The notes beneath the pieces are model-generated. The model was not told the DNA's origin, did no database searches, and saw only the letters and a program-made list of their open reading frames with translations. Positions 1 to 62,143 of a stretch of 62,143 bases of DNA are shown here, one piece after another. This stretch comes from a bacterium (GTDB taxonomy: Bacteria; Margulisbacteria; Marinamargulisbacteria; JAHFDA01), in assembly GCA_023249225.1 (NCBI GenBank), contig JAHFDA010000004.1, forward strand, positions 1 through 62,143, read 5' to 3'. Within the stretch, counting starts at the first letter, position 1; every line of letters starts with the position of its first letter. Position numbers and translations under genes: made by a program.

Positions 1-279
1 CTTGCCAGCGCGCTTGAAAACAAGGGTGTTGGCGAAGTATGGCAGACACTTCAGCAATTCCGTAGCCTGACCCAAACCAATGGTTATTTTGAGCAGCGCC
101 GCAAAAGCCAGCGAATCACTGAGCTGCGCGAGCGCATGGATGCCTGGCTTGAGGCTGGTTTTTTGGATCCGGCTTATCAGGCAGTGTGGAATCAGGTCAC
201 AAGCGATATTCAGCAAGGGCGTTGCGATATGGAATCTGCGCTGGAACGGCTTAAGGGTGACTTCAAGTTAATGCCTTAG
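1..279 (+). CDS. meaB: C-terminal end of MeaB/ArgK-type GTPase (5' truncated)
   Basis: The window opens inside a reading frame that runs to a TAG at 277-279. The 92 visible residues begin LASALENKGVGEVWQTLQQF, which resembles the SALxxxGxxEVW element near the end of the G domain of MeaB/ArgK GTPases, followed by the helical C-terminal arm (RRKSQRITELRERMDAWLEAG) used for dimerisation. Proteins of this family load and protect the adenosylcobalamin cofactor of methylmalonyl-CoA-type mutases. The P-loop half lies outside the window. The family's usual neighbour is a mutase gene, so a methylmalonyl- or ethylmalonyl-CoA mutase may lie just upstream; this is inference. It agrees with the ethylmalonyl-CoA genes at 31.6-44.7 kb. 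Confidence 0.7.
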   Translation, partial: LASALENKGVGEVWQTLQQFRSLTQTNGYFEQRRKSQRITELRERMDAWLEAGFLDPAYQAVWNQVTSDIQQGRCDMESALERLKGDFKLMP

Positions 280-313
280 CAATTGTGTTTTAATCAAAGT
301 GGATGGTTTCTAA

Positions 314-387
314 CCCGGATTATTCACGCATATGAAGCGGACACCTACACACGGGAGCCCGCTACAAGAAAGTATGAATAGTGCGGG
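314..387. repeat. 74-bp dispersed element with imperfect terminal inverted repeats, copy 1
   Basis: The left end CCCGGATTATTCA (314-326) and the right end TGAATAGTGCGGG (375-387) are inverted repeats matching at 11 of 13 positions. A second, clearly related copy lies at 27308-27382 with near-identical ends and a similar internal ACCTA-CACA-GG-AG-CCGCT pattern. It has no coding capacity. Size and ends fit a MITE or REP-like element. It ends within the GTG start codon of the next gene (381). Confidence 0.75.
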
Positions 388-1508
388 CTAAAAAAAAATT
401 CAGGTCTCATCAGGCCGTCAATGAGCGTGGCCCCAGGCCGTTTCTGCCTACACGCGAGTCCATCAAACGGGCGTTTGTCTTTGCTTTGCTGGGATTGATT
501 TTTTTTGCAGGTTTTTTTGGCCTAGACCGGAGTTTGAACTGGGTTTTGCGACGTGAGTTTCAGCATATTGTGATCGGGGAGCAAGAAGGCGGCAAGGTCA
601 ATCAGGGTATTCAAAAAAAAGCCGATGTATATGTCTTTGGAAACTCACGGGCGCGCAATCAGTACAATCCAGAAGTCATGGCGCCCATTCTGGGCATGAG
701 CGTTTTTAATGCGGGCATTTCTGGCTTGGACATCCTGTATTACCGGTGTTATGCCGACGTGCTCGAACAGCACCATATTGCCAAGATGTACATTGTCCAG
801 ATTAATCTCGAGGACTTGCATAACGGGGGATGGCAATATGCCCGGCGCAAGGTTATGTCTTCGTTTCTGCGTGAGAGCGTGGTGGTGCGCGAAGTGATGT
901 ATTTTGATCTTGGATCCTGGATGCAAAGCAATGTTAAAAAATACAAGTACATTTGGACCTATCATTTTAATGCCCGCATGCCTTTGTTTGCGCGGCAGGC
1001 CTGGGGTGAAAAGCCATTAAGCGACAACGGATTTATTCCCTTGACCGACCCATTTTTCGATGATGAGGCTGGCATGCGCACGGCCTATAAACATGAGTAT
1101 GATGAATTTGCTGTGGAGCAACTTTTAAAATTTATCGACCAGGCGCGGTCGAAAGACATTCAGGTTATTTTATCGATGTCACCTGAATACCGTTACTATC
1201 AAGATTTTCAGGTGCGCAAGGACGAGTGGTACTTTATTCTCGGAATTATGCAAATAGCCCGCGAAAAACAAGTGCCGCTGATCCCCTTGATGGAAGGCGC
1301 ACATCCTTACTTTAGGGATCCGGCCTATTATGCCAATTGCAATCATTTAAATTTACAGGGCGCTAATTTTTTTAGTGACCAAGTGGCGCGGCATGTTAAT
1401 TTGATCCGCGCTATCAAAACTAAAGCCGAATTTAAAAAAAGCATATATTACCCGGTCATGAAGCCAGGAGACAGTTATCCCATTAATCCGGCGCACTTTG
1501 TCCGCTGA
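381..1508 (+). CDS. Membrane-anchored SGNH/GDSL-hydrolase-like protein
   Basis: 375 aa. A basic N-terminus is followed by one transmembrane segment (about residues 31-48, AFVFALLGLIFFAGFFGL), then a soluble domain expected outside the cytoplasm. GNSRA at residues 87-91 fits the nucleophile block I (GxSR variant) of SGNH-type hydrolases. NHLN around His322 fits block V, with Asp at about 313 nearby. These proteins often act on acyl or acetyl groups of cell-surface polymers, but no substrate can be read here. The GTG start at 381 overlaps the last bases of the repeat element at 314-387, and no better in-frame start precedes the membrane segment. A hairpin overlaps the stop codon. Class is fairly clear; function is unknown. 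Confidence 0.6.
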   Translation: MRAKKKFRSHQAVNERGPRPFLPTRESIKRAFVFALLGLIFFAGFFGLDRSLNWVLRREFQHIVIGEQEGGKVNQGIQKKADVYVFGNSRARNQYNPEVMAPILGMSVFNAGISGLDILYYRCYADVLEQHHIAKMYIVQINLEDLHNGGWQYARRKVMSSFLRESVVVREVMYFDLGSWMQSNVKKYKYIWTYHFNARMPLFARQAWGEKPLSDNGFIPLTDPFFDDEAGMRTAYKHEYDEFAVEQLLKFIDQARSKDIQVILSMSPEYRYYQDFQVRKDEWYFILGIMQIAREKQVPLIPLMEGAHPYFRDPAYYANCNHLNLQGANFFSDQVARHVNLIRAIKTKAEFKKSIYYPVMKPGDSYPINPAHFVR

Positions 1509-1547
1509 AAGTCAGAATCCCAGACTAAGTAAGGAATTCTGACTTTC
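1507..1547. terminator. Strong hairpin between convergent genes
   Basis: GAAAGTCAGAATCC (1507-1520) pairs with GGAATTCTGACTTTC (1533-1547) with one bulged base and a 12-nt loop. It lies between the stop of the SGNH-like gene and the end of the minus-strand HD-RecJ gene. There is no U-tract on either side, so it may stabilise transcript ends rather than be a classical Rho-independent terminator. Confidence 0.5.
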
Positions 1548-1580
1548 GCCAGAGGACGGCAACCCTATGAATGATACCCG

Positions 1581-4500
1581 TTAGCTGGGCTTGGCCTCCT
1601 CCATCAACCTGATATCCACCACCAAGCCATTGACTTCTTTGCTCCAGGTAGAGTAGTTCATCCTAAACGCCAGCTCCACGGGGCGTTCGTTGCGGTGGGC
1701 CTCGTATAAGATTTGCTTAAGGCCGACTGCTGGCTTAAACATCACAAAACGGCGCTCAAAGCCGTCTTCATCAAGGGCATCGAACTGGTAGCTCAAACCG
1801 TCCTTGCCGATTTTTGACCAACCAAGGATTTGCACGTTGCGCACCGCTAAAATGGGGTTGGCCGGACCGTTTTGCATACCTTCGGCACCAAAAGTTTCTG
1901 AATCCCAGGGGGCCAGTGTCTCAAGCAGTCGATAGGCAAACTCATTTAAGGTCTTGGCAGGCACGGTGGCCACAACCGGCACGCGGCGATCCCGGCCCCG
2001 GACCAGGTATTCCTGGCGTTGCTTAGGCTCTTTTTCCTGAATTTGTTCAGCCACCGCCAGTTGAAAGTGCTTCGATAAAAAGGCCAGTTTTGTTTCGCTA
2101 CCTTCAAACTCTGGGCTGGCAAATTCGTGGCGCTCCAAGTCATTGTCGACGCTGGTGTCTAAAAAGTTTCCACCGGCGGCACCCACGTGGCCGCCCAAGC
2201 CGGCAAAAAAAGGTTCGTTGTGTCCGGCCTCGCGCCAGGCGCGTTCCACCCGTTTTAAGGCTTTCAATATATGGAAGCCCGGACGGGTGCGCGCCGAACC
2301 TTTTAAATGCGGGGCGTTGCTGGTATCAAGCACAAACACGGGGCCGCCCACCACCTCGGCCAGGCGCGCTGCCACAATGCCCATGACGCCTTCGTCGTAC
2401 TTGCCGGGCAAGACCAGCGCCGGAATTGATGGGTCGTATTCAAAAGGTTTTTCCTTTTGAATGCGTTCAAAATCAGCCAGAGCCTGGGCGGTGACGGTTT
2501 CGGTCAGCATACGGCGGTTTTCGTTGTTAATGATCATCGCGCGCAAGCGTTTATAAATTTCTTCAGGCCGATCCTCCATAAAATATTCCACCGCCAGTTT
2601 TCCATCACTGATGCGCCCCAGGGCGTTGATCGGCGGAATAAATGAAAAGCCGATAAACTCGCGTGAAAGACTGTCCTGAAAGCGCCAGCCGCGTTCGTAA
2701 CACAAGAGCGCCCATGACAGGTCGATGTCCAGCCCGAGGTCCACGTCTTTTAAAAGCGGAATGGTGTTGTCTGCGCGCAGCAGGTACTTTTCAGGTTCTT
2801 CTAAAAATGTTTTAAGTGTTTCCATGTTGCGGCGAATTTTAATATCGGCGGCCTGTCCAAGGGTTCGGCAGGTGCCTTTGACGGGCACAATGTCGGATAC
2901 GATGGACTGATAGGCGTACTCCAAATACTGGTCTCCAATTTCAAAGCCGGGTTTTCCGGCGGCCTGGTAACGCGCATCCTCGCGCTTGTATAAGGCGCGC
3001 GTGACCATGTAAGCCAGGGCTCCGCCAGACAAAAAGTAATTTTTGTCCTTGGGATTGCGGGTGATAAAGGGGTGCACAATGGCATCGGCCTCGGGCAGCA
3101 GGTATTCATCCGTTTCTTCGCCATCTTCGTTTTTAACCCTTGGAATGGTGTGGTGGTCGGTAATCAAAATCACCGGCTGCGGCAAGTCGTGGGCGCTGGC
3201 AAAGGTGCGGGCTGTGTCAATTTCTTTTTTGTTGCTGATGCCGTTGTCGGTGGTAATAAAGTATCGAAACCCTGCCTGCATCTGGCGCGTCAGGTTGCGG
3301 CTGCGCAGACCGTAACCATCAATGCGGCGGTCGGGGATATAGTAGTCTACCGTGGCATTAAAAATTTCACGTGCTTCGGCGCGGGTTTTTCCGGCGTCGA
3401 TCAAGCGGCGTTCTAAAACTTCGCGGAAGCCTTTCATATATATGGTAGAACCGGTAATGCCATCGGCATCGTAATCGCCCGAAATCATCAAACGCGGCGG
3501 AGCGGTTTGTTTTGACTTTGGGGCGGTCACTACGCTGACCACCGCGTCCATAAAAGTCTCCAGGTGTGACAGGCACTTTTCAATGTCGGGCAGTTCGCCG
3601 TAGCTGTCGAGCAAAGCCAGATCCACTTGATCCTGTCGCAGAGTCTTCAGCGCTTCGACAGATTCAATACCATAGCGTTTTAACACTGGGGCAAAGACCT
3701 GCTCCATTTCGGGCAGAATCTCTGTGCGGCGCGGCCAGGGATCATTGGGCCGCTCGCCTAAGCTGCCCATCAAGGGGCCATCGGCTGAAAACGTGGCAAT
3801 GATTTTTTGCTTGCCCTTGACGCCGGCATCAAATATTTCAAGCAGCTTGTTGCCAAGATCAGACGCAGGGTCTATCTGTGGCAGGTCAAACAAACGCAGG
3901 ACTGCCTGCAAAACCGGAAACTTGATTTCCGAAGCATGGAACAGGTTGTCTGTGGCCTTGCCTTTTTCGGCCAGATCAGCGGTCATTTTGCGCTCGGCTT
4001 GATTCATATTCATGAGGATGGCCTTAAGCGCACCCAATTTTTCGGGTTGGCCTTCGAGCCATGCGATCAGGCCGGCAGGTGTTTCGATGCCAGTGCTCAC
4101 CAGCAAGCCGCGGATAAACCAGTTGGGCAGGTCGTTAAATTCCCTGGCCTGGATATTTTCAAGTTCCGAAACCACCACATCACGTGATTTATCGTCGAGC
4201 AGATGCTTAAAGGCTTTTTCAAGATAAAAGCCCTTGTGCCGCACGCGACGGTAGGGGTCTTTCAATAATTCTTCGTTAATATCCACTGCTTTAAAATGCT
4301 TGCTTTGGGCCTGGCTGGGGGTGTAGCGAAAGATTTTTGAGCGGCCAAACTCGACGCGCATGCTTTCTAAAACAATCCGGTGCATCACGGCGGCAATGGC
4401 GGCTTTGTCTTTTTGAAAGGCGGCATCCAACACAAAATTTTCTGCTTTGCCGATGTCGATAAAGGCTTGCTGAATACAGCCGTCTTCGTCTACGTAAGCC

Positions 4501-7337
4501 TCGCGTTTAAGGTTTTCCCACAAGCCGCGCGGATCAGCCACCACGCCATCAAAGGCGCTCACATCCAGGGCGCCGTAAAGCAAGGCCAGACGCGCCTGAC
4601 GTTCGGCAGCCACAAAGACATCGTCGTTCATGCGGTCTTTGAGATCACGTGGTTCCTCTAACTGCGAAAGTGATTGATCGGCTTCACCCACCATGTCGGC
4701 CATGCGGCGGCCGATTTCTTCATAAACGTGGTCTTCAGTTTTAAGTTCCTGATAGTGTTTGCGCTTGCCTTCGGCGGCCAAGGCTTCAAGATGCTGGTTG
4801 TACTCATCGCGGGTTTTCTTTAAACGGTCGGCGATCAGCTTTCCAAGGCGCTCGTCAACCGCTTGCAAACTACCTACAGGCGCCGGGTGCGGGCCATATA
4901 AAAGCTCGTAAAGCAACCGTTTGGCCACGCGTACATAGCCGCCGTTGTAGGGCGGGTTGGGTACGCCATCGGCTTTGATTTTGCGGACAATTTCCACCGG
5001 ACTTAACTTGGTTTCGTTCAGCAGCAGTTCACGCAGTTCTTTTTTGTTTTCGTAACGCAAAAAGAACCAGTGCGCAATTTCCTCCGGATCCGCGTTGCCT
5101 ATGTCTTTGGCCATTTCAACATAAAGGTCACTCGGAATATGCTCCCGTTTAAAAAAGTGTGCGGTGTCTTCGGCAAATTTCTCAAGCAGTTGCTCGGCTT
5201 GCTCGGAACTGATGCGCTTCCACGCCAGGGCCTTTTCAATACGTTCGTTGGCATCATTCACAAAGGTTATTTTTTCTTTTTCGTCAAAATCGGCCTGGTC
5301 GCCGTCCCTAAAGAACAGACGCCAGACATGGTCTGGGTTGCCAACCAGTTCCGGGCCCAAAAGGGTCTCGATTTCGGTCCGGTCGCGGCCACTGACGCGT
5401 AGGGCCTGGTTGAGGCGGCGTAAAAATGGTTTTTTACAGGGTTCAATGACTTCGGCATCCAAAAGACGTAAGACCTGCTCATGAAACTCGGCCGAAACGG
5501 TTGGAGATTTGGGTACTTGCGGTATCCAGCGGCTTGCTTGTGTAGGCAATACGGCGAGGTAGGCTTTAAGGTCTTCTTCCATGACCAGCGAAAAAGCACT
5601 CAATTTGGGGGCTGCCACGGCCAATGCTACCGACAGTGACATTTTGTTTCTTTCAGGATTCCAGTTGTCGATCACCAGTCTTTCGCGCAGGCGCGGTGCT
5701 TCTTCGGTAAGTGAGCGACGACGGCCCTTGCGTATGCTGGTCAGCGCTTCCTTTTTTAGCAAGTCCACCGCATCGGCCGCCAGGGCGTCTGCATAACGCG
5801 CGCGTTCTTGTGCCCGCAGGGTGGCCAGTAAGGCGCGTAGCGCTTTGACCTCGCCTTTATAAGCCGATAATTTTTCAATTTGCTCCACATGGCGCGGGTT
5901 GTACTTGGCAATGGTGTCCTGGTCGATGATGCGCAACCATTCGTCAAGTTCCACCAAAGCCACCAGCGTGTCATGCGCTATGGCCGACTCTGCCAGCAGT
6001 GCCACGCAAGGTTCGAGCTTAGCTTTAAAATAAGTAGCTTTGGCGAAGGGTAGGGCGGGCTGCTCCAAAATACGTGCAAGGTTGGCACGGATGCTGGCCA
6101 GGGTCTGCTGCGTCTCGGGGCCGAGTTCGCTAAGTTTTTCAGACGGTTTTAAATCTTTCAGTTTGTAACTGCGCTTGCTGTGCATATAGGCGTAAGCCAG
6201 GGTGGTGGCTTCATACAGCAGCGTGCGGTCGGCGTAAGCGTCAAGTTCGTACTGGGGCATGATGCGCTCCACGAGCAACAGCGACTCGCGCAGGCCGCGG
6301 CCAAAGTGCGCCGGTTCCTTCTGTAACATAACCTGCTGCGTGCGCGGGCGTTTGAGCACGCGTTCGCGAAAAGTCTGGTATTCCGGCAGGTTATGCAACC
6401 AAAAATCCATGGCTTCTTCGGTAATTTCTTCTGAAAGTTGGGTTAAATGGTGATAGGCATTCTCCCTTGCATCTTTAATGGTTTCGCCACGGATGGGCAC
6501 CACCGCATTACGCTGCCCGGCCAGGTAATCGGCTTGGCTGACGATAAAATCAATCAGGCTGTTCGTGGAACGGATAGGTGTTCCGGCCCAACGGCCCTGA
6601 TGGTAATACGCGGCGCGCGTGATATGCAGGGGCCACTGGTTTTTTTGCATTTGTTTCCATTCGGCGGCTGTCAGACCATAGGCTTTAGGATTTTCGCCGA
6701 TTTTAATATTGAGTTTGGCCAGCCACTGACCCCCCACCACTGAATGGTCGTAGGTGGTGTGATAACCCCATTCGGGCTCGCCGTCTGGACCAATAAAGCC
6801 GCCTTTCCACACGTCATGAAGCAATCCGGCAGCAATGGCCTGGTCTTTTTCGGCCGGCGGCATACCGTAAAGATCCGAAAGTGCAATGGCCATGCGCATC
6901 ACGCGTGGTTCGTGTAGATAGGCCTGGCCAGTAAAGCTGACTTCATCGGGCGGGTGATATTTGCCGCCCGTTGACGAGGCCGAGAGCCAATGTTGCGGCA
7001 CCAGTTGGTTGAGCACGGCGGCAGTGTATTTGCGGACGGCGATGTTCTTAATTTCTTTGAGATATTCCTCGTAATACAGCAGAGGATCAATGACAAAACG
7101 GCACTTACCCTTGCGCTGTAGCATGATGGCCCCGATGAAATCCTTAAACCCCAGACGCTGCACATCAAGCAGGATGCGTTCCTTTTCTTCGGTAGAAAGC
7201 GTGGGATCAAGCTCGACGGCCTTAAAACCGCGCTCGTGCATAAAGCGGTTGAGTTCCGGCGTTACCGGATAGACGCCGTCCGCCGGATGTTGATAACAGG
7301 GGTCAGAAAACGAGGCCAACTTAAAAAAAACATTCAT
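1581..7337 (-). CDS. Giant HD-domain / RecJ-like DHH exonuclease fusion (1918 aa)
   Basis: N-terminal HD-type metal-dependent hydrolase: LLHD at residues 172-175, further His in GYHTTYDHS (193, 198), a later YYHQGRW and SQADYL. Residues of about 300-1220 are predicted-helical, charged and of no family I recognise. The C-terminal 700 residues are a full RecJ-like single-strand nuclease: GDYDADGITG (about 1285), TTDNGIS, ITDHHTIP (about 1392), the DHHA1 element GLGGHVGAAGG (about 1717), and an OB-like tail with a LAPW element. All catalytic Asp/His of the DHH core look intact. RecJ is normally about 570-600 aa. The start is ATG with AAAGGAAG upstream, 15 bp after the PLD-like gene, so the two are probably co-transcribed. 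Nucleic-acid processing is likely; whether repair or defence is not shown by sequence. Confidence 0.85.
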   Translation of the reverse strand: MNVFFKLASFSDPCYQHPADGVYPVTPELNRFMHERGFKAVELDPTLSTEEKERILLDVQRLGFKDFIGAIMLQRKGKCRFVIDPLLYYEEYLKEIKNIAVRKYTAAVLNQLVPQHWLSASSTGGKYHPPDEVSFTGQAYLHEPRVMRMAIALSDLYGMPPAEKDQAIAAGLLHDVWKGGFIGPDGEPEWGYHTTYDHSVVGGQWLAKLNIKIGENPKAYGLTAAEWKQMQKNQWPLHITRAAYYHQGRWAGTPIRSTNSLIDFIVSQADYLAGQRNAVVPIRGETIKDARENAYHHLTQLSEEITEEAMDFWLHNLPEYQTFRERVLKRPRTQQVMLQKEPAHFGRGLRESLLLVERIMPQYELDAYADRTLLYEATTLAYAYMHSKRSYKLKDLKPSEKLSELGPETQQTLASIRANLARILEQPALPFAKATYFKAKLEPCVALLAESAIAHDTLVALVELDEWLRIIDQDTIAKYNPRHVEQIEKLSAYKGEVKALRALLATLRAQERARYADALAADAVDLLKKEALTSIRKGRRRSLTEEAPRLRERLVIDNWNPERNKMSLSVALAVAAPKLSAFSLVMEEDLKAYLAVLPTQASRWIPQVPKSPTVSAEFHEQVLRLLDAEVIEPCKKPFLRRLNQALRVSGRDRTEIETLLGPELVGNPDHVWRLFFRDGDQADFDEKEKITFVNDANERIEKALAWKRISSEQAEQLLEKFAEDTAHFFKREHIPSDLYVEMAKDIGNADPEEIAHWFFLRYENKKELRELLLNETKLSPVEIVRKIKADGVPNPPYNGGYVRVAKRLLYELLYGPHPAPVGSLQAVDERLGKLIADRLKKTRDEYNQHLEALAAEGKRKHYQELKTEDHVYEEIGRRMADMVGEADQSLSQLEEPRDLKDRMNDDVFVAAERQARLALLYGALDVSAFDGVVADPRGLWENLKREAYVDEDGCIQQAFIDIGKAENFVLDAAFQKDKAAIAAVMHRIVLESMRVEFGRSKIFRYTPSQAQSKHFKAVDINEELLKDPYRRVRHKGFYLEKAFKHLLDDKSRDVVVSELENIQAREFNDLPNWFIRGLLVSTGIETPAGLIAWLEGQPEKLGALKAILMNMNQAERKMTADLAEKGKATDNLFHASEIKFPVLQAVLRLFDLPQIDPASDLGNKLLEIFDAGVKGKQKIIATFSADGPLMGSLGERPNDPWPRRTEILPEMEQVFAPVLKRYGIESVEALKTLRQDQVDLALLDSYGELPDIEKCLSHLETFMDAVVSVVTAPKSKQTAPPRLMISGDYDADGITGSTIYMKGFREVLERRLIDAGKTRAEAREIFNATVDYYIPDRRIDGYGLRSRNLTRQMQAGFRYFITTDNGISNKKEIDTARTFASAHDLPQPVILITDHHTIPRVKNEDGEETDEYLLPEADAIVHPFITRNPKDKNYFLSGGALAYMVTRALYKREDARYQAAGKPGFEIGDQYLEYAYQSIVSDIVPVKGTCRTLGQAADIKIRRNMETLKTFLEEPEKYLLRADNTIPLLKDVDLGLDIDLSWALLCYERGWRFQDSLSREFIGFSFIPPINALGRISDGKLAVEYFMEDRPEEIYKRLRAMIINNENRRMLTETVTAQALADFERIQKEKPFEYDPSIPALVLPGKYDEGVMGIVAARLAEVVGGPVFVLDTSNAPHLKGSARTRPGFHILKALKRVERAWREAGHNEPFFAGLGGHVGAAGGNFLDTSVDNDLERHEFASPEFEGSETKLAFLSKHFQLAVAEQIQEKEPKQRQEYLVRGRDRRVPVVATVPAKTLNEFAYRLLETLAPWDSETFGAEGMQNGPANPILAVRNVQILGWSKIGKDGLSYQFDALDEDGFERRFVMFKPAVGLKQILYEAHRNERPVELAFRMNYSTWSKEVNGLVVDIRLMEEAKPS

Positions 7338-7352
7338 AAACGGCTTCCTTTC

Positions 7353-10300
7353 TTACTTGCTTTTAGTCTCTGGGTCTGACAGGGCATCGGTCTGCGCGGG
7401 GCGAATGTCTTTGACAATCAGACCGATGTTAAAACTGTGTTGGCAAGCGTCACTGGCATCGCTGCTGGCGGCGCTAAGGCGCTGGACACTAAATAAAATA
7501 TCTGCCGCTTGCCCCGATTTGCGCGCAGCATGGATCACACGGCGCATGTCCGGACGGTTTCCGTTATAGATGATGGCCTGGTAGCAATGATCGGGGTGTT
7601 GTGGGTGCGCAAGTTTTAGCAGCACATGCTGTCCGTGCCCCACAATGCGGTAATTTTCGATGGCAAAGCCCCGGCTCATAAACTGGGGCGACTGATGAGG
7701 CGCTGTTTTTGAGCGCAGCAACCAGGGGCCACATAGTTGCACCAGCATGGCCAAGGTGGGTGTCACGGCGCCGGCATCGAGCTCAAGGTAGTAATCAAAC
7801 GGTCGTTCAGAGGCCGCCAGGGGATGGGCCGAGATAGGCGATTCCAAAGCGCTGCTTGAAACAACGGTCACGGTTTGACCCAGCAAAATCGCGGCTTTTT
7901 GCGCCACGGCTTCCAGGGTTTCGGTGGGCCAGTTGCCCGCAAAACGCCGTGTAGAAAGATTGCTGTGTTGGGTATCAAACTGGTACATCAACTGAAACTT
8001 GGGCATCTGATCGGGGTGGCTGGCCCATTGCTGAATGCCACGGGCGATTTCACTGCTTAAGTGTTCCACGTCGATATCGCGCTGGGCGATGTTGTAAAAA
8101 CTGATCAGGGCGTTGAGCTTGTTCGATGATTTCAGCATCATCAGCACATCTTCGGTGCGGTTTTGCCGGATGGCGCGCTCCAGGAAATGAGTCAGCGAGT
8201 GATAAGCCCGCAACTCGTCGTGGTGGTCAAAGTTGCGCAATACGTCAACGTAATCAAGACCCGGAATATTGCCAACCGTTTCGAGCTGGCGGATGCCCCA
8301 CAAATAAAATAAAAACGTGTCGCGTGCTTTCATCTCTTCATGCGCAGCGGCGGCTAACGCGAAGAGCGCCAGGCCGCTCTTGCCCAAAAATTCCTGGCCA
8401 TCCGGCAGATGCCACAGCAGTCTGGGCAGTGATTCAAAATCGACCGCCTGGCTTTGGATATCCAGCGCAGCCGATTTGGGGCTGGCAGGCGTAATGGTCA
8501 TGTGAATGGCATTCGCAGGCACTTTAGGAGCAAGCTCAAAATTGACGTCCACGCCCTGGCCTTCGATCCAGCGCCAGGCCATGACTCCTGCGATCACTGA
8601 TTCAAGACTGGCGTTTATTTCTAAAGTAATGACGCTGTGGTCTTCTTTGGCAGCAGCCACCATGCGCTTGACGGCTGCAATGGCAGGTTGACTGGCCCAA
8701 GCTGCCGACAGGGTTGCCAGTTGTTCCTGGGCGCTTTGCAGGGTCACAATACCGATTTCCTGTAAGTTGGTTTCGTTAAGGGTACCGTGGATGCGCAGCA
8801 ATTCAAGCAACATACGGGCTTCAGCGACCGGCTGATTTTTGGGCGCAGCGGGCAAGCCATGTTTCTCGCAGAACTCGCGAATTTTATTTTCGGCGGGCTC
8901 ACGCTCACCCAAATTAGCATCCAAAAGCAATTTTTTGAGTGCCGCGCGCGTGGGGGCCTCAAGCGTTTTGAGTTGGGTTTGCAAGGCTTCAAAGCTTAAA
9001 TGGCCCAAAACCTCGGCCAGGACCAGGTAATGCAAATCCGAAATTTTTTCGCCTTCCGCAGCGCTGCCATCGGATAAGAACTGCAGCAGGCGCTGGGCTT
9101 CTCCGCGCAACCAGGTCTGGTAAATAGTCTCGCCCCGTACCTTTTGGTTGCGCGTCAGCAATTTGTGCAACACCAGTGTATCCACCGATCGTATGCCCGC
9201 CAGTCCCTGCGGCAGGGGGACGACGTTCCACGTGGGAGCAACGCCCACATGATCGCGCAACAAGGTTTCAAATTGCTGGGGCAACACCATGCGATGACCC
9301 AGGCGTTCTTCAAGTTGTGGCCATTGCGAGGCCAGGTGGGTGATGAGGTATTGCAAGCCTTTTTTCGAAGTGAGTAGCGATTTTTCGGTGGCTTTGCCAA
9401 AGCTTTCTTCTACCAGCTGGATAAGCGCCTGTGCTTGTGGTTTAGACTCCAGGCTGGCCTTCCAATCCGTCAGTTTATGTGCCCGGTCCGGACTATCAAG
9501 TGTGAGCAGATACTGGCGCAATAGGGCCGCTGCCATGATCAGGCAGGCGTCTTCTTCTGAAAAAACGGGGGATCCCTTGGTGCTTGTTTTTGTCCGGTAC
9601 AGGCGGGTAAGTAGATCCGCAAAAGTCAGCACTTGCAGCTGTTCGGGCGAACACGCTTCCCACGATGTCAGACCGATTAATTGCAGCAGCGCGTCAAGCA
9701 GTTCAGCCGGAGCCGTAGCTAATACATCCAAAGCATGCCGCTCCACATCGGGCGATGAACTGTTGATCCAACGCAGCGGCAAAGTTTTAAGTTGCGGCAG
9801 CGGAAAATCCTTGTCGCGCAGCGTGACATGCGTATAAATCACCTTGCCGGACGATATGTGTTCGGCAAGGCGCAGCAAGGCGCTTTGGTCGGACGTCAGC
9901 GCCGCGAGGCTCTTGTTCTTGTCCAAGCGTCCGATCAGCGCATGGGCCAATAAGAGTTCAGTTTGGGTGCGGTCGAGCGAACAATAGTCGCACAGCAGTT
10001 TGGCCCATAAAAATCGCCGCCGCCGGTGCAGTGAATGTCCGCAGATGGTGTCTTCATCCACCGGATTCTCCACCGGTGATGGTTGGATAAACACCTTGTC
10101 GTCAACCTTGTTAAGGATATCCACGACGCAGTTCTTCAGGGCTGGATCGTGCAGCTCGGCCAGCTCGGTTTCAAAAAATCCGGCCCGGTCGATTTCCAGT
10201 TCAAATTCGGGGTGCTGATCCGCCAGGCGGCGTAAAAAGAAAAACGATCCATCGTCCACCGTCTCCAGCGCCAGTTGCAGCAGGTTGGCGGTGCTCACCG

Positions 10301-11045
10301 TGGCCCGGTCGGCAGTGCTGTAGTTAATCGAAACAATGCGGCTGTTGCGCAGGTAGGGGTTGCGGACGCTCTGGGGATCCAGAATAAAACGAAACTTCCC
10401 TGGAACGCGGTGGCGTTCGTAAAGCTGAAAAAACTTGCGCCGCAAGTACTGAACGCTTTCGGGGCTGATATGTTTTCCCATCACCAGGCGTGTGGCCAGT
10501 TCTACATTTTTAAATTGTCCGCCATAAGAGAGGTTGCTCGAGCCTTCGTGTACGATGGTTTCTCCAGAGTGGATGTCACTGACAAGGGTAGACTTAATAT
10601 GCATCGATCCGCCGCTTAAACCTTTGGCCAGCACCCAATGCAGTTCAATGTTGGGATGCTCTTTTTTAGCTGCTTCCAGCATTTTTAACACCGAGTTGTC
10701 ACTCATGGCCTGCTGCTCCTCGTCGAGCACCAGGTACACCGCGCCACCACGGCGGGCCGCGTCGATTTTCTCGCGCATCAATTCACGGTCGGTAAACGAA
10801 AACATGACCGTCAAAATTTCGGGTTTTGGAAAACGGCGCAGGTCACGAATATAGCGCGCCTTAAACTGCTGATAATTCACAGGCCGATGCGGATCGTTCA
10901 TCAAAAAAGGATGTTCATCGGCTTCGGTAAAACTTGGAAAGTACAGTGTGCGGCTGGTGTGACCTGCAAAATCCAACCGGTGTAATGCGGGTGTGGCAGT
11001 GTGCTTTAAAAGTAAAGAAAACAGGACATCAGCAACCGCACACAT
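7353..11045 (-). CDS. Large protein with N-terminal single-HKD PLD-like nuclease domain (1230 aa)
   Basis: Residues of about 75-205 form a phospholipase-D-like domain: HIK at 149-151, followed after the usual spacing by GSSNLS (168-173), the HxK...GSxN signature. Only one HKD motif is evident, as in dimeric Nuc-type nucleases. The remaining 1000 residues are helix-rich and unrecognised. It is the first gene of a two-gene minus-strand unit with the HD-RecJ fusion. The GGAAAGGAAA Shine-Dalgarno lies about 24 nt before this ATG but only about 10 nt before an out-of-frame ATG that would encode a 16-residue peptide, so start usage is uncertain. PLD-like domains can be nucleases, phosphodiesterases or lipases; the RecJ partner favours nucleic acid as substrate (inference). 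Confidence 0.75.
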   Translation of the reverse strand: MCAVADVLFSLLLKHTATPALHRLDFAGHTSRTLYFPSFTEADEHPFLMNDPHRPVNYQQFKARYIRDLRRFPKPEILTVMFSFTDRELMREKIDAARRGGAVYLVLDEEQQAMSDNSVLKMLEAAKKEHPNIELHWVLAKGLSGGSMHIKSTLVSDIHSGETIVHEGSSNLSYGGQFKNVELATRLVMGKHISPESVQYLRRKFFQLYERHRVPGKFRFILDPQSVRNPYLRNSRIVSINYSTADRATVSTANLLQLALETVDDGSFFFLRRLADQHPEFELEIDRAGFFETELAELHDPALKNCVVDILNKVDDKVFIQPSPVENPVDEDTICGHSLHRRRRFLWAKLLCDYCSLDRTQTELLLAHALIGRLDKNKSLAALTSDQSALLRLAEHISSGKVIYTHVTLRDKDFPLPQLKTLPLRWINSSSPDVERHALDVLATAPAELLDALLQLIGLTSWEACSPEQLQVLTFADLLTRLYRTKTSTKGSPVFSEEDACLIMAAALLRQYLLTLDSPDRAHKLTDWKASLESKPQAQALIQLVEESFGKATEKSLLTSKKGLQYLITHLASQWPQLEERLGHRMVLPQQFETLLRDHVGVAPTWNVVPLPQGLAGIRSVDTLVLHKLLTRNQKVRGETIYQTWLRGEAQRLLQFLSDGSAAEGEKISDLHYLVLAEVLGHLSFEALQTQLKTLEAPTRAALKKLLLDANLGEREPAENKIREFCEKHGLPAAPKNQPVAEARMLLELLRIHGTLNETNLQEIGIVTLQSAQEQLATLSAAWASQPAIAAVKRMVAAAKEDHSVITLEINASLESVIAGVMAWRWIEGQGVDVNFELAPKVPANAIHMTITPASPKSAALDIQSQAVDFESLPRLLWHLPDGQEFLGKSGLALFALAAAAHEEMKARDTFLFYLWGIRQLETVGNIPGLDYVDVLRNFDHHDELRAYHSLTHFLERAIRQNRTEDVLMMLKSSNKLNALISFYNIAQRDIDVEHLSSEIARGIQQWASHPDQMPKFQLMYQFDTQHSNLSTRRFAGNWPTETLEAVAQKAAILLGQTVTVVSSSALESPISAHPLAASERPFDYYLELDAGAVTPTLAMLVQLCGPWLLRSKTAPHQSPQFMSRGFAIENYRIVGHGQHVLLKLAHPQHPDHCYQAIIYNGNRPDMRRVIHAARKSGQAADILFSVQRLSAASSDASDACQHSFNIGLIVKDIRPAQTDALSDPETKSK

Positions 11046-11154
11046 TTGTAAAACATCGTAAATGGATTTCCTTTCCAGTATCGGTACTTTTAGAAAGTAG
11101 AAATTAGTTGATGCGTTGTAAAATTTGTTGGGGCAGCCTCAATAGTAACGGTTT

Positions 11155-11197
11155 GCCCGATATATGGGTCGGCTATATATCGATGAACAATTCGGGC
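11155..11197. promoter_or_regulatory. Nested inverted repeats upstream of the prepilin peptidase gene
   Basis: CGATATAT (11158-11165) and ATATATCG (11175-11182) form a perfect 8-bp inverted repeat with a 9-bp spacer, flanked by GCCCGA (11155-11160) and TCGGGC (11192-11197). It ends 13 bp before the GTG start and just before a TAAAAT -10-like hexamer (11198-11203). The arrangement fits an operator for the secretion operon, but no regulator is identified. Confidence 0.45.
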
Positions 11198-11209
11198 TAA
11201 AATAAACCT

Positions 11210-11986
11210 GTGGCGCAGTGGTATGCATGTGCAGTGGTGGCGGTCTTTGGCGCTCTGGTGGGCAGTTATATCAATATGCTGGTTTACCGCCTGCCCCGTG
11301 AACTGGATACCGTCCGGCGGCGTTCATTTTGTCCGCACTGTCAGCATGTTTTAGGCGTGGTCGACCTGGTGCCCTTATTAAGTTATCTGTGGTTTCGGGG
11401 GCGCTGTCATTACTGTCAACAGGCCATCGGATTGCGTTATTTTCTGGTGGAGTTTTTTTTGGCTCTGTCTGCCAGCTGGCTTTGGTACGAATATTCTGGG
11501 CGCAAGAATTTTATGATATTGGGTTTTGTGCTCTTGGCGGTGGGCGTGGCGCTGATCCTGATTGATTTTGAGTTTCAGATTCTTCCAGACTCACTGACGC
11601 TGGGTTTTTTAGCCTTTACCTTGTTTATGATTTTCATGCGCGGATATACGGTTTCGTCAACGCTTGAGCGGACAGCGGTCGGGCTTACGTCAGGCGCGTT
11701 TATGTTTGCGTTGGCCTGGACGGCCAGCAAAATTCTTAAACAGGAAGCCATGGGTGGCGGCGATATCAAATGGGCGGCGGCCATGGGGGCAGTGCTGGGG
11801 TTTCCGCGCATTGTGGTGGGCCTCTTTCTTGGTTTTTTGATGGGTTCCCTGATTGCTATTTTTGCTTTGGCCGTGCTTAAAAAGGGTCGGCGTGATGCTA
11901 TTCCCTTTGGTCCGGCGCTGGTTCTGGGTACATGGGTTGCCTATTTTTGGGGTCAGAACCTGTGGGACTGGTATTGGAGGTTTTAG
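11210..11986 (+). CDS. pilD: Prepilin peptidase (A24 family, PilD/GspO)
   Basis: 258 aa polytopic inner-membrane aspartic protease that cleaves and N-methylates prepilins and pseudopilins. The zinc-ribbon-like pairs CPHC (41-44) and CHYC (66-69) mark the full-length bifunctional form. Catalytic Asp candidates lie in LILIDFEFQILPD (119, 127) and MGGGDIKW (185). It starts with GTG at 11210, six bases after a TAAAAT hexamer with no Shine-Dalgarno, so the mRNA may be leaderless. It heads an operon of four pseudopilin genes that it presumably processes, each carrying the GFSLxE-type cleavage site or a variant. Confidence 0.93.
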   Translation: MAQWYACAVVAVFGALVGSYINMLVYRLPRELDTVRRRSFCPHCQHVLGVVDLVPLLSYLWFRGRCHYCQQAIGLRYFLVEFFLALSASWLWYEYSGRKNFMILGFVLLAVGVALILIDFEFQILPDSLTLGFLAFTLFMIFMRGYTVSSTLERTAVGLTSGAFMFALAWTASKILKQEAMGGGDIKWAAAMGAVLGFPRIVVGLFLGFLMGSLIAIFALAVLKKGRRDAIPFGPALVLGTWVAYFWGQNLWDWYWRF

Positions 11987-11991
11987 CCTGC

Positions 11992-12393
11992 ATGGGCAAA
12001 CACAGCTACGGTCGGAGGACTCCACATGGTTTTTCACTGTTGGAATTCATACTTTCGCTGGGACTGGTGATGTTATTACTGACCGCCTGTCTGGGGCAGA
12101 TTTCACTGCGTTGGCAAGCGTTTAAGGCGCAGGAGATTCACCAAGAGTTGGTGGCGCGCTTGTATCAGCTTCGTCACCAGGCCATCTACCAAGGCGCATC
12201 GCAAGCTTTGCTTACAGAAGATTTTGTCAGTCTGGCGGGCCTGGTGTGGGTGCAAAAGCCGCTGCTGGGTTTTGCATCATCGGGTTATCCCAGTCTGGCG
12301 GGCACGATTAGTTTTCAGTGGGGGCCGCGCCTGCACAAGATCACCGTGCCGCCTGCCAGTGGAGCCATACGCGATGTCGTCGAAAGGCTTTAG
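11992..12393 (+). CDS. GspH/FimT-like pseudopilin
   Basis: 133 aa. A short basic leader ends in HG, then FSLLEFILSLGLVMLLL: the type IV prepilin cleavage site (G|F, Glu at +5) and hydrophobic helix. Start ATG 11992 has GGAGG 11 nt upstream. It lies 5 nt after the prepilin peptidase and overlaps the next pseudopilin by 20 nt. The short globular part is poorly conserved, so assignment as the GspH-type minor pseudopilin rests on position and size. It would form part of a pseudopilus tip in the periplasm. Confidence 0.75.
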   Translation: MGKHSYGRRTPHGFSLLEFILSLGLVMLLLTACLGQISLRWQAFKAQEIHQELVARLYQLRHQAIYQGASQALLTEDFVSLAGLVWVQKPLLGFASSGYPSLAGTISFQWGPRLHKITVPPASGAIRDVVERL

Positions 12394-12661
12394 TTTAATC
12401 GAGCTGGTGCTGGCCTTTGCGCTCCTGGCTGCGCTGGCCATTGGGGCGCTGATGTACATCAGTCAGCAGCGCGCCTGGCAATTGCGCTTACAGGGTGTGC
12501 GGGCCACTTTCAATACCCAACTGGCAGCCATCGAGGACGCCCGCGCTGCTGGCAGTGTTGCAGTGTTGTACGCTAAAACCAATATTCAGGTGACAGACGT
12601 GGGAACTTCCTTTCACAAAATTCAACAAGGCCCCTTGCTCACCTGGCGCTATCTTCCGTGA
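12374..12661 (+). CDS. GspI-like minor pseudopilin
   Basis: 95 aa. MSSKG|FSLIELVLAFALLAALAIGA carries a canonical prepilin cleavage site after Gly5, Glu at +5 and a hydrophobic helix. Start ATG 12374 has GGAG 9 nt upstream and overlaps the previous gene's end. The globular domain is only about 65 residues, as in GspI-type proteins. Its stop overlaps the GTG of the next gene (GTGA), indicating translational coupling. Confidence 0.75.
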   Translation: MSSKGFSLIELVLAFALLAALAIGALMYISQQRAWQLRLQGVRATFNTQLAAIEDARAAGSVAVLYAKTNIQVTDVGTSFHKIQQGPLLTWRYLP

Positions 12662-13098
12662 CGATTCACAAACGGCCGGGTTTTAGCTTAATCGAATTGG
12701 CCTTAGTGACCGGTCTCTTTGCGGTGCTTACAGCGGCCATGATGCCCCTATGGACGGGTTGGCAACGTTGGTGTCAACGTGCCTTTGACCAAGCGGTCAT
12801 TCAATGGGAAGGTGATTTTGTCTCGCAGCGTATCTTTTCCAAGGCCTTAGAATGCACGCATGCCAGTGTCGAAACCGGCCTTTTGCATTTTGAATTTACC
12901 GACCTTTCTCCTTTAAATATGGGGGTTTCTAACCAGCGATTTTACGAGCGGCGCGTCAGCACGCGTTATCTTACTTATGAGCCGACCAAGGTAGCCAACT
13001 GGAATGTACAACAGTCCGATGCTTTGATCACCGTGCAAGCCCAGCTTAGCCGTGGCGAAGCCCGGCAAGATTTAAACCTGTCTTTGGCGGCGCCATGA
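12658..13098 (+). CDS. GspJ-like minor pseudopilin
   Basis: 146 aa. MTIHKRPG|FSLIELALVTGLFAVLTAAM has the standard prepilin site with Glu at +5. The 120-residue remainder is of the length of small GspJ/PilW proteins. The GTG start overlaps the previous stop, and its own stop overlaps the next ATG (ATGA). Likely a component of the pseudopilus tip complex; it could equally be called PilW-like. Confidence 0.7.
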   Translation: MTIHKRPGFSLIELALVTGLFAVLTAAMMPLWTGWQRWCQRAFDQAVIQWEGDFVSQRIFSKALECTHASVETGLLHFEFTDLSPLNMGVSNQRFYERRVSTRYLTYEPTKVANWNVQQSDALITVQAQLSRGEARQDLNLSLAAP

Positions 13099-13529
13099 AT
13101 ACACAGACGCAACTCACCAGGGGTTTTGCGCTTATATTGTTATTGTTTTTAGGTACTGCCTTTATTGCCGGAGCGGGTACTTTGGCCAAGGTGGCAGCAC
13201 TGCAAACCCAGAGCGAATGTGAACGGCAAGCCTGGCATCGCGGGCGATTGGTGGCTTTGGGTGGGGTGGAATATGTGCGCTGGCTCCTTGGGCAAAATCA
13301 AGCTGTCTCGGTGGCCAAATTGACGCTTCCGGTGGCGGCCATGAGCCCGCAAGAAGCCGAAGCCATCAAGGCGCAAATGACGGCGGCGGTTTTTGATGTG
13401 CTGCCATTGCCAGAAGATATGGCATTGTGGTTGGCCTACGATCCCACCACGCATCAAGCACTGGCCTATTGTGAAGTCTATGTTTTTAAGCAATGCCAGA
13501 GCCGGATCTGTGTTAAGAAAATAATTTAA
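13095..13529 (+). CDS. GspK/PilX-like short pseudopilin
   Basis: 144 aa. A leader with TRG|FALILLLFLGTAFIAGAG lacks Glu at +5, which is typical of GspK/PilX-type proteins at the tip. GspK is usually about 300 aa, so this is a much shortened version or a PilX-like protein. Four Cys in the C-terminal half (for example CEVYVFKQCQSRICVKK) could form disulfides in the periplasm. ATGA overlap with the upstream gene. Confidence 0.6.
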   Translation: MNTQTQLTRGFALILLLFLGTAFIAGAGTLAKVAALQTQSECERQAWHRGRLVALGGVEYVRWLLGQNQAVSVAKLTLPVAAMSPQEAEAIKAQMTAAVFDVLPLPEDMALWLAYDPTTHQALAYCEVYVFKQCQSRICVKKII

Positions 13530-13565
13530 CGTAAAAATAATATTTTATATTTCTAAATTAATTAT

Positions 13566-13594
13566 TTGACGTAAATAAAAACTTAAAATATCCT
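13566..13594 (+). promoter_or_regulatory. Sigma70-type promoter inside the secretion operon
   Basis: TTGACG (13566-13571), a 17-bp spacer and TATCCT (13589-13594) in a very AT-rich 76-bp gap. The predicted start of transcription falls at about 13601, only a few bases before ATG 13606, so the downstream gene may be read from a leaderless mRNA. Confidence 0.5.
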
Positions 13595-13605
13595 TTAGCG
13601 CATCC

Positions 13606-14628
13606 ATGTTTTTAGGTTTTTCATTCATCGAGTGCTTTGCACTTGCGCCCACGGCAGCGTATCGGCTGCGCTTTGGCGCCCTGCATCTGCCACTGCGGCC
13701 AAACTGGATTCCGATCTTAAGCCGCTATTTTCCGCTGCAACTTCCGTGGATAACCATGCCAACCCTTCAAGTACCCGGAGATTTTTCAGGTTCTGATTGT
13801 GCTGCGCTGGCTTTGGAAATTGAATTGGCCATGCCGGGAAAAAAGGCCTTGGCCTGTCGGCGGGTTTCTGATCAAATATTAGAAATTTATGTGGCCGCTC
13901 CGGGATCCAACATTCACGGCGATGCCTGCCTGCGGGTACCCACAGGATGGCGCTCGCTGACCGGAGTGTCGCTGCGCAGTTTATTTTTTAGGCACGTACT
14001 GCTGTGGATTTCGGCCAGCCTTTTGGGGTTTGCTTTTTGGTCGCAATCCGTGGCGGCAAAACCTGCTCGTCCAGCCCAAAATATTTGTGTTGGCATTCAG
14101 CGTCCATCGATCAAACAACAACTTGTAAGGCGCCAAAGATCGTTTGGGCAGCTTAAAGCGATCATCAGCGTGCTTGAAAACATTCCGCAAGGCAGTGTGT
14201 GGCAGGCCGGGGACTTTGACTTGTCAAAGGCCGAAGGGCGGTACTGGGCGCTTAGCTCGATGCCCCGGGATTTGTGGCCTTGGTGCCAAAGCCAGGATCT
14301 CAAAGTCGAAACCTTCCAAGAAACCCAGGATCGGCATTGGTTGCTTGAGTTGTCAGTTCACAAAATTGCGGCAGTCAATTGCAGTCAAAACAACGAAACC
14401 GGTTTAGTACTGGCCCAGTTTACGGAACAATGGGCGCCTTATATCCAACGTTGTCAGATAGGCGACCCGCAAGTTGAACTGAAAATTCAAGCCGATTTAT
14501 CTACGTTGTTGGCGTTGGTCTCGGATTTTCCGGGCGTATTGATGCTGTGGCGCTTTGATGCTGAAGAAACGCTTTCACATCACTTGGTGTTTGAAATTTT
14601 ATCCCTGCCAAAGGAGCTGCCGCAATGA
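13606..14628 (+). CDS. Bitopic membrane protein, GspL/PilM-N-like assembly factor (putative)
   Basis: 340 aa. A roughly 125-residue N-terminal domain precedes one transmembrane helix (about residues 126-146, LFFRHVLLWISASLLGFAFW) and a periplasmic C-terminal domain of about 190 residues. That cytoplasm-membrane-periplasm topology, and the place between pseudopilins and secretin, match GspL-type inner-membrane platform proteins, but no clear family motif is visible and the N-domain is shorter than in GspL. A promoter precedes it in the only sizeable gap of the operon. Its stop overlaps the secretin start (ATGA). Confidence 0.45.
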   Translation: MFLGFSFIECFALAPTAAYRLRFGALHLPLRPNWIPILSRYFPLQLPWITMPTLQVPGDFSGSDCAALALEIELAMPGKKALACRRVSDQILEIYVAAPGSNIHGDACLRVPTGWRSLTGVSLRSLFFRHVLLWISASLLGFAFWSQSVAAKPARPAQNICVGIQRPSIKQQLVRRQRSFGQLKAIISVLENIPQGSVWQAGDFDLSKAEGRYWALSSMPRDLWPWCQSQDLKVETFQETQDRHWLLELSVHKIAAVNCSQNNETGLVLAQFTEQWAPYIQRCQIGDPQVELKIQADLSTLLALVSDFPGVLMLWRFDAEETLSHHLVFEILSLPKELPQ

Positions 14629-15443
14629 AATTTCTTAAAGATTTTTCTGGACTGATTTTAGGGGTGCTTATCCTTACGGCTTCTGCTTATGCCAAGCCCA
14701 TTTTTCAATACCACCTGGCGGCCCAGTCCGTTCAAAAATCGGCTCCCAACCCAGAGGTGGTACCCGCAGCTAAGCCTTTTGAAAATGCCCGCCAGGTGCG
14801 TTATGAGGTCAAAATTGTCGAGGTCAACCGTAGCAGTTTGCAGGCCAAGGGTATTCAGTTCGAAACCCTGGCCGGGGGTCTTAAAGTGGCCTTGCAATAT
14901 GGCGGCAATAACACGGTAAGCGAACTGTCGCAGGTATTGCAGTGGTTTGGCAGTCAAGGCGATGCCAATATCCTGGCGCAACCCTCGCTTCTGGCGCTAG
15001 AAGGCGAAACCTCGCGTATCCAGATTGGTGATCGCCTGCCAGTGGCAGTGCCCGCTTCGCAGTCCAGCGGGTCGGGGACAATATTATGGAAGCTCGATTA
15101 CATCGATAGCGGGGTCATTCTGCGGCTTAAGACTCTGGCGGTGGGTAGCGCCGATGTGGTGGCCGAACTTGAGACCGAAGTCAGCCATATCCGTGGTTGG
15201 ACCAGCACGCAGGCTGGAAGCTTTCCGATTTTATCGACGCGCAAGGCCGAAGCGGTGCTACGCATGTCGTTTGAAAATTCGGCCGTGATTGCCGGGCTGA
15301 TTGACGAAAACGAATACAACACCCAAAGCGGACTGCCGTTACTTTCAGATCTGCCTTTACTGGGGTTCTTATTTCAACATCAAAAACTCGAGCGTCAAAA
15401 ATCCGAGATTTTAATACTGGTGAAACCCGAGTTGGCGTCATAA
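14625..15443 (+). CDS. Miniature secretin (GspD/PilQ C-terminal domain only)
   Basis: 272 aa with a Sec signal peptide (about residues 1-23, ending SAYA). ANILAQPSLLALEGETSRI, the IGDRLPV segment, the GVILRLK strand and the terminal LPLLSDLPLLGFLFQ with ILILVKPEL are hallmarks of the secretin beta-barrel domain that forms the outer-membrane channel. Only about 40 residues precede this domain, so the N0-N3 ring domains of typical 550-700 aa GspD/PilQ proteins are absent. AAAGGAG 8 nt before ATG. Last gene of the pseudopilin operon; the ATPase and GspF-type platform protein must be encoded elsewhere if the system works. Confidence 0.85.
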   Translation: MKFLKDFSGLILGVLILTASAYAKPIFQYHLAAQSVQKSAPNPEVVPAAKPFENARQVRYEVKIVEVNRSSLQAKGIQFETLAGGLKVALQYGGNNTVSELSQVLQWFGSQGDANILAQPSLLALEGETSRIQIGDRLPVAVPASQSSGSGTILWKLDYIDSGVILRLKTLAVGSADVVAELETEVSHIRGWTSTQAGSFPILSTRKAEAVLRMSFENSAVIAGLIDENEYNTQSGLPLLSDLPLLGFLFQHQKLERQKSEILILVKPELAS

Positions 15444-15535
15444 TATCTTGAGGGATAACGCAACTGAAAAATTTTGTGCAATTTTGTTTGTGTGGCAACG
15501 ATAAATGTAGGTTGTTAACGGAAGGGGCCGAGTTC

Positions 15536-15787
15536 ATGGAAAAGAAACGCGCACAGGTCAGTGACAAGTTCTGGAAAGAAATGAAGGCGCGTGGTTTTAA
15601 TATCCGCCAGGAAAATGGTGGACGTTCCATTTCGGAGTACCGTTTTAGCTGGGTAGAGCGTTGTCCCGAGGGTTACCGGTTAAGCAGCTGCTATCACAAG
15701 GAACGGATTGTCTTTATTTCGGGCATGGTTTTTATCCGTACGGTTGAAAAAATCGAGAATATGCTTAAATATAAGCTGTTCGGCTAG
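15536..15787 (+). CDS. Small conserved-looking hypothetical protein (83 aa)
   Basis: MEKKRAQVSDKFWKEMKARG start, chosen at ATG 15536 because GGAAGGGG lies about 10 nt upstream; an in-frame GTG at 15476 would add 20 residues rich in Cys. Basic, single domain with three Cys in the visible reading, no signal peptide or membrane helix. No family recognised. It stands alone between the secretin and accC. Confidence 0.5.
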   Translation: MEKKRAQVSDKFWKEMKARGFNIRQENGGRSISEYRFSWVERCPEGYRLSSCYHKERIVFISGMVFIRTVEKIENMLKYKLFG

Positions 15788-15828
15788 AGCCCATTTTATA
15801 TCCTAAAATTTAGTATACTTGGGTCTTC

Positions 15829-17229
15829 GTGGCCAAGGCCGTTCAAAAATTCCGTAAGATTCTGATCGCCAACCGCGGGGAGATTGCCTTAAGAGTGATC
15901 CGTACCTGTCGCGAGCTGCATATTCCTTCGGTGGCGGTTTATTCCGAAGCTGACCGTGACAGTCTGCACGTTAAAATGGCAGACGAAGCTTACTGTATTG
16001 GGCCAGCACCCTCGGCTCAAAGCTATCTTAACGTTCCAGCCCTCTTAAGCGCAGCCGAAGTAGCCTGTGCCGATGCCATTCACCCAGGCTATGGATTTTT
16101 GTCAGAAAATGCAGACTTTATTGAAAAATGTCAGGCCCATGAAATTTGTTTTATCGGACCTGACCCCGAAGCGGTTCGGCGCATGGGCAACAAGGCCGAA
16201 GCAAAAAAAACCATGCGCCAAGCTAAGGTGAACGTCATTCCGGGTTCGAAAGATGTCATACGGGACGATGAGGCGGCCCTGGCCCTGGCACAAGAGATGG
16301 GTTATCCAGTCATTATCAAGGCTTCAGCAGGTGGCGGCGGCCGTGGTATGCGTGTGGCACACCATAACCACGAACTGCCTGCTCTGATGGCCACGGCCCG
16401 CCAAGAATCTCAAGCGGCTTTTGGAAACAGTGACATTTACATTGAAAAGTATATTGCTGAACCCAAGCACGTAGAGCTGCAGATCATGGCCGACCGCCAT
16501 GGCAACGTGGTGTATATGGGTGAGCGCGATTGCAGCATACAGCGGCGCCATCAAAAACTCATCGAAGAGGCTCCCTGTGCCATGGTAGACGAAAAACTGC
16601 GCCATAAAATGGGTGAGGTGGCCGTCAAGGCTGCCAAAGCCGTCAAATACGTGGGTGCAGGCACAGTCGAGTTTTTGCTCGACAAAAATGGCGAATTCTA
16701 CTTTATGGAAATGAATACCCGTTTGCAGGTGGAGCATTGTGTCACCGAAATGGTGACCGGCATTGACCTGGTGCGCGAACAGATTCTGGTGGCACTGGGG
16801 GAGCCACTCTCCTTCCGCCAAAAAGACATTCACATCCAGGGGCATGCGATCGAAATGCGTATCAACGCCGAAGATCCCAAGCGCAACTTTATGCCCTGTC
16901 CAGGTACCATCACGCTTTGGCATCCTCCTGGGGGCCCAGGCGTACGCATCGATAGCCATGCGTATGCCGGTTACAAAGTGCCGCCCAATTATGATTCCAT
17001 GATTGGAAAACTAATCGTCTGGGGCGCTGATCGTGCACAGGCCATTGCCCGTGCCGAGCGTGCGTTGCATGAATTCATTGTTGACGGTGTTAAAACCGTT
17101 ATTCCTTTTCATCAGGCGGTCATGAATAACGCTTTTTACCGCAACGGCACTTTTAGCACCAACTTTATTGCCCGCCGTATGAATCTTACCGAACTAGAGG
17201 ATACCACCACCCATGGGGCGCAGACATAA
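15829..17229 (+). CDS. accC: Biotin carboxylase (AccC)
   Basis: 466 aa, ATP-grasp enzyme that carboxylates biotin on BCCP for malonyl-CoA synthesis. KILIANRGEIALR at the N-terminus, HPGYGFLSEN, the glycine-rich ATP loop ASAGGGGRGM, ERDCSIQRRHQK and EMNTRLQVEH are all present. GTG start at 15829 is 9 nt after TATACT (15814-15819) with no Shine-Dalgarno. accB, usually just upstream, is absent here. It overlaps nusB by 17 nt, so it is part of the nusB-rib unit. A second biotin-carboxylase gene, fused to BCCP, lies at 53686-56154. Confidence 0.95.
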   Translation: MAKAVQKFRKILIANRGEIALRVIRTCRELHIPSVAVYSEADRDSLHVKMADEAYCIGPAPSAQSYLNVPALLSAAEVACADAIHPGYGFLSENADFIEKCQAHEICFIGPDPEAVRRMGNKAEAKKTMRQAKVNVIPGSKDVIRDDEAALALAQEMGYPVIIKASAGGGGRGMRVAHHNHELPALMATARQESQAAFGNSDIYIEKYIAEPKHVELQIMADRHGNVVYMGERDCSIQRRHQKLIEEAPCAMVDEKLRHKMGEVAVKAAKAVKYVGAGTVEFLLDKNGEFYFMEMNTRLQVEHCVTEMVTGIDLVREQILVALGEPLSFRQKDIHIQGHAIEMRINAEDPKRNFMPCPGTITLWHPPGGPGVRIDSHAYAGYKVPPNYDSMIGKLIVWGADRAQAIARAERALHEFIVDGVKTVIPFHQAVMNNAFYRNGTFSTNFIARRMNLTELEDTTTHGAQT

Positions 17230-17635
17230 CGCGCGGCGCCTGGCGATGCAGGTGCTCTATCAAATGGATTTGCGGCCCGGACGCACTGAAGAAGCCAAAA
17301 CTTTGGCAATTGACGGCAGCCAGTCCGAACCCGCCACCAAAGCCATGGCTGACCACTTTGTCAGTGGCGTGTGGCAACACCTTGCCGAGCTGGATGGCCA
17401 TATTCAAAAACGTTCTGAACACTGGCGTATTGACCGCATCAGCAGCCTGGACAAAGCTATATTACGCTTGGCACTGTTTGAATTGTTTTACGAAGATACG
17501 CCTGCGCAAGTGGTGGTGGACGAAGCCATTGAAATTGCCAAGGCGTATTCCGGCGACGATGCTCATAAATTTATTAATGGTATTTTGGGCAGCGTCATTG
17601 AAGCGCGCAAGACGTTAAACCCAAAACCAGAATAA
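17213..17635 (+). CDS. nusB: Transcription antitermination factor NusB
   Basis: 140 aa. ARRLAMQVLYQMDL at the N-terminus and the C-terminal stretch with DKAILRLALFELFY, VVVDEAIEIAKAYSGDDAHKFINGIL are diagnostic of NusB, the all-helical RNA-binding partner of NusE/S10 at boxA. Start overlaps accC (GAGG just upstream), stop abuts riboflavin synthase (TAAATG). Linkage of nusB with rib genes is common in bacteria. Confidence 0.95.
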   Translation: MGRRHNARRLAMQVLYQMDLRPGRTEEAKTLAIDGSQSEPATKAMADHFVSGVWQHLAELDGHIQKRSEHWRIDRISSLDKAILRLALFELFYEDTPAQVVVDEAIEIAKAYSGDDAHKFINGILGSVIEARKTLNPKPE

Positions 17636-18235
17636 ATGTTTACTGGCATTGTGGAAGAGCTGGGGGTCTTGCACTCAACGCAAAAGACAGCGGATGGCAT
17701 CCGCTTGCGGATTAACGCCTCAAAAGTATTGCAGGGAACCCACGTGAGTAGCAGTATCTGTGTCAACGGGGTGTGCCTGACTGCCATCGAAATGGGTTCA
17801 GACTATTTTGATTGCGATGTGATGGCGGTCACCTGCGACAAGAGTAATCTGGGAAGTCTGCAGGCCGGTGACGCGCTTAACCTTGAACGGGCCCTCTTGG
17901 TGGGTGGCCGTCTTGAGGGGCACTTTATGCTGGGACATGTGGATGCCAAAGCCCGGGTGCTTTCTGTTTTGCCTGAAGCGGAGCGTTATTTGCTGTGCTG
18001 TGAATTGCTTCCCGCGTTGCGATCCTGGCTGCTGCCCCAAGGTACGGTTGCGCTTGACGGGGTCAGTTTAACAGTAGCTGATCTGGCATTCGATTCTTTT
18101 ACCGTGGCCCTGATTGCACATACACGCCATGCCAGCACCCTGGGACATAAAAAAAGCGGTGACTGGCTTAACGTAGAAGCAGATTATTTGGCCAAGCTTG
18201 TGGTAAATTCTCTTACAAGGTTAAAAACATCATGA
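17636..18235 (+). CDS. ribE: Riboflavin synthase, alpha chain
   Basis: 199 aa; catalyses dismutation of two 6,7-dimethyl-8-ribityllumazine to riboflavin. [10 protein letters not shown] start, and the internal two-fold barrel repeat: [12 protein letters not shown] with [10 protein letters not shown] in the first half and [14 protein letters not shown] in the second. Length matches the family. It begins directly after the nusB stop and overlaps ribBA by 4 nt (ATGA). Followed in order by ribBA and ribH, so all three work in one pathway. Confidence 0.95.
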
Positions 18236-19446
18236 CGGATGCCAAGCCCATATTCGATAGTGTCGAAGCCACAATCCAAGATATTGCCAGCGGTAAAATG
18301 GTGATCGTGGTGGATGACGAAAACCGCGAGAACGAGGGCGATTTTGTCATGGCGGCCGACAAGGTTACGCCGGAAGCCATCAATTTTATGATTCACCATG
18401 GCAAGGGATTGGTGTGCGTCCCGGTGACCGAAGAGGTTTTGCAGCACCTCGATATTGCGGACATGGTTCAGGTGAACACCGAATACATGCGCACGGCTTT
18501 TACGGTGTCGGTAGATGCCCATCCTTCTTTTGGCAGCACCACGGGCATCAGCGCCGCCGATCGCGCCAAAACCATTCAGATTCTCATTGACCCCAAGTCT
18601 AAGCCAGGGGATCTGGTCCGGCCTGGGCATATTTTTCCGCTTAGGGCGGCCAAGGGGGGCGTGCTGCGCCGGGCCGGGCATACCGAAGCGGCGGTGGATT
18701 TAGCCGAATTATCCGGATGCAACAAAGCGGGCGTGATCTGCGAAATAATAGATGAACATGGCGAAATGGCCCGGTTGCCTTTTCTGCAAGCTTTTGCCAA
18801 AGCACATGGTCTTAAGATCATCTCTATCGCCATGCTGATTGCCCATCGGATACAGCGCGAGCGTTTTGTGCGTAAGGTCAGCGAGTTTGACTTGCCTACC
18901 CAGTATGGGCACTTTAAGGGCTTCAGTTACTTAAATACGCTCGACAACAAGGAACACCTGGCCATCGTTAAGGGAGACTTGCGCGGCAAAGACAATGTAC
19001 TCGTGCGTGTACATTCAGAATGTTTTACCGGCGATGTGCTGGGTTCCATGCGTTGTGACTGCGGGCCACAGTTGCAGCGTGCGCTTGAAATGATTGAGCA
19101 CGAAGGCACCGGGGCGGTGATCTATGTGCGTCAAGAGGGACGCGGCATTGGTCTGCTGAACAAGTTGCGCGCCTACGAATTGCAAGATCAAGGGGCAGAT
19201 ACGGTTGAGGCCAACATTCGCCTGGGTTTTCCGCCTGATTTGCGCGACTATGGCGTGGGAGCACAAATGCTGCTGGATCTTGGATTAACCTCCATTCGAA
19301 TTTTAACGAACAACCCACGCAAAGTGGTGGGGTTAGAAGGTTATGGCATTAAAATCACTGGACGGGTTCCGATTCAGATCGAACCCAATCCCCACAACAA
19401 AGGCTATCTCGAAACCAAGGCGCGTAAGATGGGTCATCTTTTTTAG
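18232..19446 (+). CDS. ribBA: Bifunctional DHBP synthase / GTP cyclohydrolase II (RibBA)
   Basis: 404 aa. Residues of about 1-205 are 3,4-dihydroxy-2-butanone-4-phosphate synthase: [40 protein letters not shown]. Residues of about 205-404 are GTP cyclohydrolase II: zinc-site [39 protein letters not shown] and TNNPRK. Both active sites look intact, so both precursor branches of lumazine come from this one protein. ATGA overlap with ribE. Confidence 0.96.
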
Positions 19447-19450
19447 CGCC

Positions 19451-19930
19451 ATGAAAGCAGCGCAATTTAAAATTTGTATCGTGCGCAGTTGTTTTAACCC
19501 AGACATCACTCTGGGTATGCAAAAGGGAGCCCTACAGGCCTTGCAAGCAGGCGGTGTCTCATCTGGCCAGGTCACGGTATACGAGGTTCCGGGTGCCTTC
19601 GAAATTCCGGCCTTGGTGAAGATAGCGCTGGCAAGTAAAAAATTTCATGGTGTGCTGGCGTTGGGGGCTGTGATCCGTGGTGAAACCCAGCATCATTATT
19701 TCATCAGCCATGCGGTCACCCAGGCATTGATGGACATGACACTGCATAGTGCGGTGCCGCTTGCCTATGGTGTCATCACGCCCGAAAATGACCGGCAAGC
19801 CCAAGCGCGTTCATTGGGTGCCCTGAAAAATAACAAAGGTTGGCAGGCTGCCGAGGCGCTGCTCTCCCAGATGGCGCTGTATGGTAAACTAAAAATTGCT
19901 TCAGCTCATCAAGCAAAGTTGGGAAAATAG
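19451..19930 (+). CDS. ribH: 6,7-dimethyl-8-ribityllumazine synthase
   Basis: 159 aa; condenses the RibBA products into lumazine. VPGAFEIP, ALGAVIRGETQHHYFI (with the catalytic His) and GVITPEN..QA are family signatures. Start set at ATG 19451, four nt after the ribBA stop; a longer in-frame version would lie inside ribBA. The ABC ATPase gene follows after 10 nt. Confidence 0.93.
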   Translation: MKAAQFKICIVRSCFNPDITLGMQKGALQALQAGGVSSGQVTVYEVPGAFEIPALVKIALASKKFHGVLALGAVIRGETQHHYFISHAVTQALMDMTLHSAVPLAYGVITPENDRQAQARSLGALKNNKGWQAAEALLSQMALYGKLKIASAHQAKLGK

Positions 19931-19940
19931 CAAAACTTTT

Positions 19941-21044
19941 ATGGCAGGTGTGCGTCTACAGAATGTAACAAAGCGCTTTGGCGACCTTGCGGTGGTCAAA
20001 GATTCTAATTTCGAAGCCCGTGATCATGAGTTTATTGTCTTGGTAGGTCCATCGGGCTGTGGTAAAACCACTACCCTGCGCCTGGTGGCGGGTCTCGAAG
20101 ATGTGACGGACGGACGAATTTTTATTGGCGACCGTGACGTTACAGACATGCATCCCAAAGACCGTGATATCGCCATGGTTTTTCAAAACTATGCGCTCTA
20201 CCCGCACATGAATGTCTATGACAATATGGCCTTTGGACTCAAGATGCGAAACTTGGGGCGCGAAGTGATTCGCGAACGCGTAGAAAACGCCAGCCACATT
20301 TTGGGACTTGAAAACCTTTTAAAGCGCAAGCCGCGCGAGCTTTCGGGCGGTCAGCGCCAGCGGGTTGCGCTGGGGCGGGCCATTGTGCGGCAGCCGGCGG
20401 TGTTTCTCATGGACGAACCGCTTTCTAACCTGGATGCCAATTTGCGTGTGGCGATGCGCGGCGAACTTAAAAAAATTCACCAGCGCTTGCAGGCCACGGT
20501 CATTTACGTAACGCATGATCAGGTCGAAGCCATGACGCTTGGGAACCGCATTGTGATCATGAAAGACGGACTGATTCAAGCAGCCGATGATCCCATTGTC
20601 ATTTACGACCGGCCAGGAAATATTTTTGTGGGCGGTTTTATTGGATCGCCACCCATGAATTTTTTGCGGGGCCAAGTGCGCAAGGAAGATCGTAAATTTG
20701 TGTTTGATGCCGGTAGTTTTAAAGTCTGGCTTCCAGTCGACTTGTACGAACACCTTGAAAACATGCAAGAGCGTGAATTTGTGTTGGGAGTGCGTCCCGA
20801 AGATATCCTCGACCGGCGCACGGCCGAACTGCAAAAAAAAGATTACAACATCATGAACGCCAAGGTTGAGTTTTCAGAGGTCTTGGGGTCCGAAAACTAT
20901 CTGCATTTATCGCTGGGAACGCAAAAGTTTATCGCCAAGGTCGATGCGCATATCAACCCTTTGCCGGGGGATCACGTTGAAATTGCCATGGATCTGCATA
21001 AGATGCATTTGTTCGACCCAGAATCCACCCAGGTTATTATTTAG
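19941..21044 (+). CDS. ABC transporter ATPase, MalK/UgpC family (orphan)
   Basis: 367 aa. Walker A GPSGCGKTT (36-44), Q-loop VFQNYALYPHMNVYDN, signature LSGGQRQRVALGRA, Walker B VFLMDEPLSNLD and H-loop YVTHDQVEAM, followed by a C-terminal TOBE/OB regulatory domain (GFIGSPPMNFLRG, VLGVRPEDI) that defines the sugar and glycerol-phosphate importer ATPases. No permease or binding-protein gene lies nearby, so it probably serves transporters encoded elsewhere. Start chosen at ATG 19941 after the ribH stop. Its end overlaps the convergent hpt gene by 8 nt. Confidence 0.92.
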   Translation: MAGVRLQNVTKRFGDLAVVKDSNFEARDHEFIVLVGPSGCGKTTTLRLVAGLEDVTDGRIFIGDRDVTDMHPKDRDIAMVFQNYALYPHMNVYDNMAFGLKMRNLGREVIRERVENASHILGLENLLKRKPRELSGGQRQRVALGRAIVRQPAVFLMDEPLSNLDANLRVAMRGELKKIHQRLQATVIYVTHDQVEAMTLGNRIVIMKDGLIQAADDPIVIYDRPGNIFVGGFIGSPPMNFLRGQVRKEDRKFVFDAGSFKVWLPVDLYEHLENMQEREFVLGVRPEDILDRRTAELQKKDYNIMNAKVEFSEVLGSENYLHLSLGTQKFIAKVDAHINPLPGDHVEIAMDLHKMHLFDPESTQVII

Positions 21045-21570
21045 TCAGCGGGTCGTAGGTATAGATCTCCGGAAGGTTGCGGTATTGGCCGTTGTGGTCA
21101 AGGCCATAACCCACCAGGAATTCTTTGTCCATGGTAAAGCCCACGTAATCGGCCGTGATGGGTACTTTAATATTGCCGGTCTTGCGGATCAGAACACAGA
21201 GGCGCAACGACAAGGGATGACGCATATACAATTCTTGCAGCAGCACTGAAAGCGTTAGGCCTGTATCCAGAATATCGTCGACCACCACCACCTGTCGTCC
21301 GGTAATGTCGATATGCTCAAGGCCATCAAGCAGCACCGCGCCGCTGGACATGCGCCCGATGTAACTGGAGGCCCGCACCAAGTCGTAAGTCAGCGGACGG
21401 TCAAGTCGCCGCAACAGGTCGGCAGCAAAAAAGAGACTGCCCTGCAAGGTGATAATAATATGCAAGTCTTTCTGGGCCGGAAAGTCGTGCATGATTTCGG
21501 CCGCCAGCTGGTCGAGGGCTGCGTCAATTTGTTGTTTGCTAAAAGTCAGTTTACCAGGTGCGGGTTGCAT
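21037..21570 (-). CDS. hpt: Hypoxanthine phosphoribosyltransferase
   Basis: 177 aa purine-salvage enzyme. VVVVDDILDTGLTLSVLLQEL is the PRPP-binding loop (DDxxDTGxT), with the metal/pyrophosphate loop TLQGSLFFAADLLR earlier and the VGYGLDHNGQYRNLPEIY C-terminus typical of HPRT. Converts hypoxanthine or guanine plus PRPP to IMP or GMP. Convergent with the ABC ATPase; the stop codons overlap by 8 nt. Confidence 0.93.
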   Translation of the reverse strand: MQPAPGKLTFSKQQIDAALDQLAAEIMHDFPAQKDLHIIITLQGSLFFAADLLRRLDRPLTYDLVRASSYIGRMSSGAVLLDGLEHIDITGRQVVVVDDILDTGLTLSVLLQELYMRHPLSLRLCVLIRKTGNIKVPITADYVGFTMDKEFLVGYGLDHNGQYRNLPEIYTYDPLTK

Positions 21571-21610
21571 GGTTTTTAATGGCGGAAAACACTTCCGCAG
21601 CTTGGATATT

Positions 21611-22636
21611 TTATCCGAATTTGTTCAAGGTGTGAATCAAGCGGTGCAGTTCGCCAAAATAATGGCGGTTAAAGTGCATTTTAAGGCGTGGCAGGTGCAG
21701 CAGTTCCGGCTCGTCCTGGTCTTCGTCGGGCAGGGGGGCTTTTTCGATGCGGCCGCTGCTTAAAATGGGATGGAATTCCTGGTTTAAAAGTTCAAGCTGG
21801 TGTTCCGAGATGTCCTTGTTTAGACGGAGAATCAGATCCTGTTTAACGTAACGTGACGAGTGGTATACCTTGTAAAAATCGGTTACATGACGGATGCCTT
21901 GCTGAATGTCGTCTGTCATTTTGAATAAATTCAGGTCGTCGGGTGAGATCAGGCGGTTTCCCAGCATGAAATCGTTGATAAAACCGGCCAGACTTTTCCA
22001 ATACATTCCGCCCGGTTTGTCGACAAAGACCACCGGAATTGGAACGGACTTTCCGGTCTGAATCAGGGTCAGGCATTCAAAGGCCTCGTCAAAAGTGCCA
22101 AAACCACCCGGGAACAAAATGAGCGCTTTTGACTCCTTCAAAAAAAACAGCTTGCGTGTAAAAAAGTATTTAAAGTTAATCAGCTTGCTGTCTGCCTCAA
22201 TCACTTCGTTGGCGCTCTGCTCAAAGGGTAGACGAATATTAAGTCCGATACTCAACTCCTTGCCAGCACCTTGATGTCCGGCCTTCATGATGCCATCGCC
22301 AGCGCCCGTAATCACCATCCATCCAAGTTGTGCCATCTGGCTGGCCATCTGCATGGCAAGCTGGTATTCGGGGGCGCTTTCGGGTGTGCGCGCCGATCCA
22401 AAAAAAGTCACTTTGGGAATGTGCTGGTAAGGAAAAAAAACTTTAAAACTGTAACGGATTTCCTTGATGGCCGAGTTCAGGATCTTCAGGTCGCCACGGC
22501 TGACTTCTTCCTGCGACAACTTAAGCACTGTCTCAAGCATGTTTTCAATCAGGTCCATGTTTGGGTGTTCTGATAGCAACTTAAGCAGCGGTGCCAGTTT
22601 GTCGAACAGGGCATCGATGGTTTCTTTACTGTGCAT
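21611..22636 (-). CDS. LOG-family nucleotide phosphoribohydrolase-like protein
   Basis: About 341 aa. The core has PGGFGTFDEAFECLTL (PGGxGTxxE) and an upstream FGSARTP, GAGDGIMKAGHQGA, together typical of LOG / TIGR00730 proteins that split nucleoside 5'-monophosphates (cytokinin-activating type). N- and C-terminal extensions (about 100 and 70 residues) make it longer than the usual 180-200 aa; the longer subgroup occurs in proteobacteria. Start set at ATG 22636 because the earlier ATG (22681) would overlap the divergent epimerase gene; TATAAG lies 8 nt upstream and there is no Shine-Dalgarno. Confidence 0.85.
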   Translation of the reverse strand: MHSKETIDALFDKLAPLLKLLSEHPNMDLIENMLETVLKLSQEEVSRGDLKILNSAIKEIRYSFKVFFPYQHIPKVTFFGSARTPESAPEYQLAMQMASQMAQLGWMVITGAGDGIMKAGHQGAGKELSIGLNIRLPFEQSANEVIEADSKLINFKYFFTRKLFFLKESKALILFPGGFGTFDEAFECLTLIQTGKSVPIPVVFVDKPGGMYWKSLAGFINDFMLGNRLISPDDLNLFKMTDDIQQGIRHVTDFYKVYHSSRYVKQDLILRLNKDISEHQLELLNQEFHPILSSGRIEKAPLPDEDQDEPELLHLPRLKMHFNRHYFGELHRLIHTLNKFG

Positions 22637-22674
22637 GGCAGAATACTTATACCACGGGTTATGATGAGTTAAAC

Positions 22675-23727
22675 ATGCCAAAAATATTGGTGACCGGTGC
22701 CCCCGGTTGGCTTGGAAACCGTCTTTTGTGGTTTTTAAGCCGGGGTTACGCCGAAATCCCGGCCTTGGCCAGGGTACCTGGCGACCAACATATCCGGGCC
22801 CTGGTACTCCCTGGTTTGGACAGGGAGTCGATTGCGCGGATCTCCACTGATATTGAATGCGTACCGGGCGACCTGACTCAAGCCGCCAGCCTCGAAGCCT
22901 TTTTTGACGATGCCAAGGACGCGGTGGTCTTGCACCTGGCGGGACTGATACATCCCCAGCGCTGGATCAGAGATATATACAAGATCAACGTGGAGGGCAC
23001 GCGGAACGTACTTAACTGGTCCAAAAAATCGGGGATCAAACGCATGGTGCTCATTTCGTCAAATTCTCCCGCCGGTTACAGCCGCAACCCCAACGAGGCT
23101 TTTGATGAATCTGCTCCGGATCAGCCTTATATGGCCTATGGCCGGTCTAAGCAAATGGCTGAATCCATGACCCACGCGGCGTTTTGCGCAGGACATCTTG
23201 AAACGGTCATTCTGCGTCCGTGCTGGTTTTATGGTCCCTTTCAGCCGCCGCGCCAATCTTTATTTTTTACCATGATCAAACAAGGCAAGGGGCCGATCAT
23301 CGGCGGCGGTCAGGGCAAGCGGTCTATGTCTTACGTCGATAACACTTGCCAGGCCATCATGCTGGCCATGCAAAATGCCAGCGCTGTGGGGCAAACCTAC
23401 TGGGTGGCCGACCGGCGTCCGTATTCTATGGTTGAAATTGTAGACACGGTTGAACGCCTCTTGGAACAAGAATTCAAAATGCAGGTGGCACACCGGCGCT
23501 TGCGCTTGCCGGGCCTGGCCAGCGAGGTGGCGATGGTGATGGATGCCCTGTTTCAAGCAGTAGGCCTGTATCATCAAAAAATCCATGTGCTTTCTGAAAT
23601 GAATAAAACCATTGCCTGTAAAACAGACAAAGCCGAGCGTGAATTGGGTTACAAGCCGCTGATTGATCTCGAAGAAGGCATGCGGCGTTCTATCCGTTGG
23701 TGTTTAGAAAATGGCCAACGGATCTAA
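22675..23727 (+). CDS. NAD-dependent epimerase/dehydratase (extended SDR) 1
   Basis: 350 aa. N-terminal Rossmann motif VTGAPGWLGNRLL (GxxGxxG), the ISSNSPAG strand and YGRSK (catalytic Tyr/Lys) mark the extended SDR family, near the 3-beta-HSD/NDP-sugar epimerase branch. Start at ATG 22675, 9 nt after TATGAT and without Shine-Dalgarno. Overlaps the second SDR gene by 17 nt, and the UbiA-type transferase follows: a three-gene unit probably making a lipid-linked sugar or terpenoid-derived envelope component (inference). Confidence 0.85.
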   Translation: MPKILVTGAPGWLGNRLLWFLSRGYAEIPALARVPGDQHIRALVLPGLDRESIARISTDIECVPGDLTQAASLEAFFDDAKDAVVLHLAGLIHPQRWIRDIYKINVEGTRNVLNWSKKSGIKRMVLISSNSPAGYSRNPNEAFDESAPDQPYMAYGRSKQMAESMTHAAFCAGHLETVILRPCWFYGPFQPPRQSLFFTMIKQGKGPIIGGGQGKRSMSYVDNTCQAIMLAMQNASAVGQTYWVADRRPYSMVEIVDTVERLLEQEFKMQVAHRRLRLPGLASEVAMVMDALFQAVGLYHQKIHVLSEMNKTIACKTDKAERELGYKPLIDLEEGMRRSIRWCLENGQRI

Positions 23728-24760
23728 AGCAACCATTCTTGTCACCGGAGGTTCCGGTTACTTTGGCGAGTGTCTTATCAGGCACATACAAAACACCCAG
23801 GATGTTTGGATCCGCAATTTTGATCTGGTTCCAAATAGTCCGGACATTAAAAATATTGAATACATCCAGGGCGATATTCGTGACGTTGCGGCCGTAGAAG
23901 CAGCTGTCAAAGGCTGCCAGTATGTTTTGCATTGCGTGGCGCAGGTGCCGCTTGCGCGGGACAAAGAAAAATTCCTTTCGGTAAACGTCGAGGGTACGCG
24001 CAATTTGCTCGAGGCTTGCCGCACGCAGCGGGTGCTTAAACTGGTGGCGCTTTCATCCAGCGCCATCTTTGGGATACCCTCAAAAAATCCGGTGGACGAC
24101 AGCGTGGCGCCACGCCCGCTTGAAGATTATGGCCGGGCCAAGTGGCAGGCCGAACAACTTTGTCATGACTATATGCGCCAGGGACTTGATGTCACACTCA
24201 TTCGCCCGCGAACAATCATGGGCCACGGACGCTTGGGTATCTTTCAAATTCTGTTTAGCTGGATTGCCGAAGGGCGTCACGTCTATGTGCTGGGCAGCGG
24301 CAACAACCGCTACCAGTTTGTACATGCCGATGATTTGGCCGGAGCCTGCATCAAGGCCATGGTGCGGCCCGGGGTGGCTGTCTATAACATTGGCGCCGAA
24401 ACATTTGGCAGCATGCGCCAGACGCTCGAAGCCCTGACCGCGTATGCCGGTACGGGCAGCCGCGTAAAATCTCTGCCAATGGGCCCGGCGGTCTGGGGCA
24501 TGAAACTGATGAGCACGCTGCACTTGGGGCCGCTTGCGCCGTATCATTATCTTATGTACGGGCGCGATATGTATTTTGACCTGACGCGGGCCAGGCAGGA
24601 ACTAGGCTGGCAGCCGCGCTGGTCCAATATTGAAATGTTCAAGCAAAGTTACGACTGGTTTCTGGCGCATCGCCACGAAATTACCGCCGATGGCTCGGTG
24701 TCGGCACACCGTTCGGCGGTGAAGCTTGGTCTGCTGCGCCTGTTAAAGTGGTGGTCATAA
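23711..24760 (+). CDS. NAD-dependent epimerase/dehydratase (extended SDR) 2
   Basis: 349 aa. ILVTGGSGYFGECLIRHI (GxxGxxG), LSSSAIFG and YGRAK (Tyr/Lys) are the SDR cofactor and catalytic elements. It is a separate SDR from its upstream neighbour, with FVHADDLAGACIKAM typical of NDP-sugar epimerases. Start overlaps the previous gene by 17 nt; the stop is directly followed by the ATG of the prenyltransferase (TAAATG). Confidence 0.85.
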   Translation: MANGSKATILVTGGSGYFGECLIRHIQNTQDVWIRNFDLVPNSPDIKNIEYIQGDIRDVAAVEAAVKGCQYVLHCVAQVPLARDKEKFLSVNVEGTRNLLEACRTQRVLKLVALSSSAIFGIPSKNPVDDSVAPRPLEDYGRAKWQAEQLCHDYMRQGLDVTLIRPRTIMGHGRLGIFQILFSWIAEGRHVYVLGSGNNRYQFVHADDLAGACIKAMVRPGVAVYNIGAETFGSMRQTLEALTAYAGTGSRVKSLPMGPAVWGMKLMSTLHLGPLAPYHYLMYGRDMYFDLTRARQELGWQPRWSNIEMFKQSYDWFLAHRHEITADGSVSAHRSAVKLGLLRLLKWWS

Positions 24761-25636
24761 ATGGGCAGACCTTTGATTCAATTGTTGCGCCTTCCGCAGT
24801 GGACAAAAAACCTGGTGGTGTTTTTTGGAATCATTTTTTCGGGCCGTTTGTTTGAAGGCGCGGCAGAAGTGCAGGCCCTGCTTGCCTTTGCGGCCTTTTG
24901 TGCTGCGGCTTCGGGTGTTTACGTGATCAACGATGTGATTGACCGCAATCATGACGCGAAAAATCCAAAGAAAAAACACCGTCCGCTGGCGGCAGGCACC
25001 CTTACCCTGACAGCAGCCTGGACGCTGATGGGCGTACTGTTTCTGGTGGCGCTCATTGCGCTTAGATTTCTTCCACCCGGCTGCGGAGTGGTCTTGGCGC
25101 TGTATCTTTTAAACAACATTCAGTATTCGTTTTGGTCCAAGCACTGGGTGATTCTTGACATTCTTTCAATTTCATTTGGGTTTATTCTGCGTACGTTGAT
25201 GGGCATTTACGCTATTTCGGAGACTCCTACCCTGTGGATTTTGGTGTGCATCTTTTTCTTGTCGATTTTTTTGGCCTTCGGAAAACGGCGTGGGGAACTG
25301 ATTTATTTAGCATCACCCTCGGAATACAGGCCGGTGCTCGAGCACTATACCGTCGAGTTTTTAAACTCGGCCATGTTCATGAGCGCCTGCATGGCCATGG
25401 TCAGCTACAGTTTGTTTACGGTACTTTCCGGAAAGAACCCGGCCCTGGTGCTGACGCTGCCCAATGTGGTGTATGGCATTTTTTACTATTTGCATTTGGT
25501 CATGAATAAATCTGAAGGTGACGAACCTGAAAAAGTACTTTTTCGTCATCCGGCCCTGGTCGTCAATCTGCTGGTCTGGTTTTTTCTTTTTGGACTGATT
25601 CAATACACTGATGTGGTTTATTTTGAAGTGATGTAG
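24761..25636 (+). CDS. UbiA-family prenyltransferase, DPPR-synthase-like
   Basis: 291 aa, about 8 membrane segments. LLRLPQWTKNLVVFFGIIFSG at the N-terminus and NDVIDRNHDAKNPKKKHRPLAAG match polyprenyl-phosphate phosphoribosyltransferases (NDxxDxxxDxxxPxKxxRP) more than ubiquinone UbiA. Such enzymes move phosphoribose onto decaprenyl phosphate; the epimerase-type SDRs upstream could modify the sugar afterwards, as in decaprenyl-phospho-arabinose synthesis. Convergent with the radical SAM gene, separated by 4 nt. Confidence 0.85.
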   Translation: MGRPLIQLLRLPQWTKNLVVFFGIIFSGRLFEGAAEVQALLAFAAFCAAASGVYVINDVIDRNHDAKNPKKKHRPLAAGTLTLTAAWTLMGVLFLVALIALRFLPPGCGVVLALYLLNNIQYSFWSKHWVILDILSISFGFILRTLMGIYAISETPTLWILVCIFFLSIFLAFGKRRGELIYLASPSEYRPVLEHYTVEFLNSAMFMSACMAMVSYSLFTVLSGKNPALVLTLPNVVYGIFYYLHLVMNKSEGDEPEKVLFRHPALVVNLLVWFFLFGLIQYTDVVYFEVM

Positions 25637-25640
25637 CGCT

Positions 25641-27272
25641 CTACTGTTGGGTATCGAATACGGTTAATGCCATACGCTCGCGCATTTCCTGCAAGGCGGC
25701 GTTTTGGGTGTGCAAGAGGCGGCGTAGGCCGAACTTTACTTTAAAGATCAATTCCTTAAGGTCAAATTCAATAAAGTGTGTCCAATACTGGTTTCTAAAA
25801 CGCCATTTGGCCACGGGGTGATAAAGCTTAAAACAAAAGCGCAACAACGGAGAATTAAACTTGTATGCAATATTGGCGTTGGCAAAGTATGAGGTAAAGC
25901 TGATGGCCTCAAGCTTTTTAACCAGCCTGGGCGAGGACCATGACTGATAATTCCGCAGCCAGGTGTCAAACTCCATATTGGCCCAATCCTCTAATTTGGC
26001 CGGGGCCTTAAAACCTTTTTTGACCGCGTCCTGAAAAAAAGGTGTACCGATGATGGGCAGGTAATTAAAGATCACCGTAAAACAGTTGGGATTGCTGTCT
26101 TGCAACTCGAGCGCAAAGCGCACGGTGTCGTTCATCTCTTCTTCGGTTTCGCCGGGGTAACCGACAATTAAGGTGTACTTGACCTTGATCGGGTAACGCG
26201 CCAGTTTGCGGTTGGTTGCGCGCATTTCGTCAAGCGTTTCGGCCTTATTGACCAGCTTGATCACGCGCTCGTTGCCGCTTTCAATGCCAATGTCTAGCGA
26301 AAAACAACCCGACTCGTATAAGAGATCCCATTGTTCGTCGTTGAGTTTAGACAGCGTGTCGGCACGGATGCCCAGGGTACTCCAGTGCAGGTCGCGTTTG
26401 TATTTCTTTAAGCCTTCTAAAATTTTTAAAAAGCGCGGCAAAGGTCCTGGAAAGTAATCGTCTTGAAAAAAAATCGAACGCACACCGTGTTCTTTATATA
26501 AGTAGTCGACCCGTGTCAGGACGTTTTCGGCCGAGAGGCCGCGCCAGGCGCCTTCATTGATATAAGGATCTGAACAAAACTTGCAGCGAAAAGGGCAGCC
26601 CCGCGAGGTGACAAAGGTGCAAGACGTGCGCCCGTCCTTGTGTACAAAGACGTTGTACTTGCCAAGGTCGATCAACGCGTAGGGCAGGGACGGAAGCTCG
26701 TCCAGGTTTTTAATGACATCGGCCACACCGTTGCGGCGCACAAAGGAGATGGTCTGGCCGCGCGTGCTGCTTTTGCCTTCGATGATCTCCACCTGACCCA
26801 CATTGGACCTTACGTCGCCTTGAGGTGTTTTATGCACAAGGCCGCGTAAGTCTTCGACGGACCGGCCATCGCGCAGGCGTTCAAATAATTCGCAAAATAC
26901 AAAGTCCCCATCGCCCACAATCACAAAGTCCACCAGCGGATGAGCGGCGGTTTGTTCTGGCACCAGCGTGGCATGCACGCCACCCCAGCAAATGGGCAGA
27001 TGGGGCGCCTTTGATTTAAGGTACTGGGATACTTCCAACGCAAATTTGATCTGCGGCCCGGTGATCACTGTAATGCCGATGAGCTTGGTTTGGTCGTTGA
27101 TCTCCCGCGCCAGGGCTTCTTCAAAATTGGGCGTGACGCGCTGGTCAATGATTTTGACGTCAATACCCTTGTGATAGGGGATATTGGCCACGGCCAGCAA
27201 CGACTCGGGTGGGCGAATGGACATCTCATCCCAGGTGCCGGTGTGGGGTTGTATCAATAACAGTTCAGCCAT
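25641..27272 (-). CDS. B12-binding-domain radical SAM protein (BchE/HpnJ-like)
   Basis: 543 aa. Residues 1-150 form a cobalamin-binding-like Rossmann domain (CWGGVHATLVPEQTAAHP, VGDGD). CxxxCxxC at 226, 230 and 233 (RGCPFRCKFCSDP) binds the 4Fe-4S cluster that cleaves SAM. SLDIGIESGNERVIKLVNK and YTLIVGYPGETEEE are typical of the elongator-like core. Members catalyse C-methylation, cyclisation or ring contraction in lipid and tetrapyrrole pathways; the substrate cannot be read. It faces the SDR-UbiA unit, which may be coincidental. Confidence 0.9.
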   Translation of the reverse strand: MAELLLIQPHTGTWDEMSIRPPESLLAVANIPYHKGIDVKIIDQRVTPNFEEALAREINDQTKLIGITVITGPQIKFALEVSQYLKSKAPHLPICWGGVHATLVPEQTAAHPLVDFVIVGDGDFVFCELFERLRDGRSVEDLRGLVHKTPQGDVRSNVGQVEIIEGKSSTRGQTISFVRRNGVADVIKNLDELPSLPYALIDLGKYNVFVHKDGRTSCTFVTSRGCPFRCKFCSDPYINEGAWRGLSAENVLTRVDYLYKEHGVRSIFFQDDYFPGPLPRFLKILEGLKKYKRDLHWSTLGIRADTLSKLNDEQWDLLYESGCFSLDIGIESGNERVIKLVNKAETLDEMRATNRKLARYPIKVKYTLIVGYPGETEEEMNDTVRFALELQDSNPNCFTVIFNYLPIIGTPFFQDAVKKGFKAPAKLEDWANMEFDTWLRNYQSWSSPRLVKKLEAISFTSYFANANIAYKFNSPLLRFCFKLYHPVAKWRFRNQYWTHFIEFDLKELIFKVKFGLRRLLHTQNAALQEMRERMALTVFDTQQ

Positions 27273-27307
27273 GTTTTTTGCTTACTTAATACCTATGGGA
27301 ATTATAG

Positions 27308-27382
27308 CCTGGATTATTCACGCTTATATGATTGAACCTAACACAGGCAGACCGCTTACTACTAAATCATGAATAGTGCGGG
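27308..27382. repeat. 75-bp dispersed element with terminal inverted repeats, copy 2
   Basis: Left end CCTGGATTATTCA (27308-27320) and right end TGAATAGTGCGGG (27370-27382). The right end is identical to copy 1 (314-387), the left end differs by one base, and the interior is alignable with small gaps. It lies in the gap between the radical SAM gene and the minus-strand unknown membrane protein. Confidence 0.75.
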
Positions 27383-27427
27383 ATAGTTAGGATGAGCGCC
27401 AGATTCGTAAGGATTCTTTCGAGATAA

Positions 27428-27439
27428 GCCTTGCAAGGC
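27428..27439. repeat. Perfect 12-bp palindrome
   Basis: GCCTTGCAAGGC immediately after the stop codon of the minus-strand gene at 27440-29458. It has no loop and no U-tract, so terminator function is doubtful. Confidence 0.35.
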
Positions 27440-29458
27440 CTAAAAAATCTGCTCCACAAATTTCAGGCGTTGCTGAATTTCTTCGGCCACATTGTCTGGG
27501 ACAAGGTCACTTTCCTCCCATTCACGGGCCAGTTGGGTTTGAACGTGGCTGGCCACCAGGACGCGAACGTCGGCCTCGCTTTCGGAGCCAAACGGAGATG
27601 GAATGACGCCGTGCACCCACAGGTATACCCGCTCGATCGATGGCGCGGTAGTTTGTTCCAGTGTGGGTGCCACGCGAGTGTTCCAAAATTCGCTGACTTT
27701 TTCGCGGTGCCGGGCTTCGGGATCAATCCAACGGCGGGTCTGGGTTTCAATGTGGGCCAACGGCGCTGTTATTTTTGGAAGCCGGGTCGCAATAAAAGCG
27801 TGGTGCTCCAAAAAGTATTCGGTTGTCATACTTTGGATTTGCAGGGTGGTGTAACCGGCTTTTTTGAGTTTGCCAACCATGATCTGCAGGTGGAATATGG
27901 CCTGCTCGTCAGTGGCTCCAGCGAGTGCGGTACGAAAATGTTGTTCCAGAGAAAACTGGCGCCGGAACCACTCAAGCAACTTGACCATGCGTGCGCGGTG
28001 TTTGCCACGTTGGCGCAGATTCTTGATTTCCTTTAAAAGTTTTTCAGCCTCATTGCGGGTTTCGGGTTGGGAGACATCCAGTTTTTCAAGGCGTTGTTGC
28101 AGCAAATGGTGTTGACGCAGGGTTCCCGAAAGCTGTACGGCTTCGCGCATGAGCGCGTAAAGCAAATATTGGCGTTCATTGCGGTATTCGCGGCGCATCC
28201 ACTGGCGCGTAAAAAAGGCGTCGCCACGAAAACAGGTCCACCAGCGGTATTGCCAGGGTTTGGCGCGTTCAAGGATGAGCTTGGCTTGTTCTTCGTCTGG
28301 CTGAAACGAGGGTTCAATCTGGTGCATCTGTTCAAGGCGTTTCATAAGGTGTTTTAAACGGCGCGGACGCAGGGTATTGTGGTCTTCCATGGTCTTGGAC
28401 AGGCGCGTAAAGTCGGTGAACACCACCAGTTGCAGCTCCTCCAGCGACCAGTAAGGGTGGGTGTCGTATTCATCCAGTTTTTCCACCAGGTCTGGCCGCT
28501 GCTCAAGGTATTTCTCCAAGGCTTTTAAAATCAGGTCGTCGTGGCGGCGGTCAGCACCGGCGCGTTCCGAGTCTCGGTACTCGGTGTAAAAATCCTGGGC
28601 CAGTACCGGATGGTCCAGGATTTTTTCGATGCACATTTTGCCGTTGCCGACGCGTTCGACCAGACGGACAAACTCGGGTGACCGGGTGATGTTCATGGCC
28701 AGCTGCATCTCATCTTTAAACAAGCGCTGGCGCGTGTGTGCTTCGGTGGCCGATTTCCACACCACGTTGATGGCCTGCATAAACAGAATAGAAACGTTTG
28801 CCGGAAGCGCGGCTATGGTGGGGAAAAGTTCTAAAAGCAGGGTGGCATAGCCCTGAAAGAAATCTTTAGCAGCCGTCTGGCTGGGTTCTTTTTGATCGCG
28901 GCGTTCGCGTAAATTAAGCAACGCGCGCATGGTGCCCAGCACAAGGTAATTGAATATCAGGCAAAACTCGATCCATGTCGGATGGCTGGCCAGGTGCGGC
29001 AAAGTTTGCACAAGGTGGCTGGCCAGTTGCGAATGCTGGGCTGCCAGATCCAAAAGTTGCGCCCAGGTTCCGGTGGGTTGTACCAAGGCGGCTTCGGCAG
29101 CGTGCAGACCGGTTTTAACGGCCATGATGGCGATGGCACTGATACCGGTCCACTTAAAAGACTTAAGCATCTTGCGTTGGGCGGATTTGTCGTAGCCCAG
29201 GCCACGTACATAGTCGCTAAAGCGGTTGCGGCCGTAGGTGCTTAGCACCCATAGTGCCCAATACAGCGGATTTTTTAAGGCGATGGCCAGCAGCAAGAAA
29301 CCGGCGCCAGCTTCGATATGAAAACTATAGTGATTTTGGGCAAATATCAGGCGATTCTTAAATGTTTCCCAACCAGCGTGCAGGTGGCTGGGTTGATGGG
29401 GTGCCGGAGCGTACGGAAAACGTTCGACGGGCGTGGCGAGAGCGCGGTAGGAGAGCAT
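27440..29458 (-). CDS. Large membrane protein of unknown family (672 aa)
   Basis: The N-terminal 250 residues contain about four hydrophobic segments (around AGAGFLLLAIALKNPLYWAL, ISAIAIMAVKTG, FCLIFNYLVLG and LFPTIAALPANVSILFMQ). The remaining 420 residues are soluble, helical and rich in Arg/Glu/Gln, and probably cytoplasmic. No family recognised. Start MLSYRALATP carries the N-terminal motif shared by many proteins of this region. No Shine-Dalgarno; GATAAT lies 6 nt before the ATG, so the mRNA may be leaderless. The hydrophobic segments come after about 45 residues, so the motif is not a Sec signal. Confidence 0.6.
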   Translation of the reverse strand: MLSYRALATPVERFPYAPAPHQPSHLHAGWETFKNRLIFAQNHYSFHIEAGAGFLLLAIALKNPLYWALWVLSTYGRNRFSDYVRGLGYDKSAQRKMLKSFKWTGISAIAIMAVKTGLHAAEAALVQPTGTWAQLLDLAAQHSQLASHLVQTLPHLASHPTWIEFCLIFNYLVLGTMRALLNLRERRDQKEPSQTAAKDFFQGYATLLLELFPTIAALPANVSILFMQAINVVWKSATEAHTRQRLFKDEMQLAMNITRSPEFVRLVERVGNGKMCIEKILDHPVLAQDFYTEYRDSERAGADRRHDDLILKALEKYLEQRPDLVEKLDEYDTHPYWSLEELQLVVFTDFTRLSKTMEDHNTLRPRRLKHLMKRLEQMHQIEPSFQPDEEQAKLILERAKPWQYRWWTCFRGDAFFTRQWMRREYRNERQYLLYALMREAVQLSGTLRQHHLLQQRLEKLDVSQPETRNEAEKLLKEIKNLRQRGKHRARMVKLLEWFRRQFSLEQHFRTALAGATDEQAIFHLQIMVGKLKKAGYTTLQIQSMTTEYFLEHHAFIATRLPKITAPLAHIETQTRRWIDPEARHREKVSEFWNTRVAPTLEQTTAPSIERVYLWVHGVIPSPFGSESEADVRVLVASHVQTQLAREWEESDLVPDNVAEEIQQRLKFVEQIF

Positions 29459-29607
29459 TTTTTTATTATCGAAGCATAGGCCAATAAGTTGCGTTGGTTT
29501 TTAACAGATTTTTTTAACCGCTTAGTATAAAAACTTCCCTGAAATCTTCCTCGATTTAAGTCGATAAACCTGTAAGTAGATCAAAACCTCAATTTTAGAG
29601 AGTATTT

Positions 29608-30516
29608 ATGCTTAGCTTATTATTTAAAACATTGGCTGACGAACTAGGAGACGAAGCCCGTGGCTACGTTGATTTTTCCGGCCGATTAACTGTAACAGGT
29701 GTATCTCTTGAGGGCTTGCACGCGCTTCGCTCTGCTGTTGATCGCCAAATCGCCTTGCAGACTGCCGCCGCCGCTGATGTTGAACCAGCTAGCTCCAGCC
29801 CTAAGTCTAATTTCTGGGACGACATCAAAACCTGCGCCCAGCTAGGCGCTGCCCTAAGTATTACAGACAAACAATTTTCTTTGCGTTTAGGCAGCGGCCA
29901 AAACGTAAGCGTTGTGGCCTTAAACGGCCTGGAATTACTTAAGGCTTTAGAAGTTGATGATTTAACGACGGTGTATCTGGATTTTTGGGCCGAGAAACTA
30001 GGTCTTCAGCGCAAAACAACGAGTGACCAAGCACTGATTACCCAGATTAATCAAGAAACAGTGACGAATTACCGAGGTGAACGTGTGTCCTACACATTTG
30101 TCCGGTTTGATGCCGACACGATGATTAATCCGCAGGGTGTTTTGGTAAACCAAGACCGCATTATGCTAGAAGCCATTGTGACCCGACTGTCAGCTAAAGC
30201 TAGGGAAAAAGATCTGGCCAACGCCGACGAGATAGCACTGTCCAATTTATCGGCATCGCGCAAGATATATGCAATGTTCAACAAGGCAAAGATTCATAAA
30301 TGTTTTAATCTTTATTGGTTTTGGTCAGAGATATTGCTTAAGGGTATGAAAAGCGATGGGCCTTTAGGTTTAGCATCTCGCTTAAGTATTGAGGATATTA
30401 GAAATGGTCGTGCTTGTGTCCGCTACGTTGGCAATGGCCGCTGGAACAACAACGGACTTAACTTTCGTTACGGCCGTGGCGGCGCTGCCGTTTTGTTTCC
30501 GCAGGACTCAAAATAG
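29608..30516 (+). CDS. Hypothetical protein (302 aa)
   Basis: MLSLLFKTLADELGDEARGY start with AGAGAG about 8 nt before the ATG. The middle is helical. The last 30 residues (GNGRWNNNGLNFRYGRGGAA) resemble the C-terminal tip of formylglycine-enzyme/C-type-lectin folds, but the rest does not obviously fit that family. Codon use is richer in A/T-ending codons than the neighbours, and a toxin-antitoxin pair lies just downstream, which could indicate transfer. Function unknown. Confidence 0.45.
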   Translation: MLSLLFKTLADELGDEARGYVDFSGRLTVTGVSLEGLHALRSAVDRQIALQTAAAADVEPASSSPKSNFWDDIKTCAQLGAALSITDKQFSLRLGSGQNVSVVALNGLELLKALEVDDLTTVYLDFWAEKLGLQRKTTSDQALITQINQETVTNYRGERVSYTFVRFDADTMINPQGVLVNQDRIMLEAIVTRLSAKAREKDLANADEIALSNLSASRKIYAMFNKAKIHKCFNLYWFWSEILLKGMKSDGPLGLASRLSIEDIRNGRACVRYVGNGRWNNNGLNFRYGRGGAAVLFPQDSK

Positions 30517-30551
30517 CCCTTGGATCTTGGGTTTTTAAAGTCCTTAGTAGT

Positions 30552-30568
30552 CGCATCTGAAAGATGCG
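30552..30568. terminator. Small perfect hairpin between convergent genes
   Basis: CGCATCT / AGATGCG, 7-bp stem with a GAA loop, 36 nt after the stop of the 29608-30516 gene and 21 nt past the antitoxin stop on the other strand. A second weak stem, TCCGG/CCGGA, follows. No clear U-tract. Confidence 0.4.
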
Positions 30569-30588
30569 CCCTGTTGTGTCTCCGGTGA

Positions 30589-30789
30589 TCAAACAGCCGG
30601 ACGCGTCTTTTCCTTTTTAAAATTGATATCCTTTTTAAAAATAAATACATTATCTTTTGTAAGATATTGGGCACACTCCTTTTGAATTTCCAACGCCTTT
30701 AAAAAAAGGGTGTGTGAATCATGATTACACTCAGCCTCTATCTTATGACGAATCTGGCGCACTTCTTCTACGATAGGGTCGTTTTGCAT
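30589..30789 (-). CDS. Putative antitoxin partner of the PIN toxin (66 aa)
   Basis: MQNDPIVEEVRQIRHKIEAE matches the small acidic-helical proteins (DPIVEEVRxIRxxxxxE) that sit next to PIN-domain toxins. Many of these partners follow rather than precede the toxin. It starts one base after the toxin stop (TAAGATG) with GGAGGTC inside the toxin's last codons acting as ribosome site. It has no obvious DNA-binding fold, so autoregulation cannot be claimed. The C-terminus is Lys-rich. Confidence 0.65.
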   Translation of the reverse strand: MQNDPIVEEVRQIRHKIEAECNHDSHTLFLKALEIQKECAQYLTKDNVFIFKKDINFKKEKTRPAV

Positions 30790-30790
30790 C

Positions 30791-31264
30791 TTAGACCTCC
30801 ATTAATTCTTCGGGTGTACAAATGGTGGGCGTAATTAATTTCAGTTTGGTGTTTTCTGCTTCTAATATCTTGCGTACACGACCGCTGACCATATGAACAC
30901 AGTTCCAACTTACCAAAAATTGCATTTTGTAATGGGTAGCAATGGCCAAATGAAAAGCATCTGCTCTGGCTTTTTCGGGGATTTGGATGGCTTTAAAATA
31001 AATTTCAGCCAGTGCCTCAATATCCGAATTTAAGTTCAATAGAGTAATGCCCGAAAGGGCGGACAAGCGTTTTTGCGCAGCTTGTTCATCACCACGTTTG
31101 CATTCGTCCACAACAAAGGGCGAAATATAACAGCTAAACTTTGCCCGTGCTTCGCTCCACCATAAATAGGTTGATTGTTGATGACCTGCAATCACAAGAT
31201 CACGGCTTGGAAGTGAGATTAAGTAACTGATAACACTGGTTTCAATATAAACACTTGGATCCAT
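30791..31264 (-). CDS. PIN-domain RNase toxin (type II toxin-antitoxin)
   Basis: 157 aa. YIETSVISYLISLPSRD at the N-terminus, a central SPFVVDECKRGD with acidic residues and ADAFHLAIATHYKMQFLVSWNC toward the C-terminus are the conserved blocks of the type II toxin branch of PIN domains (Asp/Glu residues coordinate Mg2+ or Mn2+ for RNA cleavage). The toxin gene comes first and the 66-aa antitoxin second. The upstream region is AT-rich. Toxic RNase activity is known for the family; the target here is unknown. Confidence 0.8.
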   Translation of the reverse strand: MDPSVYIETSVISYLISLPSRDLVIAGHQQSTYLWWSEARAKFSCYISPFVVDECKRGDEQAAQKRLSALSGITLLNLNSDIEALAEIYFKAIQIPEKARADAFHLAIATHYKMQFLVSWNCVHMVSGRVRKILEAENTKLKLITPTICTPEELMEV

Positions 31265-31601
31265 AACTAGCTTTTACATTGTACGGGCCGATGTATAGGG
31301 CTTCAATGTATATAGAATATAAACGTCCAGCGAAGCTTGCCCTGGACACCGATCCGGGGGCCGGAATCCCATACTCATGTTGACAATTTGTGCATAACTA
31401 TTTTTTTATTCTTTTTTACAAAATGATTGCCTGTGAATACATGTTAATAACATTTTTTAATTAAAGAATTTATTATATATAGTATTTTATCTATTTTCTA
31501 AATTTACTACTGCAATCTCTTTAGATATTTTCCGAAATTAAACTGTGTTTTAGAGCGGGGGCATCTGAAACAATTTTTTGAGGATTTCGAGGAGTATACA
31601 C
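31265..31601. promoter_or_regulatory. AT-rich 337-bp gap upstream of the acyl-CoA dehydrogenase operon
   Basis: Contains a GC-richer segment with an inverted repeat (TCCAG...CTGGA, 31326-31346, around an AAGCTT centre) followed by CCGGGGGCCGG, then about 200 bp of very AT-rich DNA with a TTGACA (31380-31385) and, at 31492-31504, TATTTTCTAAATT. The reverse complement of that last element is nearly repeated upstream of ccr at 42042-42054. GAGGAG precedes the ATG at 31602. No open frame of note. Confidence 0.5.
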
Positions 31602-33662
31602 ATGCAATATCGTGCCCTTGCTGCTTCTGCCGAAGCACCCGCCGCCAAACCCGTTCCCGACATTACCAAACTTGCGTTCCTGTTTTCCGGCTCTCCCGTG
31701 GCCGATGGCAGCGTGGTGTGGTTTCCGGAACAGATTTGTACTGATGCCACTGCCGGGGGTCTTGATGATTATTTTAAAGACTTTTTTTCAAGAACCATCA
31801 TTGGAGGCACGGTCGAAACCGTAAAACTTCCGGAATTGCCATGCGATGCCACGGAAAAAATGAAAGATGATTATGAGGAACGGGTGCGAAACGCTAAAAA
31901 AGCGATCTCCAAATTTGTCTGGGTAGCACTCGACCATCATTTAATCGGTCCCGAATATTCCATCACGCTAAAAGGCGATTCTACCCCAGGCAAAAGCATC
32001 CTCGAGCGTTGCGGCGAAGCGGGTTTGCTCGGCTTGGCCGTGCCCGAAGAATTTGGCGGTATGGGGGCGTCAAAAATCGTTAAAACTTTGGCTGACCTGT
32101 ATGCCTGGTATGCATTGGGTTCCATCGGTTCGCTTATTCGGGTACATGGTGGGGTGGGCACTCTTCCAATTTTGTATTTCGGTTCCGAAGAACAAAAAGC
32201 CAAGTGGCTGCCGCAACTTGCCAGCGGTCAAAAGATTGGCGTGTATTTGCTTACGGAACCTAACTCCGGTTCCGACTCATTGGGCGGCAAGAGCGGTATC
32301 CGAACCACCGCCGTGCTTAAAACCGATGCGTCCTCCGGCGAAGAATACTGGGAGCTGAACGGTAGCAAAACTTTTATCACCAACGGCCGCTACGGCCGCC
32401 AGAACGGCGTGTTCATCATTTTTGCCCGTGTTCAGCAGCCCGATGGCAAGTGGCAGCTTAATACTTTTGTGGTGGATACCGATGAACTTGAGGGCCAGCA
32501 GGAAGCTTTGCAAATGACCGGCGAGGAAGACCAGGTTGGCTTGCATGCCTCGTCGACGGCTGCCTTTGGTATCTCCAATCTGCGCATTCCCAAAGGAAAT
32601 ATTTTGCAGGTGCCCGAAGGCCATCCGCTGCGCAAGATTTTTGATCCGGGCACTGCGATTGGTTTTTCGATTTTAAACCACGGCCGCATGTCGGTTTCCG
32701 CCGGCGCTCTGGGCGGGTCGATGCGTGATCTGGAAGCAACACTCAAATACGCCACCGAACGCAGACTCTTTGGCGGCATCCAGCTCACGGAATTTGGCGA
32801 CGTTAAAGTGCAGATCGCCGAAATGGCCGCCAGCATTTTTGCCCAGGAATCCGTGGTATTTGCCACCAGCGGCCGTTTTGACTCCAAGGCCAAGGATCCC
32901 GCCGTCGAAGCCGCCTGCGCCAAGGTATTTTGCTCCGACCAGTTGGTACGCGAAAACGGCGGTGGCGTGGCCTATCGCGCCACGCAGCTCCATGGCGGTT
33001 ACGGCTTTAGCAATGAATATCCGGTGTCGACCGTGTACCGCGATGCGCGCGTGTTTACGACCTTTGAAGGCACCAACGAAATTCTGGCGATGAAAGTGAT
33101 TGCGCCCGCTGTCCTCAAGGGCTTGCGCGAAGGCGCAAATTTGCTGACTGAATGGAGTGAAAAGACGCCCTCGGCTGCCGCTGCGATCATGGCCAACGAG
33201 GTTGATTTGGTATGCCGGGTGTCGGAGTTAGTATCCGCCGCCGCTCAAGTCATTAATCAAACCTATCCCAAACCAGACGATTTTGACTCGCAGAGTCTGG
33301 TCAAGCCCTTTGGAGAGCTTGTGGTTCAACTTTATGCGATGGTCTCCATCAGCAACCGGATGGAACACCGCTTAAGCCAAGGCTACGAATCTAACTTGGA
33401 AGTTATGCTTGCCAAAATTGTTATCTATCAGTGCATGGAAAATGTCCGGCGGCTGGCACGACAATTGCTGACCATTGGCAAAGTGGAAGAAATTCTAGGG
33501 CACGAAGCCGATGACTACGACATCAACGCCATGAAGCTGGCTGCTGCACAAATGGTCTACGGCCGTGGCGGTTACAGCGGCATGGGCGCCCCCAAGACCG
33601 GCGAAACTACAGTGAGAGAAGCCTCTGCGCCGGTGGCGGGAAAAATAACTTACAAAATTTAA
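31602..33662 (+). CDS. Long acyl-CoA dehydrogenase, candidate methylsuccinyl-CoA dehydrogenase
   Basis: 686 aa flavoprotein of the VLCAD/ACAD9-like long type (typical short forms are about 380 aa). GLLGLAVPEEFGGMG, LTEPNSGSDSLGG (FAD/substrate contact), NGSKTFITNGRYG, LHGGYGFSNEYPVSTVYRDAR and FEGTNEILAM, which holds the catalytic Glu region, are all visible. The C-terminal 150 residues are the extra helical domain of the long subfamily. Start ATG 31602 (MQYRALAASAE) follows GAGGAG. It is 21 nt upstream of the malyl-CoA lyase/hydratase fusion, so context suggests methylsuccinyl-CoA to mesaconyl-CoA oxidation in the ethylmalonyl-CoA pathway; ordinary fatty-acid oxidation remains possible. Confidence 0.85.
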   Translation: MQYRALAASAEAPAAKPVPDITKLAFLFSGSPVADGSVVWFPEQICTDATAGGLDDYFKDFFSRTIIGGTVETVKLPELPCDATEKMKDDYEERVRNAKKAISKFVWVALDHHLIGPEYSITLKGDSTPGKSILERCGEAGLLGLAVPEEFGGMGASKIVKTLADLYAWYALGSIGSLIRVHGGVGTLPILYFGSEEQKAKWLPQLASGQKIGVYLLTEPNSGSDSLGGKSGIRTTAVLKTDASSGEEYWELNGSKTFITNGRYGRQNGVFIIFARVQQPDGKWQLNTFVVDTDELEGQQEALQMTGEEDQVGLHASSTAAFGISNLRIPKGNILQVPEGHPLRKIFDPGTAIGFSILNHGRMSVSAGALGGSMRDLEATLKYATERRLFGGIQLTEFGDVKVQIAEMAASIFAQESVVFATSGRFDSKAKDPAVEAACAKVFCSDQLVRENGGGVAYRATQLHGGYGFSNEYPVSTVYRDARVFTTFEGTNEILAMKVIAPAVLKGLREGANLLTEWSEKTPSAAAAIMANEVDLVCRVSELVSAAAQVINQTYPKPDDFDSQSLVKPFGELVVQLYAMVSISNRMEHRLSQGYESNLEVMLAKIVIYQCMENVRRLARQLLTIGKVEEILGHEADDYDINAMKLAAAQMVYGRGGYSGMGAPKTGETTVREASAPVAGKITYKI

Positions 33663-33683
33663 TTTTTTTAAAGGAGTACTACA

Positions 33684-36600
33684 ATGAACAATCGATCCGT
33701 GGCCGCAACTGGTGATACCTCCAAAGTGAATTTCGATGGCACCCTGGGCCGTTACGTAGCTCTGGTGGCTGCCCGCGCCGACCGCACGAGTGCGCGCACG
33801 CGCTTTGAGTTGGAGTTGCGCCCGACAGTGAACTGCGAACACGTGCTGCCGGCCGACAACCTCAAGTTCATTAAAAAAGTAGCCGAAACGCCTGATAAAC
33901 CGGGCAAGGATGGCAAGCGCGTGTTGCAAGTGCTACTCGACCTTGAAGACGCAGTGGCGCCAACCAACAAGAATGCTGCTGTACCCATCCTGATTGAGGC
34001 GCTGAACACCATCAACTGGGGCGGCAAAGTGGTCAACTACCGACCCAACAACACGCGCACCGAATGGAACCCGCGCGATTTGATTGAAGTCATTTTTAAC
34101 GCCGGCCAAAATATCGATGGCATCATGGTGCCCAAGGTTTTTGGGCCCGACGAATTGGTAGAAGTGCGCCGCGTCGTCCAATCTATTGAACGCCACATGG
34201 GTTGGCCCGAGGGACGTATCAAGGTGATGTGTCTCATTGAACTGGCCGAAAGCATGGTGCGTACGCCCGACATCGGCAAAGTGGTGCATGGCTTCAGCTT
34301 TGGCGTGGCAGACTATACCGCCGATGTGCATGGTCACCCCAGCGCACAGGAAGAACAATTTACCCACCATATCGGGCCAAAAAAACGCGTGACCGGGGTA
34401 GCCCGGGCCAACGGCATTACGGCCATCGATTGCATTACGCTTAACGTCAAAAGCCGCGACATCACCCGCGAAGACGCGCTGAAATCCGCGGAGGTTGGCT
34501 TTAACGCCAAGTGGTCGCTGCACCCCACGCAGATTGATGCCATTCAGGAAGACGATATCGAGTGGCCCGCCAGTGTTTATACTCGTGAAGCCCGTCCGTT
34601 GGAATTCAAGGACAGCGAATACCTGACGCTCGAAAAGTTGGCCGAACTGGCCAGCGCCTCAAAGCCGCTGGTTGAACCCGAAAAGGTTACCCCCCGCCAC
34701 CAAATTGCCCGCCGTGGCGCTTACATATATAAGAGTGGCGACGACTTTGCCGCTCTCGCCGGAGCCGATGTGCTGTACTTTGACTTTGCCGACCGTGCCA
34801 AAGCCAAAGAATTTGCGGAAAGCGCAGATTACAAGGGTCAAAAGATTTCCTTACGTGTGGCTTCGGGCGACGCGGCCCATACGCTCGACCAGGGCGACGA
34901 CATTATCAAGATGTTGCGCCCATGTCTCGATGCCTCGCTTCTATCTGGCGTTGTTCCCGCAAAAGCGCGCGCGTTGATGTTTTCTAATTCCGAAGCCACT
35001 TCAGGCCTACTGTATTTTCTTCCGAAACCTAATGTAAAAGCCATTCAGGACCGGGCCCAATCGGGCATGTCGGGTTCCCAATTGAAAAAGTTGCAAGCGC
35101 TTTGGGATGAGGCCATTGCGCGCTCATCCAAGAAACTGGGCACCGCCCTGGATTCCATTTCCGTCGGCGCAGTCACCAGCCACGCTGACCTTGCTTATTG
35201 GGAAAGCGTTTTGGAAGATTTGCCCAACGTGTACCTTGAAGCGCAGGTCAACGAGCCGCTCGGTGTCGACGCCATGCGCGCCATTGTGGATGGCTCCAAA
35301 GCCAAATCGGATCGCCTGACCACCCTGGAATTAAACACGCCTGTTTCCCATGCGCTGGATGAAGCCGGTTACGAGTTGCGCGGAAACTTTTTGGCCGTGG
35401 CCCGTTATGGCAACCTGGACGCTTTGGAACATTTTTCCGCAGGTGCCACGCTTGCGGATGTCAAAGACCGCACCATTACCGGTTTGGACGGCGGGGTCAC
35501 GCGTAGTTTAGAAGTGCTGCCAACGCTGATCCAGGGTTTTTCCCCCACCGCGCTCGAAATTGCGCGCGGCATCGACGTGGCCGTGCAGTACCGCATTGCC
35601 GACGAGCGCGACCACAAGGGCGCCATTGCGTACAAAGATTACCGGAACGTCACTTTCAAAAAAGGCAATCCGAAAGATGAAATTACTGATGCTGCCACGG
35701 TCAAGATCGACCTGGCCCGTCTGGCCCTGGCGTACAGCGCCAATTTAATGACCCGCCAGCAGCGTTGGATCTACGAAAACTTTATCCGTCCCTACTACAA
35801 CCACATGGGCGAGTCGCAGCCGCTCGAAAACAACCCGTATGCCAATGACTACGACATCGGCGCGCGTTTTGTGGGCCAGCCGGTGCTGGTGACTGATGCC
35901 ATGGTGCACGCCTTCGCCAAACTTTCGGATGATCGCAACAACTACCACCTTGATCAGGCTTATGCCGATGCCTCGCGTTACAAGGGCCGCATTGTGCATG
36001 GCATTTTAAGCACGGGTATCACGCTGTCATCCTTCCAGGCGCCGGGACCGGACTACGGGCTGCAGTCGCTTAAAATTCTCGGATACACCGCGGCGGTGCC
36101 TATCGGAACAGCGGTCATTCCCGAAGCCACAATCATCGCCAGAGATGATTCCAAAAACAAAATGTTTCCCGCCTACACCATGCGCCTGGTGGCCCGCAAC
36201 GACAAAGGCGCCATGATCTTTATGGCCGAAGCGGTGTTTGAACACGCCGAAGGAACTTATCCGGATCTGTTTACTCCGGCAGCGGTCGAATATCAGGGTC
36301 AGCCCAGCGAGGATGTTTTAAATCCATTCAGCAAGGATGTTCAACCTTTCACACCGCGCAGTGCCCAGCAGCATACCGTGGGCCAGCAGTGGACAAGAGA
36401 AGTTCAACTGGGTCTGGATGAGTTCGTGGCCGCCGAGGTCTTGTTTGGCATCTCACCGTATCAAAACGGTCTCATGGCTATGTCCCTGATTGCTGGCAGT
36501 TCGGCCAACCATGTGCCGGGTTACATTTTGATCGGTTCCACGCTGACCCATGCCGGTGAAATCAGCCCCAGCGACAAAATCACCATGACCAGCACCGTGA

Positions 36601-36713
36601 CCGCCGTCAAAACCACCAGCGAAGGCAAACGCATCGTGGATGTGGAAATGGTCGGGACTAACAAGTATGGTGTGGTGGTAAAGGGCAGCGTATCCAAAAT
36701 TGAAGATAGATAG
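33684..36713 (+). CDS. Malyl-CoA lyase (HpcH/CitE) - MaoC hydratase fusion (1009 aa)
   Basis: Residues of about 40-330 are a CitE/Mcl-type TIM barrel: LLDLEDAVAPTNK, YRPNNTRTEWNP, DGIMVPKVFGPDEL, CLIELAESM, SFGVADYTADVHG, SLHPTQID. Residues of about 340-690 look like a second, degenerate barrel of the same kind (VLYFDFADRAKAKEF, NVYLEAQVNEPLGVDAMR). Residues of about 720-1009 are double-hotdog MaoC: LVTDAMVHAFAKLSDDRNNYHLD (Asp/His dyad), YKGRIVHGILSTG. In the ethylmalonyl-CoA pathway separate proteins hydrate mesaconyl-CoA and cleave methylmalyl-CoA to glyoxylate and propionyl-CoA; here both activities appear on one chain. AAAGGAG upstream of the ATG. Confidence 0.85.
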   Translation: MNNRSVAATGDTSKVNFDGTLGRYVALVAARADRTSARTRFELELRPTVNCEHVLPADNLKFIKKVAETPDKPGKDGKRVLQVLLDLEDAVAPTNKNAAVPILIEALNTINWGGKVVNYRPNNTRTEWNPRDLIEVIFNAGQNIDGIMVPKVFGPDELVEVRRVVQSIERHMGWPEGRIKVMCLIELAESMVRTPDIGKVVHGFSFGVADYTADVHGHPSAQEEQFTHHIGPKKRVTGVARANGITAIDCITLNVKSRDITREDALKSAEVGFNAKWSLHPTQIDAIQEDDIEWPASVYTREARPLEFKDSEYLTLEKLAELASASKPLVEPEKVTPRHQIARRGAYIYKSGDDFAALAGADVLYFDFADRAKAKEFAESADYKGQKISLRVASGDAAHTLDQGDDIIKMLRPCLDASLLSGVVPAKARALMFSNSEATSGLLYFLPKPNVKAIQDRAQSGMSGSQLKKLQALWDEAIARSSKKLGTALDSISVGAVTSHADLAYWESVLEDLPNVYLEAQVNEPLGVDAMRAIVDGSKAKSDRLTTLELNTPVSHALDEAGYELRGNFLAVARYGNLDALEHFSAGATLADVKDRTITGLDGGVTRSLEVLPTLIQGFSPTALEIARGIDVAVQYRIADERDHKGAIAYKDYRNVTFKKGNPKDEITDAATVKIDLARLALAYSANLMTRQQRWIYENFIRPYYNHMGESQPLENNPYANDYDIGARFVGQPVLVTDAMVHAFAKLSDDRNNYHLDQAYADASRYKGRIVHGILSTGITLSSFQAPGPDYGLQSLKILGYTAAVPIGTAVIPEATIIARDDSKNKMFPAYTMRLVARNDKGAMIFMAEAVFEHAEGTYPDLFTPAAVEYQGQPSEDVLNPFSKDVQPFTPRSAQQHTVGQQWTREVQLGLDEFVAAEVLFGISPYQNGLMAMSLIAGSSANHVPGYILIGSTLTHAGEISPSDKITMTSTVTAVKTTSEGKRIVDVEMVGTNKYGVVVKGSVSKIEDR

Positions 36714-36732
36714 TTTTACATAAGCTTGCTTC

Positions 36733-36766
36733 ATGATACTTTAAGTATCATACTTTTAGTATCATG
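36733..36766. promoter_or_regulatory. Three ATGATACT half-sites overlapping the ATPase start
   Basis: ATGATACTT (36733-36741) and AAGTATCAT (36743-36751) form a perfect 9-bp inverted repeat around one base. A third half-site AGTATCATG (36758-36766) contains the start codon of the ATPase gene. A repressor here would block both transcription and the 5' end of the gene; no regulator gene is adjacent, so autoregulation or a remote factor is possible. Confidence 0.55.
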
Positions 36767-37888
36767 AATGATTTCATTACCGAAGCCCTGGTCGATGAGG
36801 ATAGCTTCTGTAACTTTAAGTCCGACATCCTGACCTTGGAAAAAGCCGTGACGCGGGGCGAAAAGATCGCTTTGTACGGGCCGCGCAACTACGGCAAGAC
36901 TTCTCTGGTAAAAAACATCATTGCCCAGCGCTTTAAACAGCGGCATAAAAGATGCTTTGTTTTTTTTGTCGACCTGATGGAACTTAAAAACCTGGAGGCC
37001 CTGGACCAGCGCATGAGCCGCTATTTTGAAAGCTCGTTTGTAGAGTCGTTTCCGGTCAAAAGCATTTTAGACCACATCAAGCAGTTTTTAACCTCCTTAA
37101 AACCCGAACTGCAAATCGATTCGCTGACCGGACAACCCAGTTTGCAGCTTGGTGTGCATCCCGGCAAACAGGCTCGCACAACCCAGGCTATTTTTAAAAC
37201 AATCCAGGAGATTTCTAAAAAAATACCAACCTTGATTATCCTGGACGAGTTTCAGGACATCGCCTTTATTAAAGGAGCGCAGGCCGAGTTTCGCACGGCC
37301 TTTCAAAACCTGAATCAGTTGCCCATTATTGTGCTGGGATCCAAACGTCATCTGCTGACACAGATTCTGGCGGCGGAATCTGCGCCGCTGGCGTTTTGGG
37401 GCAAGGATCTTGAGCTAAAGCCGATTGCCTACGAAACCTATCACGCGTACATCATGGAACGCTTTAAGCCCCGGAAAATCCGCATGGAACTGGAAGCATC
37501 CCGTTATTTGCAGGATAAAATGTTTCGTATTCCGGAATCCGTAAACACCTTGTGCCTGCAACTCATTGAGCAGTTTCCGCATCAAGTGATTACGCAAGAA
37601 AAAATAAATCTGGCGCTTGTCAAACTGGTCGACCAAAAAGCCAGCCGTTACGGCAGTTACTGCGGCCAGTTTTCTGACATCGAGGAACGGGTGCTGACGG
37701 CAACTGCCAAACTGGATTACGTGGCCAAGCCCCAGAGCAAGGACTTTATCAAGCTGGCGTCCACCACGGCGCGTACCTCGGGGCTGGTGTTTAAAAAACT
37801 ATTGAATAAGGGCGTGCTGGAAAAAGATCCCCAGGGCTACCGGCTAAGCGACCCCTTGTTTTATTATTTTCTGCGGACGTATCGCTGA
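36764..37888 (+). CDS. Archaeal-type AAA/STAND ATPase
   Basis: 374 aa. Walker A GPRNYGKTS (39-47), Walker B LIILDEFQDIA (158-168), sensor-like VLGSKRHLL, then a C-terminal winged-helix-like segment (ASTTARTSGLVFKKLLNKGVLEKDPQGYRLSDPLFYYFLR). This matches the archaeal ATPase family (PF01637-type), found in archaea and scattered bacteria, often as a mobile single gene. It lacks the N-terminal motif shared by neighbouring proteins and carries its own operator-like palindrome. The role is unknown; DNA-linked or stress-linked functions are guesses. Confidence 0.85.
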   Translation: MNDFITEALVDEDSFCNFKSDILTLEKAVTRGEKIALYGPRNYGKTSLVKNIIAQRFKQRHKRCFVFFVDLMELKNLEALDQRMSRYFESSFVESFPVKSILDHIKQFLTSLKPELQIDSLTGQPSLQLGVHPGKQARTTQAIFKTIQEISKKIPTLIILDEFQDIAFIKGAQAEFRTAFQNLNQLPIIVLGSKRHLLTQILAAESAPLAFWGKDLELKPIAYETYHAYIMERFKPRKIRMELEASRYLQDKMFRIPESVNTLCLQLIEQFPHQVITQEKINLALVKLVDQKASRYGSYCGQFSDIEERVLTATAKLDYVAKPQSKDFIKLASTTARTSGLVFKKLLNKGVLEKDPQGYRLSDPLFYYFLRTYR

Positions 37889-37901
37889 CCGATCTAAACA
37901 C

Positions 37902-38855
37902 CTACTCAATCTTTAAAATATTTTTCACATGATGCGGCACCCGGCTGTGGATGCGCCGCCAGGATAATACTGGCAGGTCTTTAAGTGCTGCCTGGGTGGC
38001 TTGCGCAATGGCAATGGCTTCGGGCCGGGGACTGTTTGGGTCGTTGGGATCAAAAAACTCGCGTGCTTCATACTGCGCAATAAAAGCTTCGAGTTCTAAC
38101 GTAGATGCTTTGATGGTCAGCCCCATTCTTTGCATGACCAGCACCGCAATGCCGCACAATGCCTGGCGTTCGGCCGGAGTAAGATCAATGCGCATCGCGG
38201 GGCCGATTTGAAACAGATTGAGGCCGATATATTTCATCAAGTCCCGCTCGGTTTCGGTTTCGACTCCGGCCAGTCCCAGGCTGTGATGCATGCGGTTGAC
38301 AATGCGCAAGCCCTTTAAAACCTTGGGATCATCGATGGGGTACTGAAACATGGTAATCAAAAACATATACGTGCCCATCATGCGTTGAATCGGATAATCG
38401 CGAAACTTGTCGGTTTTCATCAGTCCGCGCACCAGGGCGGGAATGCAATAGGTGCGATAAAGCGCCGCTGCCTCAAGTTCCATCAAGGCCACTTCTCCGG
38501 CAATGCGCAACAAGCGATCAGATTGACGTGGGTTTTCGGCCATATGGCCCATGGCGCGAAATATCAAAGGTAATATTTTCCTTCTGTGCCGCAAATCTGT
38601 CCGCGAACGCATGTTTAAAAAATCAGTCAGGGTATCCAAAACCGGAATTTCCCTGCCCATGCGCAAGAGCATGCCGTCGAGGACCTTTTGGTAGCCCTGC
38701 CAGGTGGCTTGTATTTCCCAGCTTTTTAAGGCTGTCGGTAATGGCGCACTCAATAACGCCAACTCATATGCAGATAGGCTGCCGCGTCCACCCCATGTTC
38801 CGCCCATGAGAGTGGGGGCAATATCTGGGATCCGAGAGGCAATGCGACGAAACAT
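37902..38855 (-). CDS. Hypothetical helical protein (317 aa)
   Basis: Start chosen at ATG 38855 (MFRRIASRIPDIAPTLMGG) because AGGA lies 8 nt upstream; longer starts up to 38906 have no ribosome site. The protein is helical, Arg/Leu/Met-rich, without clear membrane segments and without a recognised family. Its N-terminus matches that of the acyl-CoA ligase at 47265 (RRIASRxP). It is divergent from the 38934 gene across a 78-bp promoter gap and ends 14 nt from the convergent ATPase. Confidence 0.55.
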   Translation of the reverse strand: MFRRIASRIPDIAPTLMGGTWGGRGSLSAYELALLSAPLPTALKSWEIQATWQGYQKVLDGMLLRMGREIPVLDTLTDFLNMRSRTDLRHRRKILPLIFRAMGHMAENPRQSDRLLRIAGEVALMELEAAALYRTYCIPALVRGLMKTDKFRDYPIQRMMGTYMFLITMFQYPIDDPKVLKGLRIVNRMHHSLGLAGVETETERDLMKYIGLNLFQIGPAMRIDLTPAERQALCGIAVLVMQRMGLTIKASTLELEAFIAQYEAREFFDPNDPNSPRPEAIAIAQATQAALKDLPVLSWRRIHSRVPHHVKNILKIE

Positions 38856-38897
38856 AAATTTCATCCTAAACATTATTTCGCATGATGAGAGAAAATA

Positions 38898-38927
38898 TTG
38901 CAACATCTTTTAGGAAAATTCGATATA
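38898..38927 (+). promoter_or_regulatory. Possible leaderless promoter for the 38934 gene
   Basis: TTGCAA (38898-38903), 18-bp spacer, GATATA (38922-38927). The predicted start of transcription falls at the ATG (38934). No usable Shine-Dalgarno is present. Confidence 0.35.
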
Positions 38928-38933
38928 TGAGGC

Positions 38934-40379
38934 ATGTTTCATTTTAGGGCTCTGGCCGAACCCCATTCAAACCTGCCCATGCTGGCACGGAATGCCTTTT
39001 CACCTGTAACTCTCGACATGGCCGCCCGCGCCCGTGGCCAGTTTGTGGTCGCAGTGGGCGAAGAGCCACGTAGCACTTTTACCAGTTCGGCAGAGACATT
39101 GCGGGGTAACCGTTTTCAACGTTGGCTGGAGGGGCTCTTGCCGCAGCTTAAAAACCGCCGACTACGCAGCTGGCTTGTGGCGCAAATGCCTGCGGACCTT
39201 GATCCGGCTATTGCCCGTCTGGCGCGCCGACTTTCGGTTGAAAACTACTGTTTTCTGCGGAATTTGTTTGCGCACACGCCAGACCTTAAAAAACAGCGCG
39301 ATATTTTGGCTGTGTTGGGTTGCTTTGCAACCGCCTTAAGCACAGTTGAGCTTGACGATCTGGCCATGTTTTTAAGTGCCATCGTCACCGACAGCCCAAC
39401 CACCCTGGAAAATGGCGATCTTAAAAACCAGTCCGTTTTTGCCATGTTCTGGGTAGAACTTTTAAGTGGCCATGCATACAACCGCGAGATGCTGGCCGGT
39501 CTGGCTCTGACCACGCCGTCCCAGGCTTTGGGAGAATGCATCGTTACGTTTTTAGGTGCCAATCGCGCAGGCAATGACGATGCCGTGGATAAACTTAATT
39601 TGTTGCTGCAAGAAAAAATAAATCTGGTCAGCGCTCCGGTCGACCTTAGGCCCGAAGCCGCTATGGAAAAAATCACTAAGGCGCTGTATGAAAAATTGGT
39701 GGAGACAAAATTTATTCCTTATATTGAGTCGCCTGATTTTCTTAGATATTTTCCAGAAGGTTACAGTTATCCGCCCGGCGGTCATCGGCACGAGCGTATG
39801 CTACATGTGCGCCCAAAGGCCTTTACGCGCTTGCGCGCCTTGCTCAAGATGCCCATGCAAGTAAAGCAAGGTCTTCAATATGCCCTAAATGAAGAGGACA
39901 TTAAAAAGCTGATGCGTGTGCTCATGCTTGAAGAATGTTTACAAATGATGTGTCTACATGAAGGCTTTCATAAGCCATCTACAGAACAGGTAAAAGCGCT
40001 GCTCAACCTATGGGTACGTGATCTTCAATTAAGCGTGCCCTCATTGGCGCAACCATCACCCCATGGTCCCTGGCGTTTTAACGAACTCTGTTGTGCGTAC
40101 ATGTCCCGGGAGGGATCCATAAGCCTTCGGGAAGACGGGCAGCTTTCGGATGAGGGCCCTGTGCCTGGCGATCAGGGTCTTATGCTTCGCCTCGGCATTC
40201 GTTGCGTTGGCGAAAGAGACTTGCGCCAACCCCGTGACAGTAATGATTGGCGCGATTACGAAGTCGATTTTGAAATTGATTTTACTTTTTGTGGTATGGT
40301 CGGCCAAATCTTTAATATCACTTTAAACCGCACAGAGCTTTGGCCACTGCTACCGTTACCGCGGCATGTGTTTGACTAA
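38934..40379 (+). CDS. Hypothetical protein (481 aa)
   Basis: MFHFRALAEPHSNLPML start. The first two thirds are helical; the C-terminal 100 residues are beta-rich and acidic (DYEVDFEIDFTFCGMVGQIFNITLNRTELWPLLPLP). No signal peptide, membrane helix or known motif seen. Divergent from the 37902-38855 gene and convergent with the ADP-ribosylglycohydrolase gene (13-nt gap). The first residues carry the F/Y-R-A-L-A motif also found in the 29458 and 31602 products. Confidence 0.55.
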   Translation: MFHFRALAEPHSNLPMLARNAFSPVTLDMAARARGQFVVAVGEEPRSTFTSSAETLRGNRFQRWLEGLLPQLKNRRLRSWLVAQMPADLDPAIARLARRLSVENYCFLRNLFAHTPDLKKQRDILAVLGCFATALSTVELDDLAMFLSAIVTDSPTTLENGDLKNQSVFAMFWVELLSGHAYNREMLAGLALTTPSQALGECIVTFLGANRAGNDDAVDKLNLLLQEKINLVSAPVDLRPEAAMEKITKALYEKLVETKFIPYIESPDFLRYFPEGYSYPPGGHRHERMLHVRPKAFTRLRALLKMPMQVKQGLQYALNEEDIKKLMRVLMLEECLQMMCLHEGFHKPSTEQVKALLNLWVRDLQLSVPSLAQPSPHGPWRFNELCCAYMSREGSISLREDGQLSDEGPVPGDQGLMLRLGIRCVGERDLRQPRDSNDWRDYEVDFEIDFTFCGMVGQIFNITLNRTELWPLLPLPRHVFD

Positions 40380-40392
40380 AATTCGGTAACTA

Positions 40393-41931
40393 TCATCCTT
40401 CAACCCACTCTCGCGCCGCTTGCAGGCAAGCTTCCTTATATTGCAGGCTGTCCACGAGATCTTTAGGCAGCGCCTGCATGCCGTGCAAGGCTCCAAACCA
40501 GGCTCCGGCAATGGCGGCAATGCTGTCGGCGTCGCCCTTGTCGATCATGATGCAGGTTTGCACCATCTTTAGGTAATCGTCCGGGTGCTTAAAAAATGCA
40601 TACAGCGCAAAACAAACGGTGTCGATGGCGTGGCCCGAAATTCCAAGCGCTTCAGCAGCCTGTGTGGATTCGGCGTTTAACACGGTTTTCAGGGTATCGA
40701 GGCGTTCGGACATAGCCGGGCTCATGTTTGCAAAAAAAGCATGTGCCCCGTCGATGAGCGCAAGGTTCGGTGTTTTGGCGTCTGGTTTTAACAAGGTGGA
40801 CGCAATGTAAGCCACCACCAGCGCAGCCGCAACGGCATCGGGATGATGATGGGTCATGCGCACGCTTTCAATGACTGCATTTTTCATGGCGTAGGGCAGG
40901 GCGCCAAAATTTAAAACCGCAAAGGGTGTTACGCGCATGGCCCCGCCGCAGGTGGGGTTGGGGTGATCCATCAATGACCAATGCACGCCGGTATACAGGT
41001 CGCGGCCAGCGATAATGGTTCGCATGCCATAACCGGCATCGTACGGCGTAGCAACGCCACGTGATGGTGATTTTTCGCCAAAATCGTGTTGGCGTATCAA
41101 TTCTGCAATGCGGGTCGCAATGATGTCGGGGTCATATCGCCGACCGTTTTTTTGCAGGGCATCCAAGGTTGCCAGGGTCATGATGGTATCGTCGCTGGCA
41201 CCCGCCAGCGGAAATTTTCGTTTAGGGTTTACCACGTAATTTGAAATGATCCCGTAATCGGCCAGTAATTTTTTCAAGGGCAAAAATTCCACCGGCGCAC
41301 CAAGGGCATCACCGATAGCAAGGCCGAGCAACATCCCCGCCAATTTTTCAAATGACGGCCCCGTAGAGACGCGATTCATCGCGTCTCCTTTAAAAACGTG
41401 ATCAATCACCACCCCCGGCACATCATTGAGCGTCCACGAAACAGTTACCCCCACATCTGCGCACAAACCCAAATACACACAGCGTGTTTTGGGATCCATG
41501 CCGGTCCAAGTTGGTGCCCATGCGTTTATCAACGCAGAGACGTTGCGGTGCAACGTCTCGTCTACCATGGTGTATCCCATCAAAATCACCCGCGCCAGTT
41601 GGAAGCGTTCCAAAAGATCTAAACGCATGTTGATCGATGTTTGACGGGTCAGCAGGCTTTTTAAGCTAGCGGCCGGATCAATTTTGGTTTTAGCCATCTG
41701 CACCGCCGCCGCCCAGCGCACGTGGGGGTGGGGGTCAAAGACCATGCGGGCAAGGGTTTGTGCAGCTTGAGTGCGGAAGATCTCGTCATCGCAATCTAAA
41801 AAATGTTGACCGATGGCTTGCAAGGCACGGATACGTTCTTTATCAGAAGGAGACGTAAGCAGTCGTGCGGTTTTGGATGGGTCAAACTGCGTTTGCTGAT
41901 CTTGGTTTACAGCAGATTTTTTATAATGCAC
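40393..41931 (-). CDS. ADP-ribosylglycohydrolase (DraG-like) with N-terminal HEAT-like region
   Basis: 512 aa. Residues of about 15-110 resemble HEAT repeats (DKERIRALQAIGQHFLD, PHPHVRWAAAVQMAKTK). Residues of about 200-512 are a DraG-family hydrolase: GMLLGLAIGDALGAPVEFLP, GASDDTIMTLATLDAL (metal-binding SDDT), and IDKGDADSIAAIAGAWFGAL (second metal motif GDADS), so both metal sites are intact. The family removes ADP-ribose from proteins or small molecules. The reading frame contains two palindromic DNA elements translated in frame (41366-41387 and 41537-41559) at the join between the two regions. GTG start with weak ribosome site, so the start is uncertain. Confidence 0.88.
   Translation of the reverse strand: MHYKKSAVNQDQQTQFDPSKTARLLTSPSDKERIRALQAIGQHFLDCDDEIFRTQAAQTLARMVFDPHPHVRWAAAVQMAKTKIDPAASLKSLLTRQTSINMRLDLLERFQLARVILMGYTMVDETLHRNVSALINAWAPTWTGMDPKTRCVYLGLCADVGVTVSWTLNDVPGVVIDHVFKGDAMNRVSTGPSFEKLAGMLLGLAIGDALGAPVEFLPLKKLLADYGIISNYVVNPKRKFPLAGASDDTIMTLATLDALQKNGRRYDPDIIATRIAELIRQHDFGEKSPSRGVATPYDAGYGMRTIIAGRDLYTGVHWSLMDHPNPTCGGAMRVTPFAVLNFGALPYAMKNAVIESVRMTHHHPDAVAAALVVAYIASTLLKPDAKTPNLALIDGAHAFFANMSPAMSERLDTLKTVLNAESTQAAEALGISGHAIDTVCFALYAFFKHPDDYLKMVQTCIMIDKGDADSIAAIAGAWFGALHGMQALPKDLVDSLQYKEACLQAAREWVEG
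41366..41387. repeat. Palindromic element A inside the DraG-like coding sequence
   Basis: GAGACGCGA (41366-41374), TTCA loop, TCGCGTCTC (41379-41387): a perfect 9-bp stem. Translated on the minus strand within GDAMNRVSTGP. It shares the GAGACG/CGTCTC ends with element B and resembles short intergenic palindromes that are common in cyanobacteria and some other bacteria. Confidence 0.75.
41537..41559. repeat. Palindromic element B inside the DraG-like coding sequence
   Basis: GAGACGTTGC (41537-41546), GGT loop, GCAACGTCTC (41550-41559): a perfect 10-bp stem. Translated on the minus strand as part of DETLHRNVSA. It lies 149 bp from element A. Confidence 0.75.
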
Positions 41932-42135
41932 GTGTTAGTTCTCGATCAGCGGACAAGCTTAGAATAGTGAAAAAAATCGTATAAATACATGAGTAACATT
42001 TATTTACTTAAATAGTCATTTTAAAATAAAAAATATAATTAAATATAGAAAATCTAAAAACACAATCAAAACTTTTACGCTTTTATCACGAGACTAGTTA
42101 GACCGTTAAATATTTCCATATTCCAGGAGTCATTC
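41932..42135. promoter_or_regulatory. AT-rich promoter region of the ccr operon
   Basis: 204 bp, extremely AT-rich in 41990-42075. Holds AATATAGAAAATC (42042-42054), an 11/13 match to the reverse complement of the element upstream of the acyl-CoA dehydrogenase (31492-31504). CCAGGAGT lies before ATG 42136. No clear consensus -35/-10 pair could be singled out. Confidence 0.45.
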
Positions 42136-43911
42136 ATGAAACTAAAAGTTATTGCTCAACCCTTGCCCATTGGTGCGGAATTTCGTCCGGGCGTCGATGC
42201 CATTCCCGAAACCATGTTCGCCTACGGCGTCCGCAGCGAACTGCGCCCGAACCCTAAAAAAGAAGGCGAAATGATGCGTGTGGGTTTGCATGGCCAACCC
42301 GCCGACGCCATTGTGCAGGTGCAGGTTCCCGTTCCCAAGCCCGCGCCGCATGAAGTGCTCGTATATATTAAAGCCGCAGGCCATAACTTTAATGGTTCCT
42401 GGGCCGCCCAAGGCATGCCGGTTTCACCTTTTGCCTTTCCGCGAAACAAAAATGCCGATGTGCAGATATTGGGTTCCGATGCTGCCGGTATCGTCGTTGC
42501 GGTAGGCGCAGAGGTCACCGATTGGAAGCTGGGCGACGAAGGGGTGTTGTATTGCGGCGGCGATGACATTGCCGAAGCTTTGCCACCCAGTGGTGACAGC
42601 ATGGAAAAGAAAAGTTTTCATATTACCGGCTACGAAGATGCCGTGGGTTGGTTTTCGCAGTTTACCGCCATCGATGCGCGGCAAGTACGCCGCAGACCCC
42701 AGCATTTGAGTTGGGAAGATTCCTCCAGCTATGGCCTTTGCGCGCCAACCTCGTATCGTGCGCTGGAGCGTGCGGGCATCCGCGCAGGCAGCACCGTTTT
42801 GGTGTGGGGCGCGGCGGGCGGCACGGGCGACTTTGCCATAAAAATCGCCCGGGCACTGGGGGCAAAACACGTGATTGGCGTGGTGTCGTCAGACGAAAAA
42901 GGTAAAAAAGTTCTCGATGCCGGCGCTACCGGTTTTATCAACCGCAAAGGTTTCGACCGCGGTCTGTGGGGCCAGATTCCCGTTGACCCAAAAGAGCGCA
43001 ATGCCTGGCGTGACCAAGCTGATCTTTTTAAAAACGAATTGTTTCATCTGACGAAAGGCTGTCTGGCCGACGTTGTCATCGAACATCCGGGGGAACAAAC
43101 TTACCCGGTCAGCAACCATGTGCTCGCCGATAATGGCCGCATCGCAATCTTTGCGGGTACTACGGGTTACAAGCTGACCTTTGAAGCCAAGGAACCCAGC
43201 ATGGCGTTGGAAGAGATGCTGGCAGGTGCTCAATTGCGCGACGGTTCCAATGTGGTTATTCACGGGGCCTATGCTTTTGCGCGCCAGGTTTTTGATGTGG
43301 TGACGCAGTTCAAGGCCAACGTGGTGTCGGTCGTGAACAACGCCGAAGAAGCCGCCGCCGTGGCAGCATGGGATGTCGAAGGAAAATATTTGCGCGGCGT
43401 GGTTAAACTTTCGGACTTCATCATTCCCAACGATATGCCCTCGCCACCACACCCTTTGCTTAGCCGCGAAGAAATGAAACGCCATGCCGAATACGATGCC
43501 AGCACAGCGCGTCCTTTCCGTGATGCGGTGCGCGCCCTGCTGGGCAAGGCTTTTCCGGACATCATCGTCAAAACCATGGGCACCCCCGAACAAACACTGG
43601 ATTTGGACGTTTTTACGGTTCGGCCTTTTGGTTCGGTGATTCTGGCGGGTCCGGGCATTGCCGGTACGCGCTTCGCCTTTGACGTGCGCTTTTTGTGGAT
43701 GTTCCAAAAACGCGTGTGGCCCAACCATGTGGGGACGCATTACGCCAACCACAATCAGACGCAGGCCACCAATGATCTTATAGAAGCAGGTCAGATTGCC
43801 ATTACGCCCGCCCAAGTTTTTGACTGGAAAGATTTGGCGCACGCCCAGCAAGTCATGCTCGAAGGCGGGGCCGAAGCACCCAAGCTGGTAACGCGAGTGG
43901 CTTCTAAATAA
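42136..43911 (+). CDS. ccr: Crotonyl-CoA carboxylase/reductase with a large internal insertion
   Basis: 591 aa; the family is usually about 410-450 aa. It reductively carboxylates crotonyl-CoA to ethylmalonyl-CoA with NADPH and CO2, the key step of the ethylmalonyl-CoA pathway. Visible: AAGHNFNGSWA (CO2-pocket Asn region), GYEDAVGWFSQF with the family Glu (167), NADPH loop WGAAGGTGDFA (225-234), GFINRKGFDRGLWGQ, VVIEHPGEQTYPVS, FAGTTGY, then after about 160 extra residues FDVRFLWMFQKRVWPNHVGTHYAN with the C-terminal His. The insertion (about 346-505) holds a second Rossmann-like stretch (NVVIHGAYAFARQVFDVV) and a repeat of the GTTGYKLTF region (AGPGIAGTRFAFD), suggesting internal duplication. 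Good ribosome site; epimerase follows after 8 nt. Confidence 0.88.
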   Translation: MKLKVIAQPLPIGAEFRPGVDAIPETMFAYGVRSELRPNPKKEGEMMRVGLHGQPADAIVQVQVPVPKPAPHEVLVYIKAAGHNFNGSWAAQGMPVSPFAFPRNKNADVQILGSDAAGIVVAVGAEVTDWKLGDEGVLYCGGDDIAEALPPSGDSMEKKSFHITGYEDAVGWFSQFTAIDARQVRRRPQHLSWEDSSSYGLCAPTSYRALERAGIRAGSTVLVWGAAGGTGDFAIKIARALGAKHVIGVVSSDEKGKKVLDAGATGFINRKGFDRGLWGQIPVDPKERNAWRDQADLFKNELFHLTKGCLADVVIEHPGEQTYPVSNHVLADNGRIAIFAGTTGYKLTFEAKEPSMALEEMLAGAQLRDGSNVVIHGAYAFARQVFDVVTQFKANVVSVVNNAEEAAAVAAWDVEGKYLRGVVKLSDFIIPNDMPSPPHPLLSREEMKRHAEYDASTARPFRDAVRALLGKAFPDIIVKTMGTPEQTLDLDVFTVRPFGSVILAGPGIAGTRFAFDVRFLWMFQKRVWPNHVGTHYANHNQTQATNDLIEAGQIAITPAQVFDWKDLAHAQQVMLEGGAEAPKLVTRVASK

Positions 43912-43919
43912 GGCCAATA

Positions 43920-44708
43920 ATGCTCCACCACCGTGTTGCCAATCCGCGAAGAATCATTTTTGAGCGGCTGACTGTGGCCGAACAGTTAAGTGAATTACGT
44001 TCTGCTTCGGACAAACTTCCGGCTCTAGAAGCCCTTGGTTTACTCGGTCAAGTCATTGTGCAAAAGGCGCAGGCCCTGTGGAAAGGTTTTTCCGAGCTGG
44101 AAGATTTAATCGAACACGTCGACCACGTGGCCATCATTGTGCGCGATGCCGCCTCGTTTGGACTGCCGGTGATTCCGGTGCCGTCCGAAGAAGTCAACAT
44201 GGTCATGCAGCCCTCCGCCCCCTTGGGCAGCAAGGGTCGCGTTGAACTGATCGAGCCGACCAATTTGCAAAGTAGTCTCAAACAATTTCTCGACAAGCGC
44301 GGCGAGAGCATCCATCACGTTTGTTTTGCCGTTCAAAATCTGCGTGAGGCTTTTCGCTTGGCAGTGGCCGAGGAAATTGGGGATCCGGCCAAGAAAGTAA
44401 AAATTTCCATTGATGATTTGATTGCAGAAGACATTTCCGGTGCCAGCGAACTGTGGGACAACCTGGTGCAGCTTGGTTACATTGCCGCAGATGGCACTGT
44501 TAAACCCGCTTTTTATAACGTGCTTAAGGCCGACAAGCTCCGTCTGGACAGTGAATTTTACATGGACGAGCCCAAGGTATTTGAAATACTTACCCATGCT
44601 TTGCCAGCCTCGCGCAACGACCACGAAGGCTATAACGCGCTGTTTATTTGGAATGCGCACGAAAAACTTTTAATCGAGTTTGTGGAGTACGATTCCCCTG
44701 TTCCGTAA
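43920..44708 (+). CDS. Ethylmalonyl/methylmalonyl-CoA epimerase (VOC fold), extended
   Basis: 262 aa; usual length is about 135-175. IEHVDHVAIIVRDA (metal His) opens the first VOC half, RVELIEPTNLQSSLKQFLDKRGESIHHVCFAVQNLREA gives the RGxxIHHxxF signature, and LLIEFVEYDSP closes the fold. Extra residues: about 65 N-terminal and an insertion of about 90 in the second half. It lies 8 nt after ccr with AAGG before the ATG, so it probably racemises ethylmalonyl-CoA made by Ccr for the mutase. N-terminus MLHHRVANPRRI fits the local N-terminal motif. Confidence 0.82.
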   Translation: MLHHRVANPRRIIFERLTVAEQLSELRSASDKLPALEALGLLGQVIVQKAQALWKGFSELEDLIEHVDHVAIIVRDAASFGLPVIPVPSEEVNMVMQPSAPLGSKGRVELIEPTNLQSSLKQFLDKRGESIHHVCFAVQNLREAFRLAVAEEIGDPAKKVKISIDDLIAEDISGASELWDNLVQLGYIAADGTVKPAFYNVLKADKLRLDSEFYMDEPKVFEILTHALPASRNDHEGYNALFIWNAHEKLLIEFVEYDSPVP

Positions 44709-44724
44709 GGGAATCTCTAAACCC

Positions 44725-45798
44725 TTGAGCTTCTTCTTCCGCATTGTCGCCGTCAAACACGAGCCCTGCATCAAGTTTGATTCCCAGCGCCTAGGAAGCG
44801 TGCGCGTCGATTTTAACTCGGGCGGACTGCAAATGCTTTCTATGGAAGATCTGCGGCGTTTGCTGGGTTCCTGCCAGGCTTTTCTCGATCATGGGCGCAT
44901 GTTAGGGGCGGCTTATGGCGTACGTGATGTGCGCATCAAAAGTTTGGCAGAGATACCAGATTTACTGGCGGTGCCCAACTGCCAATTTGCAGTCCGGCAC
45001 TATCAGGTCCGAATCGGGGGCGGGGTTAAGGATCTGGTGCTGATTGGCGAAGCGCACATTGCCACGGTGGCGGAGCAAATTGCGGCCGAGCGCATTTTGG
45101 CATTTTTTGACGCGGTGGCTTTTGAAGATATTACCGCCGCGCGCTTTCCGTTTGTCACCATCATGGTTTTGGAGTTCTTTAAACATCTTTCGTATTATTC
45201 GGGAGTTGGGCGTCTTCGCCGGGTGGATACGCTAAGCCCGATGCGTACCATGCATCAAAAAGCGCTAAATCATTTTCGAAAAGGTCTTTTCGAGTCGGCC
45301 CGGCGGCATTCCACAGGACATTTTGCCATTGGCCAAAAAGTGGCCTTGGTGCGCCAGGTGCAGCGTGCGCTTAAGAATACGCCGCTTTCGTTAGGAATAA
45401 ATCAGCCGGATATCTTTGCGCTTGAAAAAGGTTTTCAGCCAGGCATTTTGTTTACCGTTGCCTTGACCCTGGGTTTTCCGTTTTTAGGGCTCTACGGCGT
45501 GCTTAATAAAAGCGTCCGTGACCTGCTTGGAATAGACCGGCCAATTCATCCACGGCAGTTACTGGCACAGATGGAGGCTGTCTTTGCGCGGCTTCCCTCT
45601 TTGGAAGCGTTGTTCATGCATTTGCCTCTTGTCTCGGACATGGTGCATCGCCGTAACGAGACCATGGTCAGGAACTTGATTGAGATTTTAAAAAACCCCG
45701 GATATCAAACGGTGGCCGCCGGAGTGGGTGCGGCGCATATTCCGGGCATGGAAAAGTTGCTGTTTGCGCAGCTTGATATAGCTCCGGGAAGTTTCTAA
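44725..45798 (+). CDS. TraB/GumN-family-like protein
   Basis: 357 aa from TTG 44725 (SFFFRIVAVKHEP), chosen because it follows the epimerase stop; an in-frame TTG at 44680 would overlap it. VLIGEAHIATVAEQIAAERIL near residue 105 and VAAGVGAAHIPGMEKLLFAQ at the C-terminus resemble the paired His/Glu motifs (GxxH...GxGHxxG) of TraB/Tiki-type putative metalloproteases. A hydrophobic segment (ILFTVALTLGFPFLGLYGVL) is present. Substrate unknown; operon partner of ccr and epimerase. Confidence 0.55.
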   Translation: MSFFFRIVAVKHEPCIKFDSQRLGSVRVDFNSGGLQMLSMEDLRRLLGSCQAFLDHGRMLGAAYGVRDVRIKSLAEIPDLLAVPNCQFAVRHYQVRIGGGVKDLVLIGEAHIATVAEQIAAERILAFFDAVAFEDITAARFPFVTIMVLEFFKHLSYYSGVGRLRRVDTLSPMRTMHQKALNHFRKGLFESARRHSTGHFAIGQKVALVRQVQRALKNTPLSLGINQPDIFALEKGFQPGILFTVALTLGFPFLGLYGVLNKSVRDLLGIDRPIHPRQLLAQMEAVFARLPSLEALFMHLPLVSDMVHRRNETMVRNLIEILKNPGYQTVAAGVGAAHIPGMEKLLFAQLDIAPGSF

Positions 45799-45847
45799 CT
45801 TCTAATTAAATCAAGATATTTTACTGGGGTCTTTCTCGACATTTAGT

Positions 45848-47263
45848 GTGTATTTCTGGATCTCTTTTCACCGCGTAAGTTCCCCACGGGAACGCTTGCT
45901 GAACTTTGCGCGTCGGGCGGCGGCCAGCGTTTATGTGGCCGGCGGTGCCAGCGTTTTTTCAAGCAGCTTTGCCAATGTTCCCGCCCACGTGCGCCGCGAG
46001 CTGCTTTTAAGACACGGCTTTCCGTTGCAGGGCACGCGTAGTACGCCCAAGGGTTATGGTTACGCGCTCGGTAAAGAAAAAATATCCAATGCCGAAGTGA
46101 TGCGCATTTGTGGCATGAGCAGTTCCAAAAGTCCGGCGGGCGTTGGATTTTTAAATGCTTCGGGCATCGGCTGGCGGCACTGGCGTGGCAACGAAGGGAT
46201 CGACAGCCTGCATGCGCGTGCTTTCGACAAGATGGTTGTGCTGAATCCAGAAACGCGTGAAGAACTTGAAGAAATTCTCCGTTCTGGCGGCCAGGTTGCC
46301 ATTCTGGTGGGTGGCAATGGTGGCCCCCAACAACCTTCTATGGCGCACATCATGCAAGGGTATCTGCAACGCACGCGTGAGCTGGCGCTTCCCCCGGCAC
46401 AAGTGCGCGGCTGGAAAATCGACAGCGTGTGTTCCACCGGCGCAGGAGTTTTTTCGACCGCCGCAGCCTTAATTGGGCGCGATGAGGTGCAGGGCGTGCT
46501 GGCTTTTATCAACGGCGATTACGAAGGCAGCAACGTGCTGGATAAAACACCGGACGGAAAAAGCAACGGCAATGCCTTTTTTGGATCCGCCGTGGCCTGC
46601 ACCTGGATTTCGCGCGCGCGCATCCGCGGCCACCAGATCTTTAAGCCGGTGTATTACAGCGACGGCGGCAACGCCTATGTGATTCAGATTGTGCCGGATG
46701 CGCGCAACCAGATCTTGCGCCTGCCCGAACATGCCCGCGCGGGTTGCTTTACAATGGACTCTCCCGCCGTGCAAAGCGCTGTCAAGGCCCAGTTGCCTGA
46801 ATTTATGGAACGTCTTTTGCAGGCTTACGGCATGGAAAATGAGGGCTTAAAGCACTTTAAGTATTTCTTTCCGCACACGGGCAACATCACCATGCTGGAC
46901 GAAGCCTTTAAGCGCTTTAACTATCCCATGAGCCGCGTGGCCTGGGGCGGCACGCATGACGGTAATGTCGACGCGGCATCATTCTTAAAAGACGTGGCCA
47001 AAACCCACGAGGCCGGTTTGCTTGATGTCGGCGATCTTTTGGGCGCGGTGGTTTATGGTGGCGGTTTTCAGATGGGTGCCTGGGGCTGGGTCAACGAAGC
47101 CCGTCCGCCACAAGGCACGATGAGCGAACGCATGGGTCCAGATGCGCCCGAATTTCAGTCGGTGCAATATTTTTACGACCACAAAGAAGAAATTATTGCC
47201 CAGCTTGAAGCCGAACATCGACAACTTGAGGAATCACGTCGAAATTTTAATATAGATCCCTAA
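45848..47263 (+). CDS. Beta-ketoacyl-ACP synthase III-like condensing enzyme
   Basis: 471 aa, thiolase fold, longer than FabH (about 320). The catalytic triad is readable: Cys195 in DSVCSTGAGVF, His343 in FFPHTGN and Asn373 in HDGNVDAASFL. These enzymes condense an acyl-CoA with malonyl- or acyl-thioester. It overlaps nothing and is followed after 1 nt by an acyl-CoA ligase, which could supply its substrate. A condensing enzyme plus ligase also recalls olefin-type ole clusters, but the OleB and OleD partners are absent. The GTG start gives FHRVSSP near the N-terminus; the start is uncertain, with no Shine-Dalgarno. Confidence 0.82.
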   Translation: MYFWISFHRVSSPRERLLNFARRAAASVYVAGGASVFSSSFANVPAHVRRELLLRHGFPLQGTRSTPKGYGYALGKEKISNAEVMRICGMSSSKSPAGVGFLNASGIGWRHWRGNEGIDSLHARAFDKMVVLNPETREELEEILRSGGQVAILVGGNGGPQQPSMAHIMQGYLQRTRELALPPAQVRGWKIDSVCSTGAGVFSTAAALIGRDEVQGVLAFINGDYEGSNVLDKTPDGKSNGNAFFGSAVACTWISRARIRGHQIFKPVYYSDGGNAYVIQIVPDARNQILRLPEHARAGCFTMDSPAVQSAVKAQLPEFMERLLQAYGMENEGLKHFKYFFPHTGNITMLDEAFKRFNYPMSRVAWGGTHDGNVDAASFLKDVAKTHEAGLLDVGDLLGAVVYGGGFQMGAWGWVNEARPPQGTMSERMGPDAPEFQSVQYFYDHKEEIIAQLEAEHRQLEESRRNFNIDP

Positions 47264-47264
47264 C

Positions 47265-49325
47265 ATGCGTCAGAACCTAACCCTCCACTTTTGTAGGGGG
47301 TCTACATTTTTTTTCTACCGCCGGATTGCCTCTCGAAAGCCGGTATTTTCCAGTGTCGGAGCGATGCTCGAACGCAACGCCCAGGAATTTCCGGATCGGG
47401 TTTTTCTTTACGACTTCCACAGTGGTATCCACACGCCGTACCGCGAGTTCAATGCTGATGTAAACCGGATTGCTTACTTTCTTGGGGGTTTAGATGTTCA
47501 AAAGGGAGATCGCATCACGTCGGTGCTTGGCAACAGTCCAGAGCAAGTGTATTTGTACTTTGCGGCCGCCAAGGCCGGGCTGGTTTCGTCTCCAGTACAT
47601 CCCAAAGTAACCCCAGGCGAGTTGCGCGAATTTGTAAATTTGGTGGGCTCCAAAGTTCTGGTCGTGGATGCGGTCTTGTTCCGTGCCCTCAAAGACCAGT
47701 TGACTTGCGAAAACTTTCCGACTTTGGAACATGTGCTGGTCAGCCTGATGTGCGAACACGAGATGTCCGGGTCTGCGCCGCATTTTTTGTATTCGGCCGA
47801 TCGCTGTATCCAGGTGCATTCGTTTCTCGATATGCTGACCGGCCCGCCTGTACTTGCGACCGAAGTTTTAATCAATCCCGAAGATCCGTTCTTAATTTTG
47901 TTTACTTCGGGTACCAGTGGCAAACGTAAGGCGGCCACGCATTCACATCGCAACTATCTGCTTAAGATGGAGGATCTCTCCCAGACATTTGGACTTGAGC
48001 GGGGAGGGGATTACCGCCTGTTGTCGCTGATGGGCCTCTATCACGGCAACGCCGTGGCCTGGACGATGCTCTTTCCAATGTTCCTGGGCGGACGCATGGT
48101 GCTTGCAAGCAAATGGACGCCTTGGGTACGCAGCCAGTTTTGGACCAACGTGGAGGGGCAGGGCGTCAATGCGTTTACGTGTAATCCGACCATTCTTCAA
48201 GATTTGCTTTTGGATCGCGCCCGCACGCGGCCGGAAAATTTTGACCTTGCGGCGCTGCGCTTTGTGATCTGCGGCACCACGACGGTTCCAACGGCAGTGC
48301 TTTCGGAGTTTGAAACGATGATCAGCATGGGGGCACGGCGTGCCGTGCCCGTACTGCAAATTTATGGCGCCACCGAAATTCTTACCTCGGCTTTTTCGGA
48401 GCGGCCCAATGAGCGGCGCCAGGCCTCGTTCGGAAAGCCCTTGCCGGGGGTGGAGTGGAAGATCGCGGATCCGGAAGGTAAAGATGTTTCCGTGGGCACA
48501 GCTGGAGAACTGCGCATTCGGTCTCATACGGTGATGGAACACGGTTACTTTGGCGATACGCAGGCTACCGCTGAAGCCTTTGATGCTGACGGGTTTTATA
48601 AAACCGGGGATCTCGTCCGCCGCGATGCCGAGGGTTACTTTTACTTTGTCGGGCGCAGCAAGTTCACCATCATCGTGGGTGGCGAAAACGTGTATCCCAA
48701 AGAAGTTGAGGATGTTTTGTTTCAGCATCCCGATGTACAGGATGCGCTGGTGTTTGGAGCGTTTAATCCACGATTTGGGGAGAGCGTGGCGGCGTTGGTG
48801 GTATTAAAAAGGGAAAAAAGCGAATTGAGGACGAGGACGAATACGAGGACGAATACGAGGATGGATGCGGGGACGGAAAAAGAGATTATGGTTTTTGCGG
48901 GGAAGTATCTGACTGGGGTGCGGGTGCCGAGGCGCATATTTTTTGTGGACGAGATTCCGCGCAATGCCAGTGGCAAGCCGGATATGAATGCGGTGCTTGA
49001 TCGTTATCGGTACTTTCATCTGGAGGAGTTGCTCGCAAGTTTTTCAGGTGTTCAGGCTGCGCAAGTGCGGGTTGAGCGCGGATCTGACGGTGCCAAAATT
49101 GTTGCGAGGTTGAGGGTATCAGAAGGTGTGCCGCAATTCATCGGAACAGAGCTTAAAAACAGCGGCGCGCTGATTTCACAAGAGCTTTTTGACGCCTTAT
49201 CGCGCGGAATAACGTCTGTGGCCGATCTCACTGACGAGCAGCGTCTGGCTTACTTTTTGCGTATTCAAAAGCTTTTGCCTGAACCATTGGAGCTGACTTG
49301 GGCACCTTCGGGATCCACGAAGTAG
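47265..49325 (+). CDS. Acyl-CoA ligase (AMP-binding) with C-terminal extension
   Basis: 686 aa. FTSGTSGKRKAATHSHRN (P-loop), YGATEI, YKTGDLVRRDAEGYFYFVGR (hinge region), GGENVYPKEVEDVL and NASGKPDMN with the catalytic Lys define ANL-superfamily acyl-CoA synthetases. About 90 residues after the usual end form an extra C-terminal domain (ELFDALSRGITSVADLTDEQRLAYFLRIQKLL). A 12-bp tandem repeat (48827-48876) encodes a TRTNTR linker in the small domain. The ATG at 47265 is doubtful: AGGGGG sits at about residue 11, just before FFFYRRIASRKP, with no standard start codon after it. Activates fatty or aromatic acids; substrate unread. Confidence 0.85.
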   Translation: MRQNLTLHFCRGSTFFFYRRIASRKPVFSSVGAMLERNAQEFPDRVFLYDFHSGIHTPYREFNADVNRIAYFLGGLDVQKGDRITSVLGNSPEQVYLYFAAAKAGLVSSPVHPKVTPGELREFVNLVGSKVLVVDAVLFRALKDQLTCENFPTLEHVLVSLMCEHEMSGSAPHFLYSADRCIQVHSFLDMLTGPPVLATEVLINPEDPFLILFTSGTSGKRKAATHSHRNYLLKMEDLSQTFGLERGGDYRLLSLMGLYHGNAVAWTMLFPMFLGGRMVLASKWTPWVRSQFWTNVEGQGVNAFTCNPTILQDLLLDRARTRPENFDLAALRFVICGTTTVPTAVLSEFETMISMGARRAVPVLQIYGATEILTSAFSERPNERRQASFGKPLPGVEWKIADPEGKDVSVGTAGELRIRSHTVMEHGYFGDTQATAEAFDADGFYKTGDLVRRDAEGYFYFVGRSKFTIIVGGENVYPKEVEDVLFQHPDVQDALVFGAFNPRFGESVAALVVLKREKSELRTRTNTRTNTRMDAGTEKEIMVFAGKYLTGVRVPRRIFFVDEIPRNASGKPDMNAVLDRYRYFHLEELLASFSGVQAAQVRVERGSDGAKIVARLRVSEGVPQFIGTELKNSGALISQELFDALSRGITSVADLTDEQRLAYFLRIQKLLPEPLELTWAPSGSTK
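48827..48876 (+). repeat. 12-bp minisatellite inside the acyl-CoA ligase gene
   Basis: GAGGACGAATAC occurs twice in tandem (48833-48844, 48845-48856), preceded by GAGGAC and followed by the degenerate GAGGATGGATGC. The repeat is in frame and encodes alternating Thr-Arg-Thr-Asn. It lies in a surface loop region between strands of the C-terminal subdomain. Confidence 0.8.
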
Positions 49326-49349
49326 GTTATGGTTTAAATGCGCAGTCCA

Positions 49350-49427
49350 GTGATTCAGATGCTTGGCAAACATCGGAAATTCCTTTCGGAAATGTTCAAC
49401 CCATATGGAAGTGTCGGCCAGAATCAC
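49350..49427 (-). pseudogene. Remnant of a VapC-type PIN toxin gene
   Basis: From GTG 49427 the minus strand reads ILADTSIWVEHFRKEFPMF, the typical VapC N-terminus (DTSxWxxHxR). Similarity fades after about 26 residues and the frame runs on as antisense to the end of the acyl-CoA ligase, so all later catalytic acidic residues are lost. No antitoxin gene is recognisable upstream. The 49326-49536 gap otherwise holds only a TGCAT-rich repeat (ATGCAT-ATAG-ATGCAT, 49471-49486). Confidence 0.55.
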
Positions 49428-49536
49428 CGGTGGGAACGTTTGCGGGGAGCCACTTTAAGGTTGTTCTCATATGCATATAGATGCATTAGCAATATGTATC
49501 GATTCCCTGGTTATGTATTGAGCAATGGGGTTTGGA

Positions 49537-51273
49537 CTACGGCAACTGCATCTGGTATATAACCAACTCGTCCCCGTCCTGCACAAGCTGATATATTTCT
49601 CCGCCGGCCACGGTGGCCGAAAGCAAATCCACGCTCGCGGCAAAGGGACTGCTTGCATACTGATATGTATCCGTCGCCGCATCAAAGCCCACCAGCAAAC
49701 GTGCATCCGCAGTGCTATCCCAAAAGTTAAAATAAATCTTTCCGTCCTGCGCCACCGTGCCTTCGTGTTCGGCGTCATAAAGCATGGGGTATACGTCAAT
49801 GCCCCGCACCGCAAAACGGAACTCGAGGTCGGAGCTGCCTGGCCAGCGCAGCCACCACTCGTAGAGGCCATAGTTGTAATCTGCAGTCTCAGTGTGAATG
49901 GGGTAAACAAGATTTGCTCCGGCTCCATCTGCTCCCCAGATTTCCGGAAACATGTCCGTGTTCAGCTGACTGCCTTCCACTGTTCCATCGGCATTGATCA
50001 GGGCATACTGCATTTGCGCGGTGCTGGCATTCGGATTGCGCAGCAACAGCTGGTCATCCAGGCCCACTTGGAAATAACTGTTTGTGGAATAACTGGAGTT
50101 GTAATCCGGTACTCCGGCCAAAACATCTGCCCCAGTCAAAGTGACCATCGAGCCGTCCTCCACGTTAAACCTGCTATACAGTGCGGAGGAATAATTGGAA
50201 TTGCTACCCTGCAGAATCCATAGATAAGGGTTATCGAAGCCCACCATCTGCGGCCCGCCAGTCGAACCAAGATCGGTACTCTGCGCCAGCGTGGCAGTGC
50301 CGGAACCTGTATCCACCGTATACGCCTCAAGATCCTGAACATCCCAGCCGATGCTTATCCGCGCATAGCCCAGCTGGCCGTCCGTTGTCTCGAACAGCCG
50401 CGCACCGTACAAATAATACGGTGCCGCCACACGATAAACTTCCGTTGTCGTTGCAGACGTCGTAAAGGGTGTCAGGTATTCAATGCCGAACATGGCTTTG
50501 AAGAAGTCATATTTAGCTTGCGTATCAGCACTGTCTGCCGCCGTATGCAAAAAGGAGAGCGGATGGTTACGGTAATACTCCACGCCGTAAGCCCAGTCTT
50601 CGCTGTAATTACGGGCGGCGTCACCCGTCACAAAATCGCTGCCGGTTGTGTCGGTGTTCTGGGTGGAATAAGAATAAGTCGGATCCCATGAGATATTCAA
50701 GAAATCCGTCAAATCAGCGCCATGACGGGTGATGCTGTAAGCGTAAACGTGCGCCATCTGGTGATCCATGACCTGCAACAGATCCGACGGGTAATATTCG
50801 TAAAAGTTGTCGAGCACAATAATGTATCCATCGCTGGAATCGGAAATTTGCACGCAGCCATATTCGCCCGGCAGGGAGCAGTATGCCGCTGAATTGTCTA
50901 CAAAAGCTACCGCCAGCACATGATCCGTAAAAAAGGGATCGACACCTTCAAAGGCCTGCATTTCGCCACACACCACGGTGTTCACTTCATCTGCCAGCGC
51001 GGAACCATCGTTGTTAAAGATGTACGCACCAGCGCTGATCAGGTCGCAATCGTAATCGGGTTCAACCGTGGAACCGGTGTCTGCCGGAACAGTATCGGTT
51101 ACCGTAGAACTGCTGTCACCAGCCGAATCACTTGCTGTGTCAACATCACCAGTAGCGCTTTGGTTACTACCCTTTGAGTTTTCAACGGGTGGATTACAAG
51201 CCACCGCAAAGGTTAAAAACGTGAGTGCCCTCCAGGGACGCAGTGCAATGGAACGGAAAATAATGGCGCTCAT
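49537..51273 (-). CDS. Outer-surface or periplasmic lipoprotein, unknown domain
   Basis: 578 aa. Signal peptide with lipobox TFAVAC (Cys26), then a low-complexity Ser/Thr/Asp linker (TASDSAGDSSSTVTDTVPAD) like those of myxobacterial surface lipoproteins, then a domain of about 500 residues that is Tyr/Asp/Ser-rich and beta-rich in its second half, possibly a propeller (GYARISIGWDVQDLEAYTV, LVGFDAATDTYQYAS). An MAHVYAYSITRHG stretch could belong to a metallopeptidase-like part but no full HExxH is seen. AAAGAGG precedes the ATG. Single gene, divergent from the queuosine-salvage gene. Function unknown. Confidence 0.75.
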   Translation of the reverse strand: MSAIIFRSIALRPWRALTFLTFAVACNPPVENSKGSNQSATGDVDTASDSAGDSSSTVTDTVPADTGSTVEPDYDCDLISAGAYIFNNDGSALADEVNTVVCGEMQAFEGVDPFFTDHVLAVAFVDNSAAYCSLPGEYGCVQISDSSDGYIIVLDNFYEYYPSDLLQVMDHQMAHVYAYSITRHGADLTDFLNISWDPTYSYSTQNTDTTGSDFVTGDAARNYSEDWAYGVEYYRNHPLSFLHTAADSADTQAKYDFFKAMFGIEYLTPFTTSATTTEVYRVAAPYYLYGARLFETTDGQLGYARISIGWDVQDLEAYTVDTGSGTATLAQSTDLGSTGGPQMVGFDNPYLWILQGSNSNYSSALYSRFNVEDGSMVTLTGADVLAGVPDYNSSYSTNSYFQVGLDDQLLLRNPNASTAQMQYALINADGTVEGSQLNTDMFPEIWGADGAGANLVYPIHTETADYNYGLYEWWLRWPGSSDLEFRFAVRGIDVYPMLYDAEHEGTVAQDGKIYFNFWDSTADARLLVGFDAATDTYQYASSPFAASVDLLSATVAGGEIYQLVQDGDELVIYQMQLP

Positions 51274-51440
51274 TTGAACCTCTTTCTTGTATTAAGCTGA
51301 ACCTATGCTTATCGCAAACCACGGCTTAGATAAATACTTAGTATTTTAGATATTATTTATGCTCTCGGCACTGCTGGCCGGGGGACATACCTATTTTTTA
51401 AAATATTTAAATCCGATAACGCTTTCGATAAGAAACCAGA

Positions 51441-52544
51441 ATGTATTTAAAAAGGCTCGCAGACTCTCTTGCAGTTTCAATCAATCCCGTTTACCCGGCC
51501 ATGGGGTCTTTGGCAAAATTTTCCAACTGGACTTATTTACGACTCAATACCGATCGTTTAAATGCATACGCTCAAGATTTAGCAGGCCGGGAAATTGAAT
51601 TGCCCCATTGGAATAACGGCGGCCCCTTGCAGTTTTGGCCTGCCAAACCGCAGAGTCTGAATGAAGCCGATGCACTGCTCGAATACTATTTTATCGGCAA
51701 CATTATCAATTTTTGTTTTTGGGGTTTTCAACCCGACGGTTCACTCAAGAAAAATATACTCACTTATCCTGCCAATGCACCCTTTCCCCTAGATGGCGCT
51801 TTTGCCATGTGGGCCTGCTGGACCCGTTTAAAAAACCGCTTGGAATCTTTGGGGCTTGCGATTGATGGCCACTTTTTGGCGCAGCTAAGCCTCGACCAGG
51901 CCGAAGTCATTTTTGCCGGAAACCCCGACAGCATCCGTATGCCTTTACTCGAGCAGCGCCTGGATCTGCTCAAACGCACGGGCGACGCCTTGGTCAAAAA
52001 TTATGACGGTCGCTTTATCAATTTGGTTCGCGCCGCACGCTTTGCAATATTTGACCGAGGCCATGAAAGTGGAATACTGACCCGGCTCCAGCAGTTACCG
52101 GGTTACCAGGGAGACTTATTTGCCAAGCGCGCGCAACTTGCGGTGGCCATGGCGTGGGAGCGGTTGCGAGAGTATGAGGCCGAATTTCCGGTTTTTGTCT
52201 TAGACCCAGGCGAATTTGGATCCTTAAGCATTTTTGCCGATTATCATCTGCCACGGGCCTTGATCTTAAAAGGCGTATTGGAATTTCGCAGCGGAGACAA
52301 CCCCTTACGCGAAGCCATGTGGCACAAGTGCTTGATTGTGCCTGGATCAGACCAGGAACTTGAACTACGCGCCGCAACCGTGATTGCCGCATCACTGGCC
52401 CAATGGCAGGCCAACGAGATCAGGGCTGCACAAGGTTTGCAAGCCATCAACGCCATGCACTTGGATATTGATCTGTTTAATGTCTCGCGGGCCATGAAAA
52501 AAGAAGATCCACACCATCACCTGACCCTGACGACAGACTATTAG
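51441..52544 (+). CDS. Queuosine-salvage protein (Qng1/DUF2419-like N-glycosylase)
   Basis: 367 aa. IGNIINFCFWGFQPDGS, AFAMWACWTRL, and the C-terminal SIFADYHLPRALILKGVLEF followed by GSDQELELRAATVIAA match the queuosine-salvage family (PF10343) that releases queuine from queuosine 5'-phosphate. Known mainly in eukaryotes with scattered bacterial members; start MYLKRLADSLAVSINP. GATAAG lies 8 nt before the ATG and there is no clear Shine-Dalgarno. Overlaps the convergent PAP2 gene by 4 nt. No queuosine biosynthesis gene is nearby. Confidence 0.8.
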   Translation: MYLKRLADSLAVSINPVYPAMGSLAKFSNWTYLRLNTDRLNAYAQDLAGREIELPHWNNGGPLQFWPAKPQSLNEADALLEYYFIGNIINFCFWGFQPDGSLKKNILTYPANAPFPLDGAFAMWACWTRLKNRLESLGLAIDGHFLAQLSLDQAEVIFAGNPDSIRMPLLEQRLDLLKRTGDALVKNYDGRFINLVRAARFAIFDRGHESGILTRLQQLPGYQGDLFAKRAQLAVAMAWERLREYEAEFPVFVLDPGEFGSLSIFADYHLPRALILKGVLEFRSGDNPLREAMWHKCLIVPGSDQELELRAATVIAASLAQWQANEIRAAQGLQAINAMHLDIDLFNVSRAMKKEDPHHHLTLTTDY

Positions 52545-53674
52545 GAGAGAGGCTGGTTTAAACCGACAGGTTGATTGGCCCCCAGCAACTCCAGTAGCAG
52601 GCGCGCCACTTTTTCGTACTCTGCATTGCCGGCGTTAAAATGCTCAAGGCGCGCAAGCTCGTTAAGGATTAACGGATGCAGATGTGGACGGCAGGCCTCT
52701 AAACAATCTACGCGCGAAGGGTCATCAAGGTAAGGCCCCAGAATATCGGTAAACTGGCCTTGCAAAAGTTGCACAGGCTCCCGCAAATCTTCTGATTGCA
52801 GGATCACTTTCCAAGAGCGCCCCAGCCAAATGTCAGGCCAAAGAGGTTGCAGGGTTTGCGTAGACATGACATGGCTTTGGCCATAACGAAAGAGCAGCGA
52901 TGCCACTAGCCAGGCGCTGATGACGTCTGCCAGCACATGCTGTTTGGTGGTCTGGGTGCTGCAGGCAATAGAAACGGCCCAGTGCATCAGCCAGGGCGCA
53001 AGTTCCGGATACGCTTCACCCACAAGTAGTGCGGCAAAAGTAGTGTTAAACACATGCAAACTGGGCAGCAGGTTGGTGGGATGGTCATACCAGTGCATCA
53101 GGTGCTGCGCCAGGTCAAACACAAGGTTCTGCCATGATGCGGGCCGCCCCTTGGGGGGCTGGGTATTGCGGATGTTGCGTGCGGGGTAAGCGGCAAAAGT
53201 CCGGAAAACAACCGGAATCGCAGCGGAGATCAAAGTCAGATTCCGGTACGTTTTTGTTTTGCTCAAAAGCAAGGGAGGCAGCAAGAACAAGGTGACAAAC
53301 AAAAGATACGTTTTAAGCGTGCAAGAATGGTTTTCAATCTGCGTGTCGGACGGAAGTTTAAAATAATCATCGGGGGCTTGCGTTATTTGCAGATTAGCCT
53401 CGCGCCGGTAGTTTTGAAACACCCATAAGGAGTAACGCATGGCATGGATGGCGGCAAGCAGACGTCCGGGTGTTTCCTGACATGTCCAAATTTGGCGCAG
53501 GTGGCGCATGACAGCGCGGAGGTCGTGTTTTAATGAAGGAGAATCTTGTCCCATGAGCTCCTGCCGATAAGCCCGGTAAACCTCCAGGTAATAACGCCAG
53601 AGGCCCTGACCCTTGATACGCTGGAACTCATAAAGGGGTGCGGCAACGTGTTTGTGGCTAAACCGGGTGGGCAT
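52541..53674 (-). CDS. PAP2-superfamily membrane phosphatase/transferase
   Basis: 377 aa. Hydrophobic segments around TYLLFVTLFLLPPLLLS, LISAAIPVVF and the motif regions. PSLHVFNTTFAALL (motif 2, PSxH) and TTKQHVLADVISAWLVAS (motif 3, KQHxxxD) give the His/His/Asp active site of PAP2-like enzymes of the inositol-phosphorylceramide-synthase/diacylglycerol-phosphate type. It cleaves or transfers phospholipid head-group phosphate at the membrane. A C-terminal soluble tail of about 130 residues is unusual. It lies 11 nt upstream of the carboxylase alpha gene's end on the same strand, so it may be the last gene of that operon. Confidence 0.75.
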   Translation of the reverse strand: MPTRFSHKHVAAPLYEFQRIKGQGLWRYYLEVYRAYRQELMGQDSPSLKHDLRAVMRHLRQIWTCQETPGRLLAAIHAMRYSLWVFQNYRREANLQITQAPDDYFKLPSDTQIENHSCTLKTYLLFVTLFLLPPLLLSKTKTYRNLTLISAAIPVVFRTFAAYPARNIRNTQPPKGRPASWQNLVFDLAQHLMHWYDHPTNLLPSLHVFNTTFAALLVGEAYPELAPWLMHWAVSIACSTQTTKQHVLADVISAWLVASLLFRYGQSHVMSTQTLQPLWPDIWLGRSWKVILQSEDLREPVQLLQGQFTDILGPYLDDPSRVDCLEACRPHLHPLILNELARLEHFNAGNAEYEKVARLLLELLGANQPVGLNQPLS

Positions 53675-53685
53675 AGCACCAGGGG

Positions 53686-56154
53686 TTAATTTGCCGAAGA
53701 AGTCAGGGCTTGGATCTGCGCCAAAAGGTCAGCATCGTTGACGGTGGCCTGGGTTTTGGTCTCGATACGCACCAGCGGACTACCCTGGTCAACCGCAGCG
53801 CCATTTTCCACCAAAATTTCTGTCACCGTGCCTTCGACCGGCGAAAGAACGGGGGTAAACATTTTCATGGCTTCCATCATAAAGAGTTCGGTGCCCACAT
53901 TGACGCGGTCGCCTACTTTGATATACGGGGGTTGATCCGGCGCAGACTGCAAATACACCATGCCCTGTTGCGGGGCCGGAAGCGTATCGCCCACCATGGT
54001 GACGGGTCGCAACTGTTTTTCAAGCAGTTGATCCAAACTGACGTGTAATGCGTCTGATTGAAGATATGCGGGTAGCGACAGCGCGTAATCGGGGTTGGGT
54101 TTTAAAAAGGTTGCAATGCCAGTCAGCATCAGGCGATTCCATAAGGCCTGTAACAGTGGAATTTCCATGTGCGTGATGCGCCGGGCTTCTTCGGGCAACT
54201 CGGTGCCGTGCGTTTCTAAATCCAAAAGGGTTTCGATGTGCGTTAAAAGCTCGTTTTCTTCGGGATATAAATCAATCTTCAAGTAGCGTGCCAGCTGCAC
54301 AAACAGATCCATATCCGAAACCGCTTTGATGCCGAAGCATTTTTCAAAATAAAACGCAAAGACCAAACTGGGATTTGCCAATGCGGCATCGAGAAGGCTT
54401 TCGAGCAAGCGCTGGTAAAAAGCGGGTTGGGTCGGCGAGACGATTTCTTTTCCGCCGGACGCTTTGGGCAACTGGCTGCGGTATTCTTTGGAATTTGCCA
54501 AAAAGACCGCAATCGCCTTGGTCCAGAGCGGCGCAAAGTCTGTGCGGTATTCGGTCTGGCCGTTCATTTTGCTGATCAGCGTCAGCATGGCAATCAGCGT
54601 GGCGGCGTTGGTTTCGAGTTTTTCGTTGCCCTTAAGGGTCATGCGGTGACGCAGCACCTCGACGAGCCCGGCCGTAACTTCCTGGCGGGTGGCGCCGTCC
54701 TGAATGATCAGGGCAAAGTTGGCATCGTAGCTGGGAATGGTCCAACGGCTGCGGCGCTGCAAGAGGCCGCTGGCATCCACACGCAAGCCATTGGTACTTT
54801 CAAAACGCAACTGGTCTATGGCACCGCCCAATGAAGGCTTAAGATCTTCTTTCCAAGCGTTGAGGCGAATTTCGGTGGTGTGGCCTTCAAAGGTAATGTC
54901 GTCCTGATCGAAGCCCAGGGTTTCGCCGGCCGCGACGCGCAGCTGCTTTTCCACAATGCTGATGCGCTCGCCACGCACGCGCGTGATGCCTTCGGTCACG
55001 CCGTGTTCCACCTGCACGCGCGGATTGACTTCCAAAAAGTACTCGTGGCCCTCTGCATCGATAAGAAACTCCACGGTGCAGGCTGCGCGCAGGCCTACCG
55101 CTTTGCCGATTTCAACAGCGTGCGCCAGCACGCGTTCCAAGCTGGCCTTGCGCTGGCGCAACTTGGCCACGCGGGTTTTGTTCCGGCTGGGATTCAGGCT
55201 TTTGATTTCGGCGTCAATTTCGGCCACGTGCAAAGACTCCTCAATCATCTTTTGGTAACCGGCGTTCTGAATGGAACAATCGCGGGCCGAAAGGTGCACC
55301 ACCGTTTTGCCGTCGCCCAACAGCTGTACTTCCCAGTGCAGGGGTTTTTTAAGATTCAGCTCGATGACCACGCCCTTGTCGGCGTCTTTTTCGGGGGCCG
55401 TCACGCCCATTTCGCCCCATACTTTTTTCAGGCCGTTGGCGATGATGGTGTCGGCATCCGCGCGCGCAAGGTCGGCGGCCGAAAAAACAATTTGCCCCTT
55501 GCCGCCGCCGCCAGCCGGATGTTTGAGGCGTACGGGCTTTTTGGGATGTTCAGCCGCAAAGGCCTGTACCAGACGCACGGCTTCGGCCAAAGTTTCGTGC
55601 GCCGTATGTGTTTGGGCATAAGCCACCAGAGCATCTGCGCTCGGAATGGTTGGGACGCCCAGGCGTCGGGCCAGCTGAATGGCCTTGTCCTTGTCGCCCA
55701 CTTGCCGCAGCGACTGGGGCAGGGGACCTACCCAACGGACACCCTCGCTTAAAATCTGATGCGCAAAGTCGGCATTTTCGGCCAAAAACCCGTAGCCGGG
55801 ATAGACCGCCTCAATGCCCTGCTGTTTGCAAATTCGCAGTACGCGCGGCACGTCGTTGTATTCCTCTACGTAATGAATATTTTCAGGGGGCATAAAACGC
55901 GCCCAGGGCGCACGCTTGCTGCGCTCGGCCAGCCATTCTTTTTTAGAAACAATAATGTGTGGCGCGGTCCATCCGTTTTTACGGAAAAGTTCAATCGTTT
56001 CCATGGCAATCGGGCCGCGACAGACGAGCAGCGTCTTCATGGTTTCGACGGGCGTGGGGGTATACACGGCGCGATAACGCTCTATCAGCGACAGGCGATG
56101 CGCAACGCCGATGGATCCTTCAACGCCCAGGGAGGTGGCAACGACCTTGTGCAT
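53686..56154 (-). CDS. Acyl-CoA carboxylase alpha subunit: biotin carboxylase fused to BCCP
   Basis: 822 aa. Biotin-carboxylase half: GFLAENADF, ATP loop HPAGGGGKGQIVF, SARDCSIQNAGYQKMIEES, EVNPRVQVEHGVTEG. A helical middle of about 250 residues precedes the biotinyl domain with EAMKM (biotin-Lys) and GxAVDQGSPLVRIE at the C-terminus. Start set at ATG 56154, which overlaps the beta-subunit stop (TGATG); the upstream ATG would only add MAVL. Forms a propionyl-CoA or acetyl-CoA carboxylase with the preceding gene; propionyl-CoA is favoured by the ethylmalonyl-CoA context. Some active-site spacing differs from AccC at 15829, so it is a divergent form. Confidence 0.88.
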   Translation of the reverse strand: MHKVVATSLGVEGSIGVAHRLSLIERYRAVYTPTPVETMKTLLVCRGPIAMETIELFRKNGWTAPHIIVSKKEWLAERSKRAPWARFMPPENIHYVEEYNDVPRVLRICKQQGIEAVYPGYGFLAENADFAHQILSEGVRWVGPLPQSLRQVGDKDKAIQLARRLGVPTIPSADALVAYAQTHTAHETLAEAVRLVQAFAAEHPKKPVRLKHPAGGGGKGQIVFSAADLARADADTIIANGLKKVWGEMGVTAPEKDADKGVVIELNLKKPLHWEVQLLGDGKTVVHLSARDCSIQNAGYQKMIEESLHVAEIDAEIKSLNPSRNKTRVAKLRQRKASLERVLAHAVEIGKAVGLRAACTVEFLIDAEGHEYFLEVNPRVQVEHGVTEGITRVRGERISIVEKQLRVAAGETLGFDQDDITFEGHTTEIRLNAWKEDLKPSLGGAIDQLRFESTNGLRVDASGLLQRRSRWTIPSYDANFALIIQDGATRQEVTAGLVEVLRHRMTLKGNEKLETNAATLIAMLTLISKMNGQTEYRTDFAPLWTKAIAVFLANSKEYRSQLPKASGGKEIVSPTQPAFYQRLLESLLDAALANPSLVFAFYFEKCFGIKAVSDMDLFVQLARYLKIDLYPEENELLTHIETLLDLETHGTELPEEARRITHMEIPLLQALWNRLMLTGIATFLKPNPDYALSLPAYLQSDALHVSLDQLLEKQLRPVTMVGDTLPAPQQGMVYLQSAPDQPPYIKVGDRVNVGTELFMMEAMKMFTPVLSPVEGTVTEILVENGAAVDQGSPLVRIETKTQATVNDADLLAQIQALTSSAN

Positions 56155-57794
56155 CAATACGGCCATACGCCCCCCCTGCGCATGCCGCGTTCCGCAAATT
56201 GCCGCATGCGCGGAGACAGTTTTGACATTTCAATCAGGTCAGCCACAAATTGTTCGCGGTATCTTTGGGAGAGCTCATGGACGTCCTGCATCAGGCGCTG
56301 ACGGAATTGAGCGGGTTCCAGCGGGGTGACCGTGCCAGCCTCAACAGCTTTGGCAATGGTTAAAAGTTCTTTGGCGTAACGGCGTTTAAGCTTTGCAAAA
56401 AGTTCAGGATGATCGCGTTTTAAGGTCAACATTGCAATATTGCCAACCTCATCTTTATACACAAAGGGAATACCCGAATCGGCGCCCATCACGGCCACTT
56501 CGGCAGTGGTAAAGGCGTAATGGCGGCTGAAATCGAGGTCTGTATCCTGAACCTGCGGCCGGGTGGTGTTTTTTGAACACATGGCCGCATAGGCTCCGCC
56601 ATAGGCCTTGCCGATGATCACCGAAATTTTAGGCACATTCAGGCGCGGATACATTTTCAGGATTTTAGAACCGGCGTTGAGCACGTCGATATCCACATTA
56701 AAACCGGGCGTATCCACCAGGGTAATGACCGGAAAGTTAAAACTATTTGCAAACTGCAGCCAGCGTGCGATTTTATTTGAACTTTTGGGCGCCAGCGTTG
56801 CCCCGTTGACCGCGCGCTGGTTGGCGATCAGGGCCACGGGATAACCATTGATATAGGCCAGGCCCACCACGACTTCGGCCGCAAATTCGGTGTAGTACTC
56901 CATAAAGCTGTTGCGGTCGACCAGCGCGTCGATGAACGCGCGCACGTCCCAGCCCGAGGGCTTGTTGTTGGCCTCGGCTTCTTTGGCCACCGCAATGATG
57001 GCATCCAGATTATTGGCAAAGGGCGCTTCGATAGCGCTGCGGCGTTCCGGCAGATCCTTCCAATTGCGTGGCATAAAGGTGAAATGCCTGCGTACCGCAT
57101 GGGCGCTGTCCAAAAAGGTTTTAAAGCGCAAGGCGCCGGTGCCCGATTCCTTGCAATGGCGTTCTGGCCCGCCCAGCCCGTCAAAACTGAATTTTTGACC
57201 GGTTACCATTTCCATGACCTGTGGGCCGGTGGGGGACAGCATGCTGCCTTCGATCATAAAAATTAAATCCGTTTCGGTAGGCCCATAAGCGGAGCCGCCG
57301 GCGCTGCGGCCAGAGGCAATCGATAAGGCCGGAATGACGCCCGAAGTGCGGTCGAGGGCCGTAAAAATTTTGCTGTACACATCCAACGAAGTGACGCCGT
57401 CTCCAACGTCGGCGCCACCGCTGTCCCAGTCAATCAGCAAGGGGTAACCCATCTCGATGGCCAGCAAGATCAGGCGCACAAGTTTTTCTCCGGTACTGAC
57501 CTGTAATGCCCCGCCTTTAATGGCCGAGTTAAAAATGGCGGTATAGATCTTGTGGCCGTTGATCATGCCGTAACCCGTCACGAGGCGGCGCTCGCCGTCG
57601 GTTTTTGACAGGCCTTTTTGATCGGGATTGTCGATTTCTACAAAACTTTGAGGGTCAAACAAGGCCTCGACGCGTTCGGCCACGGTTAATTTGCCCTTGC
57701 TGTGCTGGCTGCGGGCAATGGCAATGCCTGGATCGGTCACGAGCCTACAGATGCCATCAAGGGCGTTTGCGATACGTTTGTATTTAATGATCAT
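56154..57794 (-). CDS. Acyl-CoA carboxylase beta subunit (carboxyltransferase)
   Basis: 546 aa. KGKLTVAERVEALFDPQSF, SGGADVGDG, the first oxyanion segment GRSAGGSAYGP, NGYPVALIANQ, LVDTPGFNVD and GKAYGGAYAAMCSKN are the PccB/MccB carboxyltransferase signatures with both crotonase-like halves. It moves CO2 from biotin to an acyl-CoA, probably propionyl-CoA to methylmalonyl-CoA. The N-terminus (MIIKYKRIANALDGI) is an extension ahead of the family start. First gene of the minus-strand carboxylase operon; a palindromic control region at 57856-57891 lies upstream. Confidence 0.92.
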   Translation of the reverse strand: MIIKYKRIANALDGICRLVTDPGIAIARSQHSKGKLTVAERVEALFDPQSFVEIDNPDQKGLSKTDGERRLVTGYGMINGHKIYTAIFNSAIKGGALQVSTGEKLVRLILLAIEMGYPLLIDWDSGGADVGDGVTSLDVYSKIFTALDRTSGVIPALSIASGRSAGGSAYGPTETDLIFMIEGSMLSPTGPQVMEMVTGQKFSFDGLGGPERHCKESGTGALRFKTFLDSAHAVRRHFTFMPRNWKDLPERRSAIEAPFANNLDAIIAVAKEAEANNKPSGWDVRAFIDALVDRNSFMEYYTEFAAEVVVGLAYINGYPVALIANQRAVNGATLAPKSSNKIARWLQFANSFNFPVITLVDTPGFNVDIDVLNAGSKILKMYPRLNVPKISVIIGKAYGGAYAAMCSKNTTRPQVQDTDLDFSRHYAFTTAEVAVMGADSGIPFVYKDEVGNIAMLTLKRDHPELFAKLKRRYAKELLTIAKAVEAGTVTPLEPAQFRQRLMQDVHELSQRYREQFVADLIEMSKLSPRMRQFAERGMRRGGVWPY

Positions 57795-57855
57795 GGCCAG
57801 CTAGAAGTGAAGTTGTTTTTCATCGTTAAAAGTCAGTCAAAGTTACATTTACATT

Positions 57856-57891
57856 TCTATATATAGAGAATATCCGTATATATGTATTCTC
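57856..57891. promoter_or_regulatory. Palindromes in the divergent carboxylase / PuuD-like promoter region
   Basis: TCTATATATAGA (57856-57867) is a perfect 12-bp palindrome. GAGAATA (57866-57872) and TATTCTC (57885-57891) form a 7-bp inverted repeat with 12-bp spacing. Both lie in the 155-bp AT-rich gap between divergent genes and could be a shared operator. Confidence 0.45.
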
Positions 57892-57949
57892 AAAATGGGC
57901 CTCTGCGTTTACACTTTGAATGTCAGTGAAATTTTCAAGGGGGTAATTC

Positions 57950-58720
57950 ATGAGTGCGATTGAATCTATTTTGCGTTGGCTGCACGTGTTTGTCGGGATC
58001 ATTTGGATCGGCCATTTGTACTTTTTCAACTTTGTTAATGGGGCTTTTGCGGGCACCATGGATGCCGATACCAAAAAGAAGGTGGTTCCGGAACTGATGC
58101 CACGAGCCTTGTTCTGGTTCCGTTACGGCGCCCTGTGGACCTGGATTACAGGTGTGTTGCTGCTGGCCATGGTGTTTTACCACGGGGGCACTGTGCTTGA
58201 AGACGGCAACTGGACTATGTGGACCTTTTTAATGATCGCTGTGACCTTTTTGGCTGCTCCGGTATACGACGTGCTTATGAAGTCCATCAAAGACATTAGG
58301 ATCGCTGGCGCAGTGGGTTTGGTGCTTTTAGGCGTCATTTTATTCCTCATGCAAAACCAGGGGGGCTTCAGCTACCGTGGATACAACATTCATGTCGGTG
58401 TCCTGTTTGGCACCATCATGGCCTTTAACGTGTGGATGCGCATTTGGCCAGCGCAGAAAAAAATTATTACGGCCATCAAGAACGGTGAAAAACCAGATCC
58501 TGACGTGGTGGCGTTGGCAGGCACACGTTCGCGGCACAATACCTATCTTTCCATGCCGCTGTTGTGGGCCATGCTCAACACACACACCACGTATTTTGCC
58601 GGTGGCAACCTGGACATGTCCTCGCAGTACGGGGGGCTGACCTTTTTGGCATTTACCGTCGTGGGCTGGGCGGTCATCAATTTGTGTTACCGCCAGGCGG
58701 CGCAAGTTAAAGGTTTTTAA
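57950..58720 (+). CDS. PuuD-like (urate hydroxylase N-terminal domain) membrane protein
   Basis: 256 aa, about seven hydrophobic segments. ILRWLHVFVGIIWIGHLYFFNF opens the protein and SRHNTYLSMPLLWAMLNTH lies near its end, as in the membrane domain of PuuD-type proteins. The C-terminal cytochrome c domain of true urate hydroxylase PuuD is absent, so it is the membrane half only; conserved His could bind haem. GGGGGT precedes ATG 57950. No purine-degradation gene is near, so urate as substrate is doubtful. Confidence 0.8.
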   Translation: MSAIESILRWLHVFVGIIWIGHLYFFNFVNGAFAGTMDADTKKKVVPELMPRALFWFRYGALWTWITGVLLLAMVFYHGGTVLEDGNWTMWTFLMIAVTFLAAPVYDVLMKSIKDIRIAGAVGLVLLGVILFLMQNQGGFSYRGYNIHVGVLFGTIMAFNVWMRIWPAQKKIITAIKNGEKPDPDVVALAGTRSRHNTYLSMPLLWAMLNTHTTYFAGGNLDMSSQYGGLTFLAFTVVGWAVINLCYRQAAQVKGF

Positions 58721-58749
58721 AATACCAGCAGTCCATGGGAGCGCCTCTC

Positions 58750-59667
58750 ATGATGAACAGGCGCCAATTATCCGTGGCCGATAATGTTTCCCAAGCTGAT
58801 CTTGGTCAGGCTCTGGCGCTGCGTCTGGGGTTTGATCCGCAGGCACTGACAGAGTTTCAGCAACGCCGTATTTTTGGTTATTACCTGCCAGTTGCTTTTT
58901 GGATCTACGCACAAGCGCAGCTCCGGCAAAGTTGCCTGATGGTGGGCATCAACGGCCCGCAAGGCAGTGGCAAAAGTACGCTGACGGCGCAGCTTGTATT
59001 TCTGCTCGAAAAACTGGGTCTGCGTGCGGTAACAGTTTCGGTCGACGATTTTTACCTGACGCACATGGAACAAAATGCGTTGGCGGCGGCGCATCCGGGT
59101 AATCCCTATTTAGAGTACCGGGGTTATCCGGGAACGCATGACGTGGCGCTGGGCAAGCATACGCTCAAGGCTCTCAAAGAATCAGAAGCAGGGGTCGGGA
59201 TTCAAATTCCGGTTTACGATAAATCGCAGCATGGCGGACGTGGAGACCGTGCTCCGCTATCTGCCTGGCGCAAGGTGACAGGTCCGTTTGATGTCTTGTT
59301 GATCGAAGGTTGGATGCTTGGTTTTACTCCGCAGTTCCACGGGTCGCTGACTGATCCACATTTAACAATAGTTGACAGCAAACTGGGGGCCTATCGGGCA
59401 TGGCATGATCTGATGGATGCCTGGCTTGTACTCAAGATTTCTGATCCAACCTGGGTGTACCGCTGGCGTGCCGAAGCCGAGGCCAACATGAAGGTTGCGG
59501 GCAAGCCCGGACTTTCTGAAGCCGAAATCAAGGATTACATCGACCGTTTTATGCCGGCCTATCAAAGCTATCTGCCCGGTCTATATGCACGGGAGCTTTT
59601 GGCGGGCAGGCAAATGACATTGGAGATGGGGGAGGATCGCTTGCCGCTTTACGGCCCAACCGTGTAA
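58750..59667 (+). CDS. D-glycerate 3-kinase-like P-loop kinase
   Basis: 305 aa. GINGPQGSGKSTL (Walker A at 69-77), TVSVDDFYLTHMEQNALA, RGYPGTHDVALG and LLIEGWMLGF are features of plant/cyanobacterial-type D-glycerate 3-kinase, which returns glycerate to 3-phosphoglycerate. Start set at ATG 58750 with GGGAG 8 nt upstream; an in-frame ATG at 58735 is less likely. In this genome it could phosphorylate glycerate derived from glyoxylate produced by the malyl-CoA lyase (inference). Its 3' end overlaps the convergent transglutaminase-like gene by 19 nt. Confidence 0.85.
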   Translation: MMNRRQLSVADNVSQADLGQALALRLGFDPQALTEFQQRRIFGYYLPVAFWIYAQAQLRQSCLMVGINGPQGSGKSTLTAQLVFLLEKLGLRAVTVSVDDFYLTHMEQNALAAAHPGNPYLEYRGYPGTHDVALGKHTLKALKESEAGVGIQIPVYDKSQHGGRGDRAPLSAWRKVTGPFDVLLIEGWMLGFTPQFHGSLTDPHLTIVDSKLGAYRAWHDLMDAWLVLKISDPTWVYRWRAEAEANMKVAGKPGLSEAEIKDYIDRFMPAYQSYLPGLYARELLAGRQMTLEMGEDRLPLYGPTV

Positions 59668-60599
59668 CTCCACCGCGCTATGATGTCACTTACGGCTTTG
59701 CCGTTAACCTCTACATACGGCAGCCACATCAAATTCAGCGGTGCGTCTTTTTGGGGCGGGTTCAGGGTAAGGTCGCGGCCTTTGACAAGTTCAAGCCGCG
59801 CGGCGTCCAGGTGTCCAAAGTAATTGGCACTGACGTTTTTTTCTTGTATGGCTGCAGCCACATCGACCGGTATCCAACCCTCGGTGGAATCATAAAATTC
59901 TGCCCAGCAATGAAAATTAGCCGTAGCAGCGGCATGGGCCGTAGGCAATCTTAGACCGCTGACAAAGTTGGCTGGAATTCCGGATGCGCGCGTGAGCGCG
60001 ACAAACAGAGCGGTTAAATCGCTGGGCTGTCCCGTGGTATTTTTGTAGGCTGCTTCACTATTGCCCTGGCCGACAGTCACCGACTCTGTGGTGTCCAAAC
60101 TGATGTGTTCAAGCACATAGGCATACAATGCCTCGGCCTTGGCGCGGGAGCTGGGTTTTCCTTGACATAATTTTTGAGCCAGAGTTTTGATGGTCGGCGT
60201 CATGTTCTGCATGCGCGTTGATTTAAGGTAGTCCTGCTGGTTGGGTGCCGGTGCTTCTGATGGCAGATTTTGGCGTACGCTTGTCTGGGCCTGCCAATTT
60301 ATTTTTAAGGCCAGATCCTCGTCTAAGAAGTCGGAGGCATAATGCAGAAAGCGGTTGCCATAGGGGCTGTCGCTACGCACGTCAAAGGGCAGTTCCGATT
60401 GTATACGGGCGTCTGGGATTTTTTGGTAAGCCGTTGATGGAGGAATCGGAATCCAAAACTCGATTTGTTCACCCACGTAGCTTGAAGGAATTTGAAAACG
60501 GAGTTCCAAACCATAATTTTGTGTGACCGCAGTGGCGCAGGCTGGCGCCAAAGCAAAACAGAGCACGGTTGCAAGAAGGCGGGTGAGGATGTGCAACAA
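59649..60599 (-). CDS. Exported transglutaminase-like protein lacking the catalytic Cys
   Basis: 316 aa with a Sec signal peptide (LLATVLCFALAPACATA). The transglutaminase-like core is seen in KAEALYAYVLEHI, TALFVALTRASGIPANFVSGLRL and NFHCWAEFYDSTEGWIPVDVA, which hold the His and Asp of the triad. The catalytic position, normally GxCxD, reads GQPSD here, so the Cys is replaced by Pro; activity as a thiol enzyme is unlikely unless the neighbouring Cys before WAEFY takes over. Possibly a structural or peptide-binding pseudoenzyme. Ends within the convergent kinase gene. Confidence 0.75.
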   Translation of the reverse strand: MLHILTRLLATVLCFALAPACATAVTQNYGLELRFQIPSSYVGEQIEFWIPIPPSTAYQKIPDARIQSELPFDVRSDSPYGNRFLHYASDFLDEDLALKINWQAQTSVRQNLPSEAPAPNQQDYLKSTRMQNMTPTIKTLAQKLCQGKPSSRAKAEALYAYVLEHISLDTTESVTVGQGNSEAAYKNTTGQPSDLTALFVALTRASGIPANFVSGLRLPTAHAAATANFHCWAEFYDSTEGWIPVDVAAAIQEKNVSANYFGHLDAARLELVKGRDLTLNPPQKDAPLNLMWLPYVEVNGKAVSDIIARWSYTVGP

Positions 60600-60604
60600 G
60601 GGGG

Positions 60605-61372
60605 TTAAAAAACGCTCATTCCGCCAGACAGTTGGTAAGGTTTATTTTTTTCGTCGTAGGCCATATAAGATTTGCCGTTGACGCGGTGGGTCAATATTTG
60701 GGTCACTTTCCAGGCCCCGTCTATGCGGGTGGCCTGCACATCCATATCAAAAGTAGTTTCGTTTCCTAGAGAATCAACGTGTTTAAAGTCTGCGCAGGTA
60801 AAGTAGGAATCGGGACCCGACTGCATAATGCGATCCAGGTACAGACGCACAAGCTGTAGTCCATCAGGTATGGGGGGTAGGGTGCCGTTAAGGCTTTTTA
60901 CCGTCAGGCGTCCATCGTCTGCCAAGTCGCTTAAAAGATACACTTCCAAAGCAGAGCTAAATCCGGGGAGCAGGTCTTGCGGCAATGCGGAGCTGGCAGC
61001 ATTTTGATCATCCACATTTTGCGAAGCAGATTCGGTGTCGCCCTTGTTTTGGGTGGTAGCCGTTCCGTTGACCGGAAACAGCTCGTCTTCTACCGTAAAT
61101 TCTGAATCATCCACGGCGCTAAAATCATCTTCGGAAATCACCGGACGAACATTGGCCGTACTGGTTTTAGCATCGGCAGTGGGTTGCATCGAGGTTTTTT
61201 TCACGGTGTTCACGCTGGTCTTGGCTGGAGTTTGCGCCGATGTCTCATAAGAATCCTCATCTCTGTCGGGCGCTTGCTTCACGTTTTCGCCCATGGCGTA
61301 TAAAACAGAACCCAAACATAACGCCAGACAAAGACTGCTGATAATGCGGATTAGGCGGGGGAGCATAAGCAC
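60605..61372 (-). CDS. Secreted protein with low-complexity linker, unknown function
   Basis: 255 aa. Signal peptide (LIRIISSLCLALCLGSVLYA), then about 100 residues rich in Thr/Ser/Asp/Glu/Lys without structure (for example TSAQTPAKTSVNTVKKTS), then a C-terminal domain of about 115 residues (ALEVYLLSDLADDGRLTV ... TTFDMDVQATRIDGAWKVTQILTHRV) that resembles an NTF2/DUF4019-like small beta fold, a weak impression. It lies 5 nt upstream of the transglutaminase-like gene, so both are probably co-expressed in the envelope. Confidence 0.6.
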   Translation of the reverse strand: MLMLPRLIRIISSLCLALCLGSVLYAMGENVKQAPDRDEDSYETSAQTPAKTSVNTVKKTSMQPTADAKTSTANVRPVISEDDFSAVDDSEFTVEDELFPVNGTATTQNKGDTESASQNVDDQNAASSALPQDLLPGFSSALEVYLLSDLADDGRLTVKSLNGTLPPIPDGLQLVRLYLDRIMQSGPDSYFTCADFKHVDSLGNETTFDMDVQATRIDGAWKVTQILTHRVNGKSYMAYDEKNKPYQLSGGMSVF

Positions 61373-61417
61373 TACTATTATAAGACGTTCCCAGAGGGTT
61401 AGAAGGTTTAATCTCGG

Positions 61418-61453
61418 TCATCGATATTCGGTCATTCGGTCTTCGTGAAATGG
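61418..61453. repeat. Direct repeat flanking the four-helix-bundle gene, left copy
   Basis: Starts TCATCGATATTCGGTCATTC. The right copy at 62021-62055 matches at 34 of 36 positions with one base missing. It is followed by many degenerate GATGATCGAT and GATGGGCGAT units up to 61509. Confidence 0.75.
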
Positions 61454-61572
61454 TGTTAGTCGTTAAATCGATGATTGATGATCGATGGGCGATGATCGGA
61501 GGGCGAGGATATACGAAATCATCTTAGCTAACTCGACCAGCTGATTGATGCCTTCGGTATAACGTTCGGGCT

Positions 61573-61938
61573 TTAGCGTTCCAACTTCTCCGTCGCCTGC
61601 ACCAACTTGCTTAGCATCTGTGCCAACGATTCTAAAAGTGAATAATAGCTACCGTAGTCTTCGGTACTAAAAACCTGTTTGCGCTGCAAAACCTGAATAA
61701 TCGCCACACACTCATAAACCGAACCCCTGGCAATCCAAAAAAAGTTTTTCTTTTCGGCTTTATGCCAGCGACCATTACCTTCGGCAATGTTTAAGGGGAT
61801 TGATAAAGCGGCACGAGTGATTTGGTCAACGATCCCATAGGAGATTTGGCCTTTTAGTGAAGTGGTAAGTTTATCGACGGCCTCGACCCAGTCGAGGGAT
61901 TTTTTGTAAACATCGAGGGATTCGAAATGAAATGGCAT
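61573..61938 (-). CDS. Four-helix-bundle protein (S23 / 23S rRNA intervening-sequence family)
   Basis: 121 aa. FESLDVYKKSLDWVEAVDKL, SLPLNIAEG-like SIPLNIAEGNGRW, and FFWIARGSVYECVAIIQVL are the family motifs (PF05635). Members were first found within 23S rRNA intervening sequences and are related to the Avd accessory protein of diversity-generating retroelements, but most, as here, are free-standing and of unknown role. It is bracketed by direct repeats and GATCGAT-rich DNA about 600 bp apart, which hints at a small mobile unit. GGAGG lies 22 nt before the ATG, too far for a normal site. Confidence 0.85.
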   Translation of the reverse strand: MPFHFESLDVYKKSLDWVEAVDKLTTSLKGQISYGIVDQITRAALSIPLNIAEGNGRWHKAEKKNFFWIARGSVYECVAIIQVLQRKQVFSTEDYGSYYSLLESLAQMLSKLVQATEKLER

Positions 61939-62020
61939 TTATGATGGGGTATTGTACAACCTCCGTCATCGCCCATCGAAATTCGCCCTTCGCTCGTTCG
62001 TCTTTCTGAGATTACATATA

Positions 62021-62055
62021 TCATCGATATTCGATCATTCGGTCTTCGTAAATGG
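62021..62055. repeat. Direct repeat flanking the four-helix-bundle gene, right copy
   Basis: TCATCGATATTCGATCATTC followed by GGTCTTCGTAAATGG. Same orientation as the left copy, 603 bp away. GATGGGCGAT-type units continue to the end of the window. Confidence 0.75.
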
Positions 62056-62143
62056 GCGATGGCCCGGGAAGCGGATACTTTTCGATGGGCGATCATCGAT
62101 GAGCGTATGGCGAGGAAAATGGCTGGAGCCATTTTATGGGGTG

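What the first reader, a model, noticed from the sequence alone, without database searches (positions are those of the whole stretch)
1581..11045. Two-gene giant cassette: single-HKD PLD protein plus HD-RecJ fusion
A 1230-aa PLD-like protein and a 1918-aa protein with an intact HD domain, 900 unknown residues and an intact RecJ-type DHH/DHHA1/OB nuclease are 15 bp apart on one strand. RecJ is normally a 570-aa single-purpose repair exonuclease; I know of no described system with this architecture. Three hydrolase active sites in two very long chains resemble the build of multi-gene defence or DNA-end-processing systems.
Basis: partly seen in the sequence, partly recalled or inferred. Interest (0 to 1): 0.78.

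Follow-up and report, generated by a model that had tools for sequence, protein, structure and literature searches.

The report
Paired giant nucleases, one part-decayed
One little-known bacterium carries two neighbouring genes for very large proteins: one joins two kinds of DNA/RNA-chewing enzyme that probably work from opposite ends of a strand, and the other looks like a partly dead version of it with a third, nuclease-like domain added; this build is not described in the literature I could search, and what it does in the cell is untested.

Summary
Two intact minus-strand genes lie 15 bp apart: a 1230-aa PLD protein (P2, upstream) and a 1918-aa HD + ~900 aa + RecJ protein (P1). A normal 567-aa RecJ sits elsewhere in the genome, so P1 is an extra.

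Two things were not in the finding. (1) P1's HD domain belongs to a ~200-aa HD subfamily (PHROG 5889), mostly phage-borne and lying among phage DNA-replication and recombination genes. Its profile and its predicted fold both match YhaM, a 3'-5' exonuclease of ssRNA/ssDNA, best among solved structures. P1 therefore probably joins a 3'-5' and a 5'-3' exonuclease. (2) P2 carries a degenerate copy of the same HD domain (p~2e-7; His-Asp dyad lost) and a RecJ-type OB segment (p~1e-7) in the same order as P1. The pair looks like an active and a partly dead subunit of one nuclease complex, comparable to archaeal RecJ3/RecJ4. The DHH core of P2 could not be detected, so a full pseudo-RecJ is inference.

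No relative of either protein was found in 74 phylum-mates, ~380 domain-wide genomes, or plasmid and phage records. A defence role has no contextual support. New variant of a known kind; function unproven.

The parts
7353..11045 (-). P2, 1230 aa: PLD domain + degenerate HD + uncharacterised region + RecJ-type OB segment; first gene of the operon
1581..7337 (-). P1, 1918 aa: YhaM-type HD + ~900 aa unknown + intact RecJ (DHH, DHHA1, OB); second gene
7338..7352 (-). 15-bp intergenic gap GAAAGGAAGCCGTTT with Shine-Dalgarno-like AAGGAAG
10431..10820 (-). PLDc_2 domain of P2 with one HKD motif (H149, K151, Asp displaced to D157; GSSNLS); the only PLDc_2 match in the genome
   Evidence: PADLOC DrmC model E 5.8e-10
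9804..10190 (-). Degenerate HD domain of P2 (res 286-414); HD dyad replaced (LLHDVTKG in a phage relative, ALIGRLDKN here)
   Evidence: profile p 2.1e-7, 5.1e-7 without P1; 500 shuffles at most ~3 bits vs 16.6; direct BLAST to phage HD L076 E 3e-7
7716..8648 (-). P2 res 800-1110: the position where a DHH/DHHA1 core would lie; resemblance by eye only, statistically not detected
   Evidence: negative
7398..7697 (-). RecJ-type OB segment of P2 (res 1117-1216)
   Evidence: profile p 1.4e-7, 1.8e-7 without P1; Pfam RecJ_OB E 3.6e-4 on the isolated fragment
6408..7124 (-). HD domain of P1 (res 72-310), PHROG 5889 / YhaM type; all invariant residues of the subfamily kept (H142, H174-D175, H198, H246, D270)
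3738..6407 (-). P1 res 311-1200, no family match
2703..3497 (-). DHH domain of P1, catalytic motifs intact
2148..2690 (-). DHHA1 domain of P1 (YDEGVMGIVAAR, KGSAR, GGHVGAAGG)
1584..2090 (-). C-terminal OB domain of P1 (divergent)

Best explanation
The operon encodes two large related subunits of one nucleic-acid-degrading complex. P1 is the catalytic subunit. Its C-terminal RecJ module should degrade ssDNA 5' to 3'. Its N-terminal HD module, of YhaM type, should degrade single strands 3' to 5'. A ~900-residue region of unknown fold joins them. P2 is a partner with the same HD...RecJ-OB order in which the HD dyad is lost; it probably acts as scaffold and ssDNA-binding subunit, and it adds a PLD-type nuclease domain that, having one HKD motif, would need to dimerise to work. 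A P1-P2 assembly could therefore trim or destroy single-stranded ends of both polarities. Shown: domains, catalytic residues, degenerate HD and OB in P2, operon layout, separate ordinary RecJ. Inferred: complex formation, polarity and substrate of each site, that P2 res ~800-1110 is a decayed DHH core, and any physiological role (end-processing in repair or recombination at least as likely as attack on invading DNA).
For: P2 matches the HD-subfamily profile (16.6 bits, p 2.1e-7; 15.4 bits without P1) and the RecJ-OB profile (17.5 bits, p 1.4e-7); best of 500 shuffles 3.1 and 3.8 bits; 37 other window ORFs show nothing. Direct alignment of P2 294-414 to a phage HD protein E 3e-7, with the HD dyad lost. 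HD subfamily profile: best solved match YhaM 9h3f E 2.7e-9 over its full length. AF2 model of the P1 HD (pLDDT 79): top PDB fold match again YhaM, the only listed one with TM above 0.5 (0.55/0.61, probability 1.00). YhaM degrades ssRNA and ssDNA 3'-5' (PMC11347170). The subfamily keeps H...HD...H...H...D; an extra histidine is described as a mark of polynuclear phosphodiesterase HD enzymes (PMC8177086; applying it to this subfamily is mine). Phage members sit beside DnaB-like helicase, RecD2/ExoV helicase and SbcC/SbcD-like genes. In two unrelated bacterial genomes a free-standing member is encoded directly next to a DHH/RecJ-like gene. Precedent: H. volcanii RecJ3 (active) and RecJ4 (active site lost) form equimolar complexes (PMC10470531).
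Against: The DHH/DHHA1 core of P2 is not detectable by profile or global hhalign, and the single-sequence AF2 model failed (pLDDT 34.6). P1's HD alone does not hit YhaM by sequence; the link runs through the subfamily profile and the model. P1 and P2 are not significantly similar to each other directly, and P2's HD is nearer to phage HDs than to P1's, so they need not be simple duplicates. No relatives, so no test of conserved linkage. Complex formation is not tested.
Confidence: 0.5

Rival explanations
1. Anti-phage or anti-plasmid defence module: P1/P2 degrade invading DNA, with the PLD domain making the first cut and the two exonuclease sites finishing.
For: PLD domain closest to the DISARM nuclease DrmC in PADLOC (E 5.8e-10); HD subfamily mostly phage-borne; three hydrolase domains, very large orphan proteins.
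Against: No ATPase, helicase, sensor or methylase in the operon; neighbourhood is housekeeping; native codon usage and no composition shift; no plasmid or phage relatives of the whole proteins. DrmC is described as dispensable and one of many non-specific PLD nucleases (PMC9142583), so the match is weak evidence.
Confidence: 0.25
2. Repair or recombination end-processing factor of this lineage, an auxiliary RecJ working beside the standard one.
For: RecJ active site complete; OB domains in both proteins; resident genes with native codon usage; phage HD relatives lie in replication/recombination modules.
Against: A standard RecJ is already present and no relative in the phylum has the extra system, so it is not a core lineage function.
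Confidence: 0.35
3. The HD domain is a nucleotidase that removes the phosphate from dNMPs released by the RecJ site; P1 is a salvage machine from DNA to nucleosides.
For: HD superfamily contains dNMP phosphatases such as YfbR (PMC8177086); RecJ releases dNMPs; in a prophage-like contig one member follows a thyX-like gene (by eye).
Against: Nearest solved relative by sequence profile and fold is the exonuclease YhaM, next the ssDNase HD of Csm1; extra conserved histidines fit phosphodiesterases.
Confidence: 0.2
4. The proteins act on RNA (YhaM-like turnover), not DNA.
For: YhaM acts mainly on RNA in vivo (PMC11347170); archaeal RecJ3/4 associate with aRNase J (PMC10470531).
Against: Bacterial-type RecJ modules with OB domains are ssDNA exonucleases; TIGR00644 recJ is the best NCBIfam model (E 1.2e-47), though below its curated cut-off.
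Confidence: 0.15

Closest known systems
Bacterial RecJ (COG0608, TIGR00644)
   Same: DHH, DHHA1, OB order and all catalytic residues in P1
   Different: P1 is 1918 aa with an N-terminal HD and ~900 unknown residues, scores 162 against a cut-off of 397 bits, and coexists with a standard RecJ
YhaM/Cbf1 3'-5' exonuclease
   Same: HD subfamily sequence profile and fold of P1's N-terminal domain
   Different: No OB domain found before the HD; fused to RecJ; similarity is remote
Haloarchaeal RecJ3/RecJ4 and other active/inactive RecJ pairs; Cdc45
   Same: An active RecJ-family subunit with a partner that has lost active-site residues
   Different: Bacterial, 2-3 times larger, HD and PLD domains added, partner's DHH core not detectable
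DISARM DrmC and other single-HKD PLD nucleases (Nuc, BfiI, NucT)
   Same: One PLD domain of DrmC type in P2
   Different: Part of a 1230-aa protein; no DrmA/DrmB/methylase alongside; HKD aspartate displaced by one residue
HAD-DHH-HD gene clusters (L096, L097)
   Same: Same HD subfamily encoded beside a DHH phosphoesterase
   Different: Separate small genes; DHH of archaeal-RecJ-like type, no OB match; beside sugar-nucleotide-type genes in one case

Membership tests
RecJ ssDNA exonuclease | DHH and DHHA1 catalytic motifs I-VII | tested here: met
   All residues present in P1; not found in P2
RecJ ssDNA exonuclease | C-terminal OB domain | tested here: met
   P1 by profile-profile, weak by Pfam; P2 segment p 1.4e-7
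RecJ ssDNA exonuclease | Full-length score above the NCBIfam recJ equivalog cut-off | tested here: not met
   162.4 bits against 396.9
RecJ ssDNA exonuclease | 5'-3' ssDNA exonuclease activity | not testable with these tools
   needs assay
YhaM-type HD exonuclease | HD subfamily signature and fold | tested here: met
   profile E 2.7e-9, fold TM 0.55/0.61, invariant residues kept
YhaM-type HD exonuclease | OB fold N-terminal to HD in the same chain | tested here: not met
   P1 has only ~90 residues before the HD, no OB match there
DISARM | DrmA helicase and DrmB (DUF1998) in the operon | tested here: not met
   two-gene operon flanked by housekeeping genes
PLD nuclease | HKD motif HxK(x)4D | tested here: inconclusive
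   H149, K151 present, Asp displaced by one
Active/inactive RecJ pair (RecJ3/RecJ4 type) | Partner is RecJ-fold with lost active site | tested here: inconclusive
   OB detected, DHH/DHHA1 core not detected
Active/inactive RecJ pair (RecJ3/RecJ4 type) | Physical complex of the two subunits | not testable with these tools
   needs co-purification

The most novel reading that the evidence does not exclude
A previously undescribed bacterial nuclease machine made of two giant related subunits, one with live HD (3'-5') and RecJ (5'-3') sites and one in which both modules have decayed to a scaffold that gained a PLD nuclease: a bacterial counterpart of the active/inactive RecJ pairs of archaea, with opposite-polarity exonucleases in one chain.
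Probability: 0.35. Interest if true: 0.8.

Novelty: new variant of a known kind. Interest (0 to 1): 0.6.

Why it matters
If right, one protein carries exonuclease sites of opposite polarity, a combination for which I found no description, and its partner shows in bacteria the same path (duplicate or borrow, then lose catalysis and become a scaffold) that gave Cdc45 in eukaryotes and RecJ4 in archaea. It also gives a first functional lead (YhaM-type exonuclease) for PHROG 5889, listed as of unknown function, which occurs in SPO1-like and many uncultured phages.

Tried and rejected
Housekeeping RecJ: rejected, a standard 567-aa RecJ lies at G000:C13. Recent mobile acquisition: not supported, same GC and native codon usage, no plasmid or phage relatives of the whole proteins. 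Chance HD or OB match in P2: rejected by shuffles, reversal and control ORFs. Significant DHH core in P2: not found; an eye-made alignment (P2 805-840 to the motif I region) is not claimed as evidence. AF2 of P2 815-1230 as a single sequence: useless (pLDDT 34.6), and the fragment began about 12 residues late. An alignment of P2 with ordinary RecJs for AF2 was made but looked misregistered and was not used. Designed-motif search of genome contigs (LHD[VLI]WKGG, [IV]SGDYDAD): 19 loci, all ordinary RecJs; distant fusions lacking these 8-mers would be missed. Direct P1-P2 similarity: not significant. The organism could not be named: its genome carries no name here.

Full report
OBSERVATION. The two ORFs are real, intact and in tandem on the minus strand: P2 (7353-11045, 1230 aa) then P1 (1581-7337, 1918 aa), separated by GAAAGGAAGCCGTTT with a ribosome-binding-like AAGGAAG. 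Pfam confirms PLDc_2 in P2 and HD, DHH, DHHA1 in P1; RecJ_OB is weak in P1 but profile-profile alignment to ordinary RecJs runs through it (E 4e-37). The metal and nucleotide ligands of D. radiodurans RecJ (PMC4846377) are all present in P1. P2 has one HKD motif, with the aspartate one place late. Codon usage correlates 0.97 and 0.96 with the rest of the window and GC is flat, so these are resident genes of this genome (2.83 Mb in 121 contigs, 97% complete, 2.7% contamination).

NOT THE HOUSEKEEPING RecJ. The genome has a standard 567-aa RecJ on contig C13. None of 27 class members has the fusion and none of 74 phylum members has P2. Domain-wide samples of 286-383 genomes gave no relative of P2, of P1 as a whole, or of the HD+middle part beyond the HD itself. 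Phage and plasmid records gave only the RecJ core of P1 and nothing for P2. The scan of ~85,000 species genomes was limited to two 8-residue motifs and returned ordinary RecJs only. So the system is very rare or very fast-evolving; true absence elsewhere is not shown.

WHAT THE HD DOMAIN IS. The search with P1's HD+middle region found small HD proteins in two unrelated genomes, each encoded directly beside a DHH gene of archaeal-RecJ-like type, after or fused to a HAD phosphatase. The same HD subfamily is found in SPO1-like phages (gp32.6) and in 21 IMG/VR contigs; it is PHROG 5889, of unknown function (P1 E 1.8e-11). An alignment of P1 with these shows ten invariant residues, all kept in P1. 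Searched against PDB sequences, the profile's best match by far is YhaM (2.7e-9 and 3.6e-7), next Csm1/Cas10 HD (0.005). The AF2 model (pLDDT 79) has YhaM as best solved fold, TM 0.55/0.61, although the Foldseek E-value is only 7.7e-3; phage HD proteins match better (5.8e-8). YhaM is a 3'-5' exonuclease of ssRNA and ssDNA (PMC11347170). Neighbours of phage members include a DnaB-like helicase, a primase-like protein, RecD2/ExoV and SbcC/SbcD-like proteins. The straightforward reading is a nucleic-acid phosphodiesterase.

WHAT P2 IS. A profile of the HD subfamily hits P2 at 286-370 (16.6 bits, p 2.1e-7 for one sequence). Without P1 in the profile it is 15.4 bits (p 5.1e-7), and after also dropping the two DHH-linked bacterial members 14.7 bits. 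The best of 500 shuffles is about 3 bits, reversal gives nothing, and 37 control ORFs of the window give nothing. BLAST aligns P2 294-414 to the phage protein of L076 at E 3e-7; at the dyad, LLHDVTKG is replaced by ALIGRLDKN, so metal binding is presumably lost. A RecJ-OB profile hits P2 at 1117-1163 (17.5 bits, p 1.4e-7; 1.8e-7 without P1; shuffles at most 3.8 bits), and Pfam RecJ_OB gives 3.6e-4 on the isolated fragment. Thus P2 carries the two ends of P1's architecture, in order, behind a PLD domain. The stretch between (about 800-1110), where a DHH/DHHA1 core would be, gives no significant match, and its single-sequence AF2 model failed. A decayed RecJ core there is a reasonable inference from position and the flanking OB segment, not a result. 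P1 and P2 are not demonstrably each other's nearest relatives: direct comparison is not significant and P2's HD is closer to phage HDs.

MECHANISM. Shown: architecture, catalytic residues, decay of the P2 HD dyad. From established biochemistry of the families: RecJ 5'-3' on ssDNA; YhaM 3'-5' on ssRNA/ssDNA; single-HKD PLD nucleases act as dimers (general knowledge). Inferred: P1 and P2 form one complex, P2 being scaffold and ssDNA-binding partner, as H. volcanii RecJ4 appears to be for RecJ3 (PMC10470531) and as inactivated RecJ homologues are thought to be in archaeal replication (PMC3307487). The physiological role is open. Context argues against a defence island, the PLD-DrmC match is weak evidence (DrmC is dispensable and generic, PMC9142583), and the absence of relatives prevents a linkage test.

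NOVELTY. Literature searches for YhaM-RecJ fusions, RecJ-HD-DHH and RecJ-PLD systems returned nothing describing this build; the library is open-access only. I rate it a new variant of a known kind: the parts are known enzymes, the combination and the live/decayed pairing in bacteria are new. Interest is held down by a single occurrence and the undetected core of P2.

Noticed in passing
L096 4949-7201 and L097 919-3152 (genomes G141, G282): HAD - DHH (archaeal-RecJ-like) - HD gene clusters in two unrelated genomes (HAD and DHH fused in one of them); in G282 beside a sugar nucleotidyltransferase-like gene. Function unknown.
   Followed up: partly
L075-L093 (IMG/VR contigs), L063/L064 (SPO1-like phages): PHROG 5889 HD proteins, listed as unknown function, look like YhaM-type exonucleases and several sit in phage replication/recombination modules.
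   Followed up: partly
L098 4264-5489 (genome G308): Prophage-like contig with an HD-subfamily gene directly after a thyX-like gene (RHR motif, by eye).
   Followed up: no
L092 1811-4927: 1039-aa viral-contig ORF with an intein (Intein_splicing, LAGLIDADG_3) close upstream of an HD-subfamily gene.
   Followed up: no
window 19896-21044 (+): 382-aa ATPase, probably RecF-like, that scores 5.3e-28 with the PADLOC mad3 model; likely a generic SMC/RecF-type match rather than a defence gene.
   Followed up: no
window 33684-36713 (+): 1009-aa ORF joining an HpcH/HpaI-aldolase/citrate-lyase domain and a MaoC-like domain.
   Followed up: no
window 49537-51273 (-): 578-aa ORF without any Pfam match.
   Followed up: no
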